NCBI RefSeq assembly: GCF_007115095.1
Contig: NZ_SULH01000004.1
Coordinates: forward strand, 62,001-126,000
Length of the DNA stretch: 64,000 nt
Source of the DNA: Levilactobacillus enshiensis
Lineage (GTDB): Bacteria > Bacillota > Bacilli > Lactobacillales > Lactobacillaceae
Direction: 5' to 3'
Shown here: in pieces, positions 1 to 64,000 of the stretch
Layout: every line of letters begins with the position of its first letter
Numbering within the stretch: position 1 is the first letter of the stretch
The notes under the pieces: model-generated
The model's input: only the letters and a program-made list of their open reading frames with translations
Database searches by the model: none
What the model was told of the DNA's origin: nothing
Program-made: the position numbers and the translations under genes

Positions 1-2
1 AC

Positions 3-557
3 GCGGCTAACGATGTGAGCGCAGTCGGTCAAACCGTAGCTCCCAAGTCAGCCAGTACGGATGGCACCAAGCTCACGGCTGCCAGCACAAACGGAACTAA
101 GCAGAATTATACGGTTAAGTATGATGGCAACCAGAATCAGTCAGCCACCCTCCAGAAGAAGACTTACGGGACCAATGCGACGGCGGAAAAACAAGTTGAT
201 TACGTTGGCAGCAATACGGATGGGGCAACGGTTAAATTGAATAAAAATACGACGGCGGTCGTGCAAGGGACCATGGGGCATACCTATGTTCATTGGAATA
301 AAGGCGACTGGTCAGTGACGGCCGTTACCAGCAATGCCGATGCAGCCGGAACGCCGAAACAATTTGCCAAGCAGGTCAACCAGCAACTCACTAAGTCGGG
401 CTTGCCACAGCATGCGGATACCGGGGCAATTACCGTGTATAGTCAAACTGACGATGATGAAGCCAATTCGGTCACTTGGCAACAGGGCAAGCAAGTCTAT
501 AAGGTCAGTGGGACCACAGCTGATACGACAGTGAAAGTCGCGCAGAACACAAATTAA
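3..557 (+). CDS. secreted or surface hypothetical protein, C-terminal part
   Basis: The reading frame is open from the left edge of the window, so the true start and any signal peptide lie outside; a GTG at 15 is in frame but has no ribosome binding site. The visible product is about 185 residues, low in hydrophobics, with no membrane segment and no cysteine, and rich in Thr, Asn, Lys, Gln and Ala. This is typical of exported lactobacillar proteins. I do not recognise a family. A terminator follows directly, so this is the last gene of its transcript. Confidence 0.6.
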   Translation, partial: AANDVSAVGQTVAPKSASTDGTKLTAASTNGTKQNYTVKYDGNQNQSATLQKKTYGTNATAEKQVDYVGSNTDGATVKLNKNTTAVVQGTMGHTYVHWNKGDWSVTAVTSNADAAGTPKQFAKQVNQQLTKSGLPQHADTGAITVYSQTDDDEANSVTWQQGKQVYKVSGTTADTTVKVAQNTN

Positions 558-570
558 GTGTGGCGAAAAA

Positions 571-604
571 GCGGGTTGAGAATTTATTCTCAATGCGTTT
601 TTTG
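571..604 (+). terminator. intrinsic terminator of the secreted protein gene
   Basis: The stem TTGAGAA/TTCTCAA is extended by partial GCGGG/TGCG pairing and followed by six T residues. It lies 14 bases after the stop codon. Confidence 0.7.
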
Positions 605-888
605 TTGATGCTACAGGTAACAGGCAGCCTGTCTGTCCGGCGTAAATGCTGGGGGGCTAGTGGCGATGTTGGCCTTGTGACTTCGGTGAAGAGGATACTC
701 AAAACTGGAGAAGCAAATCGCAGCTGGTTTTGAACCGAGAATTGCCGATTCAAAGGCGGATTTTTTGCGGCAATCATCATTTTTCATAGTTTTTTTGCTC
801 GATTTTAAATCGGCAGTGAGCCCCGTCGCCGCGCGGACTTCACGAGTTGAAATGGTTGAGAAATGATTACTAGAATGATAAAAAGTTA

Positions 889-917
889 TTGACAAGTTTG
901 CCGAAAAGAAGTACCTT
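889..917 (+). promoter_or_regulatory. sigma-A promoter of the T-box-serS transcript
   Basis: A perfect -35 TTGACA (889-894) is followed after 17 bases by a weak -10 TACCTT (912-917). Transcription would start near 924, just before the T-box leader. The sequence between 605 and 888 holds no recognisable gene. Confidence 0.6.
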
Positions 918-929
918 AAGACTGTAATA

Positions 930-1165
930 TGAAAGCGCAGTCATAGTGAATAGTAACTGGTTGCTTCATCCTAGAGAGCTAACGGTCGGTGGAAGTTAGT
1001 GGGAGTTGCCAGTGAATCCGCCACTTAGCGTTTGTTTCCGTTCGAAGGAGACACGGTGAGACGTTATACTCGCAGAGGACACAATCATTTTTGTGTCAAG
1101 TTGGGTGGTACCACGTTAATAAACTAACGTCCCATAACCTGGATTAACCGGGTTATGAGGCGTTT
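930..1165 (+). promoter_or_regulatory. T-box riboswitch with a serine (UCC) specifier
   Basis: The leader has the canonical order of a T-box. The AG box AGAGAGC is at 973-979, the specifier arm contains GTGAA followed by TCC at 1017-1019 (a serine codon), and the conserved T-box core GGGTGGTACCACG is at 1103-1115. A terminator hairpin follows, with arms at about 1126-1139 and 1150-1164 and a T-run. Uncharged tRNA-Ser is expected to pair with the specifier and the T-box to stabilise the antiterminator and raise serS expression. The specifier matches the downstream gene, which supports the call. Confidence 0.93.
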
Positions 1166-1210
1166 TTATTTTTTTCTCAGTCTATTCTATTTAGCAAAGG
1201 GGATTTTCAT

Positions 1211-2482
1211 ATGTTAGATCCAAAATTTGTTCGGAATAATCAAGAATTAGTCAAAGAAAAGCTGAAGACACGGAAAGTAGATCCAGCAGAAGTGGATGAA
1301 TACCTCCAACTCGATCAACAAAATCGGGATGCCTTAACTAAAGTTGAAAAAATCAAAGCACGTAAAAACCAATTGACGCAAGAAATCAGCCAGAGTGATC
1401 CTAAGTCTGAGGCCGGCCAAAAGCTGATCAACGACGTTAAGAAAATCAACGGCGACATTAAGAGTACGGAAACGGCCCAAGAAGAAGTCGCAGAACGGCT
1501 ACACTACTTGGCAGTTCGTTTCCCGAACTTGCCTGCCGATGATGTTCCAGTTGGTCCAGATGAAAACAGCAACGTTGAAATGCGCAAGTGGGGCAAAATC
1601 CCAACGTTTGATTTCGAACCTAAAGCACACTGGGAAATTGGTGAAAACCTCGGCATCCTTGATTTTGACCGTGCCGCTAAGGTTTCTGGTGCCCGGTTCG
1701 TTTACTACAAGGATGCTGGTGCCCAGCTCGAACGTGCCGTTTACTGCTTCATGTTGGACCTACATACCCAAAAGCAAGGTTACCACGAAATCATTCCACC
1801 ATACTTGGTTACTGGTAAGACCATGTTTGGGACTGGTCAATTCCCTAAGTTCAAGGAAGATGTCTACACGGTTGAATCTACCGGGATGACGTTGATTCCA
1901 ACGGCCGAAGTGCCATTGACCAACTACTATGCCAATGAAATTTTAGATGAAGACCAACTGCCAACGTACTTTACGGCGATGACCCCTTGCTTCCGTTCCG
2001 AAGCTGGGAGTGCTGGGCGTGATACTCGGGGCTTGATTCGGATGCACCAATTCCACAAGGTTGAAATGGTGAAGTACTGCAAGCCAGAAGACTCTTACGA
2101 CGAATTGGAAAAGTTGACGGACAATGCTGAAGAAGTCTTGCGTGAACTGAACTTACCATACCATGTCATCACGTTGTCCACTGGGGACACGGGCTTCTCA
2201 TCCGCTAAGACCTATGACGTTGAAGTTTGGATGCCAGAACAAGGCATTTACCGGGAAATCAGTTCTTGCTCTAACTGCCTGGACTTCCAAGCACGGCGGG
2301 CCATGATTCGTTACCGGAAGGCCGATGGCACCGTTGCCTACGTTCACACGTTGAACGGTTCTGGCTTAGCTGTTGGCCGGACGGTTGCTGCAATCTTGGA
2401 AAATTATCAACAAGCCGATGGCACCGTGAAGATTCCAGAGGTTTTGCAGAAGTACATGCATGGTCAACAAGTAATAAAATAA
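1211..2482 (+). CDS. serS: seryl-tRNA synthetase
   Basis: This cytoplasmic class II aminoacyl-tRNA synthetase charges tRNA-Ser with serine using ATP. At 423 residues it has the usual length. The N-terminal third (residues about 1-105) is the charged helical arm that forms the tRNA-binding coiled coil. Class II motif 2 is seen around [14 protein letters not shown] and motif 3 around GSGLAVGRT near the C-terminus, with the family segment [15 protein letters not shown] between them. ATG at 1211 follows AAAGGGG at a good distance. The gene is monocistronic, controlled by the upstream serine T-box and closed by a strong terminator. Confidence 0.98.
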
Positions 2483-2576
2483 AATTATTATGAGAATAAT
2501 CTATTATCAGTCAGATAATCGATCGTGAACAAAGTAACGATTATCCCCGTGGTGATGGGATTCATAATAGCTCTAA

Positions 2577-2616
2577 AGTGTACGATTAGATTATAATTCT
2601 AATCGTACACTTTTTT
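2577..2616 (+). terminator. intrinsic terminator of serS
   Basis: A 14-bp near-perfect stem, AGTGTACGATTAGA with TCTAATCGTACACT, encloses a short loop and ends in T6. A weaker inverted repeat, GATAATCG/CGATTATC (2514-2545), lies between the serS stop and this hairpin. Confidence 0.92.
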
Positions 2617-2709
2617 ATTCTAATCTAATTATCATGATAGAAAATTATCACATTTTATTCCAATGCATAAATTTTGTAATGATGATAATCTTTTCTCGTA
2701 AGGTGAAAG

Positions 2710-2764
2710 GGCTTCCAGATGCGAGAATGTGATATCACGAGCAATTCCGGAACTCGTGGAAGCC
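2710..2764 (+). promoter_or_regulatory. leader hairpin before the serine catabolism operon
   Basis: GGCTTCCA (2710-2717) pairs with TGGAAGCC (2757-2764) and encloses a second hairpin, ACGAG/CTCGT. The structure lies 38 bases before the start codon of the EIIC-like gene, so it is probably in the 5' untranslated region. I see no T-run and no known riboswitch pattern. A regulatory role is inferred only. Confidence 0.35.
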
Positions 2765-2801
2765 GACCACACCGGATTACGTATCAGTAGGAGGATCAAT
2801 C

Positions 2802-3851
2802 ATGGATATCATATTGGGTGTCTTGGTATTACTAGCAGTGATTGCCGTTATGACACTATTTACCTTTAAAGCACCAAAGGGTCAAAAGGCCGTTAGCGCG
2901 TTGTCTGGTGCGGCTTGTGCAACCTTCTTACCTCAAGCGTTTCTTAGCTACGCAATTGGTGGTGTTTTCCACATTGATTTCGTTAAACAAATCGGGGATG
3001 TCATGGGGTCATTGGGTGGTCTTGCGGCCGGTTCGTTAGTTCCATTAGCTTTCGGAATCAGCCCAGTATTTGCTATTTTACTTGGTGTTTCATTATTAAA
3101 AGTTAAACTGCTGCCAGCATTTATCGCGGCATATCTGGTTTCCTTCCTTATTAAAGAAATTCAAAAGCGGGTGACGGATGGCCTCGATTTGATCGTTGTC
3201 GTTTTAGTTGGACCAATCTTGGTTAATTTAATCGCTGGCTTAATTTCACCGGTTGTCCTCATGATTTTACATACGATTGGTGATACGATAGTGACTGCAA
3301 CGCAAGGGAATCCATACGTGATGGGTGCCGTGCTCGGTGCAATCATTCCACTAGTTGGGATGACGCCACTATCATCAATGGTTCTGACCAGTTTGATTGG
3401 TTTGACTGGTGTGCCAATGGCGATTGGTGCGTTAGGATGTACCGGGAATTCGTTCTTAAACTTAAGCTTCTTTAGAAAGATGAAGTTTGGGGGCAATTCA
3501 ACGACCGTTGCTGTTACCATCGAACCTTTAACTCAAATTGATATTATTGCTGCCAATCCCGTTCCAATATTTGTAACGAACGCGATTGCCGGTGCCATCA
3601 ACGGGATTATCGTTACGGCATTTGGTTTAGTCGTTAACGTTACCGGGATGGCGACCCCATGGGCTGGTTTAATCGTTGTCTTTGGGATGAACCCAGTTGT
3701 CAAAGTGTTAATTGCAGTTGTATTGATCTTTATCAACAGTACGATTTGGGCTTACATCGGGGCCTGGGTCTTCAGAAACTTCAAGATTCACACCGTCTCC
3801 GAAATTCGGAAAGACGATGCGCTTGAAGAAGGCAAAACTGCTGAAGCTTAA
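2802..3851 (+). CDS. EIIC-like multispanning membrane protein, putative serine transporter
   Basis: This 349-residue integral membrane protein has about nine to ten hydrophobic segments and resembles the PTS EIIC-type family without phosphotransfer domains (PTS_EIIC_2-like). There is no EIIA or EIIB domain and no PTS gene nearby, so sugar phosphotransfer is unlikely. It starts at ATG 2802 after AGGAGG and lies 56 bases upstream of the two L-serine dehydratase genes, so I infer uptake of serine or a related amino acid. The C-terminal tail is charged and cytoplasmic in character. The family is fairly secure and the substrate is a guess from context. Confidence 0.6.
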   Translation: MDIILGVLVLLAVIAVMTLFTFKAPKGQKAVSALSGAACATFLPQAFLSYAIGGVFHIDFVKQIGDVMGSLGGLAAGSLVPLAFGISPVFAILLGVSLLKVKLLPAFIAAYLVSFLIKEIQKRVTDGLDLIVVVLVGPILVNLIAGLISPVVLMILHTIGDTIVTATQGNPYVMGAVLGAIIPLVGMTPLSSMVLTSLIGLTGVPMAIGALGCTGNSFLNLSFFRKMKFGGNSTTVAVTIEPLTQIDIIAANPVPIFVTNAIAGAINGIIVTAFGLVVNVTGMATPWAGLIVVFGMNPVVKVLIAVVLIFINSTIWAYIGAWVFRNFKIHTVSEIRKDDALEEGKTAEA

Positions 3852-3907
3852 TTGGTAATTTATAATTAGTGATTATGGATTTGCATTTGAAATGGGAGGA
3901 CTTTAAA

Positions 3908-4561
3908 ATGACTGTCAACTATAAGAGTGTCTTTGATATTATCGGCCCCATCATGATTGGGCCATCTAGTTCACATACTGCTGGTGCCTGCGCAATTGGT
4001 CGTGCGGCTAACAGTATCTTCAAGGATAAACCAACCGACATTGTCATTCACTACTACGAATCATTTGCCCAAACGCACAAGGGCCATGGGACCGACTACG
4101 CGATTATTAGTGGGATCTTAGGCTTCGAACCCGATGACAGTCGGGTCCCTTATGCGATTGGCCTGGCACAGAAGCAAGGCATTAACATTACCTTTATTGA
4201 AGAGCCGGGAGATAGTCCAATCAATCACCCCAACACGGCCATCATTGACTTGAAGAACGATTCCAAGCAGATTACGGTCGCTGGTTGCTCCATCGGTGGG
4301 GGGACCATTGAAATTCGTGAGATCAAGATGGATGGGTTTGACATCAAGCCTAAAGGCCCCCTTCCTATTCTTCTCGTTCAGGGTGGAGAAGACGACCATC
4401 AGAACGTCACCGATCAACTGGCTAACTTGACGAAGGTCAACGATCAAAAGGAATATCAATCTGGAAAGGGTAACCTTTACGAATACGATCTGGATCGTCG
4501 CCTAAAGGCCCACGAGATTGATGAACTGGTCAAGAACAACAACAAGTTAGTTTACTTATAG
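3908..4561 (+). CDS. sdaAB: L-serine dehydratase, iron-sulfur dependent, beta subunit
   Basis: This is the small subunit of the [4Fe-4S] L-serine dehydratase that deaminates L-serine to pyruvate and ammonia in the cytoplasm. The diagnostic segment GPSSSHTAGA is near residues 16-26. The 217-residue product has the usual length of split Firmicutes beta subunits. An upstream ATG at 3869 is in frame, but GGGAGGA at 3894-3900 fits ATG 3908 and the family N-terminus (VNYKSVFDIIGP), so I chose 3908. The alpha subunit gene follows after 12 bases. Confidence 0.93.
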   Translation: MTVNYKSVFDIIGPIMIGPSSSHTAGACAIGRAANSIFKDKPTDIVIHYYESFAQTHKGHGTDYAIISGILGFEPDDSRVPYAIGLAQKQGINITFIEEPGDSPINHPNTAIIDLKNDSKQITVAGCSIGGGTIEIREIKMDGFDIKPKGPLPILLVQGGEDDHQNVTDQLANLTKVNDQKEYQSGKGNLYEYDLDRRLKAHEIDELVKNNNKLVYL

Positions 4562-4573
4562 GGGGTAGCAATC

Positions 4574-5464
4574 ATGTATATGAGTGTAGCGGAATTAGTC
4601 GATGCAGCGAAAACCACTAAAAAGCCAATCTATGAATTAATGATCGAACAGGAAATGGAAACCTCAAAGAACAGTCGTGAAGAAATCATCAAGACGATGG
4701 GGCGGAACCTGGATGTCATGGAGGCTGCCGTTAAGAAGGGTGCTGAAGGAGACGGGGTCTTCTCAACCACTGGCTTAACTGGTGGTGAAGCGGTCAAACT
4801 CAGAGATTACCGGAAGACTGGTAAGACACTTTCCGGCGATATCATGATGCAAGCCGTTCAAAATGCGATTTCAACGAACGAAGTCAACTCTTCCATGGGG
4901 GTTGTGTGTGCCACACCAACTGCCGGCTCAACTGGGACTTTACCCGGTGTGATTTTCACGTTGCGTGATCGGTTGAACTTGACCCGTGAACAAATGGTCA
5001 ACTTCTTATTCACGGCCGGTGCTTTTGGGATGGTCATTGCCAACAACGCTGGGATCGCCGGTGCTACTGGTGGTTGCCAAGCCGAAGTTGGAAGTGCCTC
5101 AGCCATGGGGGCTGCCGCCGCAGTAGAAATTGCTGGCGGGACCCCAGACCAATGTTCTGAAGCGTTGGCCATGGCCATCAGTAACTTAATGGGATTAGTT
5201 TGTGACCCTGTTGCTGGTTTAGTTGAATTACCATGTGTTAAGCGGAACGCCATTGGGGTCGGCAACGCCATGATTGCCGCTGATATGGCCTTGGCTGGCT
5301 TAACCAACAAGATTCCAGCAGACGAAGTTATTGCTGCAATGGATAAAGTCGGTAAGGGACTGCCTAAAGCCTTACGGGAAACTGGTTTGGGTGGTTTGGC
5401 CGCAACACCAACTGGTATCCGGATGAAGGAAAAGATCTTTGGTAAAGCAAGCGTCAAAGCTTAA
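4574..5464 (+). CDS. sdaAA: L-serine dehydratase, iron-sulfur dependent, alpha subunit
   Basis: This 296-residue catalytic subunit carries the iron-sulfur cluster and forms the active enzyme with the beta subunit encoded just upstream. Conserved cysteine segments are visible: VVCATPTAGSTG, GGCQAEVGSAS, CDPVAG and LPCVKRN. GGGGG overlapping the preceding stop codon serves as ribosome binding site for ATG 4574; a second ATG two codons on is an alternative. A hairpin terminator lies 9 bases after the stop, so this ends the transporter-beta-alpha operon. The role is serine breakdown to pyruvate. Confidence 0.95.
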   Translation: MYMSVAELVDAAKTTKKPIYELMIEQEMETSKNSREEIIKTMGRNLDVMEAAVKKGAEGDGVFSTTGLTGGEAVKLRDYRKTGKTLSGDIMMQAVQNAISTNEVNSSMGVVCATPTAGSTGTLPGVIFTLRDRLNLTREQMVNFLFTAGAFGMVIANNAGIAGATGGCQAEVGSASAMGAAAAVEIAGGTPDQCSEALAMAISNLMGLVCDPVAGLVELPCVKRNAIGVGNAMIAADMALAGLTNKIPADEVIAAMDKVGKGLPKALRETGLGGLAATPTGIRMKEKIFGKASVKA

Positions 5465-5472
5465 TTGAAATG

Positions 5473-5504
5473 AAAGTGGCCGCGTAACCTGCAGGCCACT
5501 TTTT
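5473..5504 (+). terminator. intrinsic terminator of the serine dehydratase operon
   Basis: AAAGTGGCC pairs with GGCCACTTT, followed directly by T residues. Confidence 0.9.
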
Positions 5505-5910
5505 GTTTACGTAAATTTAGGGTAATTGCTGATGCTACGTTACGTTTAACAGTGGGCCACTGTGCACGGATCAAAGTGGGCCCTGTGTAGAATTGCAAGT
5601 GAATTAACGAACAAGAAAGGGCTACGATTAGGGCCGGTGAGCGTAATAAAAAATCGTAAATAATCATGATTGGGCGCATGGCGTGATCGCTCTAGCGCGT
5701 GATTTAGGTCGCAAAATGGCGACAACAATCGACTAATCAAAAAACTTACGATTCCTATGAGAACGGCTAGTTGCACGTGTGCAATCAAAAACGATGAAAT
5801 TTGATGATGGTATGAACAAATTACTTCCAAAGGCATTCTTATTATGATAAAATATTATTATCAGGTGACTAGTGATAACTCGTTTCTAAGAATTAGAGGG
5901 TGGTTTTAAT
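5505..5910 (+). other. 406-base gene-free stretch, promoter region of the YheO-type regulator
   Basis: No supported gene is present. The last 80 bases are AT-rich and contain TTATTATGATAA and ATTATTATCA. This resembles an AT-rich segment at about 2628-2650 upstream of the transporter operon (TTATCATGATAG, then AAATTATCA). A shared operator is possible but weakly supported. GAGGGTGG precedes the ATG at 5911. Confidence 0.4.
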
Positions 5911-6642
5911 ATGCAACAGAAATTAACTGCAGATCAAGAATACGTTCGTGAGTTTATTCCGTTCGTTGACTTTTTAGCCGACATTTTGGGTCCAAACAGT
6001 GAGGTTGTTTTGAATGATCTCTTGGATTTAAACCACTCTGTTGTGGCCATCCGAAATTCGCACATTTCTCACCGAAAAGTTGGCGATCCGGCAACCGATT
6101 TAGCCTTACGGACCATGAAAGCGGGGGACGCCGAAAAACGGGAATACCTCGCGAATTATAAGGGCGTTTCCCATGGGGATAACACGTTACGGTCCTCAAC
6201 GTTTTTCTTACGGCAACACGGCGAAGTGGTCGGCATGATTTGTATCAATACGGATGACAGTGTTCTGGATAACTTACAGCAACAGGTCATCAAGGTACTG
6301 ACCAATTATAAACATCTTGATTCGCCAACAATCTACAAGACCAAGGTGCCGACAACTGATAAACGCGAAACTGTTAGCGCTAACAGTATCGAGTCAGAAC
6401 ACCTAACGACCTCGATTGGTGATTTAGCCAAAGAAGTCACACAGAGCGTTTGTGCCCGGTACGGGATTTCGGTTGACTACTTGAAACGCGATGATAAGTT
6501 GGAAATCGTTCGTAATCTCTACCATCAAGGTTACTTCTTGCTGAAAGATTCTGTCAGTGAGGTTGCCAAGGTCATTAAGGTTTCGGACCCTAGTGTTTAT
6601 CGGTATCTCCAGATTGTTAAGGACGAAGAATTACAGGATTAA
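5911..6642 (+). CDS. YheO/DauR-type transcriptional regulator (PAS-like plus HTH)
   Basis: This 243-residue protein has an N-terminal YheO-like PAS domain (about residues 8-125, with segments such as FFLRQHGEVVGMICINTD) and a C-terminal helix-turn-helix of the DauR/YheO type (about 180-240, SVSEVAKVIKVSDPSVYRYL). Family members act as regulators of amino acid catabolic genes, and DauR responds to D-amino acid metabolism. Its position just after the serine transporter and dehydratase operon suggests that it controls that operon. That link is inferred. It is followed by a family B repeat that probably also ends its transcript. Confidence 0.82.
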   Translation: MQQKLTADQEYVREFIPFVDFLADILGPNSEVVLNDLLDLNHSVVAIRNSHISHRKVGDPATDLALRTMKAGDAEKREYLANYKGVSHGDNTLRSSTFFLRQHGEVVGMICINTDDSVLDNLQQQVIKVLTNYKHLDSPTIYKTKVPTTDKRETVSANSIESEHLTTSIGDLAKEVTQSVCARYGISVDYLKRDDKLEIVRNLYHQGYFLLKDSVSEVAKVIKVSDPSVYRYLQIVKDEELQD

Positions 6643-6663
6643 TTTGTGTTTTGATTATGAAAA

Positions 6664-6873
6664 AAGAGAGTGGGCCATCAAGCGGTTAGTTTGCGAGCAT
6701 TAACGTGAGAACAGGGATTATGCCTGCTCTTGGCATAATTTCTGTTCTCGGGTTAAGCGCGACAAACTGCCTGGTGGCGCACGTTTCGACACGATAATGG
6801 CAAAAATAAAATCAGTTTTTTCAGGAAATCCTTCTGAAAAAACTGATTTTTGAGTTATGTCCCAGACTTTTAC
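6664..6873 (+). repeat. family B structured intergenic repeat, copy 1
   Basis: The element starts with GAGTGGGCCA and ends with GTCCCAGAC. A long first arm pairs AGTTTG with CAAACT, then GAGAACAG with CTGTTCTC, then ATTATGCC with GGCATAAT. A second hairpin pairs AAAATCAG with CTGATTTT through a run of A/T pairs. Four related copies are found in the window (8451, 53886 and 59177, plus a fragment at 54155). It sits between convergent genes and may terminate both. Confidence 0.85.
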
Positions 6874-6879
6874 GTGCCG

Positions 6880-7206
6880 CTACTTCTTTTCAGTGCGTAG
6901 TGCTAGGGCGTTCGCGGTCTTGGCGTTGGCGGCTGGTTTGTCGCCTTGTTGGGGATGCTTGATCCCGAAATCGTAGACCCAGTACAACCAGTAGGCCACG
7001 ATTAATTGTGAACCAGCAAACAGAGAACTGTCTGCCGTGACGCCAACCAGCGCGAAGGTTAAAATTGGGACTAAAAATGCGTAACTGATGGGGAAAATCA
7101 ATGCCGTTCGGACTGAACGGTGCGTAACCCCAAGGGCGTATTGCGTGTAAATGACCAGAATGACTGCTGCGACTAAACAAGACGTTGCAATGTAGTTAGC
7201 TAACAT
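6880..7206 (-). CDS. small integral membrane protein of unknown function
   Basis: This 108-residue protein has three hydrophobic segments of about 20 residues and a hydrophilic Lys/Ala-rich cytoplasmic tail. I chose ATG at 7206 because GGAGG precedes it by about 11 bases; the longer in-frame version lacks a site. No family is recognised. Its stop is only 7 bases from the family B repeat, which probably supplies its terminator on this strand. Confidence 0.6.
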   Translation of the reverse strand: MLANYIATSCLVAAVILVIYTQYALGVTHRSVRTALIFPISYAFLVPILTFALVGVTADSSLFAGSQLIVAYWLYWVYDFGIKHPQQGDKPAANAKTANALALRTEKK

Positions 7207-7583
7207 CGTCTTCCCCACCTCCGTGTTTAAGATTATCAAGAGTATATCACAGTTTATACAGCTAAAAATGGGGGGTAAATGGGGGGTGATTTGAAGAATC
7301 GCGGTATAGCGCCGTTTATGGCACTTTGATGAGAAAACATTCTATGACTAATTAAAGATTATTAGATAAACGGTTGCATAATAAGGCAAATAAACTTATC
7401 AAACCATTATTATACTGATAAAATGATTACAATTTAAAATTGGAGTGAAGTGGCTGATGGCTTGTCAACATTGGCTTAATTGGCCTTAACGGGTGATTAA
7501 TGGAATTATCAAATGTGACCAACAACTAACGTGGCTTGAATTTTGTGGTAAGATTATACCTAAATTAAAAGGAGGTGAGGACA
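7207..7583 (+). other. 377-base intergenic stretch
   Basis: No supported gene is present. The promoter of the minus-strand membrane protein should lie at the left side and that of the small plus-strand gene at the right side. The sequence is AT-rich around 7370-7440 and contains ACTGATAA (7419-7426), also seen near 9289. No other structure was found. Confidence 0.35.
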
Positions 7584-7778
7584 ATGATGACACCGACCGA
7601 TATTAAACATAAACTTCGGCGCGATCTCTATACGATTACCGATGACTATGATATAACCATTGATAATCGGTTATATACCGAAGCGGAATACGAGAATTTG
7701 AAGGATACATTGTTAACGCTCCACGAGTTAGGCATGGAACCTCAAGCTATGCAGCAGCTCCTAGCCGTTAACGCCTAA
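7584..7778 (+). CDS. small hypothetical protein (64 aa)
   Basis: A very strong ribosome binding site, AAGGAGGTGA (7569-7578), precedes ATG 7584, which makes this a credible gene despite its size. The acidic product contains the segment YTITDDYDITIDNRLYTEAE and has no membrane segment. I do not recognise a family. A mini-ORF and a terminator follow within 110 bases, so it appears to be a short stand-alone transcript. Confidence 0.6.
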   Translation: MMTPTDIKHKLRRDLYTITDDYDITIDNRLYTEAEYENLKDTLLTLHELGMEPQAMQQLLAVNA

Positions 7779-7803
7779 ATAAAATAAGTGAGGTGAATGA
7801 ATC

Positions 7804-7851
7804 ATGGATGCCGATATTCCATCAGGTTCAATCCAGTCTAGAAAGTGCTAA
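7804..7851 (+). CDS. possible 15-residue peptide gene
   Basis: ATG 7804 follows GTGAGGTGA at a normal distance and encodes a 15-residue peptide ending in Arg-Lys-Cys. Its stop codon lies inside the 5' arm of the following terminator. Such an arrangement could be a tiny translated peptide or a leader that affects termination. Evidence is limited to the start context. Confidence 0.25.
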   Translation: MDADIPSGSIQSRKC

Positions 7852-7886
7852 TGTTGGTTAAATCAACCCAACGTTAGCACTTTTTT
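7843..7886 (+). terminator. intrinsic terminator
   Basis: AAGTGCTAATGTTGG pairs with CCAACGTTAGCACTT and is followed by T6. Confidence 0.92.
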
Positions 7887-8107
7887 GATGGCCTTTTTTA
7901 GTGAGGATGTTTCAGTTGGGACAACCGCCAGCTGGGTGAATACTTTTCTCACTCGCTCATTATTCTAAGGGCAAAGATGGGGGAAGTTCCTAATTCACTA
8001 GGACGCAGGAAGCCTTTATAATGAATCTTGTAAGTAAGTATTTCAATAGTAGACTTAAATACAGTTGAAGATGTACTAGGAATTTCAAACGAACGGGGAC
8101 GACTACA

Positions 8108-8428
8108 ATGGATGAAAAAAAGTTATCAGCTGAAGAGTTACAAGTGGTGGCGGCCTTGGAAAAGGTGATCGACCCAGAACTTGGTGTTGATTTGGTCAAT
8201 CTTGGCTTGATCTACGATGTGACTGTGACGGACAAGCACTGTGATGTGACCATGACGTTGACCACAATGGGTTGCCCAATCGGAAACGTCTTGGCAAGCC
8301 AGATCAGCCAGGCGGTCATGTCCGTTCCCGTTGTCGAGACCTGTGATTTGAGCCTCGTCTGGGAGCCAGCTTGGAACATCGATATGATGAGTCGTTATGC
8401 GAAGGTCGCCCTGGGTGTTCACGGTTAA
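8108..8428 (+). CDS. MIP18/DUF59 family iron-sulfur assembly protein
   Basis: This 106-residue cytoplasmic protein matches the DUF59 (SufT/PaaD-like) family across its length. Visible hallmarks are the IDPELGVDLVNLGLIYDV segment near residues 21-38 and the conserved cysteine in TTMGCPIG. Family members help deliver iron-sulfur clusters or act in metal-sulfur cluster assembly. It stands alone between a terminator and a family B repeat, so no partner can be deduced from context. ATG 8108 has a weak GGGG upstream. Confidence 0.88.
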   Translation: MDEKKLSAEELQVVAALEKVIDPELGVDLVNLGLIYDVTVTDKHCDVTMTLTTMGCPIGNVLASQISQAVMSVPVVETCDLSLVWEPAWNIDMMSRYAKVALGVHG

Positions 8429-8450
8429 CATTTAAATTCGACGCGTAAAA

Positions 8451-8621
8451 AAGAGTGGGACAAAAGGCGGTTAGTCAATGAGCATTAACGTCGATAGACG
8501 AATAATCCTGGGCTTGGATTGTTTGTCTATCGGGGTTAAGCGGAGTTGACTGCCTTTGGTTCCACGTTTCAACCATAGACGTTCGGAGCACAAAAGAGTC
8601 TGAGAGTTTTGTCCCAGACCC
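8451..8621 (+). repeat. family B structured intergenic repeat, copy 2 (divergent stems)
   Basis: It has the same borders (GAGTGGGACA and GTCCCAGAC) and the same architecture as copy 1, but the stem sequences are replaced in a compensatory way. AGTCAA pairs with TTGACT, CGATAGAC with GTCTATCG, and AATAATCC with GGATTGTT. Pairing is kept although the sequence differs, which argues for selection on structure. Confidence 0.85.
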
Positions 8622-8640
8622 GTCAAAAATAGTATGTGAT

Positions 8641-9249
8641 TTAAGCCGTAATAAGATTATTTTGCAAGGCATAGCGGACCAGTTCTGGTCGCGAATGCAT
8701 GTGTAGTTTCCGCATGACGTTGGACTTGTGAGCCTCAACGGTCTTAGGCGAAATGAACAGGTCGGCCGCGATTTCCTTATTGGAATAGCCTAGGACCATG
8801 TACGGGAAGACCTCCACCTCGCGTTTGGAAAGACAGGTATAACTGTGAGAGATGAGATTGAGCCGCGTGGGGCAGGGATTGAGGCGAGCATCAACGTAAC
8901 GTTGATCGGCCAAGGCTTGCTTGACGGCAAAAATGATTTCGTGGTTCGGTGCATCTTGTAATAGGTAGGCGGTTGCACCGGCATCCAGGAGATGTTCGAC
9001 TTGATACCGTTCCAAACGTTGGCCAAGGACAACGAGTTTTAATAAAGGACAGTCGCGATGAATATCAGCGATCCAGTCGTAGTCTGTGAGCTGATCGGGA
9101 ATGATCAGTAACAAGTCTAAGTTGGAAAGTGTAGTTTCATAAGGGGTCGTGAGCTGAGCCTCAACAGTGAGGTCCGGCTGTTGATTGACTAAGAAAGTAA
9201 TCCGATTTTTAAGCGAAGATGATTGACTTAACAGACCAATGTGAGACAT
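8641..9249 (-). CDS. LuxR/NarL-type regulator with degenerate receiver domain
   Basis: This 202-residue protein has the overall layout of a NarL-type response regulator: a receiver-like domain (1-120) and a clear LuxR-type HTH (about 138-198, with LSKREVEVFPYMVLGYSNKEIA and SPKTVEAHKSNVMRKL). The receiver lacks the key residues. The N-terminal acidic pair is replaced by Ser-Gln-Ser, the phospho-acceptor position carries Ile (about residue 50), and the conserved Lys of YLLKD is Gln. No histidine kinase is adjacent. It probably acts without phosphorylation. ATG 9249 follows GGAGG at 9 bases. Confidence 0.8.
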   Translation of the reverse strand: MSHIGLLSQSSSLKNRITFLVNQQPDLTVEAQLTTPYETTLSNLDLLLIIPDQLTDYDWIADIHRDCPLLKLVVLGQRLERYQVEHLLDAGATAYLLQDAPNHEIIFAVKQALADQRYVDARLNPCPTRLNLISHSYTCLSKREVEVFPYMVLGYSNKEIAADLFISPKTVEAHKSNVMRKLHMHSRPELVRYALQNNLITA

Positions 9250-9288
9250 AACAGAGGACCTCCAGATTGAATGATTGTGTTTTTGCAG

Positions 9289-9311
9289 ACTGATAAAAAT
9301 CTATTATCAGT
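9289..9311 (-). promoter_or_regulatory. inverted repeat between divergent genes, possible autoregulatory site
   Basis: ACTGATAA and TTATCAGT form a perfect 8-bp inverted repeat around a 7-bp spacer. It lies 40 bases upstream of the LuxR-type regulator and about 80 bases upstream of the divergent VIT-family gene. The size suits a dimeric HTH protein. Binding by the adjacent regulator is an inference. Confidence 0.4.
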
Positions 9312-9392
9312 GTAACATGATTTGATAACGGTTTCAAAGGTTACTTGCGTATTTTTGAGCAAATAGTATAGAAAGAAAAGGATGTTGTGGTT

Positions 9393-10112
9393 ATGCAAGG
9401 GAATCCAGTCGTATCAGCTAGAGAAAAAAAGATGTCTGCAGCCGCTGCAGGGATTTTTAATAAGCTTAATCGTGTACGCGCCCTCGTCTTGGGCTCCAAT
9501 GATGGCATCGTCTCGACGGCCGGATTAGTGATTGGTGTCACACAGGCCAATCATTCCGTAATGGCGGCCCTACTTGCCGGTCTATTTACCGTACTGGCAG
9601 GGGCACTTTCCATGGCCGGTGGTGAATATTCATCGGTCTCTTCCCAACGTGATATGCAAAAGGCGTTAGCCCAACAGGTCAAGGCTGAGTTGGTGACGGA
9701 ACAGGATATGATTCTCCAACGCCTAAAGGTAAAGCTGCAGAGTTATGGTTTTGAGGTACTTGAGGCCGTTAATTTATCCCGCCGGTTAATTGAGAATGAA
9801 AATATCAATGTGATTCTCTACTTGCTCTATGGAATCACGTACAAGCGCTATACGAGCCCGCTACAGGCTGCCGTGACCGACGGCTTAGCATTTACTCTTG
9901 GCGCGGCCTTGCCGCTGAGCTGCATTGTCTGGCTCCCTGAACCGTATAAGATTGGTGGGACCATGATCGGCGTTGTGCTAGCACTGCTCATCACGGGTTA
10001 TGTGGCTGCGCGTTTGGGCCATGCCAATGCTAAAGTGGGGATGTTACGGAACGCCGTGGTCGGTTTACTGACCATGGGCGTCAGCTACTTCATCGGGTCA
10101 TTGTGGCAGTAA
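9393..10112 (+). CDS. VIT/CCC1 family transporter (iron or manganese)
   Basis: This 239-residue membrane protein belongs to the VIT1/CCC1-like family, which moves ferrous iron or manganese. The signature GSNDGIVSTAG lies near residues 30-40, with about five hydrophobic segments: two before and three after a charged central region that includes SSQRDMQKALAQQ. AAAAGGA precedes ATG 9393 at about 10 bases; GTG 9387 is an alternative start. The gene is divergent from the LuxR-type regulator and shares the intergenic inverted repeat. It is monocistronic with its own terminator. Confidence 0.88.
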   Translation: MQGNPVVSAREKKMSAAAAGIFNKLNRVRALVLGSNDGIVSTAGLVIGVTQANHSVMAALLAGLFTVLAGALSMAGGEYSSVSSQRDMQKALAQQVKAELVTEQDMILQRLKVKLQSYGFEVLEAVNLSRRLIENENINVILYLLYGITYKRYTSPLQAAVTDGLAFTLGAALPLSCIVWLPEPYKIGGTMIGVVLALLITGYVAARLGHANAKVGMLRNAVVGLLTMGVSYFIGSLWQ

Positions 10113-10201
10113 CCCCCGGCGAAATTGCTGTTAGCTCCTAGCTGATAGTGATAGTCGCAACCTTTGAATCAGGTCCAGTCATCCAATAGAAAATGAAAAC
10201 G

Positions 10202-10227
10202 GTCGATAGCTGCATATCGACTTTTTT
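10202..10227 (+). terminator. intrinsic terminator of the VIT-family gene
   Basis: GTCGATA pairs with TATCGAC and is followed by T7. Confidence 0.85.
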
Positions 10228-10250
10228 TGCGTCCGCTAGTGGTTAAAAGC

Positions 10251-10890
10251 TAAAGATTGAAAGACAGCATTCAGGTTTTATCTCAGGTTTTATCTCAGGT
10301 TTTATCTCAGGCTTAGTAAGTGTTCTCGCCATTAAATTAGGTTAACTTGTGTGTACTCCGGCTGCCAGGGATTCCGCCTGCTGTGGGGACGCTTCAGCCT
10401 GGAAGAACATCAGTCTTCTCGCTCGATTTGAAGCCGCGAAAACCACGCGTCTCCAAAGTCGCCCGTGAAGTAAGCTGGCTGAGAAACACCAGCTGACATC
10501 ACCTTCACGGCCGGCTCCATCCCTGGCCTCCTCCGACACTGACAGTGTTTTATCAAGACAACGGCTGTAGATCACAGCTACCTGGCATTTTTGGATTCGA
10601 CTGATAACGACCGTTACGGTTATCTTCAGAGCTTTCTGAGAACACAATGTAAGCCGAGAGGTCGGCAGATATGAGCTCAGGCGCGTCGTTCTACTTAGTC
10701 AGTAAGTGGTCTGCTTACTGGCTTAGTAGAAAACCAAGCTTGTAGACTCGGGGTTTGCGAGGCTTCAAGTTGTGTTCGCACCGATCCAGCTCATATCTGC
10801 CGGCCGGTAAGGTGACTCAATCACCATGTTGCCTAGCTTAGAGCTTAATGTGGTTAGAGCGGACATGACTAGTATTTTGGAACTTAGTTA
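10251..10890 (+). repeat. family A dispersed element, near full-length copy (forward)
   Basis: It begins with CTAAAGATTGAAAG and ends near GGAACTTAGTTAA, a slightly deleted form of the usual CTTTCAACCTTTAGTTA end. Inside are nested inverted repeats: CCAGGGAT/ATCCCTGG, CCGTGAAG/CTTCACGG, GGCAGATATGAGCT/AGCTCATATCTGCC and TTCTACTTAG/CTTAGTAGAA. A 12-bp unit, TCAGGTTTTATC, is repeated three times near the left end (10271-10311). No supported coding frame is present. An inverted copy lies at 14751-15360. Confidence 0.8.
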
Positions 10891-11171
10891 AGAAGCCACT
10901 CGGAACGTATCGGGAACCGGTCAATTATCAAGTTAGTAAGTCACTTAGTCCCTGAGTGTGAAAAGTCCGCGTAATTTTCAAAAAAAGCTAGTCACGAGCA
11001 CTTAGCAGACTTACACTAAAGTTACGCTCAGCACGGGAAGTGTCGGCTGAAACCAACTAAATTGTTGCTATAGCGGGCTTACTTGTGCCTAATGCTAAGA
11101 CCGTTTACCAGCCGACTGTCACATGAAGCTGGGTCAACGGAAGAAGACATGACAAACGAGGAGGAGTCGTT

Positions 11172-12341
11172 GTGAAAAATTTGCACCAACCAGAGTCAGG
11201 ATTTTCCTGGTTTTACCAACGATTTTTAAATAATCACATTACGATTCTATTATTAAATATTTTTTTGCTATTATTGGTACTCAATGAATTGATGCAAAAT
11301 GCGTGGCTGTTGACGCCTATCTGGAAATTCATTGGAATCGCCATGCCGGCCATCGTGGTCGCGGGGATTCTGTTCTACGTGCTGGACCCGTTCGTTCACT
11401 TAATGGAGCGACGATTACATCTGCGGACCGGATTAGCGATTACGATTGCAATGCTGCTCACGGTGACGATTATTGTGCTGATTTTTCTCAATCTGATTCC
11501 ATTTCTAACGCGGCAAACGACCGGGGCCATTTCGGCACTTCCACAATTTTCTAACGATGTGCTGCGTAATCTGAATCGGTTGAATCAGCAACACCATTGG
11601 TTGTCGAACGCCAATTTAAATGACATCAACCAGCGCGTCACCACCTACTTCTCTAAGCGGGGACTGAACCTTTTGACCGGAACGCTGAGTTCGCTGGGAA
11701 ACGTGGTAACGACCGTGAGCGATTGGATCATCACGTTGATCACCGCGCCGTTGGTTCTGTTCTTCATGCTCAAGGACGGTTCACGATTTCCCCATTACGT
11801 CAGTCAGGTCGTGCCGACCGCTTATCGGGATCGTTTCGTCGTCATGCTTGACCAGATGAACGTGAAGGTCAGCTCCTACGTGCGTGGTCAGCTGACGGTT
11901 GCGCTGTGCGTCTTGATTATTTTCACCACCGGTTATTCAATCATTGGCTTGCGTTATGCCATTTTGATTGGGTTACTGGCGGGGCCGCTCAATTTGATTC
12001 CCTACTTTGGGTCGGCCATCGCACTGGTACCCGCACTGATCATTGGGGTCGTGACTAGTCCCTCAATGCTGCTGGGCGTGGTCATTGTCTACTTGATTGA
12101 ATGGGTCTTGGAAACACAGGTCCTGTCACCACTGATCATGGGAAACAGTCTCGCCATGCATCCCATCACCATCGTCTTTGTCCTGTTGGCGGGGGGCAAA
12201 ATGTTTGGCCTGGTCGGCGTCATCTTCGGGGTGCCCGGCTTTGCCGTCCTCAAGGTGCTGGCCACCACGGGTTTTCAGTGGTACCAGGAATACTCGGCGC
12301 TCTACCCGGATGTTTTACCGCCGGACGAGCTCGAACCTTAA
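11172..12341 (+). CDS. AI-2E family transporter (PerM-like permease)
   Basis: This 389-residue membrane protein has about eight membrane segments: paired helices in the first 110 residues, a large soluble loop (about 120-185), then a helical C-terminal half with the family segment LNLIPYFGSAIALVPALIIG. Members are called AI-2 exporter-like or PerM, and some act as sodium/proton antiporters, so the substrate is open. The GTG start at 11172 follows GGAGGAG. The last residues are acidic and cytoplasmic. It is monocistronic, and it and the ABC genes lie between the two inverted family A copies. Confidence 0.88.
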   Translation: MKNLHQPESGFSWFYQRFLNNHITILLLNIFLLLLVLNELMQNAWLLTPIWKFIGIAMPAIVVAGILFYVLDPFVHLMERRLHLRTGLAITIAMLLTVTIIVLIFLNLIPFLTRQTTGAISALPQFSNDVLRNLNRLNQQHHWLSNANLNDINQRVTTYFSKRGLNLLTGTLSSLGNVVTTVSDWIITLITAPLVLFFMLKDGSRFPHYVSQVVPTAYRDRFVVMLDQMNVKVSSYVRGQLTVALCVLIIFTTGYSIIGLRYAILIGLLAGPLNLIPYFGSAIALVPALIIGVVTSPSMLLGVVIVYLIEWVLETQVLSPLIMGNSLAMHPITIVFVLLAGGKMFGLVGVIFGVPGFAVLKVLATTGFQWYQEYSALYPDVLPPDELEP

Positions 12342-12380
12342 GCGTTTATTAACACCATGCGATAACTTGAATACACACAG

Positions 12381-12415
12381 AAACGGCGGTGCCATGACGG
12401 TTACCGCCGTTTTTG
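12381..12415 (+). terminator. intrinsic terminator of the AI-2E family gene
   Basis: AAACGGCGGT pairs with ACCGCCGTTT around a 12-base loop and is followed by T residues. Confidence 0.9.
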
Positions 12416-12522
12416 AGTGGCTGGGGTGGTGGTGAGTTGGGCGGGTCGCCCCACCAACTTTAAGTTTCCGACAAGTCCCGTTTGCCATAATCGTCTCATG
12501 TTATGAAATGGAGGCGACTCGA

Positions 12523-13980
12523 ATGAATTTTTTCAAACGGGCCTGGTTAAACGTGTGGGCGAAGAAGGGCCGGTCAGTTTTACTGATCCTGGTCTCATCC
12601 GCCATTCTCATGTTTGTTTTGGCTGGTTTATTGATTAGAAGTGCGGCGGTCAAGGCAACTGCCCAAGCGAAGGCGGATGTCGGAGCCACGGTGACGTTGT
12701 CGGCGAACCGCCAGGCGGCATTTAAGCAGATGCAGAACAGCAGCAGTTCCAGTAGCAAGTCCAGTCGGCCGAAGATGACGCTGACACCGGTCAAGCTGAG
12801 CGATGCCGCGAAAATCGCTAGTCTGGACAATATTAGCAGTTACAACGTGACCAGCTCCACATCGGTCAACGCCAAGTCCTACGACACGGTCGCAACCAGT
12901 TCGGGCTTAAGCGGTGGTGGTAGCGGTGGTCCCGGTGGCATGAAGTCATCGACGAGTACCGGGGACACCCAGATTGACGGGGTTACAAGTACCAGTCTGG
13001 CCACGGCCTTCAGTAGCAAACAGAGTAAGATCACTAAGGGTCGCGGCATTACTACGGCCGATAAAAATACGAACCACGTGGTGATTGAAAAGGATCTGGC
13101 GAGTCAAAATAAGTTGACGGTCGGCGACACGATCACAGTCAAGGAAACCGCGGGGAGTAAGGATAAGGTCAAGTTGAAAATCGTTGGGATCTACAAGGCC
13201 AGCGCAACGAGTTCCAGCTCGGCCGGTCCCATGAGCACGGATCCGGCGAACACGATGTACACCTCGTACACCCTGGCCAACACCTTTAAGGGAAGCAAGT
13301 ATGCGGGCACGGCAGATTCCGTGACGTTTAACGTCAGCAATCCGGCCAAAATAAGCAGTGTAAAGGCGGCCGGAAAGAAACTGATCAATACCAGCAAGTA
13401 TGCGTTGAGCACGGACGATTCCAGCTATCAAACGGTCAAGGCCGCCATGAGCAACGTGGCAAGTTTTGCCAACAAGATCGTTTGGCTGGTTGCGATTGCG
13501 GGGACGATTATCTTAGCTTTAATCGTTATTTTGATGATTCGTGAACGACGGTTTGAGATTGGGGTGCTCCTCTCATTAGGGGAAGCGCGGTGGAAAATCG
13601 TGGCCCAGTTCTTTACAGAAATGCTAATGGTGATTGTGGTAGCCGTGGCAATTGCGGGTGCCGGCGGTCAATTTGTCGGCAATCAGCTGGGGTCACAACT
13701 GGTCTCCCAGAGTACAACCACGACACAGACGACTAGCGTGACCGGGCAACATGGTGGCAGTGGGACGCCTGGTGGTGGCATGAAGGGCGGAAATGGCGGT
13801 CCCAGTAACTTGGGTCAAAATGCCGGCAGTAAAACGGCTAAGACTGATCTCGACGTTTCCGTTAGTGCGGTTAATCTGGCGGAACTCGGCGGCTTTGGTT
13901 TAGCCATCACGTTCTTGTCGATCATGATTGCTTCCGGCGGGATTCTACGACTGGAACCGAAGAAAGTACTGATTTCCTAA
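12523..13980 (+). CDS. ABC transporter permease, MacB/FtsX type, with Ser/Gly-rich outer domain
   Basis: This 485-residue permease has one N-terminal membrane helix (about 15-40), a long extracytoplasmic domain, and three further helices in the C-terminal third around the FtsX-like segment LIVILMIRERRFEIGVLLSLGEARWKI. Two low-complexity linkers stand out: a poly-Ser stretch near residue 72 with a Gly/Ser stretch near 130, and a Gly/Met/Ser/Thr-rich segment near 400-445. GGAGG at 12510-12514 fits ATG 12523 rather than the in-frame ATG 12508. The ATPase gene follows after 13 bases, so the pair probably forms an exporter or stress-type ABC system. The substrate is unknown. Confidence 0.88.
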   Translation: MNFFKRAWLNVWAKKGRSVLLILVSSAILMFVLAGLLIRSAAVKATAQAKADVGATVTLSANRQAAFKQMQNSSSSSSKSSRPKMTLTPVKLSDAAKIASLDNISSYNVTSSTSVNAKSYDTVATSSGLSGGGSGGPGGMKSSTSTGDTQIDGVTSTSLATAFSSKQSKITKGRGITTADKNTNHVVIEKDLASQNKLTVGDTITVKETAGSKDKVKLKIVGIYKASATSSSSAGPMSTDPANTMYTSYTLANTFKGSKYAGTADSVTFNVSNPAKISSVKAAGKKLINTSKYALSTDDSSYQTVKAAMSNVASFANKIVWLVAIAGTIILALIVILMIRERRFEIGVLLSLGEARWKIVAQFFTEMLMVIVVAVAIAGAGGQFVGNQLGSQLVSQSTTTTQTTSVTGQHGGSGTPGGGMKGGNGGPSNLGQNAGSKTAKTDLDVSVSAVNLAELGGFGLAITFLSIMIASGGILRLEPKKVLIS

Positions 13981-13993
13981 GGAGGAATGCCAA

Positions 13994-14653
13994 TTGCTGA
14001 AAACACAAGGTCTGGGCTACTGGTATCAAGATAAAGCGCAACCGTTGTTCCAAGATATCAATCTCGAATTTGACGTTGGCCAATCCTATGCGATCCTGGG
14101 CCATTCTGGGACGGGGAAGACCACGTTTCTGTCGTTGATTGCTGGGTTGGATAAGCCCAAAGCGGGCGATATTCTGTTGGATGACCGGTCACTGAACCAG
14201 ATTGGTCTGACTAACTATCGCCGCCACGAGGTGTCCATCGTTTTTCAGGCCTACAACCTGTTTACCTATATGTCTCCACTGAATAATTTGTTAACGGCCA
14301 TGGCCATTACGGGGACAGAACATGCGGGCGACAAGGCGTTTGCCCTGAAAACGTTAAATGATCTGGGAATTGGCGCCGACCTCGCCACCAGAAACGTGCA
14401 ACACCTCTCTGGGGGACAGCAACAACGGGTTGCCATTGCGCGGACGATGGCAGGTGATGCCCAACTGGTCGTTGCCGACGAACCGACGGGAAACCTGGAC
14501 GAAGATAACACCCAAGCGGTGATCGAACAATTCCAGCGAATCGCACACGACCGGCAGAAATGCGTGATTATCGTGACGCATGAACCGGATGTGGCCGCTC
14601 AATGTGACCACCAATATCGCCTTGAAAATAAGCAGTTCACTAAGCTGTCCTAG
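13994..14653 (+). CDS. ABC transporter ATP-binding protein, LolD/MacB type
   Basis: This 219-residue nucleotide-binding protein has Walker A GHSGTGKT (about residues 36-43), the signature LSGGQQQR, Walker B VVADEPTG and the switch histidine in VTHEPD. The TTG start at 13994 is placed 8 bases after a strong AAGGAGG; an ATG at 13987 is out of frame. It should power the permease encoded just upstream. The pair ends at a strong terminator. Confidence 0.95.
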   Translation: MLKTQGLGYWYQDKAQPLFQDINLEFDVGQSYAILGHSGTGKTTFLSLIAGLDKPKAGDILLDDRSLNQIGLTNYRRHEVSIVFQAYNLFTYMSPLNNLLTAMAITGTEHAGDKAFALKTLNDLGIGADLATRNVQHLSGGQQQRVAIARTMAGDAQLVVADEPTGNLDEDNTQAVIEQFQRIAHDRQKCVIIVTHEPDVAAQCDHQYRLENKQFTKLS

Positions 14654-14680
14654 AGGGTGGTTTAGGTCTAGCGTTTGTGT

Positions 14681-14728
14681 GTGCGTCACGCTTTGCCATT
14701 AAGGGCATCGAAGCGTGACGCACTTTTT
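14681..14728 (+). terminator. intrinsic terminator of the ABC operon
   Basis: GTGCGTCACGCTT pairs with AAGCGTGACGCAC and is followed by T5. Confidence 0.92.
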
Positions 14729-14750
14729 GGCTGGTCATCGCGATGCCAAC

Positions 14751-15360
14751 TAAAAGTTGAAAGTTTCAACTATGCCTATTCTAGTAACGACAATGGGACA
14801 AAAACTAGGCAACGTGGGGGTTGAGTCGCCTTACCGGCCGGCAGATATGGGCTGGATCGGTGCGAACACAACTTGAAGCCTCGAAAGAGCCGAGTCTACA
14901 AGCTTGGTTTTCTACTAAGCCAGTAAGAAGTTCGCTTACTGACTAAGTAGAACGACGCGCCTGAGCCCATATCTGCCGACCTCTCGGCTTACACAGTGTG
15001 CTTAGACGACGCTGGGGATAATTGTAATGGTCGTTATTATTTTGACCCAAAGATACTGGGTAGCTGGGGTCTACAATTGTTGTGATAAAGCACAATCAGC
15101 GCCGGAGGAGGTCAGGGATGGAGCCAGCCGTGAAAGTGGTGTTAGCTGGCGATTTTTCAGCCAGCTTACAGCACGGGCGACTTTGGAGACACGTGATTTT
15201 CGTGGCTTCAAATCGAGCGAGAAGACTGGTGGTCTTCCAGGCTGAAGCGTCCCCACAGCAGGCGGAATCCCTGGCAGCCGTAGTGCGCCCAATTTAACGG
15301 CATGACTCTTTACTAGTACTGTGGAATGAGGCCTGAGTTTAATTTTTCAGCCTCGTTAAT
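14751..15360 (-). repeat. family A dispersed element, near full-length copy (reverse)
   Basis: It is the reverse-oriented counterpart of the copy at 10251. The left end, CTAAAAGTTGAAAG, corresponds to the element's right end. The GGCAGATATGGGCT/AGCCCATATCTGCC stem differs from the forward copy by a compensating A-T to G-C change. The far end is degenerate (AATTTTTCAGCC). Short open frames inside it have no ribosome binding sites and are not supported as genes. Confidence 0.8.
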
Positions 15361-15572
15361 TTAGAAAAGATTATCAAACTAAGTGGCAGCTCAGGGTGGG
15401 CTAGAAGATGTTATCAATCGATGATTAAACCTGTACTTTTAAGAATTACGTGTTAAAATAATCACCGATAGACTTGGCAGTCGACTTCTTTGAAGCGGAT
15501 GGCTCAGCTGACCGCTACGGTGATGGGGACAATGCCAAGCGCGTTTAAAACTAATTGAAGAGGGTCTTCAGT

Positions 15573-16967
15573 ATGACAGTTTTTAGTGCCTATTCGGATG
15601 AAGATATTTTGACCTACCTACAAGAACAGGTCAAAGATGGAACGGTAAAAACGGATGCGGCAACGTTAAAGAAACAATCCTTCAACACGAACGCTTCCGG
15701 CGGTGAGTCTGGGTTAGCCAGGGCCTTCGTCGAGGTAGCGAGTGTCGAAGATATTCAGGGGGTTCTGCGAGCTGCCCGGAAGTTTCACATTGCGGTGATT
15801 CCACAGACGACCTTTAGTAGCACGGTGATCGGGTCCGATGGTATCGACGGTGCGATTATTATTTCAATGCGCAAGATGAATCAAATTTTAGAAATCAGTA
15901 AGGAAGATTCCGTGGCCGTCGTGCAACCTGGTGTGGTCAATGGTGATTTGGATCAAGCGGCCCGTAAGCAAGGGTTGTTCTACGCCCCAGATCCTGGCTC
16001 TAAGCCATTCTCGTCCATCGGGGGAAATGTCTCAACCAACGCTGGCGGAATGAGTACCGTGCGTTTTGGCGCGACTAAGGACAATGTCTTGGGCTTGAAA
16101 GCAGTTTTAGCCGATGGCCGCGTGGTCAAGTTGGGCGGTCGAACGTTGAAGCAGGCGTTTGGCTACGACTTGACGCAGCTCTTTGTGGGTTCTGAAGGGA
16201 CCCTGGGGATCATCTTTGAAGTCACTGTGAAATTGATGCCAATTCCACTGGGTAAATCTGTTATGGGGGTCGCTTTCTTCGACGACATGGGTGCCTTAGC
16301 CAAGGCCGTGACCGCGATTCGCATGTCGGGCGTTTATCCGACTATGCTGGAAGCCTTGGATGGCAACACGGTGGTTGCTTTGGATCGTTATGAAAAGACG
16401 CACTACGCCGACAACAGTGGTTCCATGTTGATCTTTCGATTAGATGGTAGCAGTGATGAGACCGTGGGTGTGCTGAATGACCTGCTAGCGAAGTACCACG
16501 GGCAAAATGTTCAGGTCACGACTGATCCTGATGCGCAAAAGGCATTGGAAAAGTTGCGGCAGGACATGTTACCAGCTGTCTTCGCCGGCAACAACCATCT
16601 GATGGAAGACATGGCGATGCCACTGTCACAACTGGCACCGATGATGGATTACCTTCAAGCCCTCGGTAAGCAGCTGGGAATTAAGATCTACACGGCCGGT
16701 CACGCTGGCGATGGGAACGTGCACCCGACCTTCACCTGGTCCGCGGATGAGGATGACGTCCCAGAGGTCATCATTGAAGCGTTACGGCAAACGTTCTGGA
16801 AGACGCTGGAACTGGGCGGTACGATCTCTGGCGAACACGCTGTGGGGATGCTGAAGAACCAGTGGAACAACCCCGAACTCGGCGAAACTGTCGACCAATT
16901 ACAGCATCAGATCAAGACGTTATTCGATCCGATGAATCTGTTGAACCCCAAGCGGAAGATCGATTAG
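15573..16967 (+). CDS. FAD-linked oxidase, GlcD/D-2-hydroxyacid dehydrogenase family
   Basis: This 464-residue flavoprotein has an N-terminal FAD-binding domain of the PCMH type (about residues 40-220), with PGVVNGDLDQAARKQG, PDPGSKPFSSIGGNVSTNAGG and VGSEGTLGI. A C-terminal FAD-linked oxidase cap domain follows, ending with GHAGDGNVHP and ISGEHAVGMLK. The family oxidises D-lactate, glycolate or similar 2-hydroxy acids. The exact substrate cannot be read from the sequence. I chose ATG 15573 after GAGGG; the upstream in-frame TTG is poorly placed. It is a single gene. A family A fragment lies between it and the next terminator. Confidence 0.88.
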   Translation: MTVFSAYSDEDILTYLQEQVKDGTVKTDAATLKKQSFNTNASGGESGLARAFVEVASVEDIQGVLRAARKFHIAVIPQTTFSSTVIGSDGIDGAIIISMRKMNQILEISKEDSVAVVQPGVVNGDLDQAARKQGLFYAPDPGSKPFSSIGGNVSTNAGGMSTVRFGATKDNVLGLKAVLADGRVVKLGGRTLKQAFGYDLTQLFVGSEGTLGIIFEVTVKLMPIPLGKSVMGVAFFDDMGALAKAVTAIRMSGVYPTMLEALDGNTVVALDRYEKTHYADNSGSMLIFRLDGSSDETVGVLNDLLAKYHGQNVQVTTDPDAQKALEKLRQDMLPAVFAGNNHLMEDMAMPLSQLAPMMDYLQALGKQLGIKIYTAGHAGDGNVHPTFTWSADEDDVPEVIIEALRQTFWKTLELGGTISGEHAVGMLKNQWNNPELGETVDQLQHQIKTLFDPMNLLNPKRKID

Positions 16968-17090
16968 TAAGTCGACAAAACGAAGTGGTGAAGGTGGCAA
17001 CAGCGACTAAGTTGTTGCCTGACCATTTGGCAAAAAGTACGGCGCCTTGCAGAGGCAACCGTAGATATCACCAGTCTATTTTTAAATATA

Positions 17091-17280
17091 ACTAAAGATT
17101 GAAAGATGAAATTCAGGCTGCAACCCAGTATTGGTAAGCAGTCGCGTCATTAGATTAGTCTAAATCTGGCGCACTTCGGCCGGTAAGGCGACTTAAGCAC
17201 CATGTTGCCTAGTATTAGGGTCATTGTTGTGATTAGAACAGGCACAGCCGGTACTCTGGAACTTTCAACTCCTTTAGTAA
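17091..17280 (+). repeat. family A element, internally deleted copy (about 190 bp)
   Basis: Both ends are intact (ACTAAAGATTGAAAG and CTTTCAACTCCTTTAGTA), but the central structured region is missing; the left part joins directly to CGGCCGGTAAGGCGAC of the right part. It defines the two ends of the family well. Confidence 0.85.
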
Positions 17281-17288
17281 ATATCAGC

Positions 17289-17342
17289 AGTCCCAGTAAG
17301 TCCGCACCAGTTTTTCTGGTTGCGGATTTGCTGGGACTTTTC
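17289..17342 (+). terminator. intrinsic terminator beyond the family A insertion
   Basis: AGTCCCAG pairs with CTGGGACT, enclosing TCCGCA/TGCGGA and CCAG/CTGG, and is followed by T residues. No gene lies between it and the oxidase gene ending at 16967. The element at 17091-17280 may therefore have inserted between that gene and its terminator. Confidence 0.8.
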
Positions 17343-17590
17343 GGTTCAGCAGCAAACTAGGGTCGGATTGTCATTACCCTAGTTAAGTTACCAAAGTAAC
17401 TAAATTTGGGAACTAGATAGTTAAAAAAGGTAACTAAACATGCCCGTATACTAGGTGTACGTTGTCACGTTACCCGGTTATCTTTCCACCCGTCATTAGT
17501 CTGGCTGACAACATTTAACACGGGTCGAACTATTTCGTGAGCAATAAAGTTGCGAAATCAGCCGACAAACGCGATAATTATTGTTACAAT

Positions 17591-17636
17591 TGGAAGCGAA
17601 TGCAAGCCGGCGGTAAAGTAACCGCAACCGGTTGCA
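17591..17636 (+). promoter_or_regulatory. two cre/LacI-type operator sites before the GH13 gene
   Basis: TGGAAGCGAATGCA (17591-17604) fits the cre consensus TGNAANCGNNNNCA exactly. A second site, CGCAACCGGTTGCA (17623-17636), contains the perfect palindrome GCAACCGGTTGC and departs from the consensus at one position. Both lie within 75 bases of the start codon. Binding by CcpA or a local LacI-family repressor is expected, and no such repressor gene is nearby. Confidence 0.65.
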
Positions 17637-17663
17637 ATTTTCAGTTGTGAAAGGAAGACCGTA

Positions 17664-19301
17664 ATGGGCGACACACAGTGGTGGCGACACGCCGTGGGGT
17701 ACCAAATTTACCCGCAGAGTTTTCTCGATAGTAATCATGATGGCGTCGGGGATTTAGCCGGCGTAGAGACGAAGATCGACTATCTCCAATCCTTAGGGGT
17801 GGACTTTGTCTGGTTAGCATCATTTTATCCATCAGGCCAAGTGGACAACGGGTATGACGTCACCAATTACCGGGACGTTGATGAACAGTACGGGTCTTTG
17901 AACGACTTTACTCGTTTGGTTGCCGCACTTCACGCAGCCAACATCAAAGTGGTGATTGACCTGGCCTTGAATCATACGTCGACGCAACACCCGTGGTTTC
18001 AAGCAGCACTTAACGACCCAACCAGTCCATATCGAGACTACTACATCTGGCGTCCGGCTCAACCAGATCAGCTCCCGAACAACTGGGAGTCCGTGTTTGG
18101 CGGCTCAGCTTGGACCTACGAGGCGACGGCTCATGCGGCCTACCTCCACTCTTTTGCGGAGGAACAACCTGATCTCAACTGGGAAAACCCGGCAGTTCGT
18201 GATGAAATGGCGGCAACCATTCAATGGTGGGCCGACCGCGGTGTAGATGGGTTTCGATTGGATGGCGTGACCCATCTGAAGAAGCGGCAGGACTTCGCGA
18301 ACGTTGCGAACCCCAAGACGGACTACTACCAAGACGTTGCGGGGGTCGACACCTTTTTGGCGGCCTTGAAGCCGGTCTTACAACGCAACCAATTGCTCGC
18401 TATCGGCGAAGCTGGCGGCATCGATATGGCCACCGCGCAACGCTGGTTAGCACCAACCACGGGATTCTTTGATTTACTGTTGGAATTTGACCACGTTCAC
18501 TTCTGGGAGACCGCTGATTCAAAATTACCGGTGGCGGCCCTGCGGAAGACGTTGTCGAAGTGGCAGTTTAACTTGGAAGGCCGGGGATGGAACTCCCTGT
18601 TCATTGAAAATCACGACTTGCCACGCGCCGTTTCGTACTATGGCAATGACGTCGACTATCGGCGTCGCTCTGCGAAAGCCTTGGGGCTGTGGTACCTGTT
18701 GATGAAGGGTACCCCTTTCATTTATCAGGGACAAGAACTCGGCCTCCCCAATGCGGATTTCGACAAAATTGCCGATTACCGAGATCTTGACAGTCGATTA
18801 TATTACCAGCAACAACGTGCTGCGGGCATCCCGGAAAAGGTGGTCTTGCGGAAGTTGGCAGCGAAGAGTCGGGATAATGCGCGGACACCAATGCCATGGA
18901 CCCATCAACAGTTTGGCGGGTTCTCCGATGTTCAACCCTGGATCAAGATGACGCCAGGGTTTGAGCAGGTCAACGTGGAGCGTGAAAGTCACGATCCCCA
19001 CTCGGTCTTGACGTTTTATCAGCAGCTTGTACGGCTAAAGAAGTCCGTTCCAGCATTGGAACAGGGGCGTTATGAGCTGATTGACACGCAAGATGACCAA
19101 CTGTATGTGTATCGCCGAACTTTAAACGGGGATAACTGGCTGATTGTGGTCAACATGAGCAATCAGGTCGCGACAACACAAGAATTTGATTTAAATACGA
19201 GTGAAATGATTTTTACGAATCTGCCGGTAGATTCCGATTCGGATGATCCGCAGATTCAACCATGGGAAGCACGGTTGTACCATTTACGAAAATTAGAATA
19301 G
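17664..19301 (+). CDS. GH13 alpha-glucosidase (oligo-1,6-glucosidase type)
   Basis: This 545-residue intracellular glycoside hydrolase cleaves alpha-glucosidic bonds of short oligosaccharides. The N-terminal TIM barrel carries the catalytic residues: nucleophile Asp200 in GFRLDGV, acid/base Glu249 in GEAGG and Asp318 in ENHDLPR. The family segment QPDLNWENPAVRDEM precedes them, and a C-terminal beta domain follows (about 470-545). There is no signal peptide. ATG 17664 follows GAAAGGAAG. The gene is alone between terminators and has two cre-like sites, so catabolite repression is likely. Whether it prefers isomaltose, sucrose or trehalose-6-phosphate cannot be decided here. Confidence 0.9.
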   Translation: MGDTQWWRHAVGYQIYPQSFLDSNHDGVGDLAGVETKIDYLQSLGVDFVWLASFYPSGQVDNGYDVTNYRDVDEQYGSLNDFTRLVAALHAANIKVVIDLALNHTSTQHPWFQAALNDPTSPYRDYYIWRPAQPDQLPNNWESVFGGSAWTYEATAHAAYLHSFAEEQPDLNWENPAVRDEMAATIQWWADRGVDGFRLDGVTHLKKRQDFANVANPKTDYYQDVAGVDTFLAALKPVLQRNQLLAIGEAGGIDMATAQRWLAPTTGFFDLLLEFDHVHFWETADSKLPVAALRKTLSKWQFNLEGRGWNSLFIENHDLPRAVSYYGNDVDYRRRSAKALGLWYLLMKGTPFIYQGQELGLPNADFDKIADYRDLDSRLYYQQQRAAGIPEKVVLRKLAAKSRDNARTPMPWTHQQFGGFSDVQPWIKMTPGFEQVNVERESHDPHSVLTFYQQLVRLKKSVPALEQGRYELIDTQDDQLYVYRRTLNGDNWLIVVNMSNQVATTQEFDLNTSEMIFTNLPVDSDSDDPQIQPWEARLYHLRKLE

Positions 19302-19313
19302 TCAGTAGACGTT

Positions 19314-19348
19314 GAAGCCGGGGGTAAATAAAACGGCTTCTTTTTTTT
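19314..19348 (+). terminator. intrinsic terminator of the GH13 gene
   Basis: GAAGCCG pairs with CGGCTTC and is followed by T8. Confidence 0.9.
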
Positions 19349-19505
19349 CCATTCGGTAAACTTTTTCACAAAAAGAACGGTTACTATTGCTTTTTACTTA
19401 ATTGTTCTTTATTATTAATTATATAGATATTTCTATGGGGTCAACCATTTTGCGTATTGCTAATCGTGTTAATTATCTAAGCGGTTAGTGAGTGAAGATA
19501 AGGAT

Positions 19506-19988
19506 ATGATGAATACTATGGCAAAAAGTAAGGTCGTTCATGCGGAGAGCTTCTTTGAAGCCTACATGGAGTTGAAGCGCGAGCTAGAGAAATCGGCTAC
19601 TCGCTTCCAACGAACAATGGGGATTTCAGTGGATCAATATGCGATTTTACACCATATTTTGGAGAACCCAGGAAAGCTGACATCCGCGACTGTTGCGGAT
19701 AGTCGAGGCATTTCACGGGCTGCGGTTTCACGGGGGATTTCGCAATTGATTCGGCGGGGTTACGTTGTGCAGAGTTACCAAAGCTCTGATCGACGCGTCC
19801 GGCCATTATCGTTAACAGCAACGGGTGAGCAGCTGGAAACTGCTTGCTACGAGACGTTGCAGACTGCTGCTAAGACCATGAGTAAGGTGGACTTAGATGG
19901 GAGTGGTAGTCTGGTGACTATCGGAGAATTGACCAAGATGTTGTCTGCGGTGACTGGTAAAGAAGATACTGAAGCAACAGATAAATAG
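19506..19988 (+). CDS. MarR family transcriptional regulator
   Basis: This roughly 160-residue protein has a winged HTH. Recognisable segments are GISVDQYAILHHILENPG, the recognition-helix region ISRAAVSRGISQLIRRGYV and the wing SSDRRVRPLSLTATG. The start is uncertain: GTG 19488 and ATGs at 19506, 19509 and 19518 are in frame, and AAGGA at 19500-19504 best serves 19509 or 19518. The C-terminus is acidic. It stands alone with its own terminator, so its target is not evident. Confidence 0.85.
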   Translation: MMNTMAKSKVVHAESFFEAYMELKRELEKSATRFQRTMGISVDQYAILHHILENPGKLTSATVADSRGISRAAVSRGISQLIRRGYVVQSYQSSDRRVRPLSLTATGEQLETACYETLQTAAKTMSKVDLDGSGSLVTIGELTKMLSAVTGKEDTEATDK

Positions 19989-20010
19989 TAAAACGATTTT
20001 ATACATTATA

Positions 20011-20047
20011 GGCGAAATTAGTCGTAAGCGACTAATTTCGCCTTTTT
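20011..20047 (+). terminator. intrinsic terminator of the MarR gene
   Basis: GGCGAAATTAGTCG pairs with CGACTAATTTCGCC and is followed by T5. Confidence 0.93.
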
Positions 20048-20430
20048 GAACTATTTCACCACATAATTGTAAATGTGTGAGACTGGTTTTTCTTGCTCTT
20101 TTGGTGAATTGTAGCGGTATCAGTTCAACTGAGACTAGCCAATCAGTAACTTTTGGTCGATTTTAAACTGTGAAAAGCAAGCAACCTCTTGCTGAGCTGG
20201 CATTACCTAATCTGATTGATAACGGCTGAAATACTCATTGGACGTTCATTACCAGGTGATAACCAGCCCCGTTTGCCGTTTTTAAACTGAAATATTAAGG
20301 GGGGCGTGTGAAACACGGGTAAAATCGGTGAAAACCAGATGAAAATCAGGGAAATTTTTCACGGGTGAGGTCATCTATTCCAGGGACGTGGTACACTTAA
20401 ACCAACATTTTCAAGAGAAGAGGGAAGTCC
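20048..20430 (+). other. 383-base gene-free stretch, upstream region of the CorA-like gene
   Basis: I see no gene and no magnesium riboswitch pattern. A possible -10, TACACT, lies at 20392-20397, 34 bases before the CorA start, with no convincing -35. Confidence 0.35.
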
Positions 20431-21348
20431 ATGATTGTCGAGAGAAAGATTGGGAACGGGGAGCAGGACCTGGTATGGGTGATGACCATGGTCGAAAACG
20501 ATGCCGATAAGCAGGACCTACAAGTCACATACGGGTTGACCGATGAGATCTTAACTTACGTGACTGATGAAAACGAACGGTCCCATTATGACCGCGATGA
20601 GTATTTGAACACGCAGTTGTTCGTGTTCCACGTCCCAGTCGTGATTGACCAGATTTCGCAACGCTACGTGACGCGGCCTGTGACTTTTTTGCTAAAGGGT
20701 AATCAGATCTTTTCAATTACCACCAAGCGAACGCAGTGGGTCAATCAGCTACTTGCGGAACGGATGAAATTGGAACAAATTTCAGATACCAATGAGTTCA
20801 TGCTGATTGGCCTGTTTATTCTGTTTGACCAGTTCATTCCGCCAATTCGGAAAATCAATGCGGAACAGAATCGCCTGGATAAGCAGCTCAATCAGGCACC
20901 GGATAACAAGGATCTCATCGCATTGTCTAACTTGCAGCAGAGTCTGGCTTATTTCGTCAGTGCAACGCGGAACAATGCCATGATGGTGGTGGGCCTGAGT
21001 AGCACGCCATTTGGCAGACAGCTCTCGGATAAGAACAATGAACACTTGGCCGACGCTGTGATTGAAGCTCGACAGACGTCCGAAATGACGGCGATCGAGG
21101 CCGATGTCGTTGACCGCATTTCGAATACGTTCAATAACGTGCTGAATAATAACCTGAACGGCACGATGAAATTCTTGACCATCTGGTCGCTGGTGCTGAC
21201 GATTCCGACAATTGTGACGGGATTCTATGGCATGAACGTCAAGCTGCCGTTCGCGAACGATACAATCTCATGGGTCTTCACGGTGGCACTGATGGTCGGC
21301 ATCATGGGACTGGTCGCGTTGATGCTCCGGCACCGACATTTTTGGTGA
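20431..21348 (+). CDS. CorA family divalent cation transporter
   Basis: This 305-residue protein has the CorA architecture: a soluble N-terminal alpha/beta domain, long helices rich in charged residues (about 150-240), and two C-terminal membrane helices. The GMN signature is present as YGMNVKLPF between them. The family carries magnesium, cobalt or nickel into the cell as pentamers. ATG 20431 follows AGAGGGAAG. It is a single gene with a terminator about 100 bases downstream. Confidence 0.9.
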   Translation: MIVERKIGNGEQDLVWVMTMVENDADKQDLQVTYGLTDEILTYVTDENERSHYDRDEYLNTQLFVFHVPVVIDQISQRYVTRPVTFLLKGNQIFSITTKRTQWVNQLLAERMKLEQISDTNEFMLIGLFILFDQFIPPIRKINAEQNRLDKQLNQAPDNKDLIALSNLQQSLAYFVSATRNNAMMVVGLSSTPFGRQLSDKNNEHLADAVIEARQTSEMTAIEADVVDRISNTFNNVLNNNLNGTMKFLTIWSLVLTIPTIVTGFYGMNVKLPFANDTISWVFTVALMVGIMGLVALMLRHRHFW

Positions 21349-21446
21349 AACGAAACTTATTTCAAGTGATAGGCGGGTGCGACAAGGGGGGGGCTAGTCC
21401 AGGTGCATTGGATTGGCCCTCTTGTGACACGGTTTAGGATGTAAAA

Positions 21447-21480
21447 GCGGGTCTGAGGCGTTGGTCTCAGATCCGTTTTT
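21447..21480 (+). terminator. intrinsic terminator after the CorA-like gene
   Basis: CGGGTCTGAG pairs with CTCAGATCCG and is followed by T5. A run of eight G residues lies at about 21386-21393, upstream of it. Confidence 0.85.
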
Positions 21481-21661
21481 GTACGTTCAGATAGTGGTCA
21501 TCAAGTAACCGCTAACATGTTCATTTAATCACTTACAAAAAATAAGTAGAATTACTGGCTTTCTAGGTGAATGGGGATTATGATGTGACTAATCAATGAT
21601 TTCGGGGTGCACAACCAAGTATCTAGGCAGACATCCTAACCGAAAAAGGAGCGCGATTTTC

Positions 21662-23422
21662 ATGTCAAAGATGATTGCTGGACAAGCATTGGTAAAGGTT
21701 TTGGAAGCTTGGGGTGTCGATCACATTTATGGGATTCCTGGTGGTTCGATTAATCATACGGTAGAAGGGTTGTACCTCGAAAAGGACAAGATCGATTATA
21801 TCCAGGTTCGCCACGAGGAAGTGGGGGCATTAGCCGCTGCTGCTGACGCGAAGTTTACGGGTAAGATTGGGGTGGCCTTTGGTTCTGCAGGCCCTGGTGC
21901 AACGCATTTGTTCAACGGCCTCTACGATGCCAAGATGGATCACGTTCCGATGTTAGCGTTGGTTGGTCAGGTTCCACAGGCCACAATGAACACCAACTAT
22001 TTCCAAGAAATGGACGAAACACCGATGTTCAGTGACGTTGCCGTTTATAACCGGACCGCAACAACTGCAGAACAACTGCCTTATGTGGTCAATCAAGCCA
22101 TTCGAGAAGCCTATCAGCAAAAGGGGCCAGCCGTGGTAATTATCCCTGAGGATTTGTCCGCAACGGAAATTGACTACGAACCCGTCAAGACGCCGAACAC
22201 GGTATCGAACACCTTCACGCAGACCATCGATCCGGCCGCAGTTTCAGCTACCCTGGAACTGTTGAAGAACGCCAAGCATCCGTTGATTTACGCTGGCCGT
22301 GGGTTACTGGGGGCCAGAGACGAACTGGTCAAGTTCAGTGAACAATTCAACGTCCCAGTTATCAATACCGTTCCAGCGACCGGTGTGATGCCAACGAACC
22401 ATCCGAATGCAATCGGAACGTTTGGCCGGTTGGGGTCGAAATCCGGGTTTGAAGCCTTACAACACACTGATTTGATTCTGTTCTTAGGTTCCGAGTTCCC
22501 ATTCGCCCAGTTCTGGCCAAAGAACATTAAGATCATTCAGGTCAACGACAATGCGTTTGATATCGGTAAGATGGTGCCAATTGATTATGCCGTCATCAGT
22601 GATGCCAAGAGTTACTTGCAGGCCATGATCGCAACGGGTGAAACGTTACCGGAAACGGCCTGGATCAAAGCCAACCGGCAGAACAAGCAAAACTGGAACA
22701 CTTGGCTAGACCAATTAGCTAGCGATGATAGCCATGGCTTGGCACCAGAAGCGGTGACCAAGAAGATTGCGTCCATGGTGGGCCCTAAGGATACGTATGG
22801 GGTCGACACTGGGAACGTTTCAGAATGGGCCGTTCGGGGCTTACCAATGGACCAGCAACAGCGTTTCGCATTGTCGGGGTTATTTGCCACGATGGGCTAT
22901 GGGTTACCTGCTGGTATGGCTGGTGCCTTGAGTGTGCCGGATGCTCAGGCTTGGTCACTGTCCGGTGACGGTGGATTTGCCATGGTTGCTCCTGATTTGA
23001 TCACGGAAGTTCGTTATGGGCTGCCCGTCATCAACGTGATCTTCAGCAACCGGCGTTTCGGTTTCATCTACCGCGAACAAGTGGACACGAAACAACACTT
23101 GTACGGCGTAGACTTGACCGACGCTGACTGGGCGAAGGTCGCCGAAGGGTTCGGGGCCATTGGCTTTACGGTCACGAACAATGCTGAAGTCAACCAGGTC
23201 TTTGATCAGATCAAAGACTTGCAGGCGGCTGGCAACAAGAAGCCAATTGTGGTCAATGCCGTCATCAAGAACGACGACCCGATTGGTACGGCCTTCATGC
23301 CACTCGACCCACAATTGTACGGTCAAGAAGCGGTAGACGCCTACGCTAAGGAGAACAACATTGACGTCAAGCAACAACCAGCCTTGGGTGAATTGCTCCG
23401 TGCACAGGGGGATAACTTGTAA
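21662..23422 (+). CDS. spxB: pyruvate oxidase (ThDP- and FAD-dependent)
   Basis: This 586-residue enzyme oxidises pyruvate with phosphate and oxygen to acetyl phosphate, CO2 and hydrogen peroxide, using ThDP and FAD. The N-terminal pyrimidine-binding domain has GIPGGSIN and RHEEVGALAAAADAKFTGK with the catalytic Glu. The C-terminal domain has the ThDP motif from SGDGGFAM to about FSNRRFG. AAAGGAG precedes ATG 21662; an upstream in-frame TTG is not needed. Lactobacilli often carry several paralogues, so acetolactate synthase-like alternatives exist, but the peptide pattern is that of Pox. It is monocistronic. Confidence 0.92.
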   Translation: MSKMIAGQALVKVLEAWGVDHIYGIPGGSINHTVEGLYLEKDKIDYIQVRHEEVGALAAAADAKFTGKIGVAFGSAGPGATHLFNGLYDAKMDHVPMLALVGQVPQATMNTNYFQEMDETPMFSDVAVYNRTATTAEQLPYVVNQAIREAYQQKGPAVVIIPEDLSATEIDYEPVKTPNTVSNTFTQTIDPAAVSATLELLKNAKHPLIYAGRGLLGARDELVKFSEQFNVPVINTVPATGVMPTNHPNAIGTFGRLGSKSGFEALQHTDLILFLGSEFPFAQFWPKNIKIIQVNDNAFDIGKMVPIDYAVISDAKSYLQAMIATGETLPETAWIKANRQNKQNWNTWLDQLASDDSHGLAPEAVTKKIASMVGPKDTYGVDTGNVSEWAVRGLPMDQQQRFALSGLFATMGYGLPAGMAGALSVPDAQAWSLSGDGGFAMVAPDLITEVRYGLPVINVIFSNRRFGFIYREQVDTKQHLYGVDLTDADWAKVAEGFGAIGFTVTNNAEVNQVFDQIKDLQAAGNKKPIVVNAVIKNDDPIGTAFMPLDPQLYGQEAVDAYAKENNIDVKQQPALGELLRAQGDNL

Positions 23423-23539
23423 GGCTAGTAGACCCAAAAGTAGTCTAAGCTGATTACCCTGATACCGATGTAATCAATCGGTGGTATGACAGTATTTAAT
23501 CATAGTTTTGGTCTACCAGTTGCGTAGCCGTGAGTGAGC

Positions 23540-23655
23540 AAAATTTGGCGAACGGTAAGGCGGTAGTTTAACACCTTGTTGCCTATATTTCAGCAATTGG
23601 ATTCAGTACTATCACGACAGGCAGATATTTTTAAACTTGCAGCCTTTAGTTAAAT
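23540..23655 (+). repeat. family A element, right-end remnant
   Basis: The segment from GGTAAGGCGG through GTTGCCTA to CAGCCTTTAGTTA matches the right part of family A in forward orientation; the left part is absent or decayed. An upstream inverted repeat, GTAGACC/GGTCTAC (about 23428 and 23510), may belong to a separate hairpin. Confidence 0.65.
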
Positions 23656-23656
23656 G

Positions 23657-23706
23657 AACCGTCGTAACATCGCAGGCACTTTTGCCAAGCGGTTACGGCG
23701 GTTTTT
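23657..23706 (+). terminator. intrinsic terminator beyond the pox-side repeat remnant
   Basis: AACCGTCGTAAC pairs imperfectly with GTTACGGCGGTT and is followed by T5. It is probably the original end of the pyruvate oxidase transcript. Confidence 0.75.
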
Positions 23707-23791
23707 GTGTTGGGTGGTTAATTAACCCTTGAAATTTAGGAGAAGTCCGGTTAAAATTGTTAGCTGACTAACAAAAAGGGAGCGATTAGAC

Positions 23792-24223
23792 TTGGTAGAA
23801 CGTCGGTTAGGTGCTTGGCTACGAGATGCTGAGCACCAGATGAATTTGGAAATGAATACCTTTGCCCGGCCGTATGGACTCACGGGGATGCAGTTATCGA
23901 TGATCGATTTTATGTCTCGTCACGGCGAACAAGATGTGTTTCAAGTGGATCTGGAACGTGAATTTCACGTGCAACGCTCGACAGCGTCTCTGTTGGTGAA
24001 GCGCATGGTGGAACGTGATTTAGTGACCCGCATGGTTGCCGTGAGCGATAGTCGCAAACGACAACTTCGGTTAACGGTTAAGGGTCAACGGTTGGTACCG
24101 GTGGTTCAGCAACACTTAGTTGAGCAGGATGCCAAAATGGTTGCGGGTTTGTCTCAGTCAGAGGCCGTTGCGTTTCAACGAGCCTTAACTCAGATCAGTC
24201 ATTGGAATAGCGAAAGGAAGTAA
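23792..24223 (+). CDS. MarR family regulator of the adjacent efflux pump
   Basis: This 143-residue winged HTH protein has FARPYGLTGMQLSMIDF, HVQRSTASLLVKRMVERDLV in the recognition region and the wing SDSRKRQLRLT. The TTG start at 23792 is supported by AAAGGGAG 10 bases upstream. The MFS gene begins 3 bases after the stop, so the two are cotranscribed and the protein probably represses the operon and responds to a pump substrate. Confidence 0.9.
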   Translation: MVERRLGAWLRDAEHQMNLEMNTFARPYGLTGMQLSMIDFMSRHGEQDVFQVDLEREFHVQRSTASLLVKRMVERDLVTRMVAVSDSRKRQLRLTVKGQRLVPVVQQHLVEQDAKMVAGLSQSEAVAFQRALTQISHWNSERK

Positions 24224-24226
24224 CTG

Positions 24227-25621
24227 ATGGAAAAAGAAAAAATTGAACCACGGGTGGTCGGTGCCGTCTTGGCAACGGGCTTGATGTCATTGAGTGGGGT
24301 CATTGTCGAAACGGCCATGAATATTACATTTCCAACGCTGATGAAGCAGTTTGGCGTCACGACTGGCACGGTTCAGTGGATGACAACGCTGTACCTGCTG
24401 ATTGTGGCTTGCATCGTCCCGATTTCATCTTACCTGAAACGGCGTTTTCGATTGAAACAACTCTTCGTGGTTGCCAACCTGTTATTTATTGCCGGACTCC
24501 TGATCGATGCCTGTGCGGTCACATTTCCCATGTTACTGGTGGGCCGGGCAATCCAAGGCTTTGGGACGGGGATTGCGTTACCGCTGATGTTCAATATTAT
24601 TTTGGAACAGGTCCCACTGAGTCGTATTGGGATGATGACCGGGGTGGGCACGCTGGTGACCGCGATTGGGCCGGCGATTGGGCCGACATACGGTGGTTTA
24701 CTGGTGACGCACCTCAACTGGCGCTATATTTTTTGGATCCTATTGCCCTTCCTGGTAGTTTCATTTTTTGTCGGTCTTAAAACGATTCGGCAGGTCAGTG
24801 AAACGGCACCGGAACGCTTTGATTTTCTGAGTATGCTGGGAGTCATCGTGACTTTTAGTGGCTTGATCTTTGGGTTTAGTTCGCTCAGTACACAGTCGTT
24901 TCTCAGCTGGCAGGTCGGGGGCAGTCTGTTACTGGGAATTGTCGGCTTTGTCTATTTCGCACACCGCTCTTGGCACAGTGCCCAGCCGCTGATTCAGCTC
25001 AAAGCGGTTGCGAATCCAGCGTTTGCCTGGCACTTGTTGGCCTTTTTCTTGATCCAGATCACGGCGCTGGGACTGTCGTTTGTCTTACCTAATTATTTAC
25101 AACTAGTTGACCACCAATCGGCCTTTATTGCTGGATTAGTGGTCTTGCCGGGCGCCGTAATTGGGGCGATCTTTGCACCAGTTGGGGGCCATCTCCTGGA
25201 CCGGTTTGGGGCTAAACGGCCTATCTTGTTGGGATTAGGGCTAGTCGTCGTGACCTTGGGTTGCATGACGCTATTTGCCCAAAACCTGAGTGCGTGGGCC
25301 ATTCTGGGCCTGTATGTCGGCTACATGGTGGGCATTGGCTCTGGATTTGGCAATATCATGACGGATGGCTTGAAACAGTTGTCGGCAGACTTGAAGGCGG
25401 ACGGGAATGCCCTGATGAATGCCATGCAACAGTTTGCAGGAGCGATGGGAACCGCTATCTGTGCGGCCATTATTGCGGCCAGTCAGGCGGGAGCAGTCGG
25501 CAGTACCGCCAGCAAGACGGACAGTGGAACACAGTGGGCACTCTTGCTCCTGGTGGTGGTCAGCCTCATGTCTTGGTTGGCAATGGTCGTGGCACTACAT
25601 GTGAACCGGGTAAAGTCGTAA
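24227..25621 (+). CDS. MFS drug efflux transporter, DHA2 (EmrB/QacA-like)
   Basis: This 464-residue membrane protein has about 14 hydrophobic segments. Family hallmarks include TLMKQFGVTTGTVQWMTTLYLL in the first third, GRAIQGFGTGIALPLMFNII and GPAIGPTYGGLL. DHA2 pumps exchange protons for drugs or other amphipathic compounds. ATG 24227 is 3 bases downstream of the MarR gene and shares its control. A terminator follows at 28 bases. Confidence 0.92.
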   Translation: MEKEKIEPRVVGAVLATGLMSLSGVIVETAMNITFPTLMKQFGVTTGTVQWMTTLYLLIVACIVPISSYLKRRFRLKQLFVVANLLFIAGLLIDACAVTFPMLLVGRAIQGFGTGIALPLMFNIILEQVPLSRIGMMTGVGTLVTAIGPAIGPTYGGLLVTHLNWRYIFWILLPFLVVSFFVGLKTIRQVSETAPERFDFLSMLGVIVTFSGLIFGFSSLSTQSFLSWQVGGSLLLGIVGFVYFAHRSWHSAQPLIQLKAVANPAFAWHLLAFFLIQITALGLSFVLPNYLQLVDHQSAFIAGLVVLPGAVIGAIFAPVGGHLLDRFGAKRPILLGLGLVVVTLGCMTLFAQNLSAWAILGLYVGYMVGIGSGFGNIMTDGLKQLSADLKADGNALMNAMQQFAGAMGTAICAAIIAASQAGAVGSTASKTDSGTQWALLLLVVVSLMSWLAMVVALHVNRVKS

Positions 25622-25648
25622 TTGGTAAAAATTTAATTTTTCAAGTGA

Positions 25649-25683
25649 AACGATGGGTGCTGAAAGGGCAACCATCGTTTTTT
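25649..25683 (+). terminator. intrinsic terminator of the MarR-MFS operon
   Basis: AACGATGG pairs with CCATCGTT around a 15-base loop and is followed by T6. Confidence 0.88.
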
Positions 25684-25832
25684 GATTGGTGAAGTAATCG
25701 CTTGCAGCAACTGTCTGTTGGTAGCGCTACTATCTTAACCATGGGAGCGCTGCTTATGTTCTTTTAAATAAGGTCGTGCTAAAATTCATCTTCAATAAAG
25801 CCGAAATGGCTGATGAAAGTGAGGCGACTTGC

Positions 25833-26255
25833 ATGAAATTTGACTGGCGATATGCGTTTCATTCTTTCTGGTTTTTCATGATGTTAATGGTGCTGTTGAG
25901 CTTAACGACGGCCGTTGATAACTTCCATGGCGTTCGAATTGCACTGGGGGTTATCTTTGGCTTTCTCGTCGTAGATGGCTTGTGGACGTGGCAATACCCT
26001 TACTTTAATCGGCTAGGGCGGCAGGGAATCACGGCCCTGATCAACTTGGGCCTGTTCGTGATCATCGCGGCGTTTTGCTTGGCATTCAAACAAGAGTGGT
26101 CGGCAAGCGTTTGGGGATTCATGAGCTTCTGGCTCGCTAGCATTGGTGGGACGATGGACGGCTACTTAGCACGACCAACCACGATTCTAGTTTGGCAGAC
26201 CCGCGGTGACCTGCGGAAAAAAGCGGAGATCTTACAGAATTCGTCGCGGTTATAA
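25833..26255 (+). CDS. small integral membrane protein of unknown function
   Basis: This 140-residue protein has four hydrophobic segments (about residues 10-30, 38-56, 70-88 and 94-112) and a basic C-terminal tail. AGTGAGG at 25818-25824 fits ATG 25833, while longer in-frame starts lack a site. No family is recognised. It is a single gene with a hairpin terminator. Confidence 0.65.
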   Translation: MKFDWRYAFHSFWFFMMLMVLLSLTTAVDNFHGVRIALGVIFGFLVVDGLWTWQYPYFNRLGRQGITALINLGLFVIIAAFCLAFKQEWSASVWGFMSFWLASIGGTMDGYLARPTTILVWQTRGDLRKKAEILQNSSRL

Positions 26256-26289
26256 TTAGGTGAGCGCAACATAGCAGAATATAAGACTT

Positions 26290-26321
26290 AAAGGTCTGGG
26301 GCTGAGGTCTCAGGCCTTTCT
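26290..26321 (+). terminator. intrinsic terminator
   Basis: AAAGGTCTG and the following GCTGAG pair with CTCAG and CAGGCCTTT; the trailing T-run is short. Confidence 0.6.
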
Positions 26322-26454
26322 TGCGGTCTGGTAAATGCGACTTAGACAGTTGTAAGGGCTACCTGTAGCTGGTACGTAGGGAAATGGCCACTTTGTTGGT
26401 AGCCTAAAAAAATCTCATCGCAGAAATAAACGATGAGACAAATTAGTTAATAGT

Positions 26455-26590
26455 TAAGTTTAAAGGTGAAATCCAGACTGCTTCTTCGTAGTGGTAAGCA
26501 GTCGCGTCAAGCCAGTCCATATCTGGTAAGACAATTTAACCGCTATGTTGCCTAGTTGGCGTTCAAATGTTGTGCTTAAAACAGGCATTT
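26455..26590 (+). repeat. family A element, deleted copy
   Basis: The left end (AGTTAAGTTTAAAGGTGAAA, with one base lost from TTGAAAG) is followed by TGGTAAGCAGTCGCGTCA and, after a deletion, by GTTGCCTA and AACAGGCATTTT of the right end. It stops at the stop codon of the minus-strand gene that begins at 26841. Confidence 0.75.
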
Positions 26591-26841
26591 TAATAAGCGG
26601 CGGTGTAGGTCCAATCATAGGAGAGTAACTGATGGAATCGTTCTCCAATTGGAACCCACAATTTGGCTTTGGCGATGCTAGCAATGGATTCCCAGAATAA
26701 CGGGTCCTTTCGCTCCTGGTCACTAAGGTTAATGTTGACATAACTTCCGGCTTCCGTTTTCGCAATCACGTACGGGTAGAACACCTTGGTAATTTGGGCG
26801 GGAGTAATCGTATGAATTTTTGGGTTGTCATCAATCAGCAT
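26590..26841 (-). CDS. small hypothetical protein (83 aa)
   Basis: AAAGGAAGCG precedes ATG 26841 at a good distance. The soluble product has segments such as KVFYPYVIAKTEAGSYVNINLSD and no membrane helix. I do not recognise a family. Its stop codon coincides with the edge of a family A copy, so the C-terminus may have been altered by that insertion. Confidence 0.5.
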   Translation of the reverse strand: MLIDDNPKIHTITPAQITKVFYPYVIAKTEAGSYVNINLSDQERKDPLFWESIASIAKAKLWVPIGERFHQLLSYDWTYTAAY

Positions 26842-26938
26842 ATCGAACGCTTCCTTTCAATTTATAAACTCAGTATAGCGATAAAAAGTAAAGGAAACTA
26901 TCATCTTTGATTAAGGATTTACTGAGAATTTCTTAGGT

Positions 26939-27219
26939 TGTAAAGGTTGAAAGCTGAAACTCAGACTTCAACCCGGTATTGGCAAGCATTCGTGCCGTTA
27001 AATTGCGCTCCGGTTGCCAGGTATTCCGCCTGCTGTGGGGCCGCTTCAGACTGGCAGAATATCAGTCTTCTCGCGCGATTTGAGGCCACGAAAATCACGT
27101 ACCGCCAAAGTCGGCCGTGCGGTAAGGCGACTAGACCACCAAGTTGCCTAATTTTAGGGCTACTATTGTTGGTAGAACAGGCATGAACAGTACTTTGGAG
27201 CTTTCAACCTTTAGTTAGG
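26939..27219 (+). repeat. family A element, medium-length copy (about 280 bp)
   Basis: Both ends are clear: TAAAGGTTGAAAG at left and CTTTCAACCTTTAGTTA at right. It retains the CCGCCTGCTGTGGGG region but has lost the long GGCAGATATG stem. The right end overlaps the stop codon of the histidine kinase gene on the minus strand. Confidence 0.85.
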
Positions 27220-28609
27220 TCGTAATTGGCGATGAGGTTGACGCCTGTGACGCGTCAGCTTTTTTCAAGGTTACCGCAAAGCAACTCCCATGGGGAGCAT
27301 TGTCCGTGACCGTGATGGCCCCCTGATTGAGCTGGACCAGCTGCGACACGATAGCCAGGCCGAGACCGCTGCCTTCAATTTTGCTGGAGCGAGAGGCGTC
27401 GACCCGGTAAAAACGCTCAAAGATGTGTTCCCGGTCGGCAACGGCGATACCGGGGCCAAAGTCGGCAACAGTTAGGGTGACAGTCGTCGGCTGTTCGGCA
27501 ATTGTCACGTTGATCTGCTGGTCTTCCGGTGAGTATTTATGCGCATTGTCCAATAAGGCGATGAGAATTTGATGGAGCATGTCCGTGTCGCCAAGAACCA
27601 TTGTGGGATGATCGGTGCCCTGGAAGGTGACATGCTGACCGACTAACGGTTGGTAATGATCGACGACGCCCTGAGCCAGTATCGTGAGATCGAGGGGGTG
27701 TAGGGTGACGGCAGCCCGATCGGCACGGGATAGGTGGAGTAAGTTTTCAATCAAATGTTGCATGCGCAGGGATTCCTGATCGATGAACCCCAGGGATTCG
27801 GGGATGACCTCTGGATGCTTGTCGCCACGGCGTTCAATCAGTTTGACGTTCCCACGAATCGTCGCAATTGGCGTTCGCAACTCGTGCGAGGCGTCCGAAA
27901 TGAACTGTCGCTCGCGTTCTAACCGGCCGTTCTGGGCGGCCAGAAGTTGGTTGAAGTCTTGCGCCAATTGAGAGACTTCAACAGGTTCCGTGGGCCGCGG
28001 CAGTTTCGGCTGGGTCGCTTCGGGGTTGGCTGCGGCGGCTTGAGCGGCCTGGGCCAATGCAATGGTTGGCGCGCTGATCCGGTTGGCTAGCCGACGGACG
28101 AAGAACAGACCAATTAGGAGGCTCAACCCGATGGCAATGATGATGACGGCAATCAACACGTGTAGGTTACCGACCAACACGTGCATCCCGATGAAGAGGG
28201 AGTACGTGCGTCCCCCGGTTTTTAACGTTTCCGAGAAATAGAGGCCCCAATGTTTAATGTAGACCAGATGGGTAAAGGGAACCGACCACGTGTTGGCCTT
28301 GGCGAGGCTGGTAGTGCGGGGCAAGAGAGACGTGGTGGTGCCGTCAGCATTTTTAATGAGCACAAAGGTGTTGTGAGAATTGAGGCCACTGGTCCGGTTG
28401 ACCGTCAGCCAATCTTTGAAATTGCTGACCTGAGTGGTTTTGAGGCTGGCGCTTAACTGGGCGGCTTGATCTTGCGCACGGAATAGCTGGTCGACGCTCA
28501 ATGCGACGCTCACCGTGAGCACGATGACTAGGCCAATGACCAGCAGGAGCCGGGTAAACGAGTGACGAATGATATCCGCATAGGTCCGTGGCGGGTGGTT
28601 AGTGTTCAT
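27215..28609 (-). CDS. sensor histidine kinase (ArlS/BaeS-like)
   Basis: This roughly 464-residue membrane kinase has helix 1 (about 20-42), an extracytoplasmic sensor domain of about 100 residues, helix 2, a HAMP region, and a HisKA domain with the phospho-acceptor His in SDASHELRTP. An HATPase domain follows with LLDNAHKYSP, ADFGPGI and GSGLGLAI. Starts at 28618, 28615 and 28609 are in frame; AAAGGA fits 28615 or 28609. It overlaps the end of the response regulator gene by about 10 to 20 bases, so the two are translationally coupled. The stop codon lies inside a family A element. Confidence 0.92.
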   Translation of the reverse strand: MNTNHPPRTYADIIRHSFTRLLLVIGLVIVLTVSVALSVDQLFRAQDQAAQLSASLKTTQVSNFKDWLTVNRTSGLNSHNTFVLIKNADGTTTSLLPRTTSLAKANTWSVPFTHLVYIKHWGLYFSETLKTGGRTYSLFIGMHVLVGNLHVLIAVIIIAIGLSLLIGLFFVRRLANRISAPTIALAQAAQAAAANPEATQPKLPRPTEPVEVSQLAQDFNQLLAAQNGRLERERQFISDASHELRTPIATIRGNVKLIERRGDKHPEVIPESLGFIDQESLRMQHLIENLLHLSRADRAAVTLHPLDLTILAQGVVDHYQPLVGQHVTFQGTDHPTMVLGDTDMLHQILIALLDNAHKYSPEDQQINVTIAEQPTTVTLTVADFGPGIAVADREHIFERFYRVDASRSSKIEGSGLGLAIVSQLVQLNQGAITVTDNAPHGSCFAVTLKKADASQASTSSPITT

Positions 28610-29300
28610 TGACATCATCTTCCTTTAACGTGTAGCCGACACCACGAATCGTGTGGAAAAGGTGGGGCACGTCATTTTTATCAATTTTGTTACGGAGGTA
28701 ACCGATGTAGACATCGACGACGTTTTGTTGGCCGAGAAAGTCGACGCCCCAGACGTTGTCAAGAAGCTCGTCGCGGGTGAAGACTTGACCGGGATGTTGC
28801 ATGAGAAATAGCAGCAGGTCGTATTCACGTTGGGTCAGTTGTAGCGTCTCACCGCCGCGGTCGACCTGACGGGTCTTGGTAATGAGGGTGAGGTCGGCGA
28901 GGTGGTAGGTCTGGTCTAAGCCGCTCTGATGGGCAGTCCGTCGTTGAATGACTCGGATGCGGGCGAGTAGCTCCTCGATTTCAAAGGGCTTGGTGATGTA
29001 GTCGTCAGCTCCGTTGTCGAGCCCGGTGACTTTGTCTCCCAAGTAGTCGCGAGCTGTCATCATAATGACGGGCAAGTCATCGTGTTTACGGATGCGGCGG
29101 AGGACTTCCATGCCGTCCATCTTTGGGAGCATCCAATCGAGCAGGACCAATAGAAGGTGATCTTTTTCCCGTTGGTAAGTTTCCCAGGCGGCTTCCCCGT
29201 CGGTGGCGGTCAAAACGTCAAAGTCCTCAAAGGTGAGTTCTTTGGCAACGTAACTGGCAAGACCCGCTTCGTCTTCAACCAGTAGAATTGTGTTTTTCAT
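28599..29300 (-). CDS. OmpR/PhoB-type response regulator
   Basis: This 233-residue regulator has a receiver with acidic residues at 9-10, phospho-acceptor Asp55 in LLDWMLPKMDG and Lys in TKPFE. The C-terminal winged HTH includes LQLTQREYDLLLFLMQHPGQVFTRDELL and the terminal YIGYLRNKID/TIRGVGY pattern. ATG 29300 sits about 11 bases after AGGAG; the GTG at 29312 directly abuts that site and is not used. It forms a two-component pair with the following kinase and is divergent from a small secreted protein gene, a plausible target. Confidence 0.94.
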   Translation of the reverse strand: MKNTILLVEDEAGLASYVAKELTFEDFDVLTATDGEAAWETYQREKDHLLLVLLDWMLPKMDGMEVLRRIRKHDDLPVIMMTARDYLGDKVTGLDNGADDYITKPFEIEELLARIRVIQRRTAHQSGLDQTYHLADLTLITKTRQVDRGGETLQLTQREYDLLLFLMQHPGQVFTRDELLDNVWGVDFLGQQNVVDVYIGYLRNKIDKNDVPHLFHTIRGVGYTLKEDDVNEH

Positions 29301-29561
29301 TAGTAACGACACTCCTTTTACAGCGGATAAGATGTAATTATCATTTTTAACGGTAAATTTTAGGCACCGTCGGTTAACGAGATGGGACGAGTAAATGCTG
29401 ATTTGACGGGCTTAACGGCATGATACCATAGAATCATAATCCTTGATTAAGAAATTCATATATTAACCTTAATCTAGATTCAGGATAGAAGTGGTGTGGC
29501 GATGGTATAACTAATACATCGAAAGCGATAAGCCAGAACAACTAACTGAGGAGTGGTTAAG

Positions 29562-29861
29562 ATGACTAAAATTAAATCAATGATGACTAAAGTAATGCTG
29601 GGTGCCATGACCGTGACGACTTTGATGGCAACATCCGCGGGGGCTTCCGCTGCAACTCGGCCGACCACGGGGGCAGCTGCCCCAGAAATCGAACGGACCA
29701 CGATTACGTTTAACGCACAACCGGCGACAGAAGTGCACGTGACGAAAATCAAGCTTAATAAGCGGGTCACAACCAAGCAGATTTCAAGTCAGGTCCAAAC
29801 AGCCGTGGATGCAAGTGCCCTCAACTTAGACCAGAAACACCAAGATAGTCAGTTGAAGTAA
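29562..29861 (+). CDS. small secreted protein of unknown function (99 aa)
   Basis: The product starts with a basic stretch and a hydrophobic segment ending in Ala-Ser-Ala, a good Sec signal peptide cleaved near residue 34. The mature part is about 65 residues, polar, without cysteine. GAGGAG fits ATG 29562. A possible -10, TATAAC, lies at 29506-29511. It is divergent from the two-component system, so induction by that system is plausible. No family is recognised. Confidence 0.65.
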   Translation: MTKIKSMMTKVMLGAMTVTTLMATSAGASAATRPTTGAAAPEIERTTITFNAQPATEVHVTKIKLNKRVTTKQISSQVQTAVDASALNLDQKHQDSQLK

Positions 29862-30106
29862 CGGAGACTGGCCGTCAGCTTCCGTCCAGTGAGGCGGAGC
29901 TGACACCAAATGAAATCATTTTCCCCTTAAAATGCCAGGTACAACCCCTTGCACAAACTTCCCCCAAACAGATACCTGCAAGTAAAGTGGTTTCTCCAAC
30001 TGATAGGTCTGAAAACCGAATCGCCCCCTTAACAGCGATTCAGCCAGCAGAATAGAAAGTGACTAAAAGTAGTGATGGCGAGACCGTTGCTATTTTTTGT
30101 GTTATT
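29862..30106 (+). other. intergenic stretch with one hairpin
   Basis: GTCAGCTTCCG pairs imperfectly with CGGAGCTGAC (about 29874-29903) without a following T-run, so terminator function is doubtful. The rest shows no gene. Confidence 0.4.
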
Positions 30107-30222
30107 TTACTAACGGTTGAAAGATAAAATTCAGGCCTCATCTCAGTGGGGATAAGCAGTTGCACCGTTAAATTAGACTAAATTGGGCGCACTTCGGCTG
30201 CCAGGGGTTCCGCCTGCTGTGG
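30107..30222 (+). repeat. family A element, left-end fragment
   Basis: It starts with ACTAACGGTTGAAAG and runs through AATTCAGGCCTCATCTCAGT to CCGCCTGCTGTGG, where it is cut off by the terminator of the next minus-strand gene. The right half is missing. Confidence 0.8.
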
Positions 30223-30224
30223 CA

Positions 30225-30278
30225 AAGAAAAAGTCAGCATCACGACTAACTCCAGCGAGTAGTTGTGAATGCTGACTT
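30225..30278 (-). terminator. intrinsic terminator of the NAD(P)-binding protein gene
   Basis: Read on the minus strand, AAGTCAGCAT pairs with ATGCTGACTT and is followed by T5; an inner CAACTA/TAGTCG pairing extends the stem. Confidence 0.85.
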
Positions 30279-30292
30279 ATGAGTGGGTAAAG

Positions 30293-30940
30293 TTAGGCGT
30301 TCAGCACCGCGTCAGTCACCGGAACATCACCATTAACGATTGTAATGATCTGCTTAGGTAGGGGATGTTTGACGACTGCAACAACGGTTGCCGCGACATC
30401 TGCCCGGGAAATCTTAGTTGTGGCGGCAGTGGCCGTGTCTAAGGTGATTTTGCCGGTAGGGGCATCGTTGGTCAGGATACCAGGCCGAACGATGGTGTAG
30501 TCCAGATTGGTGCGGTGTTGGAGCCATTGGTCAGCGTAGTATTTGGCAACGTAGTAGGGCCGAATTCCGGATTTTTCCCAGAAGGTGCGGTCATCAGTGC
30601 CCATAGCACTTACGATGATGAACCGTTTGATACCAGCCTTTTCAGTAGCAATCATGGACTTAACGGCGCCATCGAGATCGATATTGAGCGTCATGTCATC
30701 GCCAGTGCTACCACCAGAACCAGCGGAGAAAATAACGGTGTCTACGTCGTTCATTGCGGGAACTAGGCCATCGGCGGTGCCCATGAGGTTGACCATCCGT
30801 GGCTGGCCGCCGAGTTTTTCAATGACGGCAGCCTGTTCAGCATTGCGAATGCCACCATAAACCGTTTCGCCAGTTGCGGCGAGTTGGGCGACAATGTGTT
30901 GACCAACTTGGCCGTGTGCACCGATAATTAATGTTGTCAT
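30293..30940 (-). CDS. NAD(P)-binding atypical SDR (NmrA/YhfK-like)
   Basis: This 215-residue Rossmann-fold protein has the N-terminal dinucleotide motif GAHGQVGQHI, the segment VDTVIFSAGSGGS, and the YYVAKYYADQWLQ region with the Tyr-x3-Lys pair. Such proteins act as NAD(P)-dependent reductases or sugar epimerase-like enzymes, and the substrate is unknown. GGAGG lies 7 bases before ATG 30940; the longer in-frame extension is unlikely. Confidence 0.85.
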   Translation of the reverse strand: MTTLIIGAHGQVGQHIVAQLAATGETVYGGIRNAEQAAVIEKLGGQPRMVNLMGTADGLVPAMNDVDTVIFSAGSGGSTGDDMTLNIDLDGAVKSMIATEKAGIKRFIIVSAMGTDDRTFWEKSGIRPYYVAKYYADQWLQHRTNLDYTIVRPGILTNDAPTGKITLDTATAATTKISRADVAATVVAVVKHPLPKQIITIVNGDVPVTDAVLNA

Positions 30941-31258
30941 AAGAAAACCTCCATTTGTAAGTGAGCTTACTATCTTTAACCATAAGGGTTTTCGTGTCAA
31001 AATTCAGCTAAAGTGACTCGGAAATTGGTTTGAAATCGTTGTGGGACCTAAGCTTGCGGGGATTAAGTTGTCCAAAACCGTTTTGTGAAATAGATTACGA
31101 TTCCTTTCAACTGGTTTTTCAGTCGATAAGCCGTATAATAGAGTTAAATCATCCTTAACAGTTTGTTGGACAGTGAAAATGTAACCGTTTTAACTAATGA
31201 CTTACTGATTAGCTTGCTGTGTGGGGGGAGAACATTACAGAAAAGGGGTCGTTTAACA

Positions 31259-32461
31259 ATGGCAACGATTTTAGTTCTAGGTGGCGGATATGGCGGCATG
31301 CGGGCCGTTAAATTTTTACAGCGGGAAGTTCCAAGCGAGGACCAGATTATTTTAGTTGATAAGTCCGGAACTCACGTTGAGAAGACGAACTTACACGAAG
31401 TTGCGGCCGGGACCATTGCACCGGATCGCATTACGTACGAGATCAACGATGTGATTGGTAGCCGGGTCAAATTCATCCGGGATACCGTGACGAATATCGA
31501 TATCGACCAGAAGCAGGTCACACTGGAGAATCATGACCCACTGACCTACGACTACGTGCTCATTGCGCTGGGCTTCCAATCTGAAACGTTTGGCCTGAAG
31601 GGGGCAGCGGAAAATGCGTTGCCACTGGAAGATTTGGAAACGGCCGAGGCCATTTACCAACACATTGAAAATAATATCAAGGATTACGCGAAGACTCAGG
31701 ACCCGAACGACTTGCGAATTGCCGTTTGTGGGGCTGGTTTTACGGGAATCGAACTCTTAGGTGAGTTGACCCAGTCAATGCCAAAGCTCCAGACACGGTA
31801 CAACACACCGGAAATCAAGATTGCCTGCTTTGAAATGGGGAAGACGATTCTGCCAATGTTTGACAAGTCACTCGGTGACTACGCCTTGAACTTCCTGGCA
31901 AAGCACGATGTCGAAATGAACCTGGGGGCGGCAATTACCGAAATCAAGGATGGCGCCGTGGTTTACAAGGACAGCGATGAGCAGGAGCATGAATTTGCGG
32001 CCAACAATATTATCTGGACTGTTGGGGTCAGTGGCTCCCATGTCATTGCGGACTCCGGTTTCAGTCAACGCCGGAACCGGGTCGTTGTTAAAGATGACCT
32101 GACACTGGAAGACCATCCCGAAGTTTACATCATCGGGGATGTTTCCGCCGTCATGGACCCAGCTAGCAAGCGGCCATATCCAACGACTGCGCAAATTGCG
32201 CTAGCTTGTGCCTCCCACGCAGCTAAGAATATTGGCTTGGCGTTACGTGGTCATGAGACCCGGCCCTTCGTTTACAAGTCTAGCGGAACCGTGGCTTCCC
32301 TGAGTGATCGCGATGGGATCGGTGAGATCTTTAGCAGTAAAAAGAAGGTTCGCGGCTACATGGCTTCGGCACTGAAGAAGATTATTACGGACCGTTCCTT
32401 AATGGAAAGTGCCCACCTGAGCACAACGTTAAGCAAGGGTCGGTTCGACCTCTATCATTAA
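31259..32461 (+). CDS. ndh: type II NADH dehydrogenase (NDH-2)
   Basis: This 400-residue membrane-associated flavoprotein transfers electrons from NADH to quinone without pumping protons. It has the FAD motif GGGYGGMRA at the N-terminus, a second dinucleotide motif (CGAGFTGIELLGEL, about residues 158-171) for NADH, and IIGDVSAVMDP near the FAD. ATG 31259 follows AAAAGGGG; an in-frame ATG at 31163 would be too early for the family. A -10 TATAAT at 31134-31139 gives a leader of about 115 bases that contains a GGGGGGAG run (31223-31230). Confidence 0.93.
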   Translation: MATILVLGGGYGGMRAVKFLQREVPSEDQIILVDKSGTHVEKTNLHEVAAGTIAPDRITYEINDVIGSRVKFIRDTVTNIDIDQKQVTLENHDPLTYDYVLIALGFQSETFGLKGAAENALPLEDLETAEAIYQHIENNIKDYAKTQDPNDLRIAVCGAGFTGIELLGELTQSMPKLQTRYNTPEIKIACFEMGKTILPMFDKSLGDYALNFLAKHDVEMNLGAAITEIKDGAVVYKDSDEQEHEFAANNIIWTVGVSGSHVIADSGFSQRRNRVVVKDDLTLEDHPEVYIIGDVSAVMDPASKRPYPTTAQIALACASHAAKNIGLALRGHETRPFVYKSSGTVASLSDRDGIGEIFSSKKKVRGYMASALKKIITDRSLMESAHLSTTLSKGRFDLYH

Positions 32462-32478
32462 AATAAAATGTGATTGAA

Positions 32479-32509
32479 AAGCCGTGGCGAAAATGTCACG
32501 GCTTTTTTT
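32479..32509 (+). terminator. intrinsic terminator of ndh
   Basis: AAGCCGTG pairs with CACGGCTT and is followed by T7. Confidence 0.92.
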
Positions 32510-32857
32510 GATGGCTATAGCCGGGTATGCGGTGGATAGACTGCAAAAAATAATGGCAAAGAACCGTATACCACGCCGAATATTCTGCTTGGACACTGCT
32601 GGTTAGGTGGCTAGTTCGGAGAATGATCGCTCGGTAGGCATTTACTTGGGAGATAAGCACGCTAAAACGGCATCAGAACGGGACTTATGATGGGGTGTCA
32701 GTCGATATGTTCAGGCTGGCTGGCGACTATCTAAAATATAGTGACTAGCTAACCTAGTCCGCAACTAATACTTTTTGGTTACAGAACAGAAAAAGCGGGT
32801 GACAGATTAGCTCACTCGCTTCTTTAATGGTAAAATAAGGCAAAAAGGGTGATGAGG
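32510..32857 (+). other. 348-base gene-free stretch with a terminator-like hairpin
   Basis: AAGCGGGTGA pairs with TCACTCGCTT near 32792-32820 and is followed by CTTTA. No gene is seen upstream of it after ndh. It may be a remnant of a lost transcript end. Confidence 0.4.
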
Positions 32858-33382
32858 ATGCTCCAGAAGAAGTTGGCAACCCCACTAGGGACGGTCACTG
32901 TCATGTCAGATGGCTTGAACCTGACCGGGTTGTGGTTTGCAGACCAAAAGTACTATGGGAGTACTTTGCCCAAGTTAAGTTTAGTGGGGGATGCGCCCGT
33001 GTTCGGTCGGGTAGCGGATTGGTTGACGGCGTATTTTGCGGGTGAACGCCCGGTCGTTGATTTTTCTGTGCGACCAAGCGGAACGTCATTTCGCCAGACG
33101 GTCTGGACAGTCCTGCAACAGATTCCGTACGGTGAAGTGCGGACATATGGTGAAATTGCGGCGGTGGTTAGTCAACAGGTCGGTCATGACGTCGGTGCCA
33201 GAGCAATTGGTGGTGCCGTCGGTCACAATCCGGTTAGTCTGGTGATTCCGTGTCACCGGGTCGTCAGTGGAACGGGTGAGTTGACCGGTTACGCTGGGGG
33301 CTTAAAACGGAAAAAGTCGTTGCTACAACTGGAGGGTTGCCTACAAGGAGACCAAGAACAAGTCATACTCGAAAAAAATTGA
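32858..33382 (+). CDS. ogt: methylated-DNA-[protein]-cysteine S-methyltransferase
   Basis: This 174-residue DNA repair protein moves the methyl group from O6-methylguanine to its own cysteine. The active-site motif is PCHRV with Cys132, preceded by the RAIGGAVGHNP segment and an HTH-like DNA-binding region (VWTVLQQIPYGEVRTYGEIA). It is followed by the usual TGYAGGLKRKKSLLQLEG ending. Starts at 32849, 32852 and 32858 are in frame; AAAGGG spacing favours 32858. It is a single gene. Confidence 0.94.
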   Translation: MLQKKLATPLGTVTVMSDGLNLTGLWFADQKYYGSTLPKLSLVGDAPVFGRVADWLTAYFAGERPVVDFSVRPSGTSFRQTVWTVLQQIPYGEVRTYGEIAAVVSQQVGHDVGARAIGGAVGHNPVSLVIPCHRVVSGTGELTGYAGGLKRKKSLLQLEGCLQGDQEQVILEKN

Positions 33383-33419
33383 GGGTTATCCCTTAATTTT
33401 ACGTGTTTATTACTAATTG

Positions 33420-33462
33420 TGTACAAAACAATAGTACAATCAGTTAAAACCTATGCTATAAT
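33420..33462 (+). promoter_or_regulatory. promoter and inverted repeat upstream of the TetR gene
   Basis: An extended -10, TATGCTATAAT, ends at 33462. Upstream, TGTAC (33420-33424) and GTACA (33434-33438) form an inverted repeat that overlaps the expected -35 position, a plausible TetR autoregulatory site. The -35 itself is weak. Confidence 0.45.
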
Positions 33463-33677
33463 CAATAATGTTCAAAAAATGAACCATGTTATTGTTAATA
33501 TCAATAACTAGTTAGAAACCGTCTAATCTTTTTTACGAAATGGGTTTCTTCTCACTAGAAGACGCGTATAATTTTAGACAGGTTAGAATAGACATGAAAG
33601 TTGTCAGTTTCTGGGGGGATACTGACAATGATTAATACGTAAATCAAAATGGTGTGTGAATGATTGGAGGTATCACG

Positions 33678-34244
33678 ATGGCTGCATCAGAAACTAAGGA
33701 GCGAATTGCGGAGGCCTTGGCTTCGTTGTTGAACCACAATACGTTTGATAAGATTACCGTCCGGGAGATTGCGGATGAAGCGGAAGTTCACCGGAAGACT
33801 TTCTACTACTATTTCGCGGACAAGTACGAACTGCTAGCGTTTGTTTATGAGCACTTCATTGTTGAAGCGCCACGTCGCGAGCAACCTTTGACTTTAACCT
33901 TAGAGAACTGGCGTCCCGCTGTAATTCAGTTACTAGAACGGATCGCTGATAATTCAAAAATTTTTCTAAACGCTTATCCCTATGATGATGGGGTTTGGCG
34001 ACAATCTGCGAATGAATTTGTGGCCTCACGACTGTCAATTTTGCTTCACGCAATGCCCGAGTACCGTTACTTAAAAGAAGACGTGATTGATACGTCGGCT
34101 GAATTTATTGCCGCCGGTGCTTTAGGCATCATTAACAAATGGGCGGATGACGATTTCACGGCAAGTCCGCGAACCGTCTTAGATCAAATCACAACGGCTA
34201 ACCGTTTGTTCAACGGGGTTTTGGACCGTTGGAAGTTAAGCTAG
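33678..34244 (+). CDS. TetR/AcrR family regulator
   Basis: This 188-residue protein has an N-terminal TetR HTH (about residues 5-50) with KITVREIADEAEVHRKTFYYYFADKYELL, followed by a helical ligand domain. The pattern resembles the DhaS-type subgroup. GGAGG at 33666-33670 fits ATG 33678. It is a single gene ended by a strong terminator. The aldehyde dehydrogenase gene downstream is a possible target, but its promoter shows cre-like sites rather than a clear TetR palindrome. Confidence 0.88.
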   Translation: MAASETKERIAEALASLLNHNTFDKITVREIADEAEVHRKTFYYYFADKYELLAFVYEHFIVEAPRREQPLTLTLENWRPAVIQLLERIADNSKIFLNAYPYDDGVWRQSANEFVASRLSILLHAMPEYRYLKEDVIDTSAEFIAAGALGIINKWADDDFTASPRTVLDQITTANRLFNGVLDRWKLS

Positions 34245-34255
34245 TCTTATTAGAA

Positions 34256-34287
34256 AAGTTGTTGGCTGTGTGCCGGCAACTTTTTTT
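34256..34287 (+). terminator. intrinsic terminator of the TetR gene
   Basis: AAGTTGTTGGC pairs with GCCGGCAACTT and is followed by T7. Confidence 0.92.
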
Positions 34288-34357
34288 GTGGGCAACACGA
34301 GTTATGCATTAAGGTGTGGGGAATGGACATTATGAAGTGGGGGACAAACTGTATCCT

Positions 34358-34438
34358 TGAAAGCGACGATTTACAAATGAAAGCGCTTAATATGTATGCG
34401 ACGTTGGTATACCAATTATTTATTTGCAACCGGTTGAA
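34358..34438 (+). promoter_or_regulatory. cre-like sites upstream of the aldehyde dehydrogenase gene
   Basis: TGAAAGCGACGATT (34358-34371) and TGAAAGCGCTTAAT (34378-34391) each match the cre core closely. TTGCAACCGGTTGAA (34424-34438) shares the 11-mer GCAACCGGTTG with the palindrome before the GH13 gene. Catabolite control is likely, though each site has mismatches at the outer positions. Confidence 0.5.
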
Positions 34439-34583
34439 AATGAGGATTACCGGTAATTTCACTAATAAATTGATTATTTAATCACAAACGAAGTACTAGC
34501 ATTATGGGATTGTAGGGGGTATAGTACAGAGCGTAAGGGGTTACATTGTGAATCTGGACGAACCCCACAAGGAGGATATTACC

Positions 34584-35999
34584 ATGGCATACCAAACTAC
34601 AAATCCCTATACCAATGAAGTCGTCAAGACCTACGAAAACGCAACACCCGAATACGTTGAAGAAAGTTTAGCAAAAGGACAAGCCCTTTACAAGAAATGG
34701 CGGAACGATCCAGTTGCGAGTCGAATTCCGGTTCTACGCAAGCTGGCTAAAATTTTCCGTGATGAAACTGATAGTTTAGCTGAAGTGTTGACCACGGACA
34801 TGGGCAAGCTGTTCGCCGAAGCTCAGGGGGAAGTTATTCTCTGCGCGGAAATTGCCGAATATTACGCCGACCATGCTGAAGAGTTCTTAGCACCACGAGC
34901 CATCGACAGCATTGCCGGTGACGCCCAACTGGAGAATCATCCACTGGGGGTTCTGATGGCGGTTGAACCTTGGAACTTCCCATACTACCAAATGATGCGG
35001 ATCTTCGCCCCGAACTATGCGGTGGGTAACCCAATCGTGTTCAAACATGCCGCGATTACGCCAACGTCAGCGGTCGTCTTTGAAGACGCCGTTCGCCGGG
35101 CCGGAGCACCAGATGGCGCACTGACCAACTTGTTTGTTTCTTACGATCAAGTCTCCGATATCATTGCCGACAAGCGAATCCAAGGAGTCGCTCTGACCGG
35201 TTCCGAACGGGGCGGGGTTGCTGTAAACGAAGTTGCTGGTAAATACTTAAAGAAGACGACGATGGAATTAGGTGGAACGGATGCCTTTATTGTGGCAGAG
35301 GATGCTGATATGGCTGACGTTAATGCCATTGCACCGCGGGCACGACTCTATAATGCAGGGCAGGTCTGCACATCATCCAAGCGGTTCATCGTGACGGCGA
35401 ACCACTACGATGAGTTCCTAGAATCGCTGAAGGCGGCTTTTGCCTCAGTTAAGTTGGGCGATCCAATGGATCCAGAAACGACGTTGGCCCCAATGAACTC
35501 CAAAAAGGCTAAGGAAAAATTGCAGAAGCAAGTGGACGCAGCGTTGGCAGGTGGTGCCACGGCTTACTTTGTACATGACGCAGTCGACAGCGACGGCCAA
35601 TTCTTCCTGCCAACGATTTTGACGGATATCACCAAGGATAATCCGGCATATGGCAAGGAAATGTTTGGCCCCGTTGCTCAGGTCTACAAGGTTGCGAACG
35701 ACGAAGAGGCCATTGCTTTGGCTAATGACTCTGACTACGGTCTGGGGGGAATCGTCTTTGCCGGGAGTGCCGAATCTGGTGCGGCCATTGCCTCCCGGAT
35801 TGAAACGGGCATGGTCTTTGTTAATACCTTCTTCAGTTCCTTACCCGAACTCGAATTTGGTGGTGTCAAGAAATCTGGTTTCGGTCGAGAACTCGGCCAA
35901 AGTGGGATCTTCAGTTTCGTTAACCAAGAGCTTGTCGTTAAGCGGGATCACCCGAATGACGATGAAAACGGTGGCCTGATCTTACCTCACAAATTCTAA
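34584..35999 (+). CDS. gabD: NAD(P)-dependent aldehyde dehydrogenase, succinate-semialdehyde type
   Basis: This 471-residue enzyme oxidises an aldehyde to the acid with NAD(P). The catalytic Glu lies in MELGGTDAF and the catalytic Cys in NAGQVCTSSKR, with PWNFPYYQMMRIFAPNYAVGN near residues 130-150 as in the short succinate-semialdehyde dehydrogenases of lactobacilli. AAGGAGG fits ATG 34584. It is a single gene under cre-like sites. No GABA genes are adjacent, so the physiological aldehyde is unproven. Confidence 0.85.
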   Translation: MAYQTTNPYTNEVVKTYENATPEYVEESLAKGQALYKKWRNDPVASRIPVLRKLAKIFRDETDSLAEVLTTDMGKLFAEAQGEVILCAEIAEYYADHAEEFLAPRAIDSIAGDAQLENHPLGVLMAVEPWNFPYYQMMRIFAPNYAVGNPIVFKHAAITPTSAVVFEDAVRRAGAPDGALTNLFVSYDQVSDIIADKRIQGVALTGSERGGVAVNEVAGKYLKKTTMELGGTDAFIVAEDADMADVNAIAPRARLYNAGQVCTSSKRFIVTANHYDEFLESLKAAFASVKLGDPMDPETTLAPMNSKKAKEKLQKQVDAALAGGATAYFVHDAVDSDGQFFLPTILTDITKDNPAYGKEMFGPVAQVYKVANDEEAIALANDSDYGLGGIVFAGSAESGAAIASRIETGMVFVNTFFSSLPELEFGGVKKSGFGRELGQSGIFSFVNQELVVKRDHPNDDENGGLILPHKF

Positions 36000-36014
36000 A
36001 TTTTAGCGATATAA

Positions 36015-36069
36015 AAGGCCATCACGCCCAATCATTTTTCGGTTAATGATTGAGCGTGATGGCCTTTTT
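36015..36069. terminator. bidirectional terminator between convergent genes
   Basis: AAAAGGCCATCACGC with AATCATT pairs with AATGATTGAGCGTGATGGCCTTTTT. A/T runs on both sides suit termination from both strands. Confidence 0.92.
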
Positions 36070-36077
36070 GGGGACTG

Positions 36078-36836
36078 TTAAAGGGTTTCTAGAATCTTGT
36101 CTTTAGCAACATTAGCAAATTTAATAAAAGTTTCTTGACGGTCAATAGACATTCGGTACTTAGGAGTTGTAATGGAGAAGGCACCATAGAGATGGTTAGC
36201 TTTAGTTAGCGCAAAGCCAACGCAGTAAACGTCGGGTTCGTTTTCTTCGTTATCGATGGAATATCCGCGTTGGCGAATTAGCGCGATATCATCGCGGAGT
36301 GCCTGGGGATCAGTGATCGTATTAGGCGCAATGTGTTGCAGGGTACCAACCCTTTCGAGATAGTCTTCAATTTCGTCATCACTGAAGGTAGCGAGCATGG
36401 CTTTCCCCATTGAGGAAGAATAAAGGTGCATACTACCACCGATATGGGATTTTAAATTGACACTCCGTTGGCTTTCATATTTTTCGACTAGCGTAACCTC
36501 ATCATGTGCAATGATACCGAGGTTAATGGTCTCAGAGGTCTCATCACGAAGATTTGCTAGAGCTGCGTGGGTGATATCACGAATATCGAAGTTTTCAGCT
36601 ACTCGTTGGCCGTAACGAAATAATTCCATGCCTAACTGATAGCTTTTCCCATCAGTCGTGCGAGTCACTAAGCCCAGAACGTCAAGTGTTGTTAGAATCT
36701 TCAACACCGTCGAACGGGTCATATCAATGCCGTCACTGATTTCCTTTAATGTCGGGGCCGCTTCCTGTTGGGCAATGTAATCCATGATTTGTTTTGCCCG
36801 CACCAGGACGGTTCCATATAATTTAGCTTCTGCCAT
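36078..36836 (-). CDS. IclR family regulator, likely controller of the uronate genes
   Basis: This 252-residue regulator has an N-terminal winged HTH (about 10-70; PTLKEISDGIDMTRSTVLKILTTLDVLGLV) and a C-terminal IclR effector domain with SSSMGKAMLATFSDDE. KdgR, the KDG-responsive repressor, belongs to this family, and the gene adjoins the kdu/kdg cluster, so I infer a KdgR-like role. GGAG precedes ATG 36836; the upstream GTG at 36845 overlaps that site. GAAA and TTTC half-sites in its own upstream region suggest autoregulation. Confidence 0.86.
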   Translation of the reverse strand: MAEAKLYGTVLVRAKQIMDYIAQQEAAPTLKEISDGIDMTRSTVLKILTTLDVLGLVTRTTDGKSYQLGMELFRYGQRVAENFDIRDITHAALANLRDETSETINLGIIAHDEVTLVEKYESQRSVNLKSHIGGSMHLYSSSMGKAMLATFSDDEIEDYLERVGTLQHIAPNTITDPQALRDDIALIRQRGYSIDNEENEPDVYCVGFALTKANHLYGAFSITTPKYRMSIDRQETFIKFANVAKDKILETL

Positions 36837-36960
36837 ATCGTTCACTCCATTATCTATTTCCGAATGAGAAATTTACCGTTTCATTAATCTTACTCAACTT
36901 TCCGTTAAAAGTAAATGGAGAGGGTTTACTAATCCAATAATCGTTGATTAATGGCACAAC

Positions 36961-36996
36961 AAAAAAGCCAAAAACGGTTGTCTTTTTGGCTTTTTT
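36961..36996. terminator. bidirectional terminator
   Basis: AAAAAAGCCAAAAA pairs with TTTTTGGCTTTTTT; it ends the minus-strand isomerase gene. Confidence 0.88.
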
Positions 36997-37032
36997 GAGA
37001 ATTATCACAGTTTAGCTATTATTAATAATTAA

Positions 37033-37776
37033 CTAGTTGTTGTTAACCAACAGGTCAATGCCGTGACGAATTTCGTCGTCAGTAGCAGGGTATTCCAAAG
37101 CAACTGGCAAGCCCTTTGGCAAAATCTTCAGGGCAGCCTTCCAGTCAATAACCCCTTTATCAAGAGCAACAACGTTAGGCTTTGCGCCGCCTAAGACATC
37201 GTTCTTGACGTGAATGTAACGGGTGAAGTCGCTGAGCTTCTTAGCAACGTCCAATTCGTTTTCGTTAACGAAGCGCCAGTTACCTAAGTCAAAGACGAAC
37301 TTGATATCAACGTTTACGGCTTTAACGGCTTCCAAGAATTTCAAGATGTTAGCAGAACTACCATTGGCAGTTGATTGGTCATTTTCAACGTTGAATTCAA
37401 TGCCAGAATCAACATAGAGGGAAAGGGCGGAAACCAGATCGCCATTGAAGGCGGCAAAGTTACCAATATTCATCTTCAGTGAAGTGACGCCCATAGCCTT
37501 GGCTTCGGCGAAGTATGTAGGGAGTTCAGGATTCAATGCACCATCGTCGGTGAAAATCTTTTCTGGAACACTGTAGAACAGCTTTAATTGGTGCTTCTCG
37601 ACGAAGTCCTTGATGTCGGCAGCTTCTGCAGCGGGGTCAGTAAAGAATTCCCGTCGAACTTCAGCTTGTTTGATGCCAAAGTCAACGACGCGTTGTAGCA
37701 TGCTAAGTTGAGCTTCGCCATCGTTGTGTTGTTGGTCAAAAACTAACGTGTTGAGTACGATGTTTTGTTTATCCAT
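37033..37776 (-). CDS. TIM-barrel sugar phosphate isomerase/epimerase family protein
   Basis: This 247-residue cytoplasmic protein has the AP-endonuclease-2/xylose isomerase-like barrel pattern, with TSLKMNIGNF, GIEFNVENDQ, FVFDLGNWRF and TRYIHVKND holding likely metal-binding Glu, Asp and His residues. GGAGG lies 7 bases before ATG 37776. It sits between the IclR gene and the kdu operon with a cre site upstream, so a step in uronate or ketodeoxy-sugar isomerisation is likely. The exact substrate is unknown. Confidence 0.78.
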   Translation of the reverse strand: MDKQNIVLNTLVFDQQHNDGEAQLSMLQRVVDFGIKQAEVRREFFTDPAAEAADIKDFVEKHQLKLFYSVPEKIFTDDGALNPELPTYFAEAKAMGVTSLKMNIGNFAAFNGDLVSALSLYVDSGIEFNVENDQSTANGSSANILKFLEAVKAVNVDIKFVFDLGNWRFVNENELDVAKKLSDFTRYIHVKNDVLGGAKPNVVALDKGVIDWKAALKILPKGLPVALEYPATDDEIRHGIDLLVNNN

Positions 37777-37814
37777 GATTGAGCCTCCAAATTTATTATT
37801 AAAAGCACGCTTAT

Positions 37815-37828
37815 AGTAATCGCTTACA
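37815..37828 (-). promoter_or_regulatory. cre-like site upstream of the isomerase gene
   Basis: Read on the minus strand it is TGTAAGCGATTACT, which matches the cre consensus except at the last position. Confidence 0.55.
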
Positions 37829-37844
37829 AATAACTCTGTCAACT

Positions 37845-37904
37845 AAAAAAATACCGATTAATAATCAAAATTCATTAAGAATCCTGATTACATCGGTATT
37901 TTTT
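37845..37904. terminator. bidirectional terminator before the isomerase gene
   Basis: AAAAAATACCGAT pairs with ATCGGTATTTTTT around a long loop. It ends the 91-aa protein gene on the minus strand and so separates it from the isomerase gene. Confidence 0.85.
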
Positions 37905-37917
37905 GTGGGTTGAAAAT

Positions 37918-38193
37918 TTATTTTTGAACGGCGCTGAAATCTGCTTTTTGCGAAACTAATCGTAAAAATTCAGGCATAGATAAATCTTCGATCTTCTTAG
38001 TGGTATCTTCCAAGAATTCGCTGGCCTCGGAAGAGTTGAATTGTTCAATCAAAACGTATGCGGTTAAGTAGGCAAAGAGCTGTTCCTTGGCCTTATCCTG
38101 CATATTTGCTTTAGCAACGTCAGTCTTAGAAATGGAATCGACGAAGTGATAGGCGAATTCCTTGGGATCAATATGAATTTGTTTTGTGCTCAT
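37918..38193 (-). CDS. small helical hypothetical protein (91 aa) in the uronate cluster
   Basis: GGAGG lies 7 bases before ATG 38193. The soluble product is mostly helical in character and acidic to neutral, with segments EFAYHFVDSISKTD and SSEASEFLEDTTKKIEDLS. No family is recognised. It is divergent from kduI across a 412-base region with cre-like and palindromic sites, so coregulation with the kdu genes is plausible. Confidence 0.6.
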   Translation of the reverse strand: MSTKQIHIDPKEFAYHFVDSISKTDVAKANMQDKAKEQLFAYLTAYVLIEQFNSSEASEFLEDTTKKIEDLSMPEFLRLVSQKADFSAVQK

Positions 38194-38371
38194 GTGATAG
38201 CCTCCTAATCAGTTAACACGACTCATGTTACAGCTTTAAAATGTCAGGTCAACATTGACAGTTTATGCACAATTCAGATACTGCTGAGGGGTACCGGTCT
38301 ATCGCGATTTGCTTTTACATGAGGAGTAAAACTTTTTTTGATTGAAAATGGCTGAACTTTCAGAAAAAGCG

Positions 38372-38386
38372 TTTCCAATTTGGAAA
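38372..38386 (+). promoter_or_regulatory. palindrome, candidate IclR-type operator
   Basis: TTTCCAATTTGGAAA is a perfect palindrome around one central base. A related palindrome, GGAAATGCAATTTCC, lies at 38565-38579 just before kduI. The pair suits an IclR-family dimer such as the one encoded at 36078. Binding is inferred. Confidence 0.5.
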
Positions 38387-38475
38387 TCATAGCTAGAGCA
38401 GTATAGGAAAAAAGAATCGGGGAAAAAAAGTTTAAAAAAAACGATTCGTGTTCAATCCCGCCACGCCAAGCTTCT

Positions 38476-38489
38476 TGAAAGCGTTTTCG
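38476..38489 (+). promoter_or_regulatory. cre-like site upstream of kduI
   Basis: TGAAAGCGTTTTCG matches the cre consensus at all positions but the last. It lies about 120 bases upstream of kduI. Confidence 0.6.
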
Positions 38490-38564
38490 TCTTTATCACG
38501 TCTGCATGCTCAAAATAACACTTGCTTTTTATCTGAATCGGAGATATGCTGTGTTTGTCAAAAA

Positions 38565-38579
38565 GGAAATGCAATTTCC
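38565..38579 (+). promoter_or_regulatory. palindrome near the kduI ribosome binding site
   Basis: GGAAATGCAATTTCC is a 5-bp inverted repeat around TGCAA, 15 bases before the GGAGG of kduI. A protein bound here would block early transcription. Confidence 0.5.
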
Positions 38580-38605
38580 AAATAAGAAAATTGGAGGAAA
38601 CAAAC

Positions 38606-39451
38606 ATGGCATTTAGCATGGTAACGAAGTACGCACATAGTCCTAAGGATATTGACCACTACAACACTGATGAGTTACGTGACCAGTTCTTAATGGAAAA
38701 GATTTTTAACCCAGGCGACGTTTTGTTGACTTATACATACAACGACCGAATGATCTTCGGTGGTGTTACGCCAGTTGACAAGCCACTTTCAATTGCTTTG
38801 AGTAAGGAATTGGGTGTTGAATACTTCTTACAACGTCGTGAACTTGGTTTCATCAACATTGGTGGTGAAGGTAAAGTTACGATCGATGGCAAGGAAGACA
38901 AGATTGCACCTCATGATGGTTACTACATCAGCATGGGAACTAAAGATGTTCAGTTCGAATCTGTTGACCCAAAGAAGCCAGCTAAGTTCTACGTTGTTTC
39001 TACGCCTGCTCACCGGGCATACCCAACTAAGAAGTTGTCTTACAAGGATGCTATTGCAATGCCTATGGGTGACCAAGAACACATGAACAAGCGGACTATC
39101 CACAAGTACATTGATGCTTCTATTATGGATACTTGTCAATTACAAATGGGTTACACCGTTCTTGAACCAGGTAACTCATGGAACACGATGCCAGCTCACA
39201 CCCATGCACGTCGGATGGAAACTTACCTTTACACTGAATTCGGTTCAAAGGACACCCGTGTTGCTCACTTCATGGGAACTCCTGAAAACACGAAGCACAT
39301 CTGGTTGGAACCTGACCAAGCTGTTGTTAACCCAAGTTACTCCATCCACTGTGGTGTTGGGACAACCAACTACTCATTCATCTGGGCTATGTGTGGTGAA
39401 AACCAAACCTACGATGACATGGACGCTGTTGAAATGCATCAATTACGGTAA
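38606..39451 (+). CDS. kduI: 5-dehydro-4-deoxy-D-glucuronate isomerase
   Basis: This 281-residue cupin enzyme converts 5-keto-4-deoxyuronate (from unsaturated uronates) to 3-deoxy-D-glycero-2,5-hexodiulosonate. Metal-binding residues are visible in PAHTHARRMETYLY and IHCGVGTTNY, and the length matches the family. Strong GGAGG fits ATG 38606, while longer in-frame starts lack sites. Codon use is strongly biased to preferred codons, which suggests high expression. It is first of the kduI-kduD-kdgT-kdgK-kdgA series. Confidence 0.96.
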   Translation: MAFSMVTKYAHSPKDIDHYNTDELRDQFLMEKIFNPGDVLLTYTYNDRMIFGGVTPVDKPLSIALSKELGVEYFLQRRELGFINIGGEGKVTIDGKEDKIAPHDGYYISMGTKDVQFESVDPKKPAKFYVVSTPAHRAYPTKKLSYKDAIAMPMGDQEHMNKRTIHKYIDASIMDTCQLQMGYTVLEPGNSWNTMPAHTHARRMETYLYTEFGSKDTRVAHFMGTPENTKHIWLEPDQAVVNPSYSIHCGVGTTNYSFIWAMCGENQTYDDMDAVEMHQLR

Positions 39452-39480
39452 TCACTTAATTTTTCGGAGGTAATATTAAT

Positions 39481-40296
39481 ATGGCACAATCCAGAGAAGA
39501 GATTGAGCACAACCAAGATTCATTGAACCAATTCAAGATGAACTGGTTTAGCTTGGCTGGTAAAGTTGCAATCATTTCCGGTGGTAACACTGGACTTGGT
39601 CAAGGTTACGCTGTAGCCATGGCAGAAGCCGGTGCCGACATCTTCATCCCAACATTTGGGACTGAAGGTTGGGACGACACCCGCGCATTGATTGAAAAAC
39701 GTGGCCGTAAGGTTGAATTCATGGATGTGGATTTAACTGAACAAGGCATCGCTGAAAAAGTTGTTGCTAAGGCTGTAGAAACCTTTGGGCACATTGATAT
39801 CGTGGTTAACAACGCTGGGATGATCAAGCGGAACCCTATCCTTGAATCTAAGGATAAGGATTGGGATCAAGTCATCGCAATCAACTTGTCCGCTGTTTAT
39901 CACATGTCCTTAGCTGCTTCTAAGGAATTTGCTAAGCAAAAGTCAGGGAAGATCATCAACATTGGTTCAATGTTGTCCTTCCAAGGTGGAAAGTTTATTC
40001 CATCTTACACCGCTGCAAAGCATGGTGTTGCCGGTTTAACCAAGGCCTTTGCTAGTGAAATGGCTGCTTACAATGTTCAGGTTAACGCGATCGCACCAGG
40101 ATACATCAAGACGGCTAATACGGCACCTATTCGTGCTGACAAGTCACGGAATGATGAAATCCTCGGCCGAATTCCTGCTGGACACTGGGGTGAACCTTAT
40201 GAACTGATGGGTATCTCAGTTTACTTGGCAAGTAATGCCGCTAACTATATTAACGGTGCAATCATCCCAGTTGATGGTGGCTACTTAGTTCGTTAA
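39481..40296 (+). CDS. kduD: 2-dehydro-3-deoxy-D-gluconate 5-dehydrogenase (SDR)
   Basis: This 271-residue classical SDR reduces the KduI product to 2-keto-3-deoxygluconate with NAD(P)H. It has the cofactor motif SGGNTGLGQGYA (about 31-42), NNAGM, and the catalytic Ser and Tyr-x3-Lys in YTAAKHG. CGGAGG fits ATG 39481, 29 bases after kduI. A weak terminator follows, which may reduce readthrough to the permease gene. The neighbours make KduD the specific assignment among SDRs. Confidence 0.93.
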   Translation: MAQSREEIEHNQDSLNQFKMNWFSLAGKVAIISGGNTGLGQGYAVAMAEAGADIFIPTFGTEGWDDTRALIEKRGRKVEFMDVDLTEQGIAEKVVAKAVETFGHIDIVVNNAGMIKRNPILESKDKDWDQVIAINLSAVYHMSLAASKEFAKQKSGKIINIGSMLSFQGGKFIPSYTAAKHGVAGLTKAFASEMAAYNVQVNAIAPGYIKTANTAPIRADKSRNDEILGRIPAGHWGEPYELMGISVYLASNAANYINGAIIPVDGGYLVR

Positions 40297-40311
40297 TCAT
40301 ACAAAAAATGG

Positions 40312-40342
40312 ATACAGAGTTTATTCTCTGTATTTATTTTTT
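40312..40342 (+). terminator. hairpin between kduD and kdgT, possible attenuating terminator
   Basis: ATACAGAG pairs with CTCTGTAT and is followed by a T-rich run. Downstream genes belong to the same pathway, so partial termination is likely. Confidence 0.7.
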
Positions 40343-40392
40343 GGAAAAATTGTGAAAATATTTCAAAAAAACGAAATGCGCAGGTAGATATT

Positions 40393-41412
40393 ATGAAAAT
40401 CAAAAAAAATATTGAAAAAATACCTGGTGGCATGATGGTTGTACCCCTAGTCTTGGGTGCCGTTATTCATACTATCTGGCCGAAACTTGACGTTGCGTTG
40501 ACAGGGGTTACTGGGTCTTACATGGTTGGGACTTCAGTTATCTTGTTCATCTTCTTCTTTGCCGTTGGGACCAACATCAATTTGAAGTCTTCAGGTAAGA
40601 TTGCTGCTAAAGGGTTAAGTCTATTATTAGGTAAAGTTATTCTCGCGGCTATTATTGCTGTCATCCTGAACATGTTCCTTCCTAAAGAAGGGGTTACGAC
40701 CGGGGTCTTCACTGGATTATCTGTTCTGGCGGTTTTGGCTGCATTCAACGCATCTAACGGTGGGTTGTACGTTGACTTGATGACGACGATTCCTAATCGG
40801 GATGTCGATGTCGCTGCCTATCCATTCTTCAGTATTCAATCCGGGCCATTCTTTACGATGATTACTTTGGGTCTTGCCGGTATTGGCGCCTTTCCATGGC
40901 CAGCACTGGTTTCAACTTTAGTACCATTCATCTTAGGGATGATCATTGGTGGCTTAGACCACGAAATGCGTGACATGTTTACACCATTACAAGGTGGATT
41001 AGTGCCATTCTTCGCCTTTACCATTGGTTACAGCTTGAACTTGGACATGATCTTACAATCCGGTTTGGTTGGTATCTTAGTTGGTGTCTTGGTTGTCTTT
41101 GTATCTGGTTACTTCTTATACTTACTCGACCGTTACTTGGTTCGTTCCGATGGTTTAGCCGGTTGGGCTGCTTCATCAACTGCCGGTGCTGCCGTTTCTG
41201 TGCCAATCGTTATTGCACAAATGAACCCAGCATTTAAGTCAACCGCTGGTTCAGCAACTGCCATTGTTGCTACTAGTGTACTGGTTTCCGCTATCTTAAC
41301 TCCAATCGTGACGATGTGGTATTACCGTCGTTTGGTTAAAAAGGGTAAGATTGCGCCAGTTGAAGATGCTGACAAGAACGTTGAAACAAAAGCAACGACA
41401 AAACAAGCTTAA
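40393..41412 (+). CDS. kdgT: 2-keto-3-deoxygluconate permease
   Basis: This 339-residue membrane protein of the KdgT family has about ten hydrophobic segments. Family segments include KIPGGMMVVPLVLGA at the N-terminus and NASNGGLYVDLM near the middle. It takes up KDG by proton symport. The ribosome binding site (CAGGTAG) is weak, so translation may be modest. The presence of a KDG importer means the cell can use external KDG directly through KdgK and KdgA. Confidence 0.95.
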   Translation: MKIKKNIEKIPGGMMVVPLVLGAVIHTIWPKLDVALTGVTGSYMVGTSVILFIFFFAVGTNINLKSSGKIAAKGLSLLLGKVILAAIIAVILNMFLPKEGVTTGVFTGLSVLAVLAAFNASNGGLYVDLMTTIPNRDVDVAAYPFFSIQSGPFFTMITLGLAGIGAFPWPALVSTLVPFILGMIIGGLDHEMRDMFTPLQGGLVPFFAFTIGYSLNLDMILQSGLVGILVGVLVVFVSGYFLYLLDRYLVRSDGLAGWAASSTAGAAVSVPIVIAQMNPAFKSTAGSATAIVATSVLVSAILTPIVTMWYYRRLVKKGKIAPVEDADKNVETKATTKQA

Positions 41413-41474
41413 TAATATAGAAGAAAAAGATTTTTGTACAAGAATTTCTTGAGTGGTTAGGAAAGTGATGAACA

Positions 41475-42437
41475 GTGGCTGAATTTTTAACAATCGGTGA
41501 ACCTATGGCGGTATTTGCAGCGGAAAACGTTGATGCTACCTTAGTTGATGCCGCAAATTTCCAGAAGTATCTGGCTGGAGCAGAATTAAATGTCGCAATT
41601 GGGATTTCACGATTAGGGCATTCAACGGAGTATGTCTCATCTGTTGGGACAGATCCCTTTGGCAAGTACATCATTAAGGCTGTTTCTGATGCTGGTGTTG
41701 GCACCCAATACCTGGATAGTAACCCTGACTTTTGGACGGGATTTTATCTAAAGCAACGCGTGAGCCATGGCGATCCGCAGACTTACTATTTCCGTAAGAA
41801 TTCAGCGGCTGCTAACTTTGACAGTAGTAGTCTCGATAAGATTGATTTTGATGGCTTGAAGATTGCCCATTTATCAGGGATATTCGCCGCATTGTCCGAT
41901 AATGATTTAGCAGTCTTAAAAGACTTAAATCAACGGCTGATTCAACACAATGTCACGGTAACTTTTGATCCGAACCTGCGGCCAGCACTCTGGTCCAGTC
42001 AGGAACGAATGGTTGCTGTAACCAATGAATTAGCTAAACAAGCGAATGTGGTCATGCCTGGTATTAATGAAGGTGAAATCTTAATGGGATCACGTGATCC
42101 CGAAAAGATTGCGGACTTCTACTTACAGCAGAGTGAATTAACACAGACGGTTATCGTTAAATTAGGACCGGATGGCGCTTTGATTAAGCAGAAGGATGGT
42201 TCCCAAGAGGTCGTTTCAGGTTTCCGAGTTGACCATGTTGTAGATACTGTTGGAGCTGGTGATGGCTTTGCTGTCGGCTTCATCTCCGGATTACTTGAAG
42301 GAAAAACGTTGCGGGAATCCGTTAAGCGGGGGTGCGCGATTGGAGCCTTGGCCGTTATGTCACCTGGTGACAACGATGGCTATCCAACGCCAACGCAATT
42401 AGCAGATTTTTACAAGCAACAAGCAGCATTAAGCTAG
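41475..42437 (+). CDS. kdgK: 2-dehydro-3-deoxygluconokinase
   Basis: This 320-residue PfkB-family kinase phosphorylates KDG to KDPG with ATP. It has the N-terminal GEPMAVF segment and the C-terminal PfkB motif DTVGAGDGFAVGF with the catalytic Asp. The GTG start at 41475 follows AGGAAAG. It lies 62 bases after kdgT and 23 bases before kdgA. Confidence 0.95.
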   Translation: MAEFLTIGEPMAVFAAENVDATLVDAANFQKYLAGAELNVAIGISRLGHSTEYVSSVGTDPFGKYIIKAVSDAGVGTQYLDSNPDFWTGFYLKQRVSHGDPQTYYFRKNSAAANFDSSSLDKIDFDGLKIAHLSGIFAALSDNDLAVLKDLNQRLIQHNVTVTFDPNLRPALWSSQERMVAVTNELAKQANVVMPGINEGEILMGSRDPEKIADFYLQQSELTQTVIVKLGPDGALIKQKDGSQEVVSGFRVDHVVDTVGAGDGFAVGFISGLLEGKTLRESVKRGCAIGALAVMSPGDNDGYPTPTQLADFYKQQAALS

Positions 42438-42460
42438 ATTAAATAAGGGGTCAATTGACT

Positions 42461-43114
42461 ATGAAGAGAGCAGAATTATTAACCAAAATGATCAACACTG
42501 GGGTTATTGCCGTTATCCGTGCAGAAACTCCAGAAAAAGCGGTTAAAGTCGCCGATGCTGTTATCGCCGGTGGCGTTACTGGTTTGGAATTAACTTACAG
42601 TGTACCGCATGCTGATACGGTTATTAGTGAATTAGTTGGTAAATATGCTGATACTGATGTTGTTGTCGGTGCTGGTACTGTCTTGGACGCAACTTCCGCA
42701 CGGTTAGCCATTATCGCGGGTGCCCAATTTATTGTTAGCCCAACTTTCGACAAAGACGTTGCTTTAATGTGCAACTTGTATCAAGTACCTTACGTTCCTG
42801 GTACCTTTACCGTTACTGAAGCCCAAACTGCTTTGAAGTACGGTTCTGAAGTTGTTAAGTTGTTCCCAGGTGCGATGGCCGGAACTGTTGCCATCAAGGA
42901 ATACCATGGGCCATTCCCATACTTGAACGTCATGCCATCTGGTGGTGTTAATGTTCAAAATATGAGTGATTGGTTTGCAGCGGGTGCCGTAGTTGTCGGT
43001 GCCGGTGGTGGTTTGACCGCCCCAGCAGCAGATGATGACTTCGCTGGTGTTACGCGTAATGCCAAGGAATATATGGACGAATACAACCGCATCAAGAATG
43101 CAGAACTCGTTTAA
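42461..43114 (+). CDS. kdgA: 2-dehydro-3-deoxy-phosphogluconate aldolase
   Basis: This 217-residue class I aldolase splits KDPG into pyruvate and glyceraldehyde-3-phosphate. The Schiff-base lysine is Lys133 in VVKLFPG and the catalytic Glu43 is in GLELTYS, both at the positions expected for the Eda family. AAGGGG fits ATG 42461. It closes the ketodeoxy-uronate gene series at a good terminator. Confidence 0.96.
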   Translation: MKRAELLTKMINTGVIAVIRAETPEKAVKVADAVIAGGVTGLELTYSVPHADTVISELVGKYADTDVVVGAGTVLDATSARLAIIAGAQFIVSPTFDKDVALMCNLYQVPYVPGTFTVTEAQTALKYGSEVVKLFPGAMAGTVAIKEYHGPFPYLNVMPSGGVNVQNMSDWFAAGAVVVGAGGGLTAPAADDDFAGVTRNAKEYMDEYNRIKNAELV

Positions 43115-43128
43115 GTTTAACTTGAAAA

Positions 43129-43160
43129 AGTCTGTCGATCAATTTCGATGGACTTTTTTT
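43129..43160 (+). terminator. intrinsic terminator of the kdu/kdg series
   Basis: AAGTCTGTCGA pairs with CGATGGACTT and is followed by T7. Confidence 0.88.
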
Positions 43161-43266
43161 AATGGATGATAAATTTTGTTCAAAAACTATGTATGGGTAT
43201 AAAATAATTTCATTTATTGAGACTATTGTGATACGCTGAACAGTAGAAAAAGTGAAAGGGTGATTT

Positions 43267-44019
43267 ATGATGTCAGATCGTTTAAAGGGAAAAGTTGCCA
43301 TCATTACCGGGGGAGTCGCTGGTATCGGGCTTGGTATCGCTGAATGTTACGTTCGTGAAGGTGCTAAGGTCGTTATGACCGCTAACCATAATGTTGATGG
43401 TGGTCATGCCGCCGTTGCCAAATTTGGTGACGATGTGAGCTTGTTCGTTCAACAAGACGTTGCTAGTGAAGCTGATTGGCAAAAAGTTATTGATGCCACG
43501 ATTGAAAAATTTGGTAAGCTAGATATCTTGGTCAACAATGCTGGGGTTGGTGGCGTGAACGCTGCCATCGAAGATCTTGATTTAGCTGATTGGCAATCCG
43601 TAATTGACATTAATTTGACCGCTAATTTCTTAGGTGAAAAGGCAGCCATTAACGCCATGAAGAAGACCAACAACGCTAAGGGATCCATCGTCAACGTTTC
43701 CTCCGTTGCCGGCTTAGTTGGTTTGCCAATGGCACCAGCTTACTCTGCCAGCAAAGGTGGTAGTCGCCTATTGACGCACGCCACAGCCTTGAACCTGGCA
43801 CAACGGGGCATCGACATCCGGGTCAACTCTGTTCATCCTGGCTGGATTGACACGGCCATTATTCCTGACGCTGCACGGGAACAAATTATTAAGACGATTC
43901 CAGTAGGTCACCTGGGCAAGCCAAAGGATATTGGCGAAGTCTGTGTCTACTTGGGGAGTGACGAATCTGAGTTCGCCAACGGGGCTGAGTTCACGGTCGA
44001 TGGTGGCCAACGCGCTTAG
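43267..44019 (+). CDS. short-chain dehydrogenase/reductase, resembling R-specific alcohol dehydrogenases
   Basis: This 250-residue classical SDR has the cofactor motif [18 protein letters not shown], and the catalytic Ser and Tyr-x3-Lys in YSASKGG. The overall pattern, including [13 protein letters not shown] and the C-terminal VDGGQRA, resembles the lactobacillar R-ADH group. It starts at ATG 43267 or 43270 after AAAGGGTGA. It is a separate transcript after the kdgA terminator. A role in uronate metabolism or carbonyl reduction is possible, and the substrate is unknown. Confidence 0.85.
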
Positions 44020-44040
44020 TCAAATTTTAAATATGATTGA

Positions 44041-44080
44041 AAAAAACGGTGGCCGCTCACTTCGAGAGACTACCGTTTTT
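44041..44080. terminator. terminator of the SDR gene
   Basis: AAAAACGGT pairs with ACCGTTTTT around a 22-base loop that can pair further. The A/T flanks allow use from both sides. Confidence 0.85.
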
Positions 44081-44097
44081 AATACCCTTGCAGGTAT

Positions 44098-44622
44098 CTA
44101 CTGTTCTGTTTTTAATTTTGAGTAAATTGCCGCATCGTGATAATCATTTCCCGACGGAATGTGTTGCCGTAAAATACCATCGAGGTGGTAGTGGTTCCGC
44201 TCGGCCACATGGCGGCTCGCGGTGTTTGCCGTGGCTGCCAAGATGATTAGTTTATTGAGGTGCAGGGCGGTGAAGGCCGCTTGCTCAGTCAATGCCAGGC
44301 AGTGACTGACCACACCACGTTTCCTGAAATCGCGGCCTAGCCAATAGCCGATTTCGCCGTGACCGTCTTTCATCTCGTGAATATCGATCATGCCGGCTGG
44401 TTGGTCGGCGACCCAGATGATGCGTAGCCATAGCTTGCGGTCGGCGTTACGTTGCTGACTGTATTGAAGAAAGGCGGCTTCGTCGGCTGCCGATTGCATA
44501 CTGTCAGCCCAAGGAAGCCACTGCTCAAGGTACGCACGATCCTGTTCGATTAAATTATATAGGGCGGTGGCATCGGTCACCGCTGGCTCTTTTAGTTGAA
44601 GAAAATCTGTCACAGTACTCAC
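44098..44622 (-). CDS. GNAT family N-acetyltransferase (RimL-like)
   Basis: This roughly 174-residue acetyltransferase shows the RimJ/RimL pattern: EQWLPWAD near the N-terminus, GEIGYWLGRDFRKRGVVS for acetyl-CoA binding, and NTASRHVAERNHYHLDGILR at the end. Such proteins acetylate ribosomal proteins or small amines. The start is uncertain: GTG 44622 gives 174 residues, while GTG 44613 has a better-spaced GGGTGAG. It is convergent with the SDR gene. Confidence 0.87.
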   Translation of the reverse strand: MSTVTDFLQLKEPAVTDATALYNLIEQDRAYLEQWLPWADSMQSAADEAAFLQYSQQRNADRKLWLRIIWVADQPAGMIDIHEMKDGHGEIGYWLGRDFRKRGVVSHCLALTEQAAFTALHLNKLIILAATANTASRHVAERNHYHLDGILRQHIPSGNDYHDAAIYSKLKTEQ

Positions 44623-44665
44623 CCCATTATTATTCCCCAGTTATACAACAAATGGGAAATTTCGT

Positions 44666-44702
44666 CAAAAAAACGTCCGGTCAATTGACCAGACGTTTTT
44701 TG
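44666..44702. terminator. terminator of mntH
   Basis: AAAAAACGTC and GGTC pair with GACC and GACGTTTTTT around AATT. It lies 3 bases beyond the mntH stop on the minus strand. Confidence 0.9.
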
Positions 44703-44704
44703 AA

Positions 44705-46081
44705 CTATTTAACGATTTGTAAGGTATTTAAAATCAAGTAGACATTCAGGATAATCAGAATTACCGCGATGACCCAGCCCAATACACGACTCCAAGTCCG
44801 GTTGGCGAATTCACCCATCAGCTTCTTACTACTGGTAAAGATGACCAGTGGAATCATGGCGAATGGTAACGCGATACTCAGGAAGACTTGTGAGAACGTC
44901 AGGAGGTTTTCGATTTTCGCTTCATTACCATGATAGATAATGGCGAAGATGATCACTGGCGTCACGGAGAGTAGCCGGGTAATCAACCGTTGTGCCCAAA
45001 GTGGCATCTTTAAGTTGATAAATCCTTCCATGATGATCTGTCCAGCCAGGGTCCCAGTAATGGTTGAACTCTGCCCAGATGATAAGAGGGCTAAAGCAAA
45101 CAGCATACTCAGAATTGGACTGGCAATGGCGCCAACGATTTGGCTATCGCTCAAAGCATTGAACAGGTCAACGAACCGACCCAGATCACTGTTTGTTCCG
45201 AAGAATAAGGCGGCACCCAAAATCAAGAGGAGACTGTTGACAACGAACGCCAACGTTAATTGGATATTAGAATCAATGGTTGTAAATTTAATGGCTTGGG
45301 CCACACTCTTGCGGTCCTTGCGGTCAAAACTTCGCGTCTGTGAAATTGATGACCCCAAGTACAAGTCATGGGGCATCACGGTCGCCCCAACGATTCCTAA
45401 GGACAAGTAGAGCATCCCGTGATTCGTGATGACCGTACTGGAAGGCAAGTAACCTTCGAGGACTTCATTCATGTGTGGTTGGGCCAAGATAACTTCATAT
45501 AGGAAGACGAATAAGATGACGGCCACCAACGTTGCAACGATGGCTTCAATCTTTCTAAACCCTAACTTCATCAAGACCAGCAAAACCAAGACGTCCATTG
45601 CGGTAATGATGATACCGACCAACAGTGGGAAACCAAATAACAGCTTCAAGGCAATCGCTGATCCAATAATTTCAGCGATATCGGTCGCCATAATGGCTAA
45701 TTCAGTAATAATCCATAGGACGAATCCGGTTCGTTTACCGGTATGCTCGCGAGTCAACTGAGCTAAATCTTTTCCCGTGACAATTCCGAGCCGTGCCGAC
45801 ATGGCTTGAAGTAGCATGGCGACCAAACTGGAAAGTAAGACCACGGTGAGTAACGTGTACTTGTACTGGGCACCACCGGCGATTGACGTGATCCAGTTTC
45901 CGGGGTCCATATACCCCACAGCAATCAGTGCACCAGGTCCTGTATAAGCCATCAGTGTCCGCCAGAAGCCCGCATTTTGCGGCACTTCCACCGTCCCATT
46001 GACCTCATCCAGACTCTTTTGGTTACTCCCGGTTGACTGAATCATATGGTGCTTTTTCTCGTCGGTTTCATGATTATTCAT
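44705..46081 (-). CDS. mntH: Nramp family manganese/divalent metal transporter
   Basis: This 458-residue proton-coupled importer has about eleven membrane helices. The helix 1 metal site is seen in GYMDPGNW and the helix 6 site in [12 protein letters not shown] (Asp replaces the usual Asn after Met-Pro-His). The long hydrophilic N-terminus (about 40 residues) is typical of lactobacillar MntH. GAGGG precedes ATG 46081. A strong promoter lies about 150 bases upstream, leaving a long leader. Confidence 0.95.
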
Positions 46082-46229
46082 AAAATCCCTCTTTTCTATT
46101 GGCTTAGAAATTCAGGTAGTCGATTGACTTCTGCCTTTCCTGGTAAACGCGAGTCAGCGTCAGCGAATGGTGCGAATAATGGCAAAACTTATCAAACTAA
46201 CTCTAATGACGCGCTTCAATTCCAAACGT

Positions 46230-46269
46230 AAGTATAGGCCATTTTGCCGTAATGTCAACCGTGTTACGG
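46230..46269 (-). promoter_or_regulatory. mntH promoter with inverted repeat over the -35 box
   Basis: On the minus strand the -35 is TTGACA (46257-46252) and the -10 is TATACT (46235-46230), with a 16-base spacer. GCCGTAA and TTACGGC (46269-46263 and 46251-46245) form a 7-bp inverted repeat that encloses the -35 box. A repressor such as an MntR-type protein could act here. The repeat does not look like the known MntR box, so the binder is open. Confidence 0.7.
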
Positions 46270-46281
46270 CTAATTTTTGGT

Positions 46282-46761
46282 GGGCCAAAAAAGTTTTTTA
46301 TATAGTGGAAGCGATAAATTTTAATTTATCACCGGGAGACGCTGGTCAACCGTTTCACTTCGTGGTGCCGTTTTCATTCCGGGTAGGAGTGCTCGTGTGA
46401 ACCTTCGTACAAAATAAGTGGGCGGTTAGGGCAACTAACTTACTGATGTTGTTACCTAATGTCTAGATTAGTTTGGACTTAATCTAAGGGTGGTCAAAAT
46501 ATTTTTTCAATTGTAATTGCGAACAGCGATACGGCTAAGCCGGAAAAAATGAGTGTCCGCTTTGGATAGAAAATGTGGATATGTTGGGTGCAATTCCTTT
46601 AAATTTGGCGAGTTTGAAGGGCATATTACGGACGGAATCTTTTAGATGATTAGTCATTATCCATGGCAAACAGTAGATAACCTAGTTTTAAAAACTAGAT
46701 GATTGCGTTATAATGATTCTTATCGTCAATAACAGATACTAGGAGAAACGAGGTAACCGCC
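46282..46761 (+). other. 480-base intergenic stretch before the degV-like gene
   Basis: No gene is supported. GATAAAT and ATTTATC form an inverted repeat at 46312-46329. The promoter of the DegV gene should lie near the right edge but is not clear. Confidence 0.35.
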
Positions 46762-47616
46762 ATGCAATCAGAAAAAATTGCCATCTTAGTGGACTCCTGT
46801 TCGGATGTCCCGGCAGCCGTGCTTGAGGCGGCTGACATGGCTTTAATGCCAATGAACGTCATCTTTCGTGATCGGGTCTACGAAGACCGCGTCACGATTA
46901 CGCCGACTGAGTTTTATCGTCGCCAAGCCACTGAAAAAGCTACCACAGCTAGCCCAACGGGGAAACGAATCGTTGAAGCGTTGGAGCGAATCCAGGCTTC
47001 CGGGTACACCCACGTCATTGCTATCTGTATTTCGGCGGCCCTTTCTGGCACCTACCAAGAAACCCAATTATTAGCCGCTGACACGCCGTTGACGGTCCAC
47101 GTGGTCAACACTTGCAGTGTGGGAATTGGCAGTGGTTTTGCGGCCATTTATGCGGCCTCACTGCGGGCAGCAGGGAAGTCCTTCGCAGATATTGTTAGTG
47201 AAGTTGAACGGGTGACTGCGCAGACCAAGGTTTTTTTCTACGTCCCTTCATTAAAGTACCTTCAAGCGGGCGGTCGAATCGGTAAAGTGGCCGGCATGGC
47301 TGGGACTTTACTGAACGTTAAGCCAATTATTTCTTGTGATCCTGAAGGTATCTACTACCCGATTGCGAAGGTTCGCGGCGAAAAACGGACGATTCATAAG
47401 TTGTTAGCACTCGTTAATGATGCCATTGGAGATGCTAAACATGTCAATGTGGCGGTCTGTGACGGCGTGGCACCGGAGTTGCGGGAACACGTGCTCGAAC
47501 AGTTAAAAGCAACTCACCCACAGGTTGAAAATTGGTATGCTGGCGATGTTTCACCTGCTTTAGGTGTCCACACCGGACCAGGACTGATTGGGGTTGGGGT
47601 GCAGGTGCTGGACTAA
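46762..47616 (+). CDS. DegV family fatty acid-binding protein
   Basis: This 284-residue cytoplasmic protein starts with the family segment KIAILVDSCSDVP and has the conserved SPTGKRIVEAL, ISAALSGTYQ and CSVGIGSGF regions that line the fatty-acid pocket. DegV (FakB-like) proteins bind fatty acids and present them to the kinase FakA. ATG 46762 follows AGGAG and GAGG. It is a single gene, and a minus-strand small RNA gene lies just downstream in convergent orientation. Confidence 0.92.
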   Translation: MQSEKIAILVDSCSDVPAAVLEAADMALMPMNVIFRDRVYEDRVTITPTEFYRRQATEKATTASPTGKRIVEALERIQASGYTHVIAICISAALSGTYQETQLLAADTPLTVHVVNTCSVGIGSGFAAIYAASLRAAGKSFADIVSEVERVTAQTKVFFYVPSLKYLQAGGRIGKVAGMAGTLLNVKPIISCDPEGIYYPIAKVRGEKRTIHKLLALVNDAIGDAKHVNVAVCDGVAPELREHVLEQLKATHPQVENWYAGDVSPALGVHTGPGLIGVGVQVLD

Positions 47617-47651
47617 AGGCCGAGTGATTGGCCAGCTCAGACATGAAGGAA

Positions 47652-47794
47652 AACAAAAAGCCACGATTCACATCGCGGCTTGAGGGGGGATACGAGCAGG
47701 AATAGATACTTTGGGGGAGTGCTAAGTTCTGCTCGTAGAAAGAGTAATAAGAATTTGGTACAACCGGGTTAGCAACGTCTCTGGTTACTAACTT
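47652..47794 (-). ncRNA. candidate small RNA 1 with C-rich loop (paralogue of the one at 49281)
   Basis: Downstream of a clear promoter, the minus strand carries a 5' hairpin (GTTAGTAAC/GTTGCTAAC) and a central stem TACGAGCAG/CTGCTCGTA whose loop exposes GCACTCCCCCAAA. A second C-run (ATCCCCCCTC) follows, then an intrinsic terminator AAGCCGCGAT/ATCGTGGCTTTTT. There is no start codon with a ribosome binding site. The same order, promoter spacing and loop motif recur at 49281-49463. Firmicute sRNAs such as RsaE and LhrC use C-rich loops to pair with Shine-Dalgarno regions, so a similar action is inferred. Confidence 0.7.
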
Positions 47795-47800
47795 GATTGT

Positions 47801-47829
47801 AGTGTAACGCCTGATGCGATTAGGTGCAA
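47801..47829 (-). promoter_or_regulatory. promoter of candidate small RNA 1
   Basis: -35 TTGCAC (47829-47824), 17-base spacer, -10 TACACT (47806-47801), both on the minus strand. Confidence 0.7.
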
Positions 47830-47985
47830 TTGATTGGTTTCATAAATTTACTAATAACGGCGAAACCCCTTGATAGTCTACTAAATTAACTCATTTTACG
47901 AACTAAAAGTAATCGGCTACCAGTCAGGTAAGCTTTAAAATTCGCCAACTCTGTAAGTCGTTAAAAGCGTGATAGAATACGATTT

Positions 47986-48018
47986 GACGTCACTGTAGGG
48001 GATACGGTGGCGTCTTTT
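47986..48018 (+). terminator. orphan intrinsic terminator
   Basis: GACGTCACTGT pairs with ACGGTGGCGTC and is followed by T5. No plus-strand gene precedes it after the DegV gene, which ended 370 bases earlier. Confidence 0.75.
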
Positions 48019-48034
48019 TAGTTGAACAAAATGA

Positions 48035-48062
48035 CTGACAACTCATTTTTAAATCGTATAAT
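48035..48062 (+). promoter_or_regulatory. promoter 400 bases upstream of the DedA gene
   Basis: -35 CTGACA (48035-48040), 16-base spacer, -10 TATAAT (48057-48062). The transcript would have a leader of about 400 bases before DedA, with no supported gene in it; a tiny AAGGAG-GTG-stop sequence occurs near 48066-48080. Confidence 0.55.
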
Positions 48063-48472
48063 AGAAGGAGAAACAGTGTAGGGACGGCTATTGACGACAC
48101 TTTCTGGATAATGACGGGCGGTGAGCGTAATGCCGATACTTTTGGGGTAATGGCTGAGCAAGTTTGCGACCGAATATCTCACGAAAGTAGACTTTGGTGG
48201 TGAACTGATGGTCGGTGAAAAATAGCAGAGTTACCTAAAACGATGGTGGGTGATGATTAAAATTGGGATTAAAGGCCGCTGATTAATCGTCAAAAACTAG
48301 TGTGATTACCCGTTAATTATTCATACTGATTCCACTATAAAAGCTAGTCATCATGGGCGATTTGCCGTCATGAATTAAGTGAAATGAAGTGGGAAATTAT
48401 CGTATTCTCATCAAATTTCAGGCGTAATGCCAATTCAAATTTAGAAAAAAATACCGTGGAGGAATAATTAGT

Positions 48473-49108
48473 GTGACTTTATTCGTAATGATTTGGAATA
48501 TTATTTGGCACCCGTTAGCAGTATTAGTACCGCTGACGAATCAATTGGGGACAGGCATCTATCCGCTCCTTTTTGCCTTGATTTTCCTGGAATCGGGGAT
48601 GCTGATCTTCTCCTTTATCCCGGGGCAATCGCTGCTATTTATGGTGGGATCAATTGCGGCGAACCCGCACTCACAGCTGAACATCTGGCTACTCGTTTTG
48701 ATGTTTACGTTGGCGGCTACTGTGGGTTCAGCGGTCAAGTACCTGACCACGTTGCGGTGGGGAAAGCATCAAGAGCGCTTGATTCGAAAACTGCCGGATG
48801 ACAAAGTTGCTAAGGCGACGGCAGTGTTTAACCGAAATCAAGACCAAACCCTGTTGATTGGCCGGTTTATCCCATTTGTGGGGCTTTTCTTACCGATTAT
48901 TGCGGGGACGACCGACATGAATTGGCGACAGTTTCGCTACTATAATTTTCTGGGTAGCTTGATCTGGGTTAGCAGTTGCTGTGCCGTAGGCTATTTCTTT
49001 GGAAATACCCCCTTTATCCGTAGCAATTTCACCTGGTTATTCTTAGTTCTCTTGGCCGTTCCATTCTTGTTTGGCCAGGTACGCCATGCGATTCAGCGGC
49101 GCGGTTAG
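48473..49108 (+). CDS. DedA family membrane protein
   Basis: This 211-residue protein has about five to six hydrophobic segments with the family patterns PGQSLLFMVGSIAA and GRFIPFVGLFLPIIAG. DedA proteins are thought to move lipids such as undecaprenyl phosphate or phospholipids across the membrane and support envelope homeostasis. The GTG start at 48473 follows GGAGG at about 10 bases. The two candidate small RNA genes flank it on the opposite strand. Confidence 0.9.
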   Translation: MTLFVMIWNIIWHPLAVLVPLTNQLGTGIYPLLFALIFLESGMLIFSFIPGQSLLFMVGSIAANPHSQLNIWLLVLMFTLAATVGSAVKYLTTLRWGKHQERLIRKLPDDKVAKATAVFNRNQDQTLLIGRFIPFVGLFLPIIAGTTDMNWRQFRYYNFLGSLIWVSSCCAVGYFFGNTPFIRSNFTWLFLVLLAVPFLFGQVRHAIQRRG

Positions 49109-49116
49109 ACGTGGGA

Positions 49117-49195
49117 CTTAAACTAGGCAGCTTGGTGAAACTGGTCGGCAGATCTGGGTTGGAACAGCGCGAATGCAGATCAATCCTGGGATGAG
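49117..49195 (-). repeat. family A element, decayed remnant
   Basis: AAACTAGGCAGCTTGG, then GTCGGCAGATCTGGG and GGAACAGCGCGAA correspond, in order, to the reverse-oriented family A copies at 14808 and 60770. The match is partial and no end is preserved. Confidence 0.5.
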
Positions 49196-49231
49196 GCAGG
49201 TAGGTCAATTTTCGTTTTTTAAAAGAAAAAG

Positions 49232-49271
49232 AGCCGCTAATTTTCCCGTGAAGATGGGGATTAGCGGTTTT
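49232..49271 (+). terminator. intrinsic terminator after the DedA gene
   Basis: GCCGCTAAT with CCC pairs with GGG and ATTAGCGG, followed by TTTTG. Confidence 0.8.
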
Positions 49272-49280
49272 GTGTCTAAA

Positions 49281-49428
49281 GAAAGGGCCTCGAGTAACAT
49301 GCGGATTACTCGAGGCCTTATTTAGGAATCTGTAAATAAATCACTTGTTTTGGGGGGAGTGCATCTATAGACAGTGATTCCTATCATCTATCACAGTGCT
49401 TAAGGTCAGAACGTATCACGAACTAACT
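49281..49428 (-). ncRNA. candidate small RNA 2 with C-rich loop (paralogue of the one at 47652)
   Basis: The minus strand has a 5' hairpin GTTAG-TT-CGT/ACG-TT-CTGAC and a central stem AATCACT/AGTGATT whose loop exposes GCACTCCCCCCAAAA. It ends with a strong terminator, GGCCTCGAGTAA/TTACTCGAGGCC, and a T-rich tail. It aligns with candidate 1 in promoter, first hairpin, C-rich loop and end, although the stems have different sequences. No coding frame is supported in it. Confidence 0.72.
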
Positions 49429-49434
49429 ATGGTT

Positions 49435-49463
49435 ATCATAGCGGCTCAACAGGTCGTTCGCAA
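49435..49463 (-). promoter_or_regulatory. promoter of candidate small RNA 2
   Basis: -35 TTGCGA (49463-49458), 17-base spacer, -10 TATGAT (49440-49435). The distance from the -10 to the conserved GTTAG matches candidate 1 within one base. Confidence 0.7.
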
Positions 49464-49932
49464 GCAAACTGTGACTCTTTAAAAACATTGGGTAGAAAAA
49501 AGGAAACACCCCTTGAATGGTTAGGTTCAAACCTTATAAATGAGACTGAATGACCTGTGAACTACCAAGCCATTTCGGTGATTTATTGCTGGAAGTTTAA
49601 TGAAAACGGTACAAAAAAGGCTAAATTACAATCGGGGTATACGGGTTACGGTATGATATTAGCAGGACGATTGAATAAATCAAGTCGGCGAATCCCTTGC
49701 AATGGTAGCGTTTCATCCACCATAATAGCGCTACTTATGTCACGATAAATAAAATTAAATATTATATATTAAAATTATTATAAAACGTGCAGTTTGCACA
49801 TTAACCCGTCATTTCTCTAAAAGTGTGAGGATTTGTCCCGCTTTCCTCCCTTTTTCGAGGCGAAGTCATTTATCTTTCGCTAACTTTCTAGTAGACTACC
49901 TTTAGAATCGTTTTTCATGTAGGAGGGTAAAC
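49464..49932 (+). other. 469-base intergenic stretch before nox
   Basis: A 63-codon open frame at 49557 lacks a ribosome binding site and is not supported. The right part is AT-rich and should hold the nox promoter; no clear -35/-10 pair was identified. Confidence 0.35.
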
Positions 49933-51333
49933 ATGAAAGTCATCATTGTTGGTAGTACACATGCTGGGACAAATGCAGCTATTCAAATTTTACGGGATCA
50001 TCCGGATACAGATGTGACTATTTATGAACGCCACACCAATGTTTCTTTCTTGTCCTGTGGAATTTCTTTGTCCTTGGACGGTCAAGTTAAGCATCTCGAA
50101 GACATGTTTTATTCTTCGCCAGAACAACTGACCGATATGGGGGCCAAGATTAAGACTCGACACAATGTCTTGAAGATTGACTCAGAAAATAAGACGGTCG
50201 ATATCGTGGACATGGATACGGGTAAAATGACCACAGATACCTATGACAAATTAATCATGGCAACGGGCTCGACTGTGACGGTACCACCTATCTTTGGTAT
50301 CGATGAAGATAAAGTGATGTTGTGCAAGAACTATGACCAAGCCAAGGCCATCGATAAAGCAGCTCAAGGAAATAAACGAATTGCTATCGTGGGGGCAGGG
50401 TACATTGGCACGGAACTAGCCGAAAGCTATGCCCGGACGGGTCACGACGTTCAATTGTTCCAATCACGTGACATCATTTTGAACCACTACGTTGACCAGG
50501 GGTTGTCTGATCGAATTGTGAAGTTATTGAGCGACAATGGAGTCGACGTTCAATTGAAGCGGCGGGTCACGTCCTTCACAGGGAATGAAGACGGTGAACT
50601 GGTCATCGAAACGACGGATGGCGACTTCACAGCCGACTTGGCCATTGTTTGTACCGGATTTGTTCCGAACACCGAGCTCTTACGGGGCCAAGTTGAAATG
50701 GACCGGCACGGCGCAATCATCATTAACGATTACGTGCAAACATCCAATCCAGATATTTATGCTTGCGGGGATGCCAGTGTGGTTAATTTCAACCCAACCG
50801 GCAAACCAGCCTACACCCCATTGGCGACAAACGCGGTGCGTCAAGGGATGTTAGCCGGTATCAATATCTTTGGGAACATTCAACGTTACATGGGGACACA
50901 AGCGACCTCTGCCATGCAGATCTTTGGTCACACCTTGGCGTCAACCGGATTGACCATCGATCATGCGTTGCATTCAGGCCTGGATGCTGATATGGTCACC
51001 TTTGAAGGCACTTGGCGTCCAGAATATATGCCAACCACGGATCACTTGGTCATCAACTTAGTTTATGATCGGAGTGACCGGCGGATCTTAGGTGCCCAAT
51101 TGTTAAGCAAACATGAGGTTGCCCAATCTGCAAATGCCATCTCGATTGCGATTCAAAACCGCAATACCATTGATGACTTAGCCTTCGTGGACATGCTCTT
51201 CAATCCGAACTTCGATGATCCCTTTAACTACCTGAACTTGGTCGCACAGATGGCCGTTGAAAAGGAAGTTAAGCGGGGAAATGATAAACCACGGTTAACT
51301 GCTGGAATGAAACCAGAACAGAAAGCCAACTAA
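49933..51333 (+). CDS. nox: NADH oxidase, water-forming
   Basis: This 466-residue flavoenzyme reduces oxygen to water with NADH and so regenerates NAD+ in aerated cells. It has the redox-active Cys42 in FLSCGISL, the NADH-binding motif IVGAGYIGTELAE (about 155-167), and the FAD segment YACGDAS. The segment after FAD and the C-terminal dimerisation domain fit the Nox2/CoA-disulfide reductase family. AGGAGGG precedes ATG 49933. Confidence 0.95.
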   Translation: MKVIIVGSTHAGTNAAIQILRDHPDTDVTIYERHTNVSFLSCGISLSLDGQVKHLEDMFYSSPEQLTDMGAKIKTRHNVLKIDSENKTVDIVDMDTGKMTTDTYDKLIMATGSTVTVPPIFGIDEDKVMLCKNYDQAKAIDKAAQGNKRIAIVGAGYIGTELAESYARTGHDVQLFQSRDIILNHYVDQGLSDRIVKLLSDNGVDVQLKRRVTSFTGNEDGELVIETTDGDFTADLAIVCTGFVPNTELLRGQVEMDRHGAIIINDYVQTSNPDIYACGDASVVNFNPTGKPAYTPLATNAVRQGMLAGINIFGNIQRYMGTQATSAMQIFGHTLASTGLTIDHALHSGLDADMVTFEGTWRPEYMPTTDHLVINLVYDRSDRRILGAQLLSKHEVAQSANAISIAIQNRNTIDDLAFVDMLFNPNFDDPFNYLNLVAQMAVEKEVKRGNDKPRLTAGMKPEQKAN

Positions 51334-51349
51334 ATCTAACTGTAGTCAT

Positions 51350-51388
51350 GGCGGTCGTTTACCCAAGTCGGGAAGCGGCCGTTTTTTT
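51350..51388 (+). terminator. intrinsic terminator of nox
   Basis: GGCGGTCGTTT pairs imperfectly with AAGCGGCCGT and is followed by T7. Confidence 0.8.
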
Positions 51389-51565
51389 GGTACGCACTGG
51401 GGAAAGGTGGTTCAAAAAGGTGGCGTAAGCAAAAACCTAGCCAAAAGATGCCCCTGGGGGTATACTAATTAGTGCATTAGGACTACCAGCAATAATCAAG
51501 ACTAAGTCCCGATGAAATTAGAGCTGCTATTAGCGTTACGACAATGACGTAGGAGGAATTTTAAC

Positions 51566-51892
51566 ATGCAGGCAATTACGAGTAAGGAATTTGAACATAT
51601 TGGCGATGACACCGCCGTCACAGTGGTTGATTTTTGGGCGGACTGGTGTGGTCCTTGTAAGATGCAAACGCCAGTACTGGAGGCTTTAGACCAGGAATAT
51701 GGTGATCAAGTGAAGTTTGCTTCTCTCGACGTCGACCAGAATCAAGAGTTAGCCCAGTCTTTGGGAATTATGAGTATTCCATCCATGGTGGTGTTCAAGA
51801 ACGGTATGCCAACGGAAAAAGTCGTGGGCTTCCATCCTAAGGCCGCTCTCAAGAAGTATCTCGATGAGAAGTTGGGTGAGGTGACTGCCTAA
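51566..51892 (+). CDS. trxA: thioredoxin
   Basis: This 108-residue protein disulfide reductase has the active site WCGPC with Cys28 and Cys31, the cis-proline region MSIPSMVVFKNG, and the usual fold order. AGGAGG fits ATG 51566. Its stop overlaps the start of the CsoR-family gene by one base, so the two are translationally coupled. That links the thioredoxin to a thiol- or metal-responsive repressor. Confidence 0.95.
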   Translation: MQAITSKEFEHIGDDTAVTVVDFWADWCGPCKMQTPVLEALDQEYGDQVKFASLDVDQNQELAQSLGIMSIPSMVVFKNGMPTEKVVGFHPKAALKKYLDEKLGEVTA

Positions 51893-52155
51893 TGGTACAA
51901 ACGACAGCCAGTCAATTAAAGAACCGGCTGCGACGGGCTGACGGGCAACTGCAAGGTATCTTAAAAATGGTCGATGAAGGGCGTGACTGCCAGGATATCT
52001 TAACGCAGCTAGCAGCCGTTCGTTCAGGTGTTGAGCGCATGATGGGCGTGGTGGTTGCGGAAAACGTCAAGCAGTGCGTGGCACAAGATCAATTGAGTGA
52101 TGACCAGCAGGCTGAGCTGCAGGCTGCTTTGGATCTCGTCGTGAAAACACATTGA
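51892..52155 (+). CDS. CsoR/FrmR family repressor, possibly persulfide-sensing
   Basis: This 87-residue helical regulator (DUF156) has the family segment LKNRLRRADGQLQGILKMVDEGRDCQDILTQ and the second cysteine in NVKQCV. The two conserved cysteines are present, but the His that binds copper in CsoR is replaced by Asn. Loss of that His is reported for the CstR persulfide-sensing branch, so I favour a sulfur or redox signal over copper. The one-base overlap with trxA supports a thiol stress role. Confidence 0.85.
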   Translation: MVQTTASQLKNRLRRADGQLQGILKMVDEGRDCQDILTQLAAVRSGVERMMGVVVAENVKQCVAQDQLSDDQQAELQAALDLVVKTH

Positions 52156-52165
52156 TTAGCAGGGG

Positions 52166-52191
52166 GACTGTCCTAGTGGCAGTCTTTTTTT
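52166..52191 (+). terminator. intrinsic terminator of the trxA-csoR pair
   Basis: GACTG pairs with CAGTC and is followed by T7. A TATAAT (52194-52199) for the next operon abuts it. Confidence 0.75.
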
Positions 52192-52229
52192 GCTATAATG
52201 AGAAGATGCTTTTCGAGGAGGACTTGGTT

Positions 52230-52622
52230 GTGGCAAATAAGCTATCAATTTTGATTTTCGCATTTATCGGTGGAAGCGGTCGGTACTGGATCGGCCAATC
52301 CCTGCCAGCAACGATGGGATTTCCCTGGGCAACGGTCATCGTGAACCTGCTCGGGTGTTTTGCGTTAGCCTGGCTGTCGCATGCCAAACGGCTCACGGCT
52401 CATTGGCCTAGTGCGGTAACCGTGGGGATGGGAATAGGTGGCATTGGAGCATTCACGACATTTTCGACCTTTAGTGTGGAGACAGTACGGATGATGACGC
52501 AACAGCAGTGGGGGGCGGTTGGTAGTTATTTAGCCGTGACCCTGATCGGTGGCATCCTGTGTAGTGCCTTGGGTGTCTGGAGCGCGCGGAAATGGGCGAC
52601 CTTCCCGGTGATTGAGAAATGA
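52230..52622 (+). CDS. crcB1: fluoride channel CrcB/FluC, first subunit gene
   Basis: This 130-residue protein has four membrane helices. The FluC hallmarks are Asn in VNLLGCFALAWL and the fluoride track GIGAFTTFSTFSVE. GTG 52230 is 8 bases from GGAGG; in-frame TTG 52224 and ATG 52206 are less likely. It exports fluoride as an antiparallel dimer. The second crcB gene overlaps it by 4 bases. No fluoride riboswitch pattern is seen upstream. Confidence 0.92.
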   Translation: MANKLSILIFAFIGGSGRYWIGQSLPATMGFPWATVIVNLLGCFALAWLSHAKRLTAHWPSAVTVGMGIGGIGAFTTFSTFSVETVRMMTQQQWGAVGSYLAVTLIGGILCSALGVWSARKWATFPVIEK

Positions 52623-52987
52623 TGGCGGGACTAGCGGGTGTTGGTGCAGCGCTGGGTGCCCTGGGACGATATGTAAGCAGTCAGCTTGTAACAAAACTGC
52701 TGGGAACGCGCTGGCCGGTAGCCACGTTACTGATAAACTGGCTAGGATCCCTGTTATTGGGCATGCTGACTGGTTGGCAGGTAGCGCATGCGATGATGGT
52801 CTTATTGGGGACGGGCGTTCTGGGTGGGTTTACCACTTATTCGACCTTTAGCCACGAAGTCGTTATGTTAACCGACCAGCGACGGTGGGGAATGGCGTTA
52901 AGCTATCTATTGGTGAGCGTCATTGGTGGGCTGGTATTGGCTGGTCTAGGCGTTTATTTAGGGATGAGATTCAGCACGGGGCGATAA
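52619..52987 (+). CDS. crcB2: fluoride channel CrcB/FluC, second subunit gene
   Basis: This 122-residue four-helix protein carries the same signatures (INWLGSLLLG and LGGFTTYSTFSHE). It starts at ATG 52619, overlapping the stop of the first gene, so translation is coupled. Paired crcB genes in Firmicutes are thought to encode oppositely oriented subunits of a heterodimer. Confidence 0.92.
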   Translation: MMAGLAGVGAALGALGRYVSSQLVTKLLGTRWPVATLLINWLGSLLLGMLTGWQVAHAMMVLLGTGVLGGFTTYSTFSHEVVMLTDQRRWGMALSYLLVSVIGGLVLAGLGVYLGMRFSTGR

Positions 52988-53056
52988 ATCAGTGGTGTTT
53001 TGTGGCTAAGTTCCCTATCATAGAAATAATAAGAAATTACGAAGGGAGTGGCGGCT

Positions 53057-53884
53057 TTGGCGGAACGCACAACGATTACGGAACAAAATGCAGCGCTACG
53101 GCAACAATTATCGCCGCAAAATCAGGCGTACTGGGACGAGCTGGTCAGCAAGTTACGACAACAGCCCAAGTTCGCTGACGAGGCGGTGCTACAAAAGTAT
53201 TTACGGGAGTTACTTCCGAGTTTACTAGTTGCCCAATCAGCGCAACAGACGGCACAACAATTTTACGGCGCAGATCCCGCAACGGTTGCTGTAAAGATGG
53301 GGCGGGTCGCACGCGCCAAGCCGAGCTGGCTGACCTGGGATCTGTTGGTTCCCCTTTTAATCTTTACGTTAGGGACAATTATACCGAGTGCTATCTTGCC
53401 CGCGGTGCCCTTTCAACTCTTACTGGTCGGCTTGGAATACGGTTTCTTTGTCATTGCGATGGCGCTAGGTATTGGAGTGACACAACGAATCCACACCCCA
53501 CGTGGCCAAATTGCGAGTTGGCTGGTCATTATCATCGCACTACTGCTGGCAATGCGGGTAGCTGCACAGACGGTACCTGCCCAAGGCTTAGTCTACCTGA
53601 CCCGGGTCGGTGGGAGTATCACGCTGCTCGTCTTTGCTATCGTTGTGACTGGCCTGACTTGGTGGCATCATCGCCGGCACGCCAATTCCTGGTTCCCCGC
53701 CATTTTAGGTAGTTTGTGGATTACCACACTGTTGGCCTTACTGGCGCGGATGCCGGCGACGTCTGGCCTGATGGTCACGTCGGCCGGTAACCTGTTGATT
53801 GCGCTCGGCACCATCTTAGGTGACCTGAGCATCTTGATTATTGGGTGGCACATTTGGCAAGCACGAAAAAATCAGACGAAATAA
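53057..53884 (+). CDS. DUF1129 family membrane protein
   Basis: This 275-residue protein has a hydrophilic helical N-terminus (about 85 residues, with YWDELVSKLRQQ and LQKYLRELLPSLL), followed by six hydrophobic segments. The layout is that of DUF1129/YoaT-like proteins, common in lactobacilli and without a known function. The TTG start at 53057 is about 9 bases from AAGGGAG; the GTG at 53048 abuts that site. A family B repeat begins right after the stop. Confidence 0.8.
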   Translation: MAERTTITEQNAALRQQLSPQNQAYWDELVSKLRQQPKFADEAVLQKYLRELLPSLLVAQSAQQTAQQFYGADPATVAVKMGRVARAKPSWLTWDLLVPLLIFTLGTIIPSAILPAVPFQLLLVGLEYGFFVIAMALGIGVTQRIHTPRGQIASWLVIIIALLLAMRVAAQTVPAQGLVYLTRVGGSITLLVFAIVVTGLTWWHHRRHANSWFPAILGSLWITTLLALLARMPATSGLMVTSAGNLLIALGTILGDLSILIIGWHIWQARKNQTK

Positions 53885-53885
53885 A

Positions 53886-54058
53886 GCGGTGGGACATCAG
53901 GCGGTTAGTTTGCGAGCATTAACGTGAGAACAGGGGTTATGCCTGGTCTTGGCATAAGTCCTGTTCTCGGGTTAAGCGCGACAAACTGCCTGGTGGCGCA
54001 CGTTTCGACACGATAATGATAAAAAAATGATTCTTGAGTTATGTCTCAGATTTTTTTC
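53886..54058 (+). repeat. family B structured intergenic repeat, copy 3
   Basis: The first arm is complete and nearly identical to copy 1. The second hairpin is lost by deletion (GATAATGATAAAAAAATGATTC), and the closing GTCTCAG is imperfect. Confidence 0.85.
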
Positions 54059-54154
54059 GTTTTAGGTGTCAAAAAGACGCAGTCCATTGATTTGAAGTAG
54101 AATTTGATAAAAAGCGATTAGCTACCCAACATATCCCACGCTGTAGACACTAAA

Positions 54155-54222
54155 CGAGACGGGAGCATAACTCAAAATCGGTTTTTTCAGAAGGCTAGAT
54201 TTCTGAAAAAACCGATTTTGTT
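54155..54222 (-). repeat. family B fragment, second hairpin only (reverse)
   Basis: GCATAACTCAAAATCGG followed by the partner arm CCGATTTTG is the second hairpin of family B read in reverse. The CGG/CCG pair replaces CAG/CTG of copy 1, a compensated change. It lies downstream of the LCP protein gene on the minus strand and may end its transcript. Confidence 0.7.
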
Positions 54223-54307
54223 TTGAAATTATGATGTTGAGACGTGAGCAAAAAATCAGTGTGAAGGCTAGAAGGTTTAAAATACCGGTCAATCCGGTTC
54301 TAACCAC

Positions 54308-55309
54308 CTAGAATCCGGCCGGTTGGATGGCGTCCGTTTGAAAATTAGACGTTGTCGATAAGTTCAATGCATTGCGTAGACTCTTAGAGACCTGTTCAAT
54401 CTCATTTTGTGGGGCAATCTGGTAGTCGATGCCGTTGATGGTGGCATTTTCTCCCTGCAAAGTCTGCGATTCGATGTGCCGACTGGTATGACCGTCCTTG
54501 GTGCGTAGCCACATGAGATCGTTAAAGGTTAGGTTGGTCTGCAGGTTGTTGGTCAGCGAGTCTAAGACCGACTGATAACGGGCCAGTGAGCCAATGCCGG
54601 CTTCTTTGAGGACCAGAGCCTTAATAATTTGCCGTTGTCGCGCTTGGCGACCATAGTCACCGCGTGGATCATCATCGCGCATCCGCGAATAGGCGAGGGC
54701 GCTGGCGCCGTTCAAGTGAATCTTGACTCCCTTCGTCACGTTGCCCTGTTCATAGTGGAAGGTCAGTAGTGGGTCGACGGTGACACCGCCCACGGCATTG
54801 ATCATCTTTTTCAGGCCCCCCATGTTGAGTAGAACGTAGTAACGAATCGGAATGTTGACGAGGTGTTCAACCGTTTTAATCGTCGCTTTGGCGCCATACA
54901 GAGGATAGGCAGCATTGATCTTTTCCTCATCTTGCTGGCTCCCCCAGATGTTGACCAGCGTGTCTCGGGGAATACTGGTGAGTTTAGCCGTTTGCTTGGC
55001 TGGATTAATCGTGGCCACGATCATGGTGTCCGTACGACCGATGTCATGCCGACCCAAGGCGCCCGTATCGGTACCTAAAAGCAGAATGGCAAAGGGTTTA
55101 CCACTGGTTAATGCGGTATCGTTTGGTTTGACTCCCGCAGTATGGTAGGTCTTGGAAAAGGTACTTTTTGCGGCATGCCAAGCGCGGAAACCGTAAACAC
55201 CGCCCCCGATAAGTAGTAACGAAAAAAGAATGAGCACCCAACGAAGCCAAGGGCGATGGGACTTCTCGGTGAAGTGGTGCTGACGTGGTGGTAATGGTGT
55301 GTTTTTCAT
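54308..55309 (-). CDS. LytR-CpsA-Psr family envelope glycopolymer transferase
   Basis: This 333-residue protein has a cytoplasmic N-terminus, one membrane helix (about 25-45) and an extracellular LCP domain with LLLGTDTG, GRTDTMIVATINP, TSIPRDTLV and the Arg/Asp-rich YSRMRDDDPRGDYGRQ region. LCP enzymes attach teichoic acids or other glycopolymers from lipid carriers to peptidoglycan. GGGAGGAG precedes ATG 55309. It is a single gene on the minus strand. Confidence 0.93.
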   Translation of the reverse strand: MKNTPLPPRQHHFTEKSHRPWLRWVLILFSLLLIGGGVYGFRAWHAAKSTFSKTYHTAGVKPNDTALTSGKPFAILLLGTDTGALGRHDIGRTDTMIVATINPAKQTAKLTSIPRDTLVNIWGSQQDEEKINAAYPLYGAKATIKTVEHLVNIPIRYYVLLNMGGLKKMINAVGGVTVDPLLTFHYEQGNVTKGVKIHLNGASALAYSRMRDDDPRGDYGRQARQRQIIKALVLKEAGIGSLARYQSVLDSLTNNLQTNLTFNDLMWLRTKDGHTSRHIESQTLQGENATINGIDYQIAPQNEIEQVSKSLRNALNLSTTSNFQTDAIQPAGF

Positions 55310-55527
55310 AGTGACTCCTCCCCCTCTAATTCGCAACTCAGTATACCCATGTTTAACCGATATTGCGGCAGAGGGGACTTCGCTTTTACTATTTCTTAGA
55401 AGTCAGTTTGCAAATTTACTAAGCAATCTTGAATGCCCGCTAAATTAATAGCGGTCGACCTGACTTTTGGTGTAAAGTAAAGAAGGACACCTACTTTACA
55501 TACAATTGAAAAAGGGAGTTGGCAATA

Positions 55528-56001
55528 ATGGCAAAAGTTGAAAGTTTTACTTTGGACCACACAGCTGTTAAAGCACCATACGTGCGGTTGATCACCCGGG
55601 AAACGGGCGCTAAGGGCGACGTCATCTCGAATTTTGATTTACGGTTGGTTCAACCCAACACGAACGCAATTCCAACGGCCGGGCTACACACCATCGAACA
55701 TTTATTGGCAGGCTATTTACGTGATGAAATGAGTGGCGTTATTGACTGCTCACCATTTGGCTGCCGGACCGGTTTCCATTTAATCACCTGGGGCGAACAA
55801 TCCACTGAAGAAGTTGCCAAAGCATTGAAGGCAGCGCTTCACCGGATCGCTTTTGATACGGAATGGAAAGATGTTCAAGGCACTGACAAGTACAGTTGTG
55901 GGAACTACCGAGACCACAGCCTCTTCTCCGCTAAGGAATGGAGCAAGGATATTTTAGACAAGGGAATTTCTAAAGATCCGTTCACTCGCGAAGTTATTTA
56001 G
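55528..56001 (+). CDS. luxS: S-ribosylhomocysteine lyase (AI-2 synthesis)
   Basis: This 157-residue metalloenzyme converts S-ribosylhomocysteine to homocysteine and DPD, the AI-2 precursor. Metal ligands are His54 and His58 in [14 protein letters not shown] and Cys124 in [18 protein letters not shown] fits ATG 55528. No pfs or other methyl-cycle gene is adjacent. Confidence 0.97.
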
Positions 56002-56027
56002 AGGACGTTTAGTTAGTAAACAAACCT

Positions 56028-56059
56028 AGCGCGCCGGCCAATAGGCTAGCGCGCTATTT
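56028..56059 (+). terminator. hairpin after luxS
   Basis: TAGCGCGC pairs with GCGCGCTA around a 16-base loop. The tail TTTGTTG is only moderately T-rich. Confidence 0.65.
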
Positions 56060-56117
56060 GTTGTGGTACGCTTAATGTAATGATGTAGAAAAATAAGTTA
56101 AGGGGGATGCGTTAGTG

Positions 56118-57200
56118 ATGAAGCGGGTTAGCGGATGGCTAATCGTCATCGCATGTTTCATCAGCTTTGTTGGGGGCGTACCGGCGCATGCGATGGTCAA
56201 GCAACGAGTGCCGGCGTTACAACCAGTGGGACGCTTACGAATGCTAAATGATACGCGGGTTCATTTTGTACACGCGCCTAAACATTACGCGCACACGAAG
56301 CACGTGGTGACCCACACCATCAAGTCATCACAGGGAGCTTCTGTGACGTTTAAGACCAAATATTTGTTGCCACAACCGGGGTATCACCACCAGGCCTGGG
56401 GCAATCCGCAGAGTTTGGCGCTGACTGGTCGGTATCTATATGTCGTTTATTGTCCGATAGCTTGGCATAATCGGGGACGAATCGTGCGTTACGATGTTAA
56501 AAAATTAGCGAAGTTAAAGGCTACGGCGACTGAATTTCAGCATACGTATGCCAAACATGCGACGGCAAAGGAAAAACGGCTTCGTCGTGCGATCAAGGTG
56601 GGCCCTGTCTTTACCACGGGACACGGCCAATCCTTGGCATATGATTGGCACAATCATCATCTTTACATGTGGTGTGACCGGGAGAAGAAGCCGCGCGTTC
56701 CCATCAATCAATACGGTTATATCCAGCAGATCAGTGCGCGTCGTCTCAAACCAGCCTACCAGATTCGGTTTCGCTTGCGTCGGGGGCATTATGCGGTCCC
56801 TGGGGGCCACGTTTTGGCGTTTGATAAAGCGGGGCGTGCTTACTTTTGGTCAAATCCGGCCGGGTACCGCGCCAATATTTATCAAGGGCGAATTTCACGA
56901 CATAAGGTCTCCTTTCGCTTGACCCATCAGGTCTTACGGCGTGGTCCGGGGACTCACGTGCAGGGAATTGCGGTGAATCCACACAACAATCGACTGTACC
57001 TGGTTGCTGACGGGTCGATCGCCAGTTTACCGATTCGTAAGCTAGCGGGCCGGGGACACCTGACGGCGAAACAGGTTCGCTGGACACGATTCGCATCTCG
57101 CCGGGAGTTTGAAGGATTGGCATTTACGACTAGTGGTCACGGCTACTTGCTGACGAATCATGATCCGGAAGTTCTGCGGGGAAATCGTGTCAGTTGGTAA
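56118..57200 (+). CDS. secreted basic protein, first of two tandem paralogues
   Basis: This 360-residue protein has a signal peptide ending in Ala-His-Ala near residue 26 and a very basic, His/Arg/Tyr-rich mature part. Blocks shared with the next gene are YLLPQPGYHHQAWGNPQS, GRYLYVVYCP, IKVGPVFTTGHGQSLAY, VPGGHVLAFD and NNRLYLVADGSIASLP. The spaced Gly/Tyr/Asp repeats suggest a beta-propeller-like fold, which is a guess. ATG 56118 is 11 bases from GGGGG; GTG 56115 is the alternative. I do not recognise a functional family. Confidence 0.72.
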   Translation: MKRVSGWLIVIACFISFVGGVPAHAMVKQRVPALQPVGRLRMLNDTRVHFVHAPKHYAHTKHVVTHTIKSSQGASVTFKTKYLLPQPGYHHQAWGNPQSLALTGRYLYVVYCPIAWHNRGRIVRYDVKKLAKLKATATEFQHTYAKHATAKEKRLRRAIKVGPVFTTGHGQSLAYDWHNHHLYMWCDREKKPRVPINQYGYIQQISARRLKPAYQIRFRLRRGHYAVPGGHVLAFDKAGRAYFWSNPAGYRANIYQGRISRHKVSFRLTHQVLRRGPGTHVQGIAVNPHNNRLYLVADGSIASLPIRKLAGRGHLTAKQVRWTRFASRREFEGLAFTTSGHGYLLTNHDPEVLRGNRVSW

Positions 57201-57282
57201 GTTCAAAACTTAAAAAAATGAGCTTTACTCCTCAATTGATAGGGCTAGTGATAGACTAGCTGAAAAGATTGGGGGGTTAGGT

Positions 57283-58383
57283 ATGATGCGAAAATTAGCA
57301 ATTGTTGGGGCGTTACTCGTCAGTGTGGGGCTGGGAATAACGCCGCTGCTTCCAGCACATGCCATCACGATGGTTGATCAGACCAAGACCGCACTAAGCC
57401 TATCAAAACAACGGTCACTGAACGATAGCCAGGTTCATTTTGTCACGGTGCCAAGTCACTACGCGTCAGCAGCCAATTCGAGCGGCAGTAACACCATTGC
57501 TAGTAATCAAGGTAGTCCGGTCACGTTTACGACGAAATACTTATTACCCATTCCCGGCTATCATCACCAGGCCTGGGGGGATCCGCAGAGTATGGCGGTC
57601 GTCGGGCGATATTTGTACGTGGTCTACTGTCCAACGACTTGGCATAATCGGGGGCGTCTGGTCCGCTTCAATATGGCAAAATTAACGAATCTAAAGGCGA
57701 CACCACAACAAATTCAAGGTGTTTATCGAACGAAGACACCCGTCACAACGCAGACCAAGGCGATTCGTGCCGCAATCAAGGTGGGCCCAGCATTCACCAC
57801 CGGACACGGGCAATCACTAGCCTACAACCGAAAGGACCATCAGCTTTATATGTGGCAGGACCGTGAGTCCGCACCCCGGATTCCCGTTAGTCAGGCCGGC
57901 GTCATTCAACAGGTGAATCCAAATAGCTTGAAACCGGTTCGACTGATTCATTTCCGGTTGAAATCTAAGAGCTTGGCCGTCCCTGGGGGCCACGTTTTGG
58001 CTTTTGATCGTCAGGGTAATGCCTACTTCTGGACGCGGCCCAATGCCACCGATGTCTATCTGTATCGGGGGCATATTGGGCGGCGGCACGTGCATTTCCA
58101 TTTGACCAGTCAGGTGTTACAGCACGGTCCCGGGACTTGCGTTCAAAGCATGGCGTACAATCCCAATAACAATCGACTTTACTTAGTTGCTGATGGGTCG
58201 ATCGCCAGTCTGCCCGCCAATAAGCTGGCAGGCAATGGTAGTTTGACGCGTGGGGATGTAAAATGGACGCATTTTGCCTCTAAGCGCGAGTTCGAGGGGC
58301 TATCATTTGGGGATGATGGTCAGGCATACCTGTTGAGTAACCATCAGCCAGAAGTATTGGTCGGGAGCTCACTAAATTGGTAA
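57283..58383 (+). CDS. secreted protein, second tandem paralogue
   Basis: This 366-residue protein has a signal peptide ending in Pro-Ala-His-Ala near residue 28 and is collinear with the upstream paralogue over nearly all its length, but it is less Arg/His-rich and carries a Ser/Asn-rich insert near residues 60-75. Conserved Tyr, Trp, His and single Cys positions (VVYCP) are shared. Its ribosome binding region contains TTGGGGGG (57269-57276), complementary to the loop of the candidate small RNA at 49281. A strong terminator follows. Confidence 0.75.
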   Translation: MMRKLAIVGALLVSVGLGITPLLPAHAITMVDQTKTALSLSKQRSLNDSQVHFVTVPSHYASAANSSGSNTIASNQGSPVTFTTKYLLPIPGYHHQAWGDPQSMAVVGRYLYVVYCPTTWHNRGRLVRFNMAKLTNLKATPQQIQGVYRTKTPVTTQTKAIRAAIKVGPAFTTGHGQSLAYNRKDHQLYMWQDRESAPRIPVSQAGVIQQVNPNSLKPVRLIHFRLKSKSLAVPGGHVLAFDRQGNAYFWTRPNATDVYLYRGHIGRRHVHFHLTSQVLQHGPGTCVQSMAYNPNNNRLYLVADGSIASLPANKLAGNGSLTRGDVKWTHFASKREFEGLSFGDDGQAYLLSNHQPEVLVGSSLNW

Positions 58384-58398
58384 ATTACAGATGACGTG

Positions 58399-58431
58399 AA
58401 GACCGTTTCTTTAATAGAGACGGTCTTTTTT
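58399..58431 (+). terminator. intrinsic terminator of the secreted paralogue pair
   Basis: AAGACCGTTTCT pairs with AGAGACGGTCTT and is followed by T6. Confidence 0.92.
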
Positions 58432-58446
58432 CGTCGTAGCAACGGG

Positions 58447-58475
58447 TTGACAGTCTCACTACTATGTATTACTAT
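58447..58475 (+). promoter_or_regulatory. promoter and probable PadR operator
   Basis: -35 TTGACA (58447-58452), 17-base spacer, -10 TACTAT (58470-58475). ACTATGTA and ACTATATA repeat within and over the -10, and TACT/AGTA half-sites surround it, as often seen at autoregulated PadR promoters. Confidence 0.7.
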
Positions 58476-58516
58476 ATAGCAGTACTCGTTAATACAGAGT
58501 AGTAAGGAGTAACCTG

Positions 58517-58843
58517 ATGAAAATTACAACGGAACTGCTAAAGGGCGTGCTTGAAGGTATCGTGCTGCAACGGATTAGTGCGGGGGAAACGTACGGTTAT
58601 GAGATTACCCAGTACCTGAATGAGCATGGGTTTGAGGACGTTGTTGAGGGGACGGTCTACACGATCTTGATGCGACTGGAGAAACAACAGTTGGTTGCTA
58701 TCGAAAAAAAGAAATCAGACCGCGGCCCCGCTCGTAAATTTTATCAACTCAACGCGGCTGGCGAAGAGCGGCTCGCCCAGTTTTGGCAGCAATGGGCCTA
58801 CGTCAGCACCCAACTAACGCAACTAAAGGAGAATCCGGCATGA
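58517..58843 (+). CDS. PadR family transcriptional regulator
   Basis: This 108-residue winged HTH protein has the PadR pattern: ELLKGVLEGIVLQRIS, GETYGYEITQYL, EGTVYTILMRLEKQQL and the wing RGPARKFYQL. AAGGAG fits ATG 58517. It overlaps the following DUF1048 gene by 4 bases, the common PadR/DUF1048 arrangement, and probably represses its own operon. Confidence 0.94.
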   Translation: MKITTELLKGVLEGIVLQRISAGETYGYEITQYLNEHGFEDVVEGTVYTILMRLEKQQLVAIEKKKSDRGPARKFYQLNAAGEERLAQFWQQWAYVSTQLTQLKENPA

Positions 58844-59169
58844 TGAATTATATTAAGAAAATGCGGCAGGAGAAGCGCGACTATCGCGAATTTAAGCAAC
58901 GGGTGGCGGCATTGCCAACGCCCTACGAACAGGCCATGATCTCATTGGAAAAGTACCTGTGGAACTTGGCCAGCGGTGCGGCCATGTACACCGTCTTAAA
59001 GAACATTTTAGACATGTTCGAAGCGGCGGTTGCGGATGGGGCAACGGTGGAGCAAGTGGTTGGTGATGATTTGGTTGCCTTTGCGGATAACTTACTTGAG
59101 GAGTTTCCGGAAGCAACCTGGATGACTAAAGAGAAAGAAAAGTTACAACGAAAGGCATTTAAGCGTTAA
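58840..59169 (+). CDS. DUF1048 family protein
   Basis: This 109-residue, mostly helical cytoplasmic protein starts at ATG 58840 inside the end of padR, with AAAGGAG 8 bases upstream. It shows the DUF1048 pattern RDYREFKQRVAALPTPYEQAM and LEEFPEATWM. The family is regularly paired with PadR repressors. Its function is unknown. Confidence 0.88.
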   Translation: MMNYIKKMRQEKRDYREFKQRVAALPTPYEQAMISLEKYLWNLASGAAMYTVLKNILDMFEAAVADGATVEQVVGDDLVAFADNLLEEFPEATWMTKEKEKLQRKAFKR

Positions 59170-59176
59170 GTTGTCA

Positions 59177-59378
59177 GAGAGTGGGACATCAGGCGATTAG
59201 TTTGCGAGCATTAATGTGAGAACAGGGGTTATGCCTGGTCTTGGCATAATTCCTGTTCTCGGGTTAAGCACAACAAACTGCCTGGTGGCGCACGTTTCGA
59301 CATGATAATGGCAAAAATAAAATCAGCTTTTTCAGCAGAAAAAGCTGATTTTTGAGTTATGTCCCGGTCTCTTTTTTA
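59177..59378 (+). repeat. family B structured intergenic repeat, copy 4
   Basis: It is complete, with both arms. The second hairpin pairs AATCAGC with GCTGATT where copy 1 pairs AATCAGT with ACTGATT, a compensated change. It follows the padR operon and ends in CTCTTTTTT, so it can terminate it. Confidence 0.88.
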
Positions 59379-59495
59379 AGTACAATGGATAACACCTAAT
59401 ATAATTAAATTTATTAAGCAAAATGGTGGCCTTTGCAGGTCAGCTTCGTTAAGATAGAAAGTAGCAGAACTCGCAAAAAGTGGGGGTGATGGACG

Positions 59496-60716
59496 GTGGC
59501 AATGAGAATCGCATTTTTAGTGCAACGCCATGCAGAAAAGGGACACCCGAAAGTACATAATATGTTCGTCGTGGGGCAGCCGATTCTTCTGACTGGCGGC
59601 GATGGCACGCTGGTTTACAATAAATCGATGGTAAAGTGGGGCTTGGTAACGACCATTGCGTTTGACGAGCATCGCCGGTTCGTCATTGGTTTTTCAACAG
59701 ATAAAAACATGGTCCTGAATGAAAAGAACGTGACCACCTACGAGCAGGCAGCGACTGACGATGATCTCAGCCTGATTCTTCAGCACCAAGGCTACCAGTT
59801 GCCGGTAGCGGCGGCCACGGCGGACAAACAAGTCATGCAACGCCTCCAGCAAGTCTTACCAACGATTAAATGTCTGGACCAATTACCCCAAGAATATGTC
59901 GTCGTAGACTGTGAATTTGGGATGCTTTTTCAGACGCAGAACACCGGAAGTCAGATTATTCGCGAACAGACCATGACACTGGGAGAAAAGGCAGGCGTCT
60001 TTCAGTTGGGGGCATTGGGGTATGCCGCTGACAAAACACCTATCCTACGGTTCAACCGCTATGTGGATAATCCAGCCTTTACCCCTGAAATGAAGTTACG
60101 TGGTCTGAAGGAGACGGGGCTAACATTGGCAGATTATGAACAACAGGCGGCACCATTAGCTGTGTTGCAGGCTTTTATCGCCCAAATATTGCGGCATCAT
60201 TACCCGCTGGTATTTTGGGACCGGACGAATGACTTACGCTTATTAAGGCATCTTTTTGCCGTTCATTACGATGCTTTGTCGGTAGCGGAACGTCAGGTGT
60301 TGGCGGCACCACTCAGTATTTTTGATGGGAGTGCCTATACCAACCGGGTCATTACCCGGAGTAGTCATCAGCGCGAGAGTGTTCATCATTATTTGCCGTT
60401 AAATGGTGTAGCAGGGTTGCTGAATGTCTTTAATCCCAAGCAACATAATGCATTATGGGATGCGCAAACGACGCACTACGTTGTCCAAGAACTTGCGAAG
60501 ATTCAGCAGATGGCCCCATTGATTCTGGAGGCGCCACAAGTGATGACCCCACAACCGAAGGCAGGTAGCGCTAGTTCAGAGTCCTCAATAACTTTTCAAG
60601 AGCTACGTCAGGCGGGACAGACTTATCGCGAGATTGCTAGTCGGTTCGGTGTTAGCACGAGTACGGTCTGGCGGGCAGTTAGACAGGTAAAGAACGCATC
60701 AAGTAAGAGTAGATGA
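59496..60716 (+). CDS. DEDDh exonuclease-like protein with C-terminal helix-turn-helix
   Basis: This 406-residue protein has an N-terminal region of about 125 residues of unknown type. A DnaQ-like domain follows: VVVDCEFG supplies Asp138 and Glu140, VFWDRTNDL supplies Asp242, and HNALWDA supplies His317 and Asp322 in the DEDDh spacing. A linker then leads to a resolvase/Hin-type HTH (about 370-400; TYREIASRFGVSTSTVWRAVRQ). The GTG start at 59496 follows GGGGGTGAT; ATG 59502 is possible. The joining of an exonuclease fold to a recombinase-type HTH is unusual. A family A element lies 2 bases downstream. Confidence 0.78.
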   Translation: MAMRIAFLVQRHAEKGHPKVHNMFVVGQPILLTGGDGTLVYNKSMVKWGLVTTIAFDEHRRFVIGFSTDKNMVLNEKNVTTYEQAATDDDLSLILQHQGYQLPVAAATADKQVMQRLQQVLPTIKCLDQLPQEYVVVDCEFGMLFQTQNTGSQIIREQTMTLGEKAGVFQLGALGYAADKTPILRFNRYVDNPAFTPEMKLRGLKETGLTLADYEQQAAPLAVLQAFIAQILRHHYPLVFWDRTNDLRLLRHLFAVHYDALSVAERQVLAAPLSIFDGSAYTNRVITRSSHQRESVHHYLPLNGVAGLLNVFNPKQHNALWDAQTTHYVVQELAKIQQMAPLILEAPQVMTPQPKAGSASSESSITFQELRQAGQTYREIASRFGVSTSTVWRAVRQVKNASSKSR

Positions 60717-60718
60717 TA

Positions 60719-61162
60719 ACTAAAGAGGTTGAAAGTGCCAAAATTAGCAGTCATACCTGATTTTACTAAAACTAGGCAACATAGTAGTTGCGTCGCCTTA
60801 CCGGCCGGCAGATATGGGCTGAATCGGTGCGAACGATGCGCCTGAGCCCATATCTGCCGACCTCTCGGCTTACGTTGTGCTTTCAGACGATACTGAGTAA
60901 TGATGACCATCGTTATTAATGGGTGCCCAAAATGTTAGGTAGCCACGTCTTACAGCTGTTGTCGTGATAACACACAGTCAGCGCCGGAGGAGGCCAGGGA
61001 TGGCCCCGGCCGAGCGAGAAGACTGGGGTTCTTTCAGTCTGAAGCGTCCCCACAGCAGGCGGAATCCCTGGTAGCCGTAGTGCGCCCAACTTAGGCTAAT
61101 TTAATGGTACGACTACTTACTAATACTGAGATGAGGTCTGAATTTCATCTTTCAACTTTTAG
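60719..61162 (-). repeat. family A dispersed element, reverse copy with central deletion
   Basis: Both ends are intact (CTAAAGAGGTTGAAAG and CTTTCAACTTTTAG). GGCAGATATGGGCT pairs with AGCCCATATCTGCC, but the nested hairpin seen in the copies at 10251 and 14751 is deleted. The left end begins 2 bases after the stop of the exonuclease-HTH gene. Confidence 0.88.
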
Positions 61163-61169
61163 CAGATAA

Positions 61170-61219
61170 CAAAAGAAGCACGATTAGCGACTCACAGATC
61201 ACTAATCGTGTTTCTTCAT
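61170..61219 (-). terminator. terminator of the alpha-xylosidase gene
   Basis: On the minus strand, GAAACACGATTAGTGA pairs with TCGCTAATCGTGCTTC and is followed by TTTTG. Confidence 0.88.
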
Positions 61220-61245
61220 TTAATGGATAACGTTAACGTCTTAGA

Positions 61246-63534
61246 TTACAGTGTAATCGTTGCGTTGGCACCGTCTAAGGCAGCCTTCGTAACTTTACCG
61301 TCTTCATGGACGTAGATGGTAGCAGCGCCAGTCAAACCAGTAGTCGTGACCTTCAATTGGTTACCGCTACGGTCAACAGTGACCTTGCCAGCATCCTTAC
61401 CTTTTTGGTCAACAACGGCAACGGACGTTGAACCTTCATGCATATCGTACAAATGAATGTCCAAATCCTTAGTGAAGTCGTAGTCAGCGTGAACGGCTTT
61501 AGGGTTCCGTAAGAGAATCGTGTTGTCACGAGCCAATACAGGAAGAGATAATTCGTCGTAGGTCTTGCTGATCCACTTGCCTTCAGGCACGTTGTAGGTT
61601 TCACTATCGTCAATGATGCTGGTCCACTTGCCGGCTGGCAGGTAGAAGTTGACGTGGCCTTCCTTGTTAAAGACAGGGGCGACTAACAGTTGGGTCCCAA
61701 ACATGTATTGGTTGTCCAAACTGTGGGTCGTCAAGTCCTTGGTAAAGTCGAACCACATTGGCCGCATTAATGGGTTACCATAAGCGGTGTTGTGGGCAGC
61801 CTGCGTGTACAGGTATGGCATCAAGGACAACTTCAAGTTGACGAACTTCCGCGTGTTCTCAACGGCTTCGTCATCGAAGTTCCATGGCACACGGTAAACG
61901 TTACTACCATGGTAACGACTGTGAGAAGACAACAGACCAAATTGTGACCAACGCTTGTAAAGGTCTGGTGTAGGGGTGTCAGGTCCATCTTCGAACCCAC
62001 CAATATCATGGCTCCAGAATGCAAATCCGGAACTCAAGAAGGACAAGCCGCCGTGTAACGTATCGGACATGTTCTTGAAGTTAGATAAGGCGTCACCACC
62101 CCAGTGAACTGGGTACTTTTGGGAACCGACAGTAGCGGAACGAGCAAAGACAACTGCTTGATCCTTACCCTTGTTTTCAGCAATGGTGTCAAAGACAGCC
62201 TTGTTGTATTGCAGGGTGTAGTAGTTGTGTTCGCGCTTAGGATCTGAACCGTCAAAGAAGACAGCATCTTCGACAGGAATCCGTTCACCGAAGTCGGTCT
62301 TGAAGCAGTCAACACCCATGTCTAACAGGGCTTTTAACTTGCTCTTGTACCACTTAACGGCATCTGGGTTGGTAAAGTCAACGAAGGCATTACCAGCTTG
62401 CCAGAGGTCCCATTGCCAAAGGTTACCATTTGCACGCTTGATGAAGTAACCGTTCTTCTTGCCTTCTTCAAACATCTTACCCTTTTGGGCGATGTAAGGG
62501 TTAATCCAGACACAAACCTTGATACCCCGGTCATGAATCTTCTTGATCAAGCTTTCAGGGTCTGGGAATTCATCGCGGTCCCATTCCATGTTGCTCCATT
62601 CAAAGCCCTTTTGCCAGAAGCAATCGAAATGGAAGACATCTAGTGGAATGTTGCGTTCCTTCATGCCGTCGATAAACTTCAAAACGGTCTTTTCACTGTA
62701 GTCAGTGGTAAAGGAAGTCGTCAACCAAAGACCGAATGACCATGCAGGTGGTAATTGCATGTTACCAGTGAGTTCGGTGTAACGATGTAAGATTTCTTGA
62801 GGAGTTGGTCCGTAGATGACGTAGTACTGTAGGGATTCACCTTCAGAACTAAATTGAACGGCATCCACATTTTCTGAGGTGACTTCAAAGTCGACCGTTT
62901 GTGGTTCGTCAACAAAGACACCGTAACCAGCATCGGTTAAGTAGAATGGAATGTTCTTGTAAGATTGTTCAGAAGCAGTCCCACCATCTTGGTTGGTGAT
63001 CTTAACTTCTTGACCGTTCTTGATAAAGTTTCCAAAGCGTTCACCTAAGCCATAAACCTTGTCTTCAACGCCAACAGCAAGTTGTTCACGCATGTAGTGG
63101 ACATTGGTATCGTGGTTTAAGATTTCACCTTGTGCTTTGTTCCGAGAAGCGGTCAATACCTTACCGTTAGCAGTGAATTCCATATCGAAGTCTTCACGCA
63201 ATGGCAGGGTAACCGTTAAGTCGCCACTCTTCAATGAAGCTTTCTTTTCCGTAACGTCAATGTCAACGTCAGGATCTGAGTTGTTAAGCTGATATGAAGG
63301 ACCTTTGGTATCTTGATCAAAGTGGGTTAACTTAACACCGATAACATTTTCGATAGGGGAGGTGAGCTTAATCGTGCTCATCCCGAGGTTTAATTCGTCC
63401 CCCCGAGTTTGAATCCGTTTGTAAGGTGCGTAGACGTTTAAGGTCTTGCCATCCTTTTCGGCTTCGAATGCTTCAGCCGGTGAGTTAACGTCGTACTCTT
63501 CACGAGTTAACCAATAACCATTAGTAAACTTCAA
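61246..63534 (-). CDS. yicI: GH31 alpha-xylosidase (YicI type)
   Basis: This 762-residue cytoplasmic hydrolase releases alpha-linked xylose, for example from isoprimeverose. The N-terminal beta domain has YGLGERFGNF, and the barrel has the nucleophile motif CFKTDFGERIP as in E. coli YicI. Further catalytic-region segments are HWGGDALSNF and SHDIGGFE. The TTG start at 63534 gives an N-terminus (MKFTNGYWLT) like that of YicI and good spacing to AGGAAG; the in-frame GTG at 63543 is too close to that site. No intact transporter gene is visible upstream, only a likely remnant. Confidence 0.94.
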   Translation of the reverse strand: MKFTNGYWLTREEYDVNSPAEAFEAEKDGKTLNVYAPYKRIQTRGDELNLGMSTIKLTSPIENVIGVKLTHFDQDTKGPSYQLNNSDPDVDIDVTEKKASLKSGDLTVTLPLREDFDMEFTANGKVLTASRNKAQGEILNHDTNVHYMREQLAVGVEDKVYGLGERFGNFIKNGQEVKITNQDGGTASEQSYKNIPFYLTDAGYGVFVDEPQTVDFEVTSENVDAVQFSSEGESLQYYVIYGPTPQEILHRYTELTGNMQLPPAWSFGLWLTTSFTTDYSEKTVLKFIDGMKERNIPLDVFHFDCFWQKGFEWSNMEWDRDEFPDPESLIKKIHDRGIKVCVWINPYIAQKGKMFEEGKKNGYFIKRANGNLWQWDLWQAGNAFVDFTNPDAVKWYKSKLKALLDMGVDCFKTDFGERIPVEDAVFFDGSDPKREHNYYTLQYNKAVFDTIAENKGKDQAVVFARSATVGSQKYPVHWGGDALSNFKNMSDTLHGGLSFLSSGFAFWSHDIGGFEDGPDTPTPDLYKRWSQFGLLSSHSRYHGSNVYRVPWNFDDEAVENTRKFVNLKLSLMPYLYTQAAHNTAYGNPLMRPMWFDFTKDLTTHSLDNQYMFGTQLLVAPVFNKEGHVNFYLPAGKWTSIIDDSETYNVPEGKWISKTYDELSLPVLARDNTILLRNPKAVHADYDFTKDLDIHLYDMHEGSTSVAVVDQKGKDAGKVTVDRSGNQLKVTTTGLTGAATIYVHEDGKVTKAALDGANATITL

Positions 63535-63549
63535 AGTAGCCACTTCCTA

Positions 63550-63995
63550 TTCATAATATTTGATAACTTAATTAACGTTCAACATCACGTTCAACTAGCG
63601 CAACGCTGAGGATGAAACCACCATAACAACATCGTAATTGGAAAGTTTAAGTACCGGATAGTTCGACATACGGATTGTTGGAACCGCATACATACTTAAG
63701 ATCATCACCAGAACCAAACCGTCAATTACTGCCAACCAGCCAATTCAAGGAATCTCCTTCAAACTGACCTTTAACATTTGCCAACGTGTGAGTAAAGTTA
63801 CTCGCTCATACGCCTGAAGCTTGTCCAGAAGGTATCTTGTAGCCAATTACGGATTGAATGTAATGGGAAACGAGATAGCAATACTGGCAATTCTTGGCAC
63901 GTTTTGCGTGGAAGAATTGCAGATACATTAGAAATATAAAAACAAACCGTGCGTAAAATCTCCAGTAGCCCAACCGAATCTTTCACGCCATGAAA
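63550..63995 (-). pseudogene. possible remnant of a GPH-family sugar symporter
   Basis: On the minus strand, one frame near 63990-63925 reads SWRERFGWATGDF, then GLFLYF and a stop, which resembles the start of glycoside-pentoside-hexuronide symporters. Another frame just before the xylosidase gene ends with YGGFILSVALVERDVER and a stop, like a C-terminus. Between them only about 350 bases remain, with stops in all frames. XylP-type symporters import isoprimeverose and accompany alpha-xylosidases, which fits the position. The call rests on short matches and is tentative. Confidence 0.35.
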
Positions 63996-64000
63996 GCAAC

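Follow-up and report, generated by a model that had tools for sequence, protein, structure and literature searches.

C-rich small RNAs (sRNAs) and a G-rich sponge acting on them are already known from the Bacillales, as described in PMC8216469: in Bacillus subtilis, RosA is a G-rich stand-alone sponge of the C-rich sRNAs RoxS and FsrA, and in Staphylococcus aureus the G-rich regions of RsaI bind C-rich sRNAs. In Listeria monocytogenes, LhrC1-5 are multicopy sRNAs with UCCC motifs in their loops and in a linker (PMC4132741). The streptococcal csRNAs of the CiaRH regulon also exist in several copies and present an anti-Shine-Dalgarno (anti-SD) and an anti-AUG sequence, the nonamer [A/C]UCCUAAA[A/C] and a CiaR box, TTTAAG-N5-TTTAAG (PMC3091779). 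The sRNAs of lactobacilli, bacteria that lack Hfq according to PMC4132741, have received little description; a 2021 paper on L. casei mentions only one earlier report (PMC8220740).

We describe here two C-rich units of Levilactobacillus, A and B, together with a third one (unit C), a G-rich RNA (D) and the terminator loop of an spx gene. The reading we favour, to which we give a probability of about 0.68, is that A and B would be trans-acting C-rich sRNAs acting in the manner of LhrC or RoxS, with D as their sponge, the spx RNA as a partner and G-rich ribosome sites as sequences that they may block. No paper on these RNAs was present among the literature matches listed and, as far as the literature was searched, four elements are new: the representatives in Levilactobacillus, the core found more widely in lactobacilli, the agr-linked partner with two sites and the site in the spx terminator.

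Two minus-strand units near dedA

The window is a stretch of 64,000 nucleotides from Levilactobacillus enshiensis. The original prediction had placed in it two minus-strand units with promoters of 17-bp spacing, hairpins beginning GTTAG 7-8 bases past the -10, central stems and terminators, and all these parts are present. Unit A as a whole, promoter through terminator, occupies positions 47654-47829 of the minus strand, like all its parts given below. Its promoter TTGCAC-17-TACACT (47801-47829) was read from the sequence and is mostly conserved in an alignment of 33 genomes, as is a AACCAATCAATTG-like block upstream of it. The predicted small RNA of about 143 nt (47654-47796; found in 33/35 genomes of the genus) opens with a 5' hairpin (47768-47792) that starts GTTAG 8 bases after the -10. 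The sequence of this hairpin varies among species and its pairing is kept in the folds of 32 loci, the arms changing in sequence yet still pairing, for example GUUAGUAAC/GUUGCUAAC, GUUAAUAGC/GCUGUUAAC and GGUCAACAAG/CUUGUUGACC. The central stem-loop given by fold prediction (47692-47736) has a nearly invariant stem and carries the C-rich core GCACTCCCCCAAAGTA (47707-47722), complementary to D and to the spx terminator. A second C-rich stretch, the single-stranded TATCCCCCCTCAAG (47679-47692), is followed by an intrinsic terminator found by the terminator scan (47654-47681). In alignment A1, made of 24 rows (23 loci and the window copy, identical sequences being dropped), GCACTCCCCCAAAGT in the core and CCCCCTCAAG in the second stretch are invariant in 24/24 rows; four loci were excluded for failing the end pattern (L003, L019, L030, L064) and one for failing the -10 pattern (L028).

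Unit B (49286-49463, promoter through terminator; all parts on the minus strand) has the promoter TTGCGA-17-TATGAT (49435-49463), read from the sequence and also recovered by the consensus promoter scan, which only this promoter and not that of unit A passed; promoter-like sites in the region were not in excess over shuffles (7 vs a mean of 5.2). Its -35 is overlapped by the block GTCACAGTTTGCTTGC (49460-49475), mostly conserved in the 33-genome alignment, and this block is a possible activator site. The predicted small RNA of about 147 nt (49283-49431; 33/35 genus genomes) starts its 5' hairpin with GTTAG 7 bases after the -10. The central stem-loop (49324-49382), placed by fold prediction and alignment, contains the C-rich core GCACTCCCCCCAAAACAAGTG (49342-49362), identical together with its flank in 31 of the 33 loci and present as two variants in the others. 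The terminator (49286-49317) combines an invariant loop, ATCCGCATGT, with a covarying stem: 11/13 pairs are changed on both sides with pairing kept in the 29 rows of alignment A2 (29 of 30 sequences, L052 being left out).

Both units fold better than all of their 200 dinucleotide shuffles, with z-scores of -5.48 for A and -5.47 for B. The C-rich motif had been expected to be exposed in the loop: this applies to the C-run and its flanking A's, which form the loop proper in both predicted folds, and not to the ACU of the motif in unit A or the CACU in unit B, which are weakly paired. Among the genomes, the 5' hairpin of unit A and the terminator stem of unit B vary and keep pairing, whereas the central stem of A is nearly invariant, with double changes in 0/20 consensus pairs. 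Reading the frames by eye, we saw in both units no coding frame with a recognisable ribosome site, in agreement with the original prediction; the 7-codon frame ATGCACTCC...TGA of unit B is interrupted in L057 and missing from L066.

Blastn searches found each unit in 33/35 genomes of the genus and in 0/23 genomes outside it. The two genomes without a match are G006, which is 72% complete, and the near-complete G017, in which C, D and the spx element were detected and A and B were not. The C-rich core is kept in 33/33 A loci and 33/33 B loci; the alignment behind these counts kept loci holding the core pattern, which all the listed loci did. Loss of the C-rich loop in homologues, named beforehand as evidence against these genes, was seen in none of these loci. 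The exact sequence GCACTCCCCCNAA occurs twice in the 3.07-Mb genome, in units A and B only, and the motif with up to 2 mismatches is at chance level in the window (5 vs a mean of 5.06).

Matches to GCACTCCCCCNAA exist in 37 of 372 other Lactobacillaceae genomes, and copies of A or B in other genera were considered and rejected: in the 22 of the 37 surroundings that were read by eye (L071-L092) no copy of either unit was seen, with L086 ambiguous, and 13 of these 22 matches lie inside open frames of at least 190 codons. At L083 (G414), also among the 22, the core is accompanied by a further C-run and a terminator; this locus may hold a C-rich sRNA belonging to a different genus. A scan of named genomes with the unit A pattern returned 30 stretches, of which 27 are from Levilactobacillus and one each from a Lactobacillus sp., an uncultured Lactobacillus MAG and a Clostridia MAG.

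The neighbouring genes are outside the system. The degV gene (46762-47616, plus strand) is convergent with unit A, and the dedA-like gene, which has a VTT domain (48473-49108, plus strand), lies between the units; both being convergent, nothing stands downstream of A or B on the same strand. The claim that the units flank dedA holds for the window and for most loci tested by tblastn, and fails as a general rule: dedA was not found between the units by tblastn in L. brevis ATCC 14869, zymae, acidifarinae, spicheri, suantsaii and namurensis, and the A/B pair is therefore not tied to it.

Searched against Rfam at gathering thresholds, the whole window gave no match to A or B, its sole match being a distant T-box, and no Rfam match to A or B appeared at E<=5 with loci L003 and L033. 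Rfam includes the RsaE family, and A and B differ from RsaE/RoxS in having no match to it, be it in the window at gathering or in L003/L033 at E<=5. The original proposal of two sRNA-like genes is supported by the C-rich loop kept in 33/33 and 33/33 loci and by the lack of an Rfam match, and an anti-SD mode like that of LhrC, as originally suggested, is plausible.

Unit C and the relatedness of the three units

A third C-rich sRNA, unit C (G000:C8:15608-15848, minus strand), was found when seeking partners of the A/B core. It is present in 35/35 genomes of the genus and consists of a pair of hairpins, whose loops are ACTCCCCCAAAGT and ATCCCCCAAT, together with the linker CTTACTCTTTGGCC and a terminator; its alignment comprises 30 loci plus L170, out of 36 places. 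A further alignment, A3, kept 25 of 26 rows, L192 being left out. Matches to unit C at E<=0.01 occur in 130 of 397 genomes of the family, 25 of these being Levilactobacillus. The match covers the core in 75 of 372 genomes outside the genus, belonging to ten further genera (counted by reading), and the other matches outside the genus are likely short edge matches by chance. All 20 stretches fetched from outside the genus show TTTTCATTTTACTCCTCCAAAGT or a close variant, and genus g55 has a CCCCC form of the core.

The core TTTTCATTTTACTCCTCCAAAGT is antisense to an ideal start site, GGAGGAG-TAAAATG, and unit C resembles the csRNAs in that its family core TTTTCATTTTACTCCYCCAAAG joins an anti-SD to an anti-AUG sequence. 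Units A and B have no anti-AUG (a CAT lies in the 8 bases preceding the core in 1/33 A and 0/33 B), and they also differ from csRNAs by the nonamer [A/C]UCCUAAA[A/C], found in 0/33 A and 0/33 B, the inner UCCUAAA being present in 18/33 B. LhrC, whose expression is LisRK-dependent, has UCCC motifs in loops and in a single-stranded linker; likewise, unit A has a CUCCCCC loop and a UCCCCCCUC linker, and unit C two C-rich loops. The differences lie in the seed of A and B, which is GCACUCCCCC, and in the Rfam scores: A and B have no Rfam match at E<=5, and for unit C the match to LhrC (RF00616) is weak, though it spans the full length, with 25.3 bits for a gathering threshold of 110. When eight unit C homologue loci were searched against Rfam, the five matches obtained stayed below gathering and were of unrelated kinds.

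With the patterns used, no cre, CiaR or Pho-like box was found upstream of A, B, C or D in the window's genome; the exact CiaR box, another point of difference from the csRNAs, is absent from the 150 bases upstream of A, B and C. A repeat TTCACA-N5-TTCACA, resembling a response-regulator box and absent upstream of these four in the window's genome, stands upstream of seven unit C homologues from two other genera, in one case with 1 mismatch; the test for this Pho-like box covered only the seven homologues where it had been noticed.

A and B had been proposed to be paralogues, members of one duplicated family, and this was not supported: they have in common a 10-base seed, with no homology that could be demonstrated beyond it. 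Unit B was not found by blastn with unit A, nor reported at E<=10 by a model of unit A, whose self-match of 159 bits is so by construction. The same model aligned only the 14-base seed in the G000 unit C (9.9 bits, E 4.2), gave weak lengthwise alignments to two unit C homologues (L275, 12.6 bits, E 1.2; L250, 11.6 bits, E 1.9) and, in L265, a match of 18.1 bits (E 0.08) located away from the core of that locus. Conversely, a model of the unit C family core, run with filters off on 2.4 kb, picked up 14 bases of A (10.2 bits, E 0.0019) and nothing convincing in B; with default filters it gave no match in the whole window. The seed common to A, B and C would fit convergence as well as a very old duplication. 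The attribution of A and B to lactobacilli at large was also too wide: among the genomes searched they are found only in Levilactobacillus, and the wider lactobacillus family is that of unit C, elsewhere in the genome.

Candidate G-rich partners: RNA D and the spx terminator

The region called D, which like the spx element was sought within the genus Levilactobacillus, lies directly upstream of a gene for an AgrA-like response regulator with a LytTR domain, present in 28/28 loci. It was found by blastn in 28 of the 35 genomes. Its 16-mer CTTGGGGGAGTGCTAA is invariant in 30/30 loci of these 28 genomes, the surrounding region being about 70% identical outside the nearest relatives, and occurs with one change in G023 (L141), where blastn missed D. 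The reverse complement of CTTGGGGGAGTGCTAA is TTAGCACTCCCCCAAG, and the 16-mer is antisense to TTAGCACTCCCCCAA of unit A, which 25 of the 33 A copies carry, the other 8 differing in the first two or three bases. In the five folds examined, the G-run of D is in a hairpin loop. Some species have a second G-rich site in D, and GCAATGAGCTGAAGAGTAAG of D fits the linker of unit C. When the best-pairing window of D was sought in its 28 genomes, with A supplied for 27 of them and C for 24, the window chosen for A was the invariant motif in 27/27 genomes and the one for the unit C linker was AAGAGTAAG in 23/24, the exception being G014.

The second candidate partner is the terminator loop of spx. Its 15-mer CTCGGGGGAGTGCTG is exact in 34/35 genomes, the sole miss being a 72%-complete genome, and sits behind a gene of the Spx/ArsC family in 30/30 loci read (ArsC family by Pfam in one); the terminator stem shows small changes with pairing kept. 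Duplex energies, which leave out the cost of opening structures, were compared with those of 300 shuffled sites. The A-D duplex reaches -36.0 kcal/mol, the C linker-D duplex -31.5 kcal/mol and the A-spx duplex -33.1 kcal/mol, with 1, 1 and 5 shuffles of 300 as good, respectively. Unit B pairs more weakly (B-D 9/300, B-spx 45/300), and unit C does no better than chance with the GGGGGAG motif of D (93/300) or the spx loop (202/300). At the linker site of D, shuffles were as good in 43/300 cases for B and 234/300 for A. The D motif and the spx loop are therefore fitted to A most.

These pairings suggest a mechanism in which A and B would each expose the C-run of the central hairpin loop and use GCACUCCCCC(C)A to pair with RNA loops rich in G, the first contacts being made by loop pairing with the G-run loops of D and of the spx terminator. 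Probably, D is a RosA-like sponge, an intergenic RNA of about 300-350 nt that would titrate A and B at one site and unit C at another. Pairing of A or B with the spx RNA might alter its stability, serve as a decoy or protect its 3' end, and the A, B and C left free would possibly occlude ribosome-binding sites rich in G, for example the one of a sugar symporter. D resembles RosA in kind, having G-rich regions complementary to C-rich sRNAs; it differs from it by adjoining an AgrA-like gene, by having separate sites for two sRNAs and by having no cre-like site with up to 2 mismatches upstream of it in the window's genome.

Ribosome-binding sites and competing explanations

The most serious competitor, which we consider unlikely, holds that A and B block ribosomes in the ordinary way of LhrC/csRNA-type sRNAs, with SD sequences as their main sites of action, D and the spx RNA being simply further targets and no sponges. 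Start sites do offer candidates: TTTGGGGGAG is found 2-10 bases before an ATG in 35/35 genomes of the genus (100 matches, including 36 that represent unit C in antisense), in excess of an SD-like control of the same composition, TTTGGAGGGG, with 33 matches in 24/35 genomes. One gene that recurs codes for a sugar symporter (assigned to MFS_2 in the single case tested) with the site TTTGGGGGAGG and an upstream cre-like TGTAARCGGTTAC in the seven genomes read; 6/300 shuffles were as good for its duplex with A, 24/300 with B and 38/300 with C. These start sites may be taken as a lead, no proof, for sRNA targets. Against an action mainly on SD sequences, GCACU stands in A and B at the place that UUUUACU takes in unit C's mimic of a ribosome site; D and spx match this GCACU exactly, and they are not ribosome sites. 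Among the start-site matches, the full GGGGGAGTGC is limited to a 3-codon frame that it precedes in three genomes (L317-L319) and to the antisense of A in G029. A point against the reading we favour is that near-complements of the core 13-mer do not exceed the reversed pattern in the window's genome (29+26 vs 29+26), and target claims consequently rest on conservation; of five other genomes, G015 was slightly below its control (44 vs 48) and G013, G003, G028 and G023 were above.

A second alternative concerns the strand of D. RNAIII of Staphylococcus aureus is agr-linked, and D, read from the other strand, would be one more C-rich sRNA, likewise next to an agr-like operon. In its reverse complement, TTAGCACTCCCCCAAG and CTTACTCTT would follow each other as they do in unit C, and on that strand D would be divergent from the AgrA-like gene, present in 28/28 loci. 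What makes this improbable is the distribution of terminators, since a custom script found a hairpin followed by a T-run on the G-rich strand in 28/28 loci and on the C-rich strand in 0/28, and the promoter-like block TTGACG ... CATGKTAAAGT that precedes D, conserved on the G-rich strand. In the 26 loci with both ends found, D extends over 298-346 bases, counted from this block up to its T-run. In the D region of L207, the terminator scan gave no terminator-like site on either strand, an outcome that may come from its stem rule absorbing the T-run, and only one promoter-like site was seen, downstream of D. In its G-richness D is like RsaI and in its agr linkage like RNAIII; it differs from both in that its likely strand shows, by reading, no C-run like those of A to C.

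Finally, that A and B are cis elements (leaders, attenuators or plain terminators of neighbour genes) is hardly credible: they do occupy gaps beside degV and dedA and have strong hairpins with T-runs, but both neighbours are convergent with nothing downstream on the A/B strand, the promoter, 5' hairpin and invariant loop exceed what a terminator needs, and the units persist in several species where dedA was not found between them.

Returning to A and B as trans-acting sRNAs with D as a sponge, a more specific scenario is tentative, and we place it a little below even odds: the agr-linked D would collect the genus-specific A and B and the older, more widespread C at its two sites and the spx terminator loop would bind A and B, so that loop-loop pairing would couple the control by C-rich sRNAs to cell-cell signalling and to the Spx stress response. 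Conservation points to the sRNAs, to D as a candidate sponge and, in the spx terminator, to an invariant site for pairing, and an sRNA site inside a terminator loop would, if true, be an unusual kind of target.

Loops of unit B

Unit B, the predicted C-rich small RNA on the minus strand at 49286-49463 of the window, ends in a terminator (49286-49317) whose loop, ATCCGCATGT, is invariant in the locus alignment while its stem covaries, and judging from this sequence pattern the loop may be a second functional one. The heptamer UCCUAAA, present in 18 of the 33 unit B loci (window 49342-49382, minus strand), is shared with the streptococcal csRNAs, where it forms the inner part of the conserved nonamer described in PMC3091779. 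This likeness is probably due to chance, given that the heptamer is found where the central stem ends.

Possible readthrough from degV and a T-box leader

On the plus strand (window 47617-48014), a terminator scan found nothing from the end of degV (46762-47616) up to 47986-48014, so the degV transcript could run antisense across all of unit A, the convergent predicted C-rich small RNA at 47654-47829 (minus strand). Elsewhere in the window, a T-box leader at 931-1137 (plus strand) matches Rfam with 109 bits, exceeding the gathering score.

Relatives in other genera

Upstream of seven homologues of unit C, the third C-rich small RNA of the genome, lie TTCACA-N5-TTCACA direct repeats (L250, L252, L254, L262, L263, L274 and L276, from two other genera, picked because the repeat had already been spotted there; one carries one mismatch). 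In sequence they resemble a response-regulator box of the Pho-like kind. In three loci of one genus (L265, L266 and L279), a unit C relative has, ahead of the core hairpin, a hairpin at its 5' end and the linker TACTCCCACTTTTTT. A C-rich small RNA bearing the core of units A and B is possibly encoded in another genus (L083 of G414), where the sequence after GCACTCCCCCAAA (near position 1501) contains another C-run, TTCCCCCAAA, as well as a hairpin that has a T-run.

Unit C and candidate partners in single genomes

Genome G017 contains unit C together with both candidate partners, D (a G-rich RNA upstream of an AgrA-like gene) and the G-rich spx terminator loop; units A and B were not found there by blastn, which may reflect either their genuine loss or a gap in the assembly. 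In G023, the start site of a lipoprotein-like gene (G023:C1:224122; L169, L298, L322), TACTTTGGGGGAGTAACATGAAACG, is a near-complement of the unit C core.
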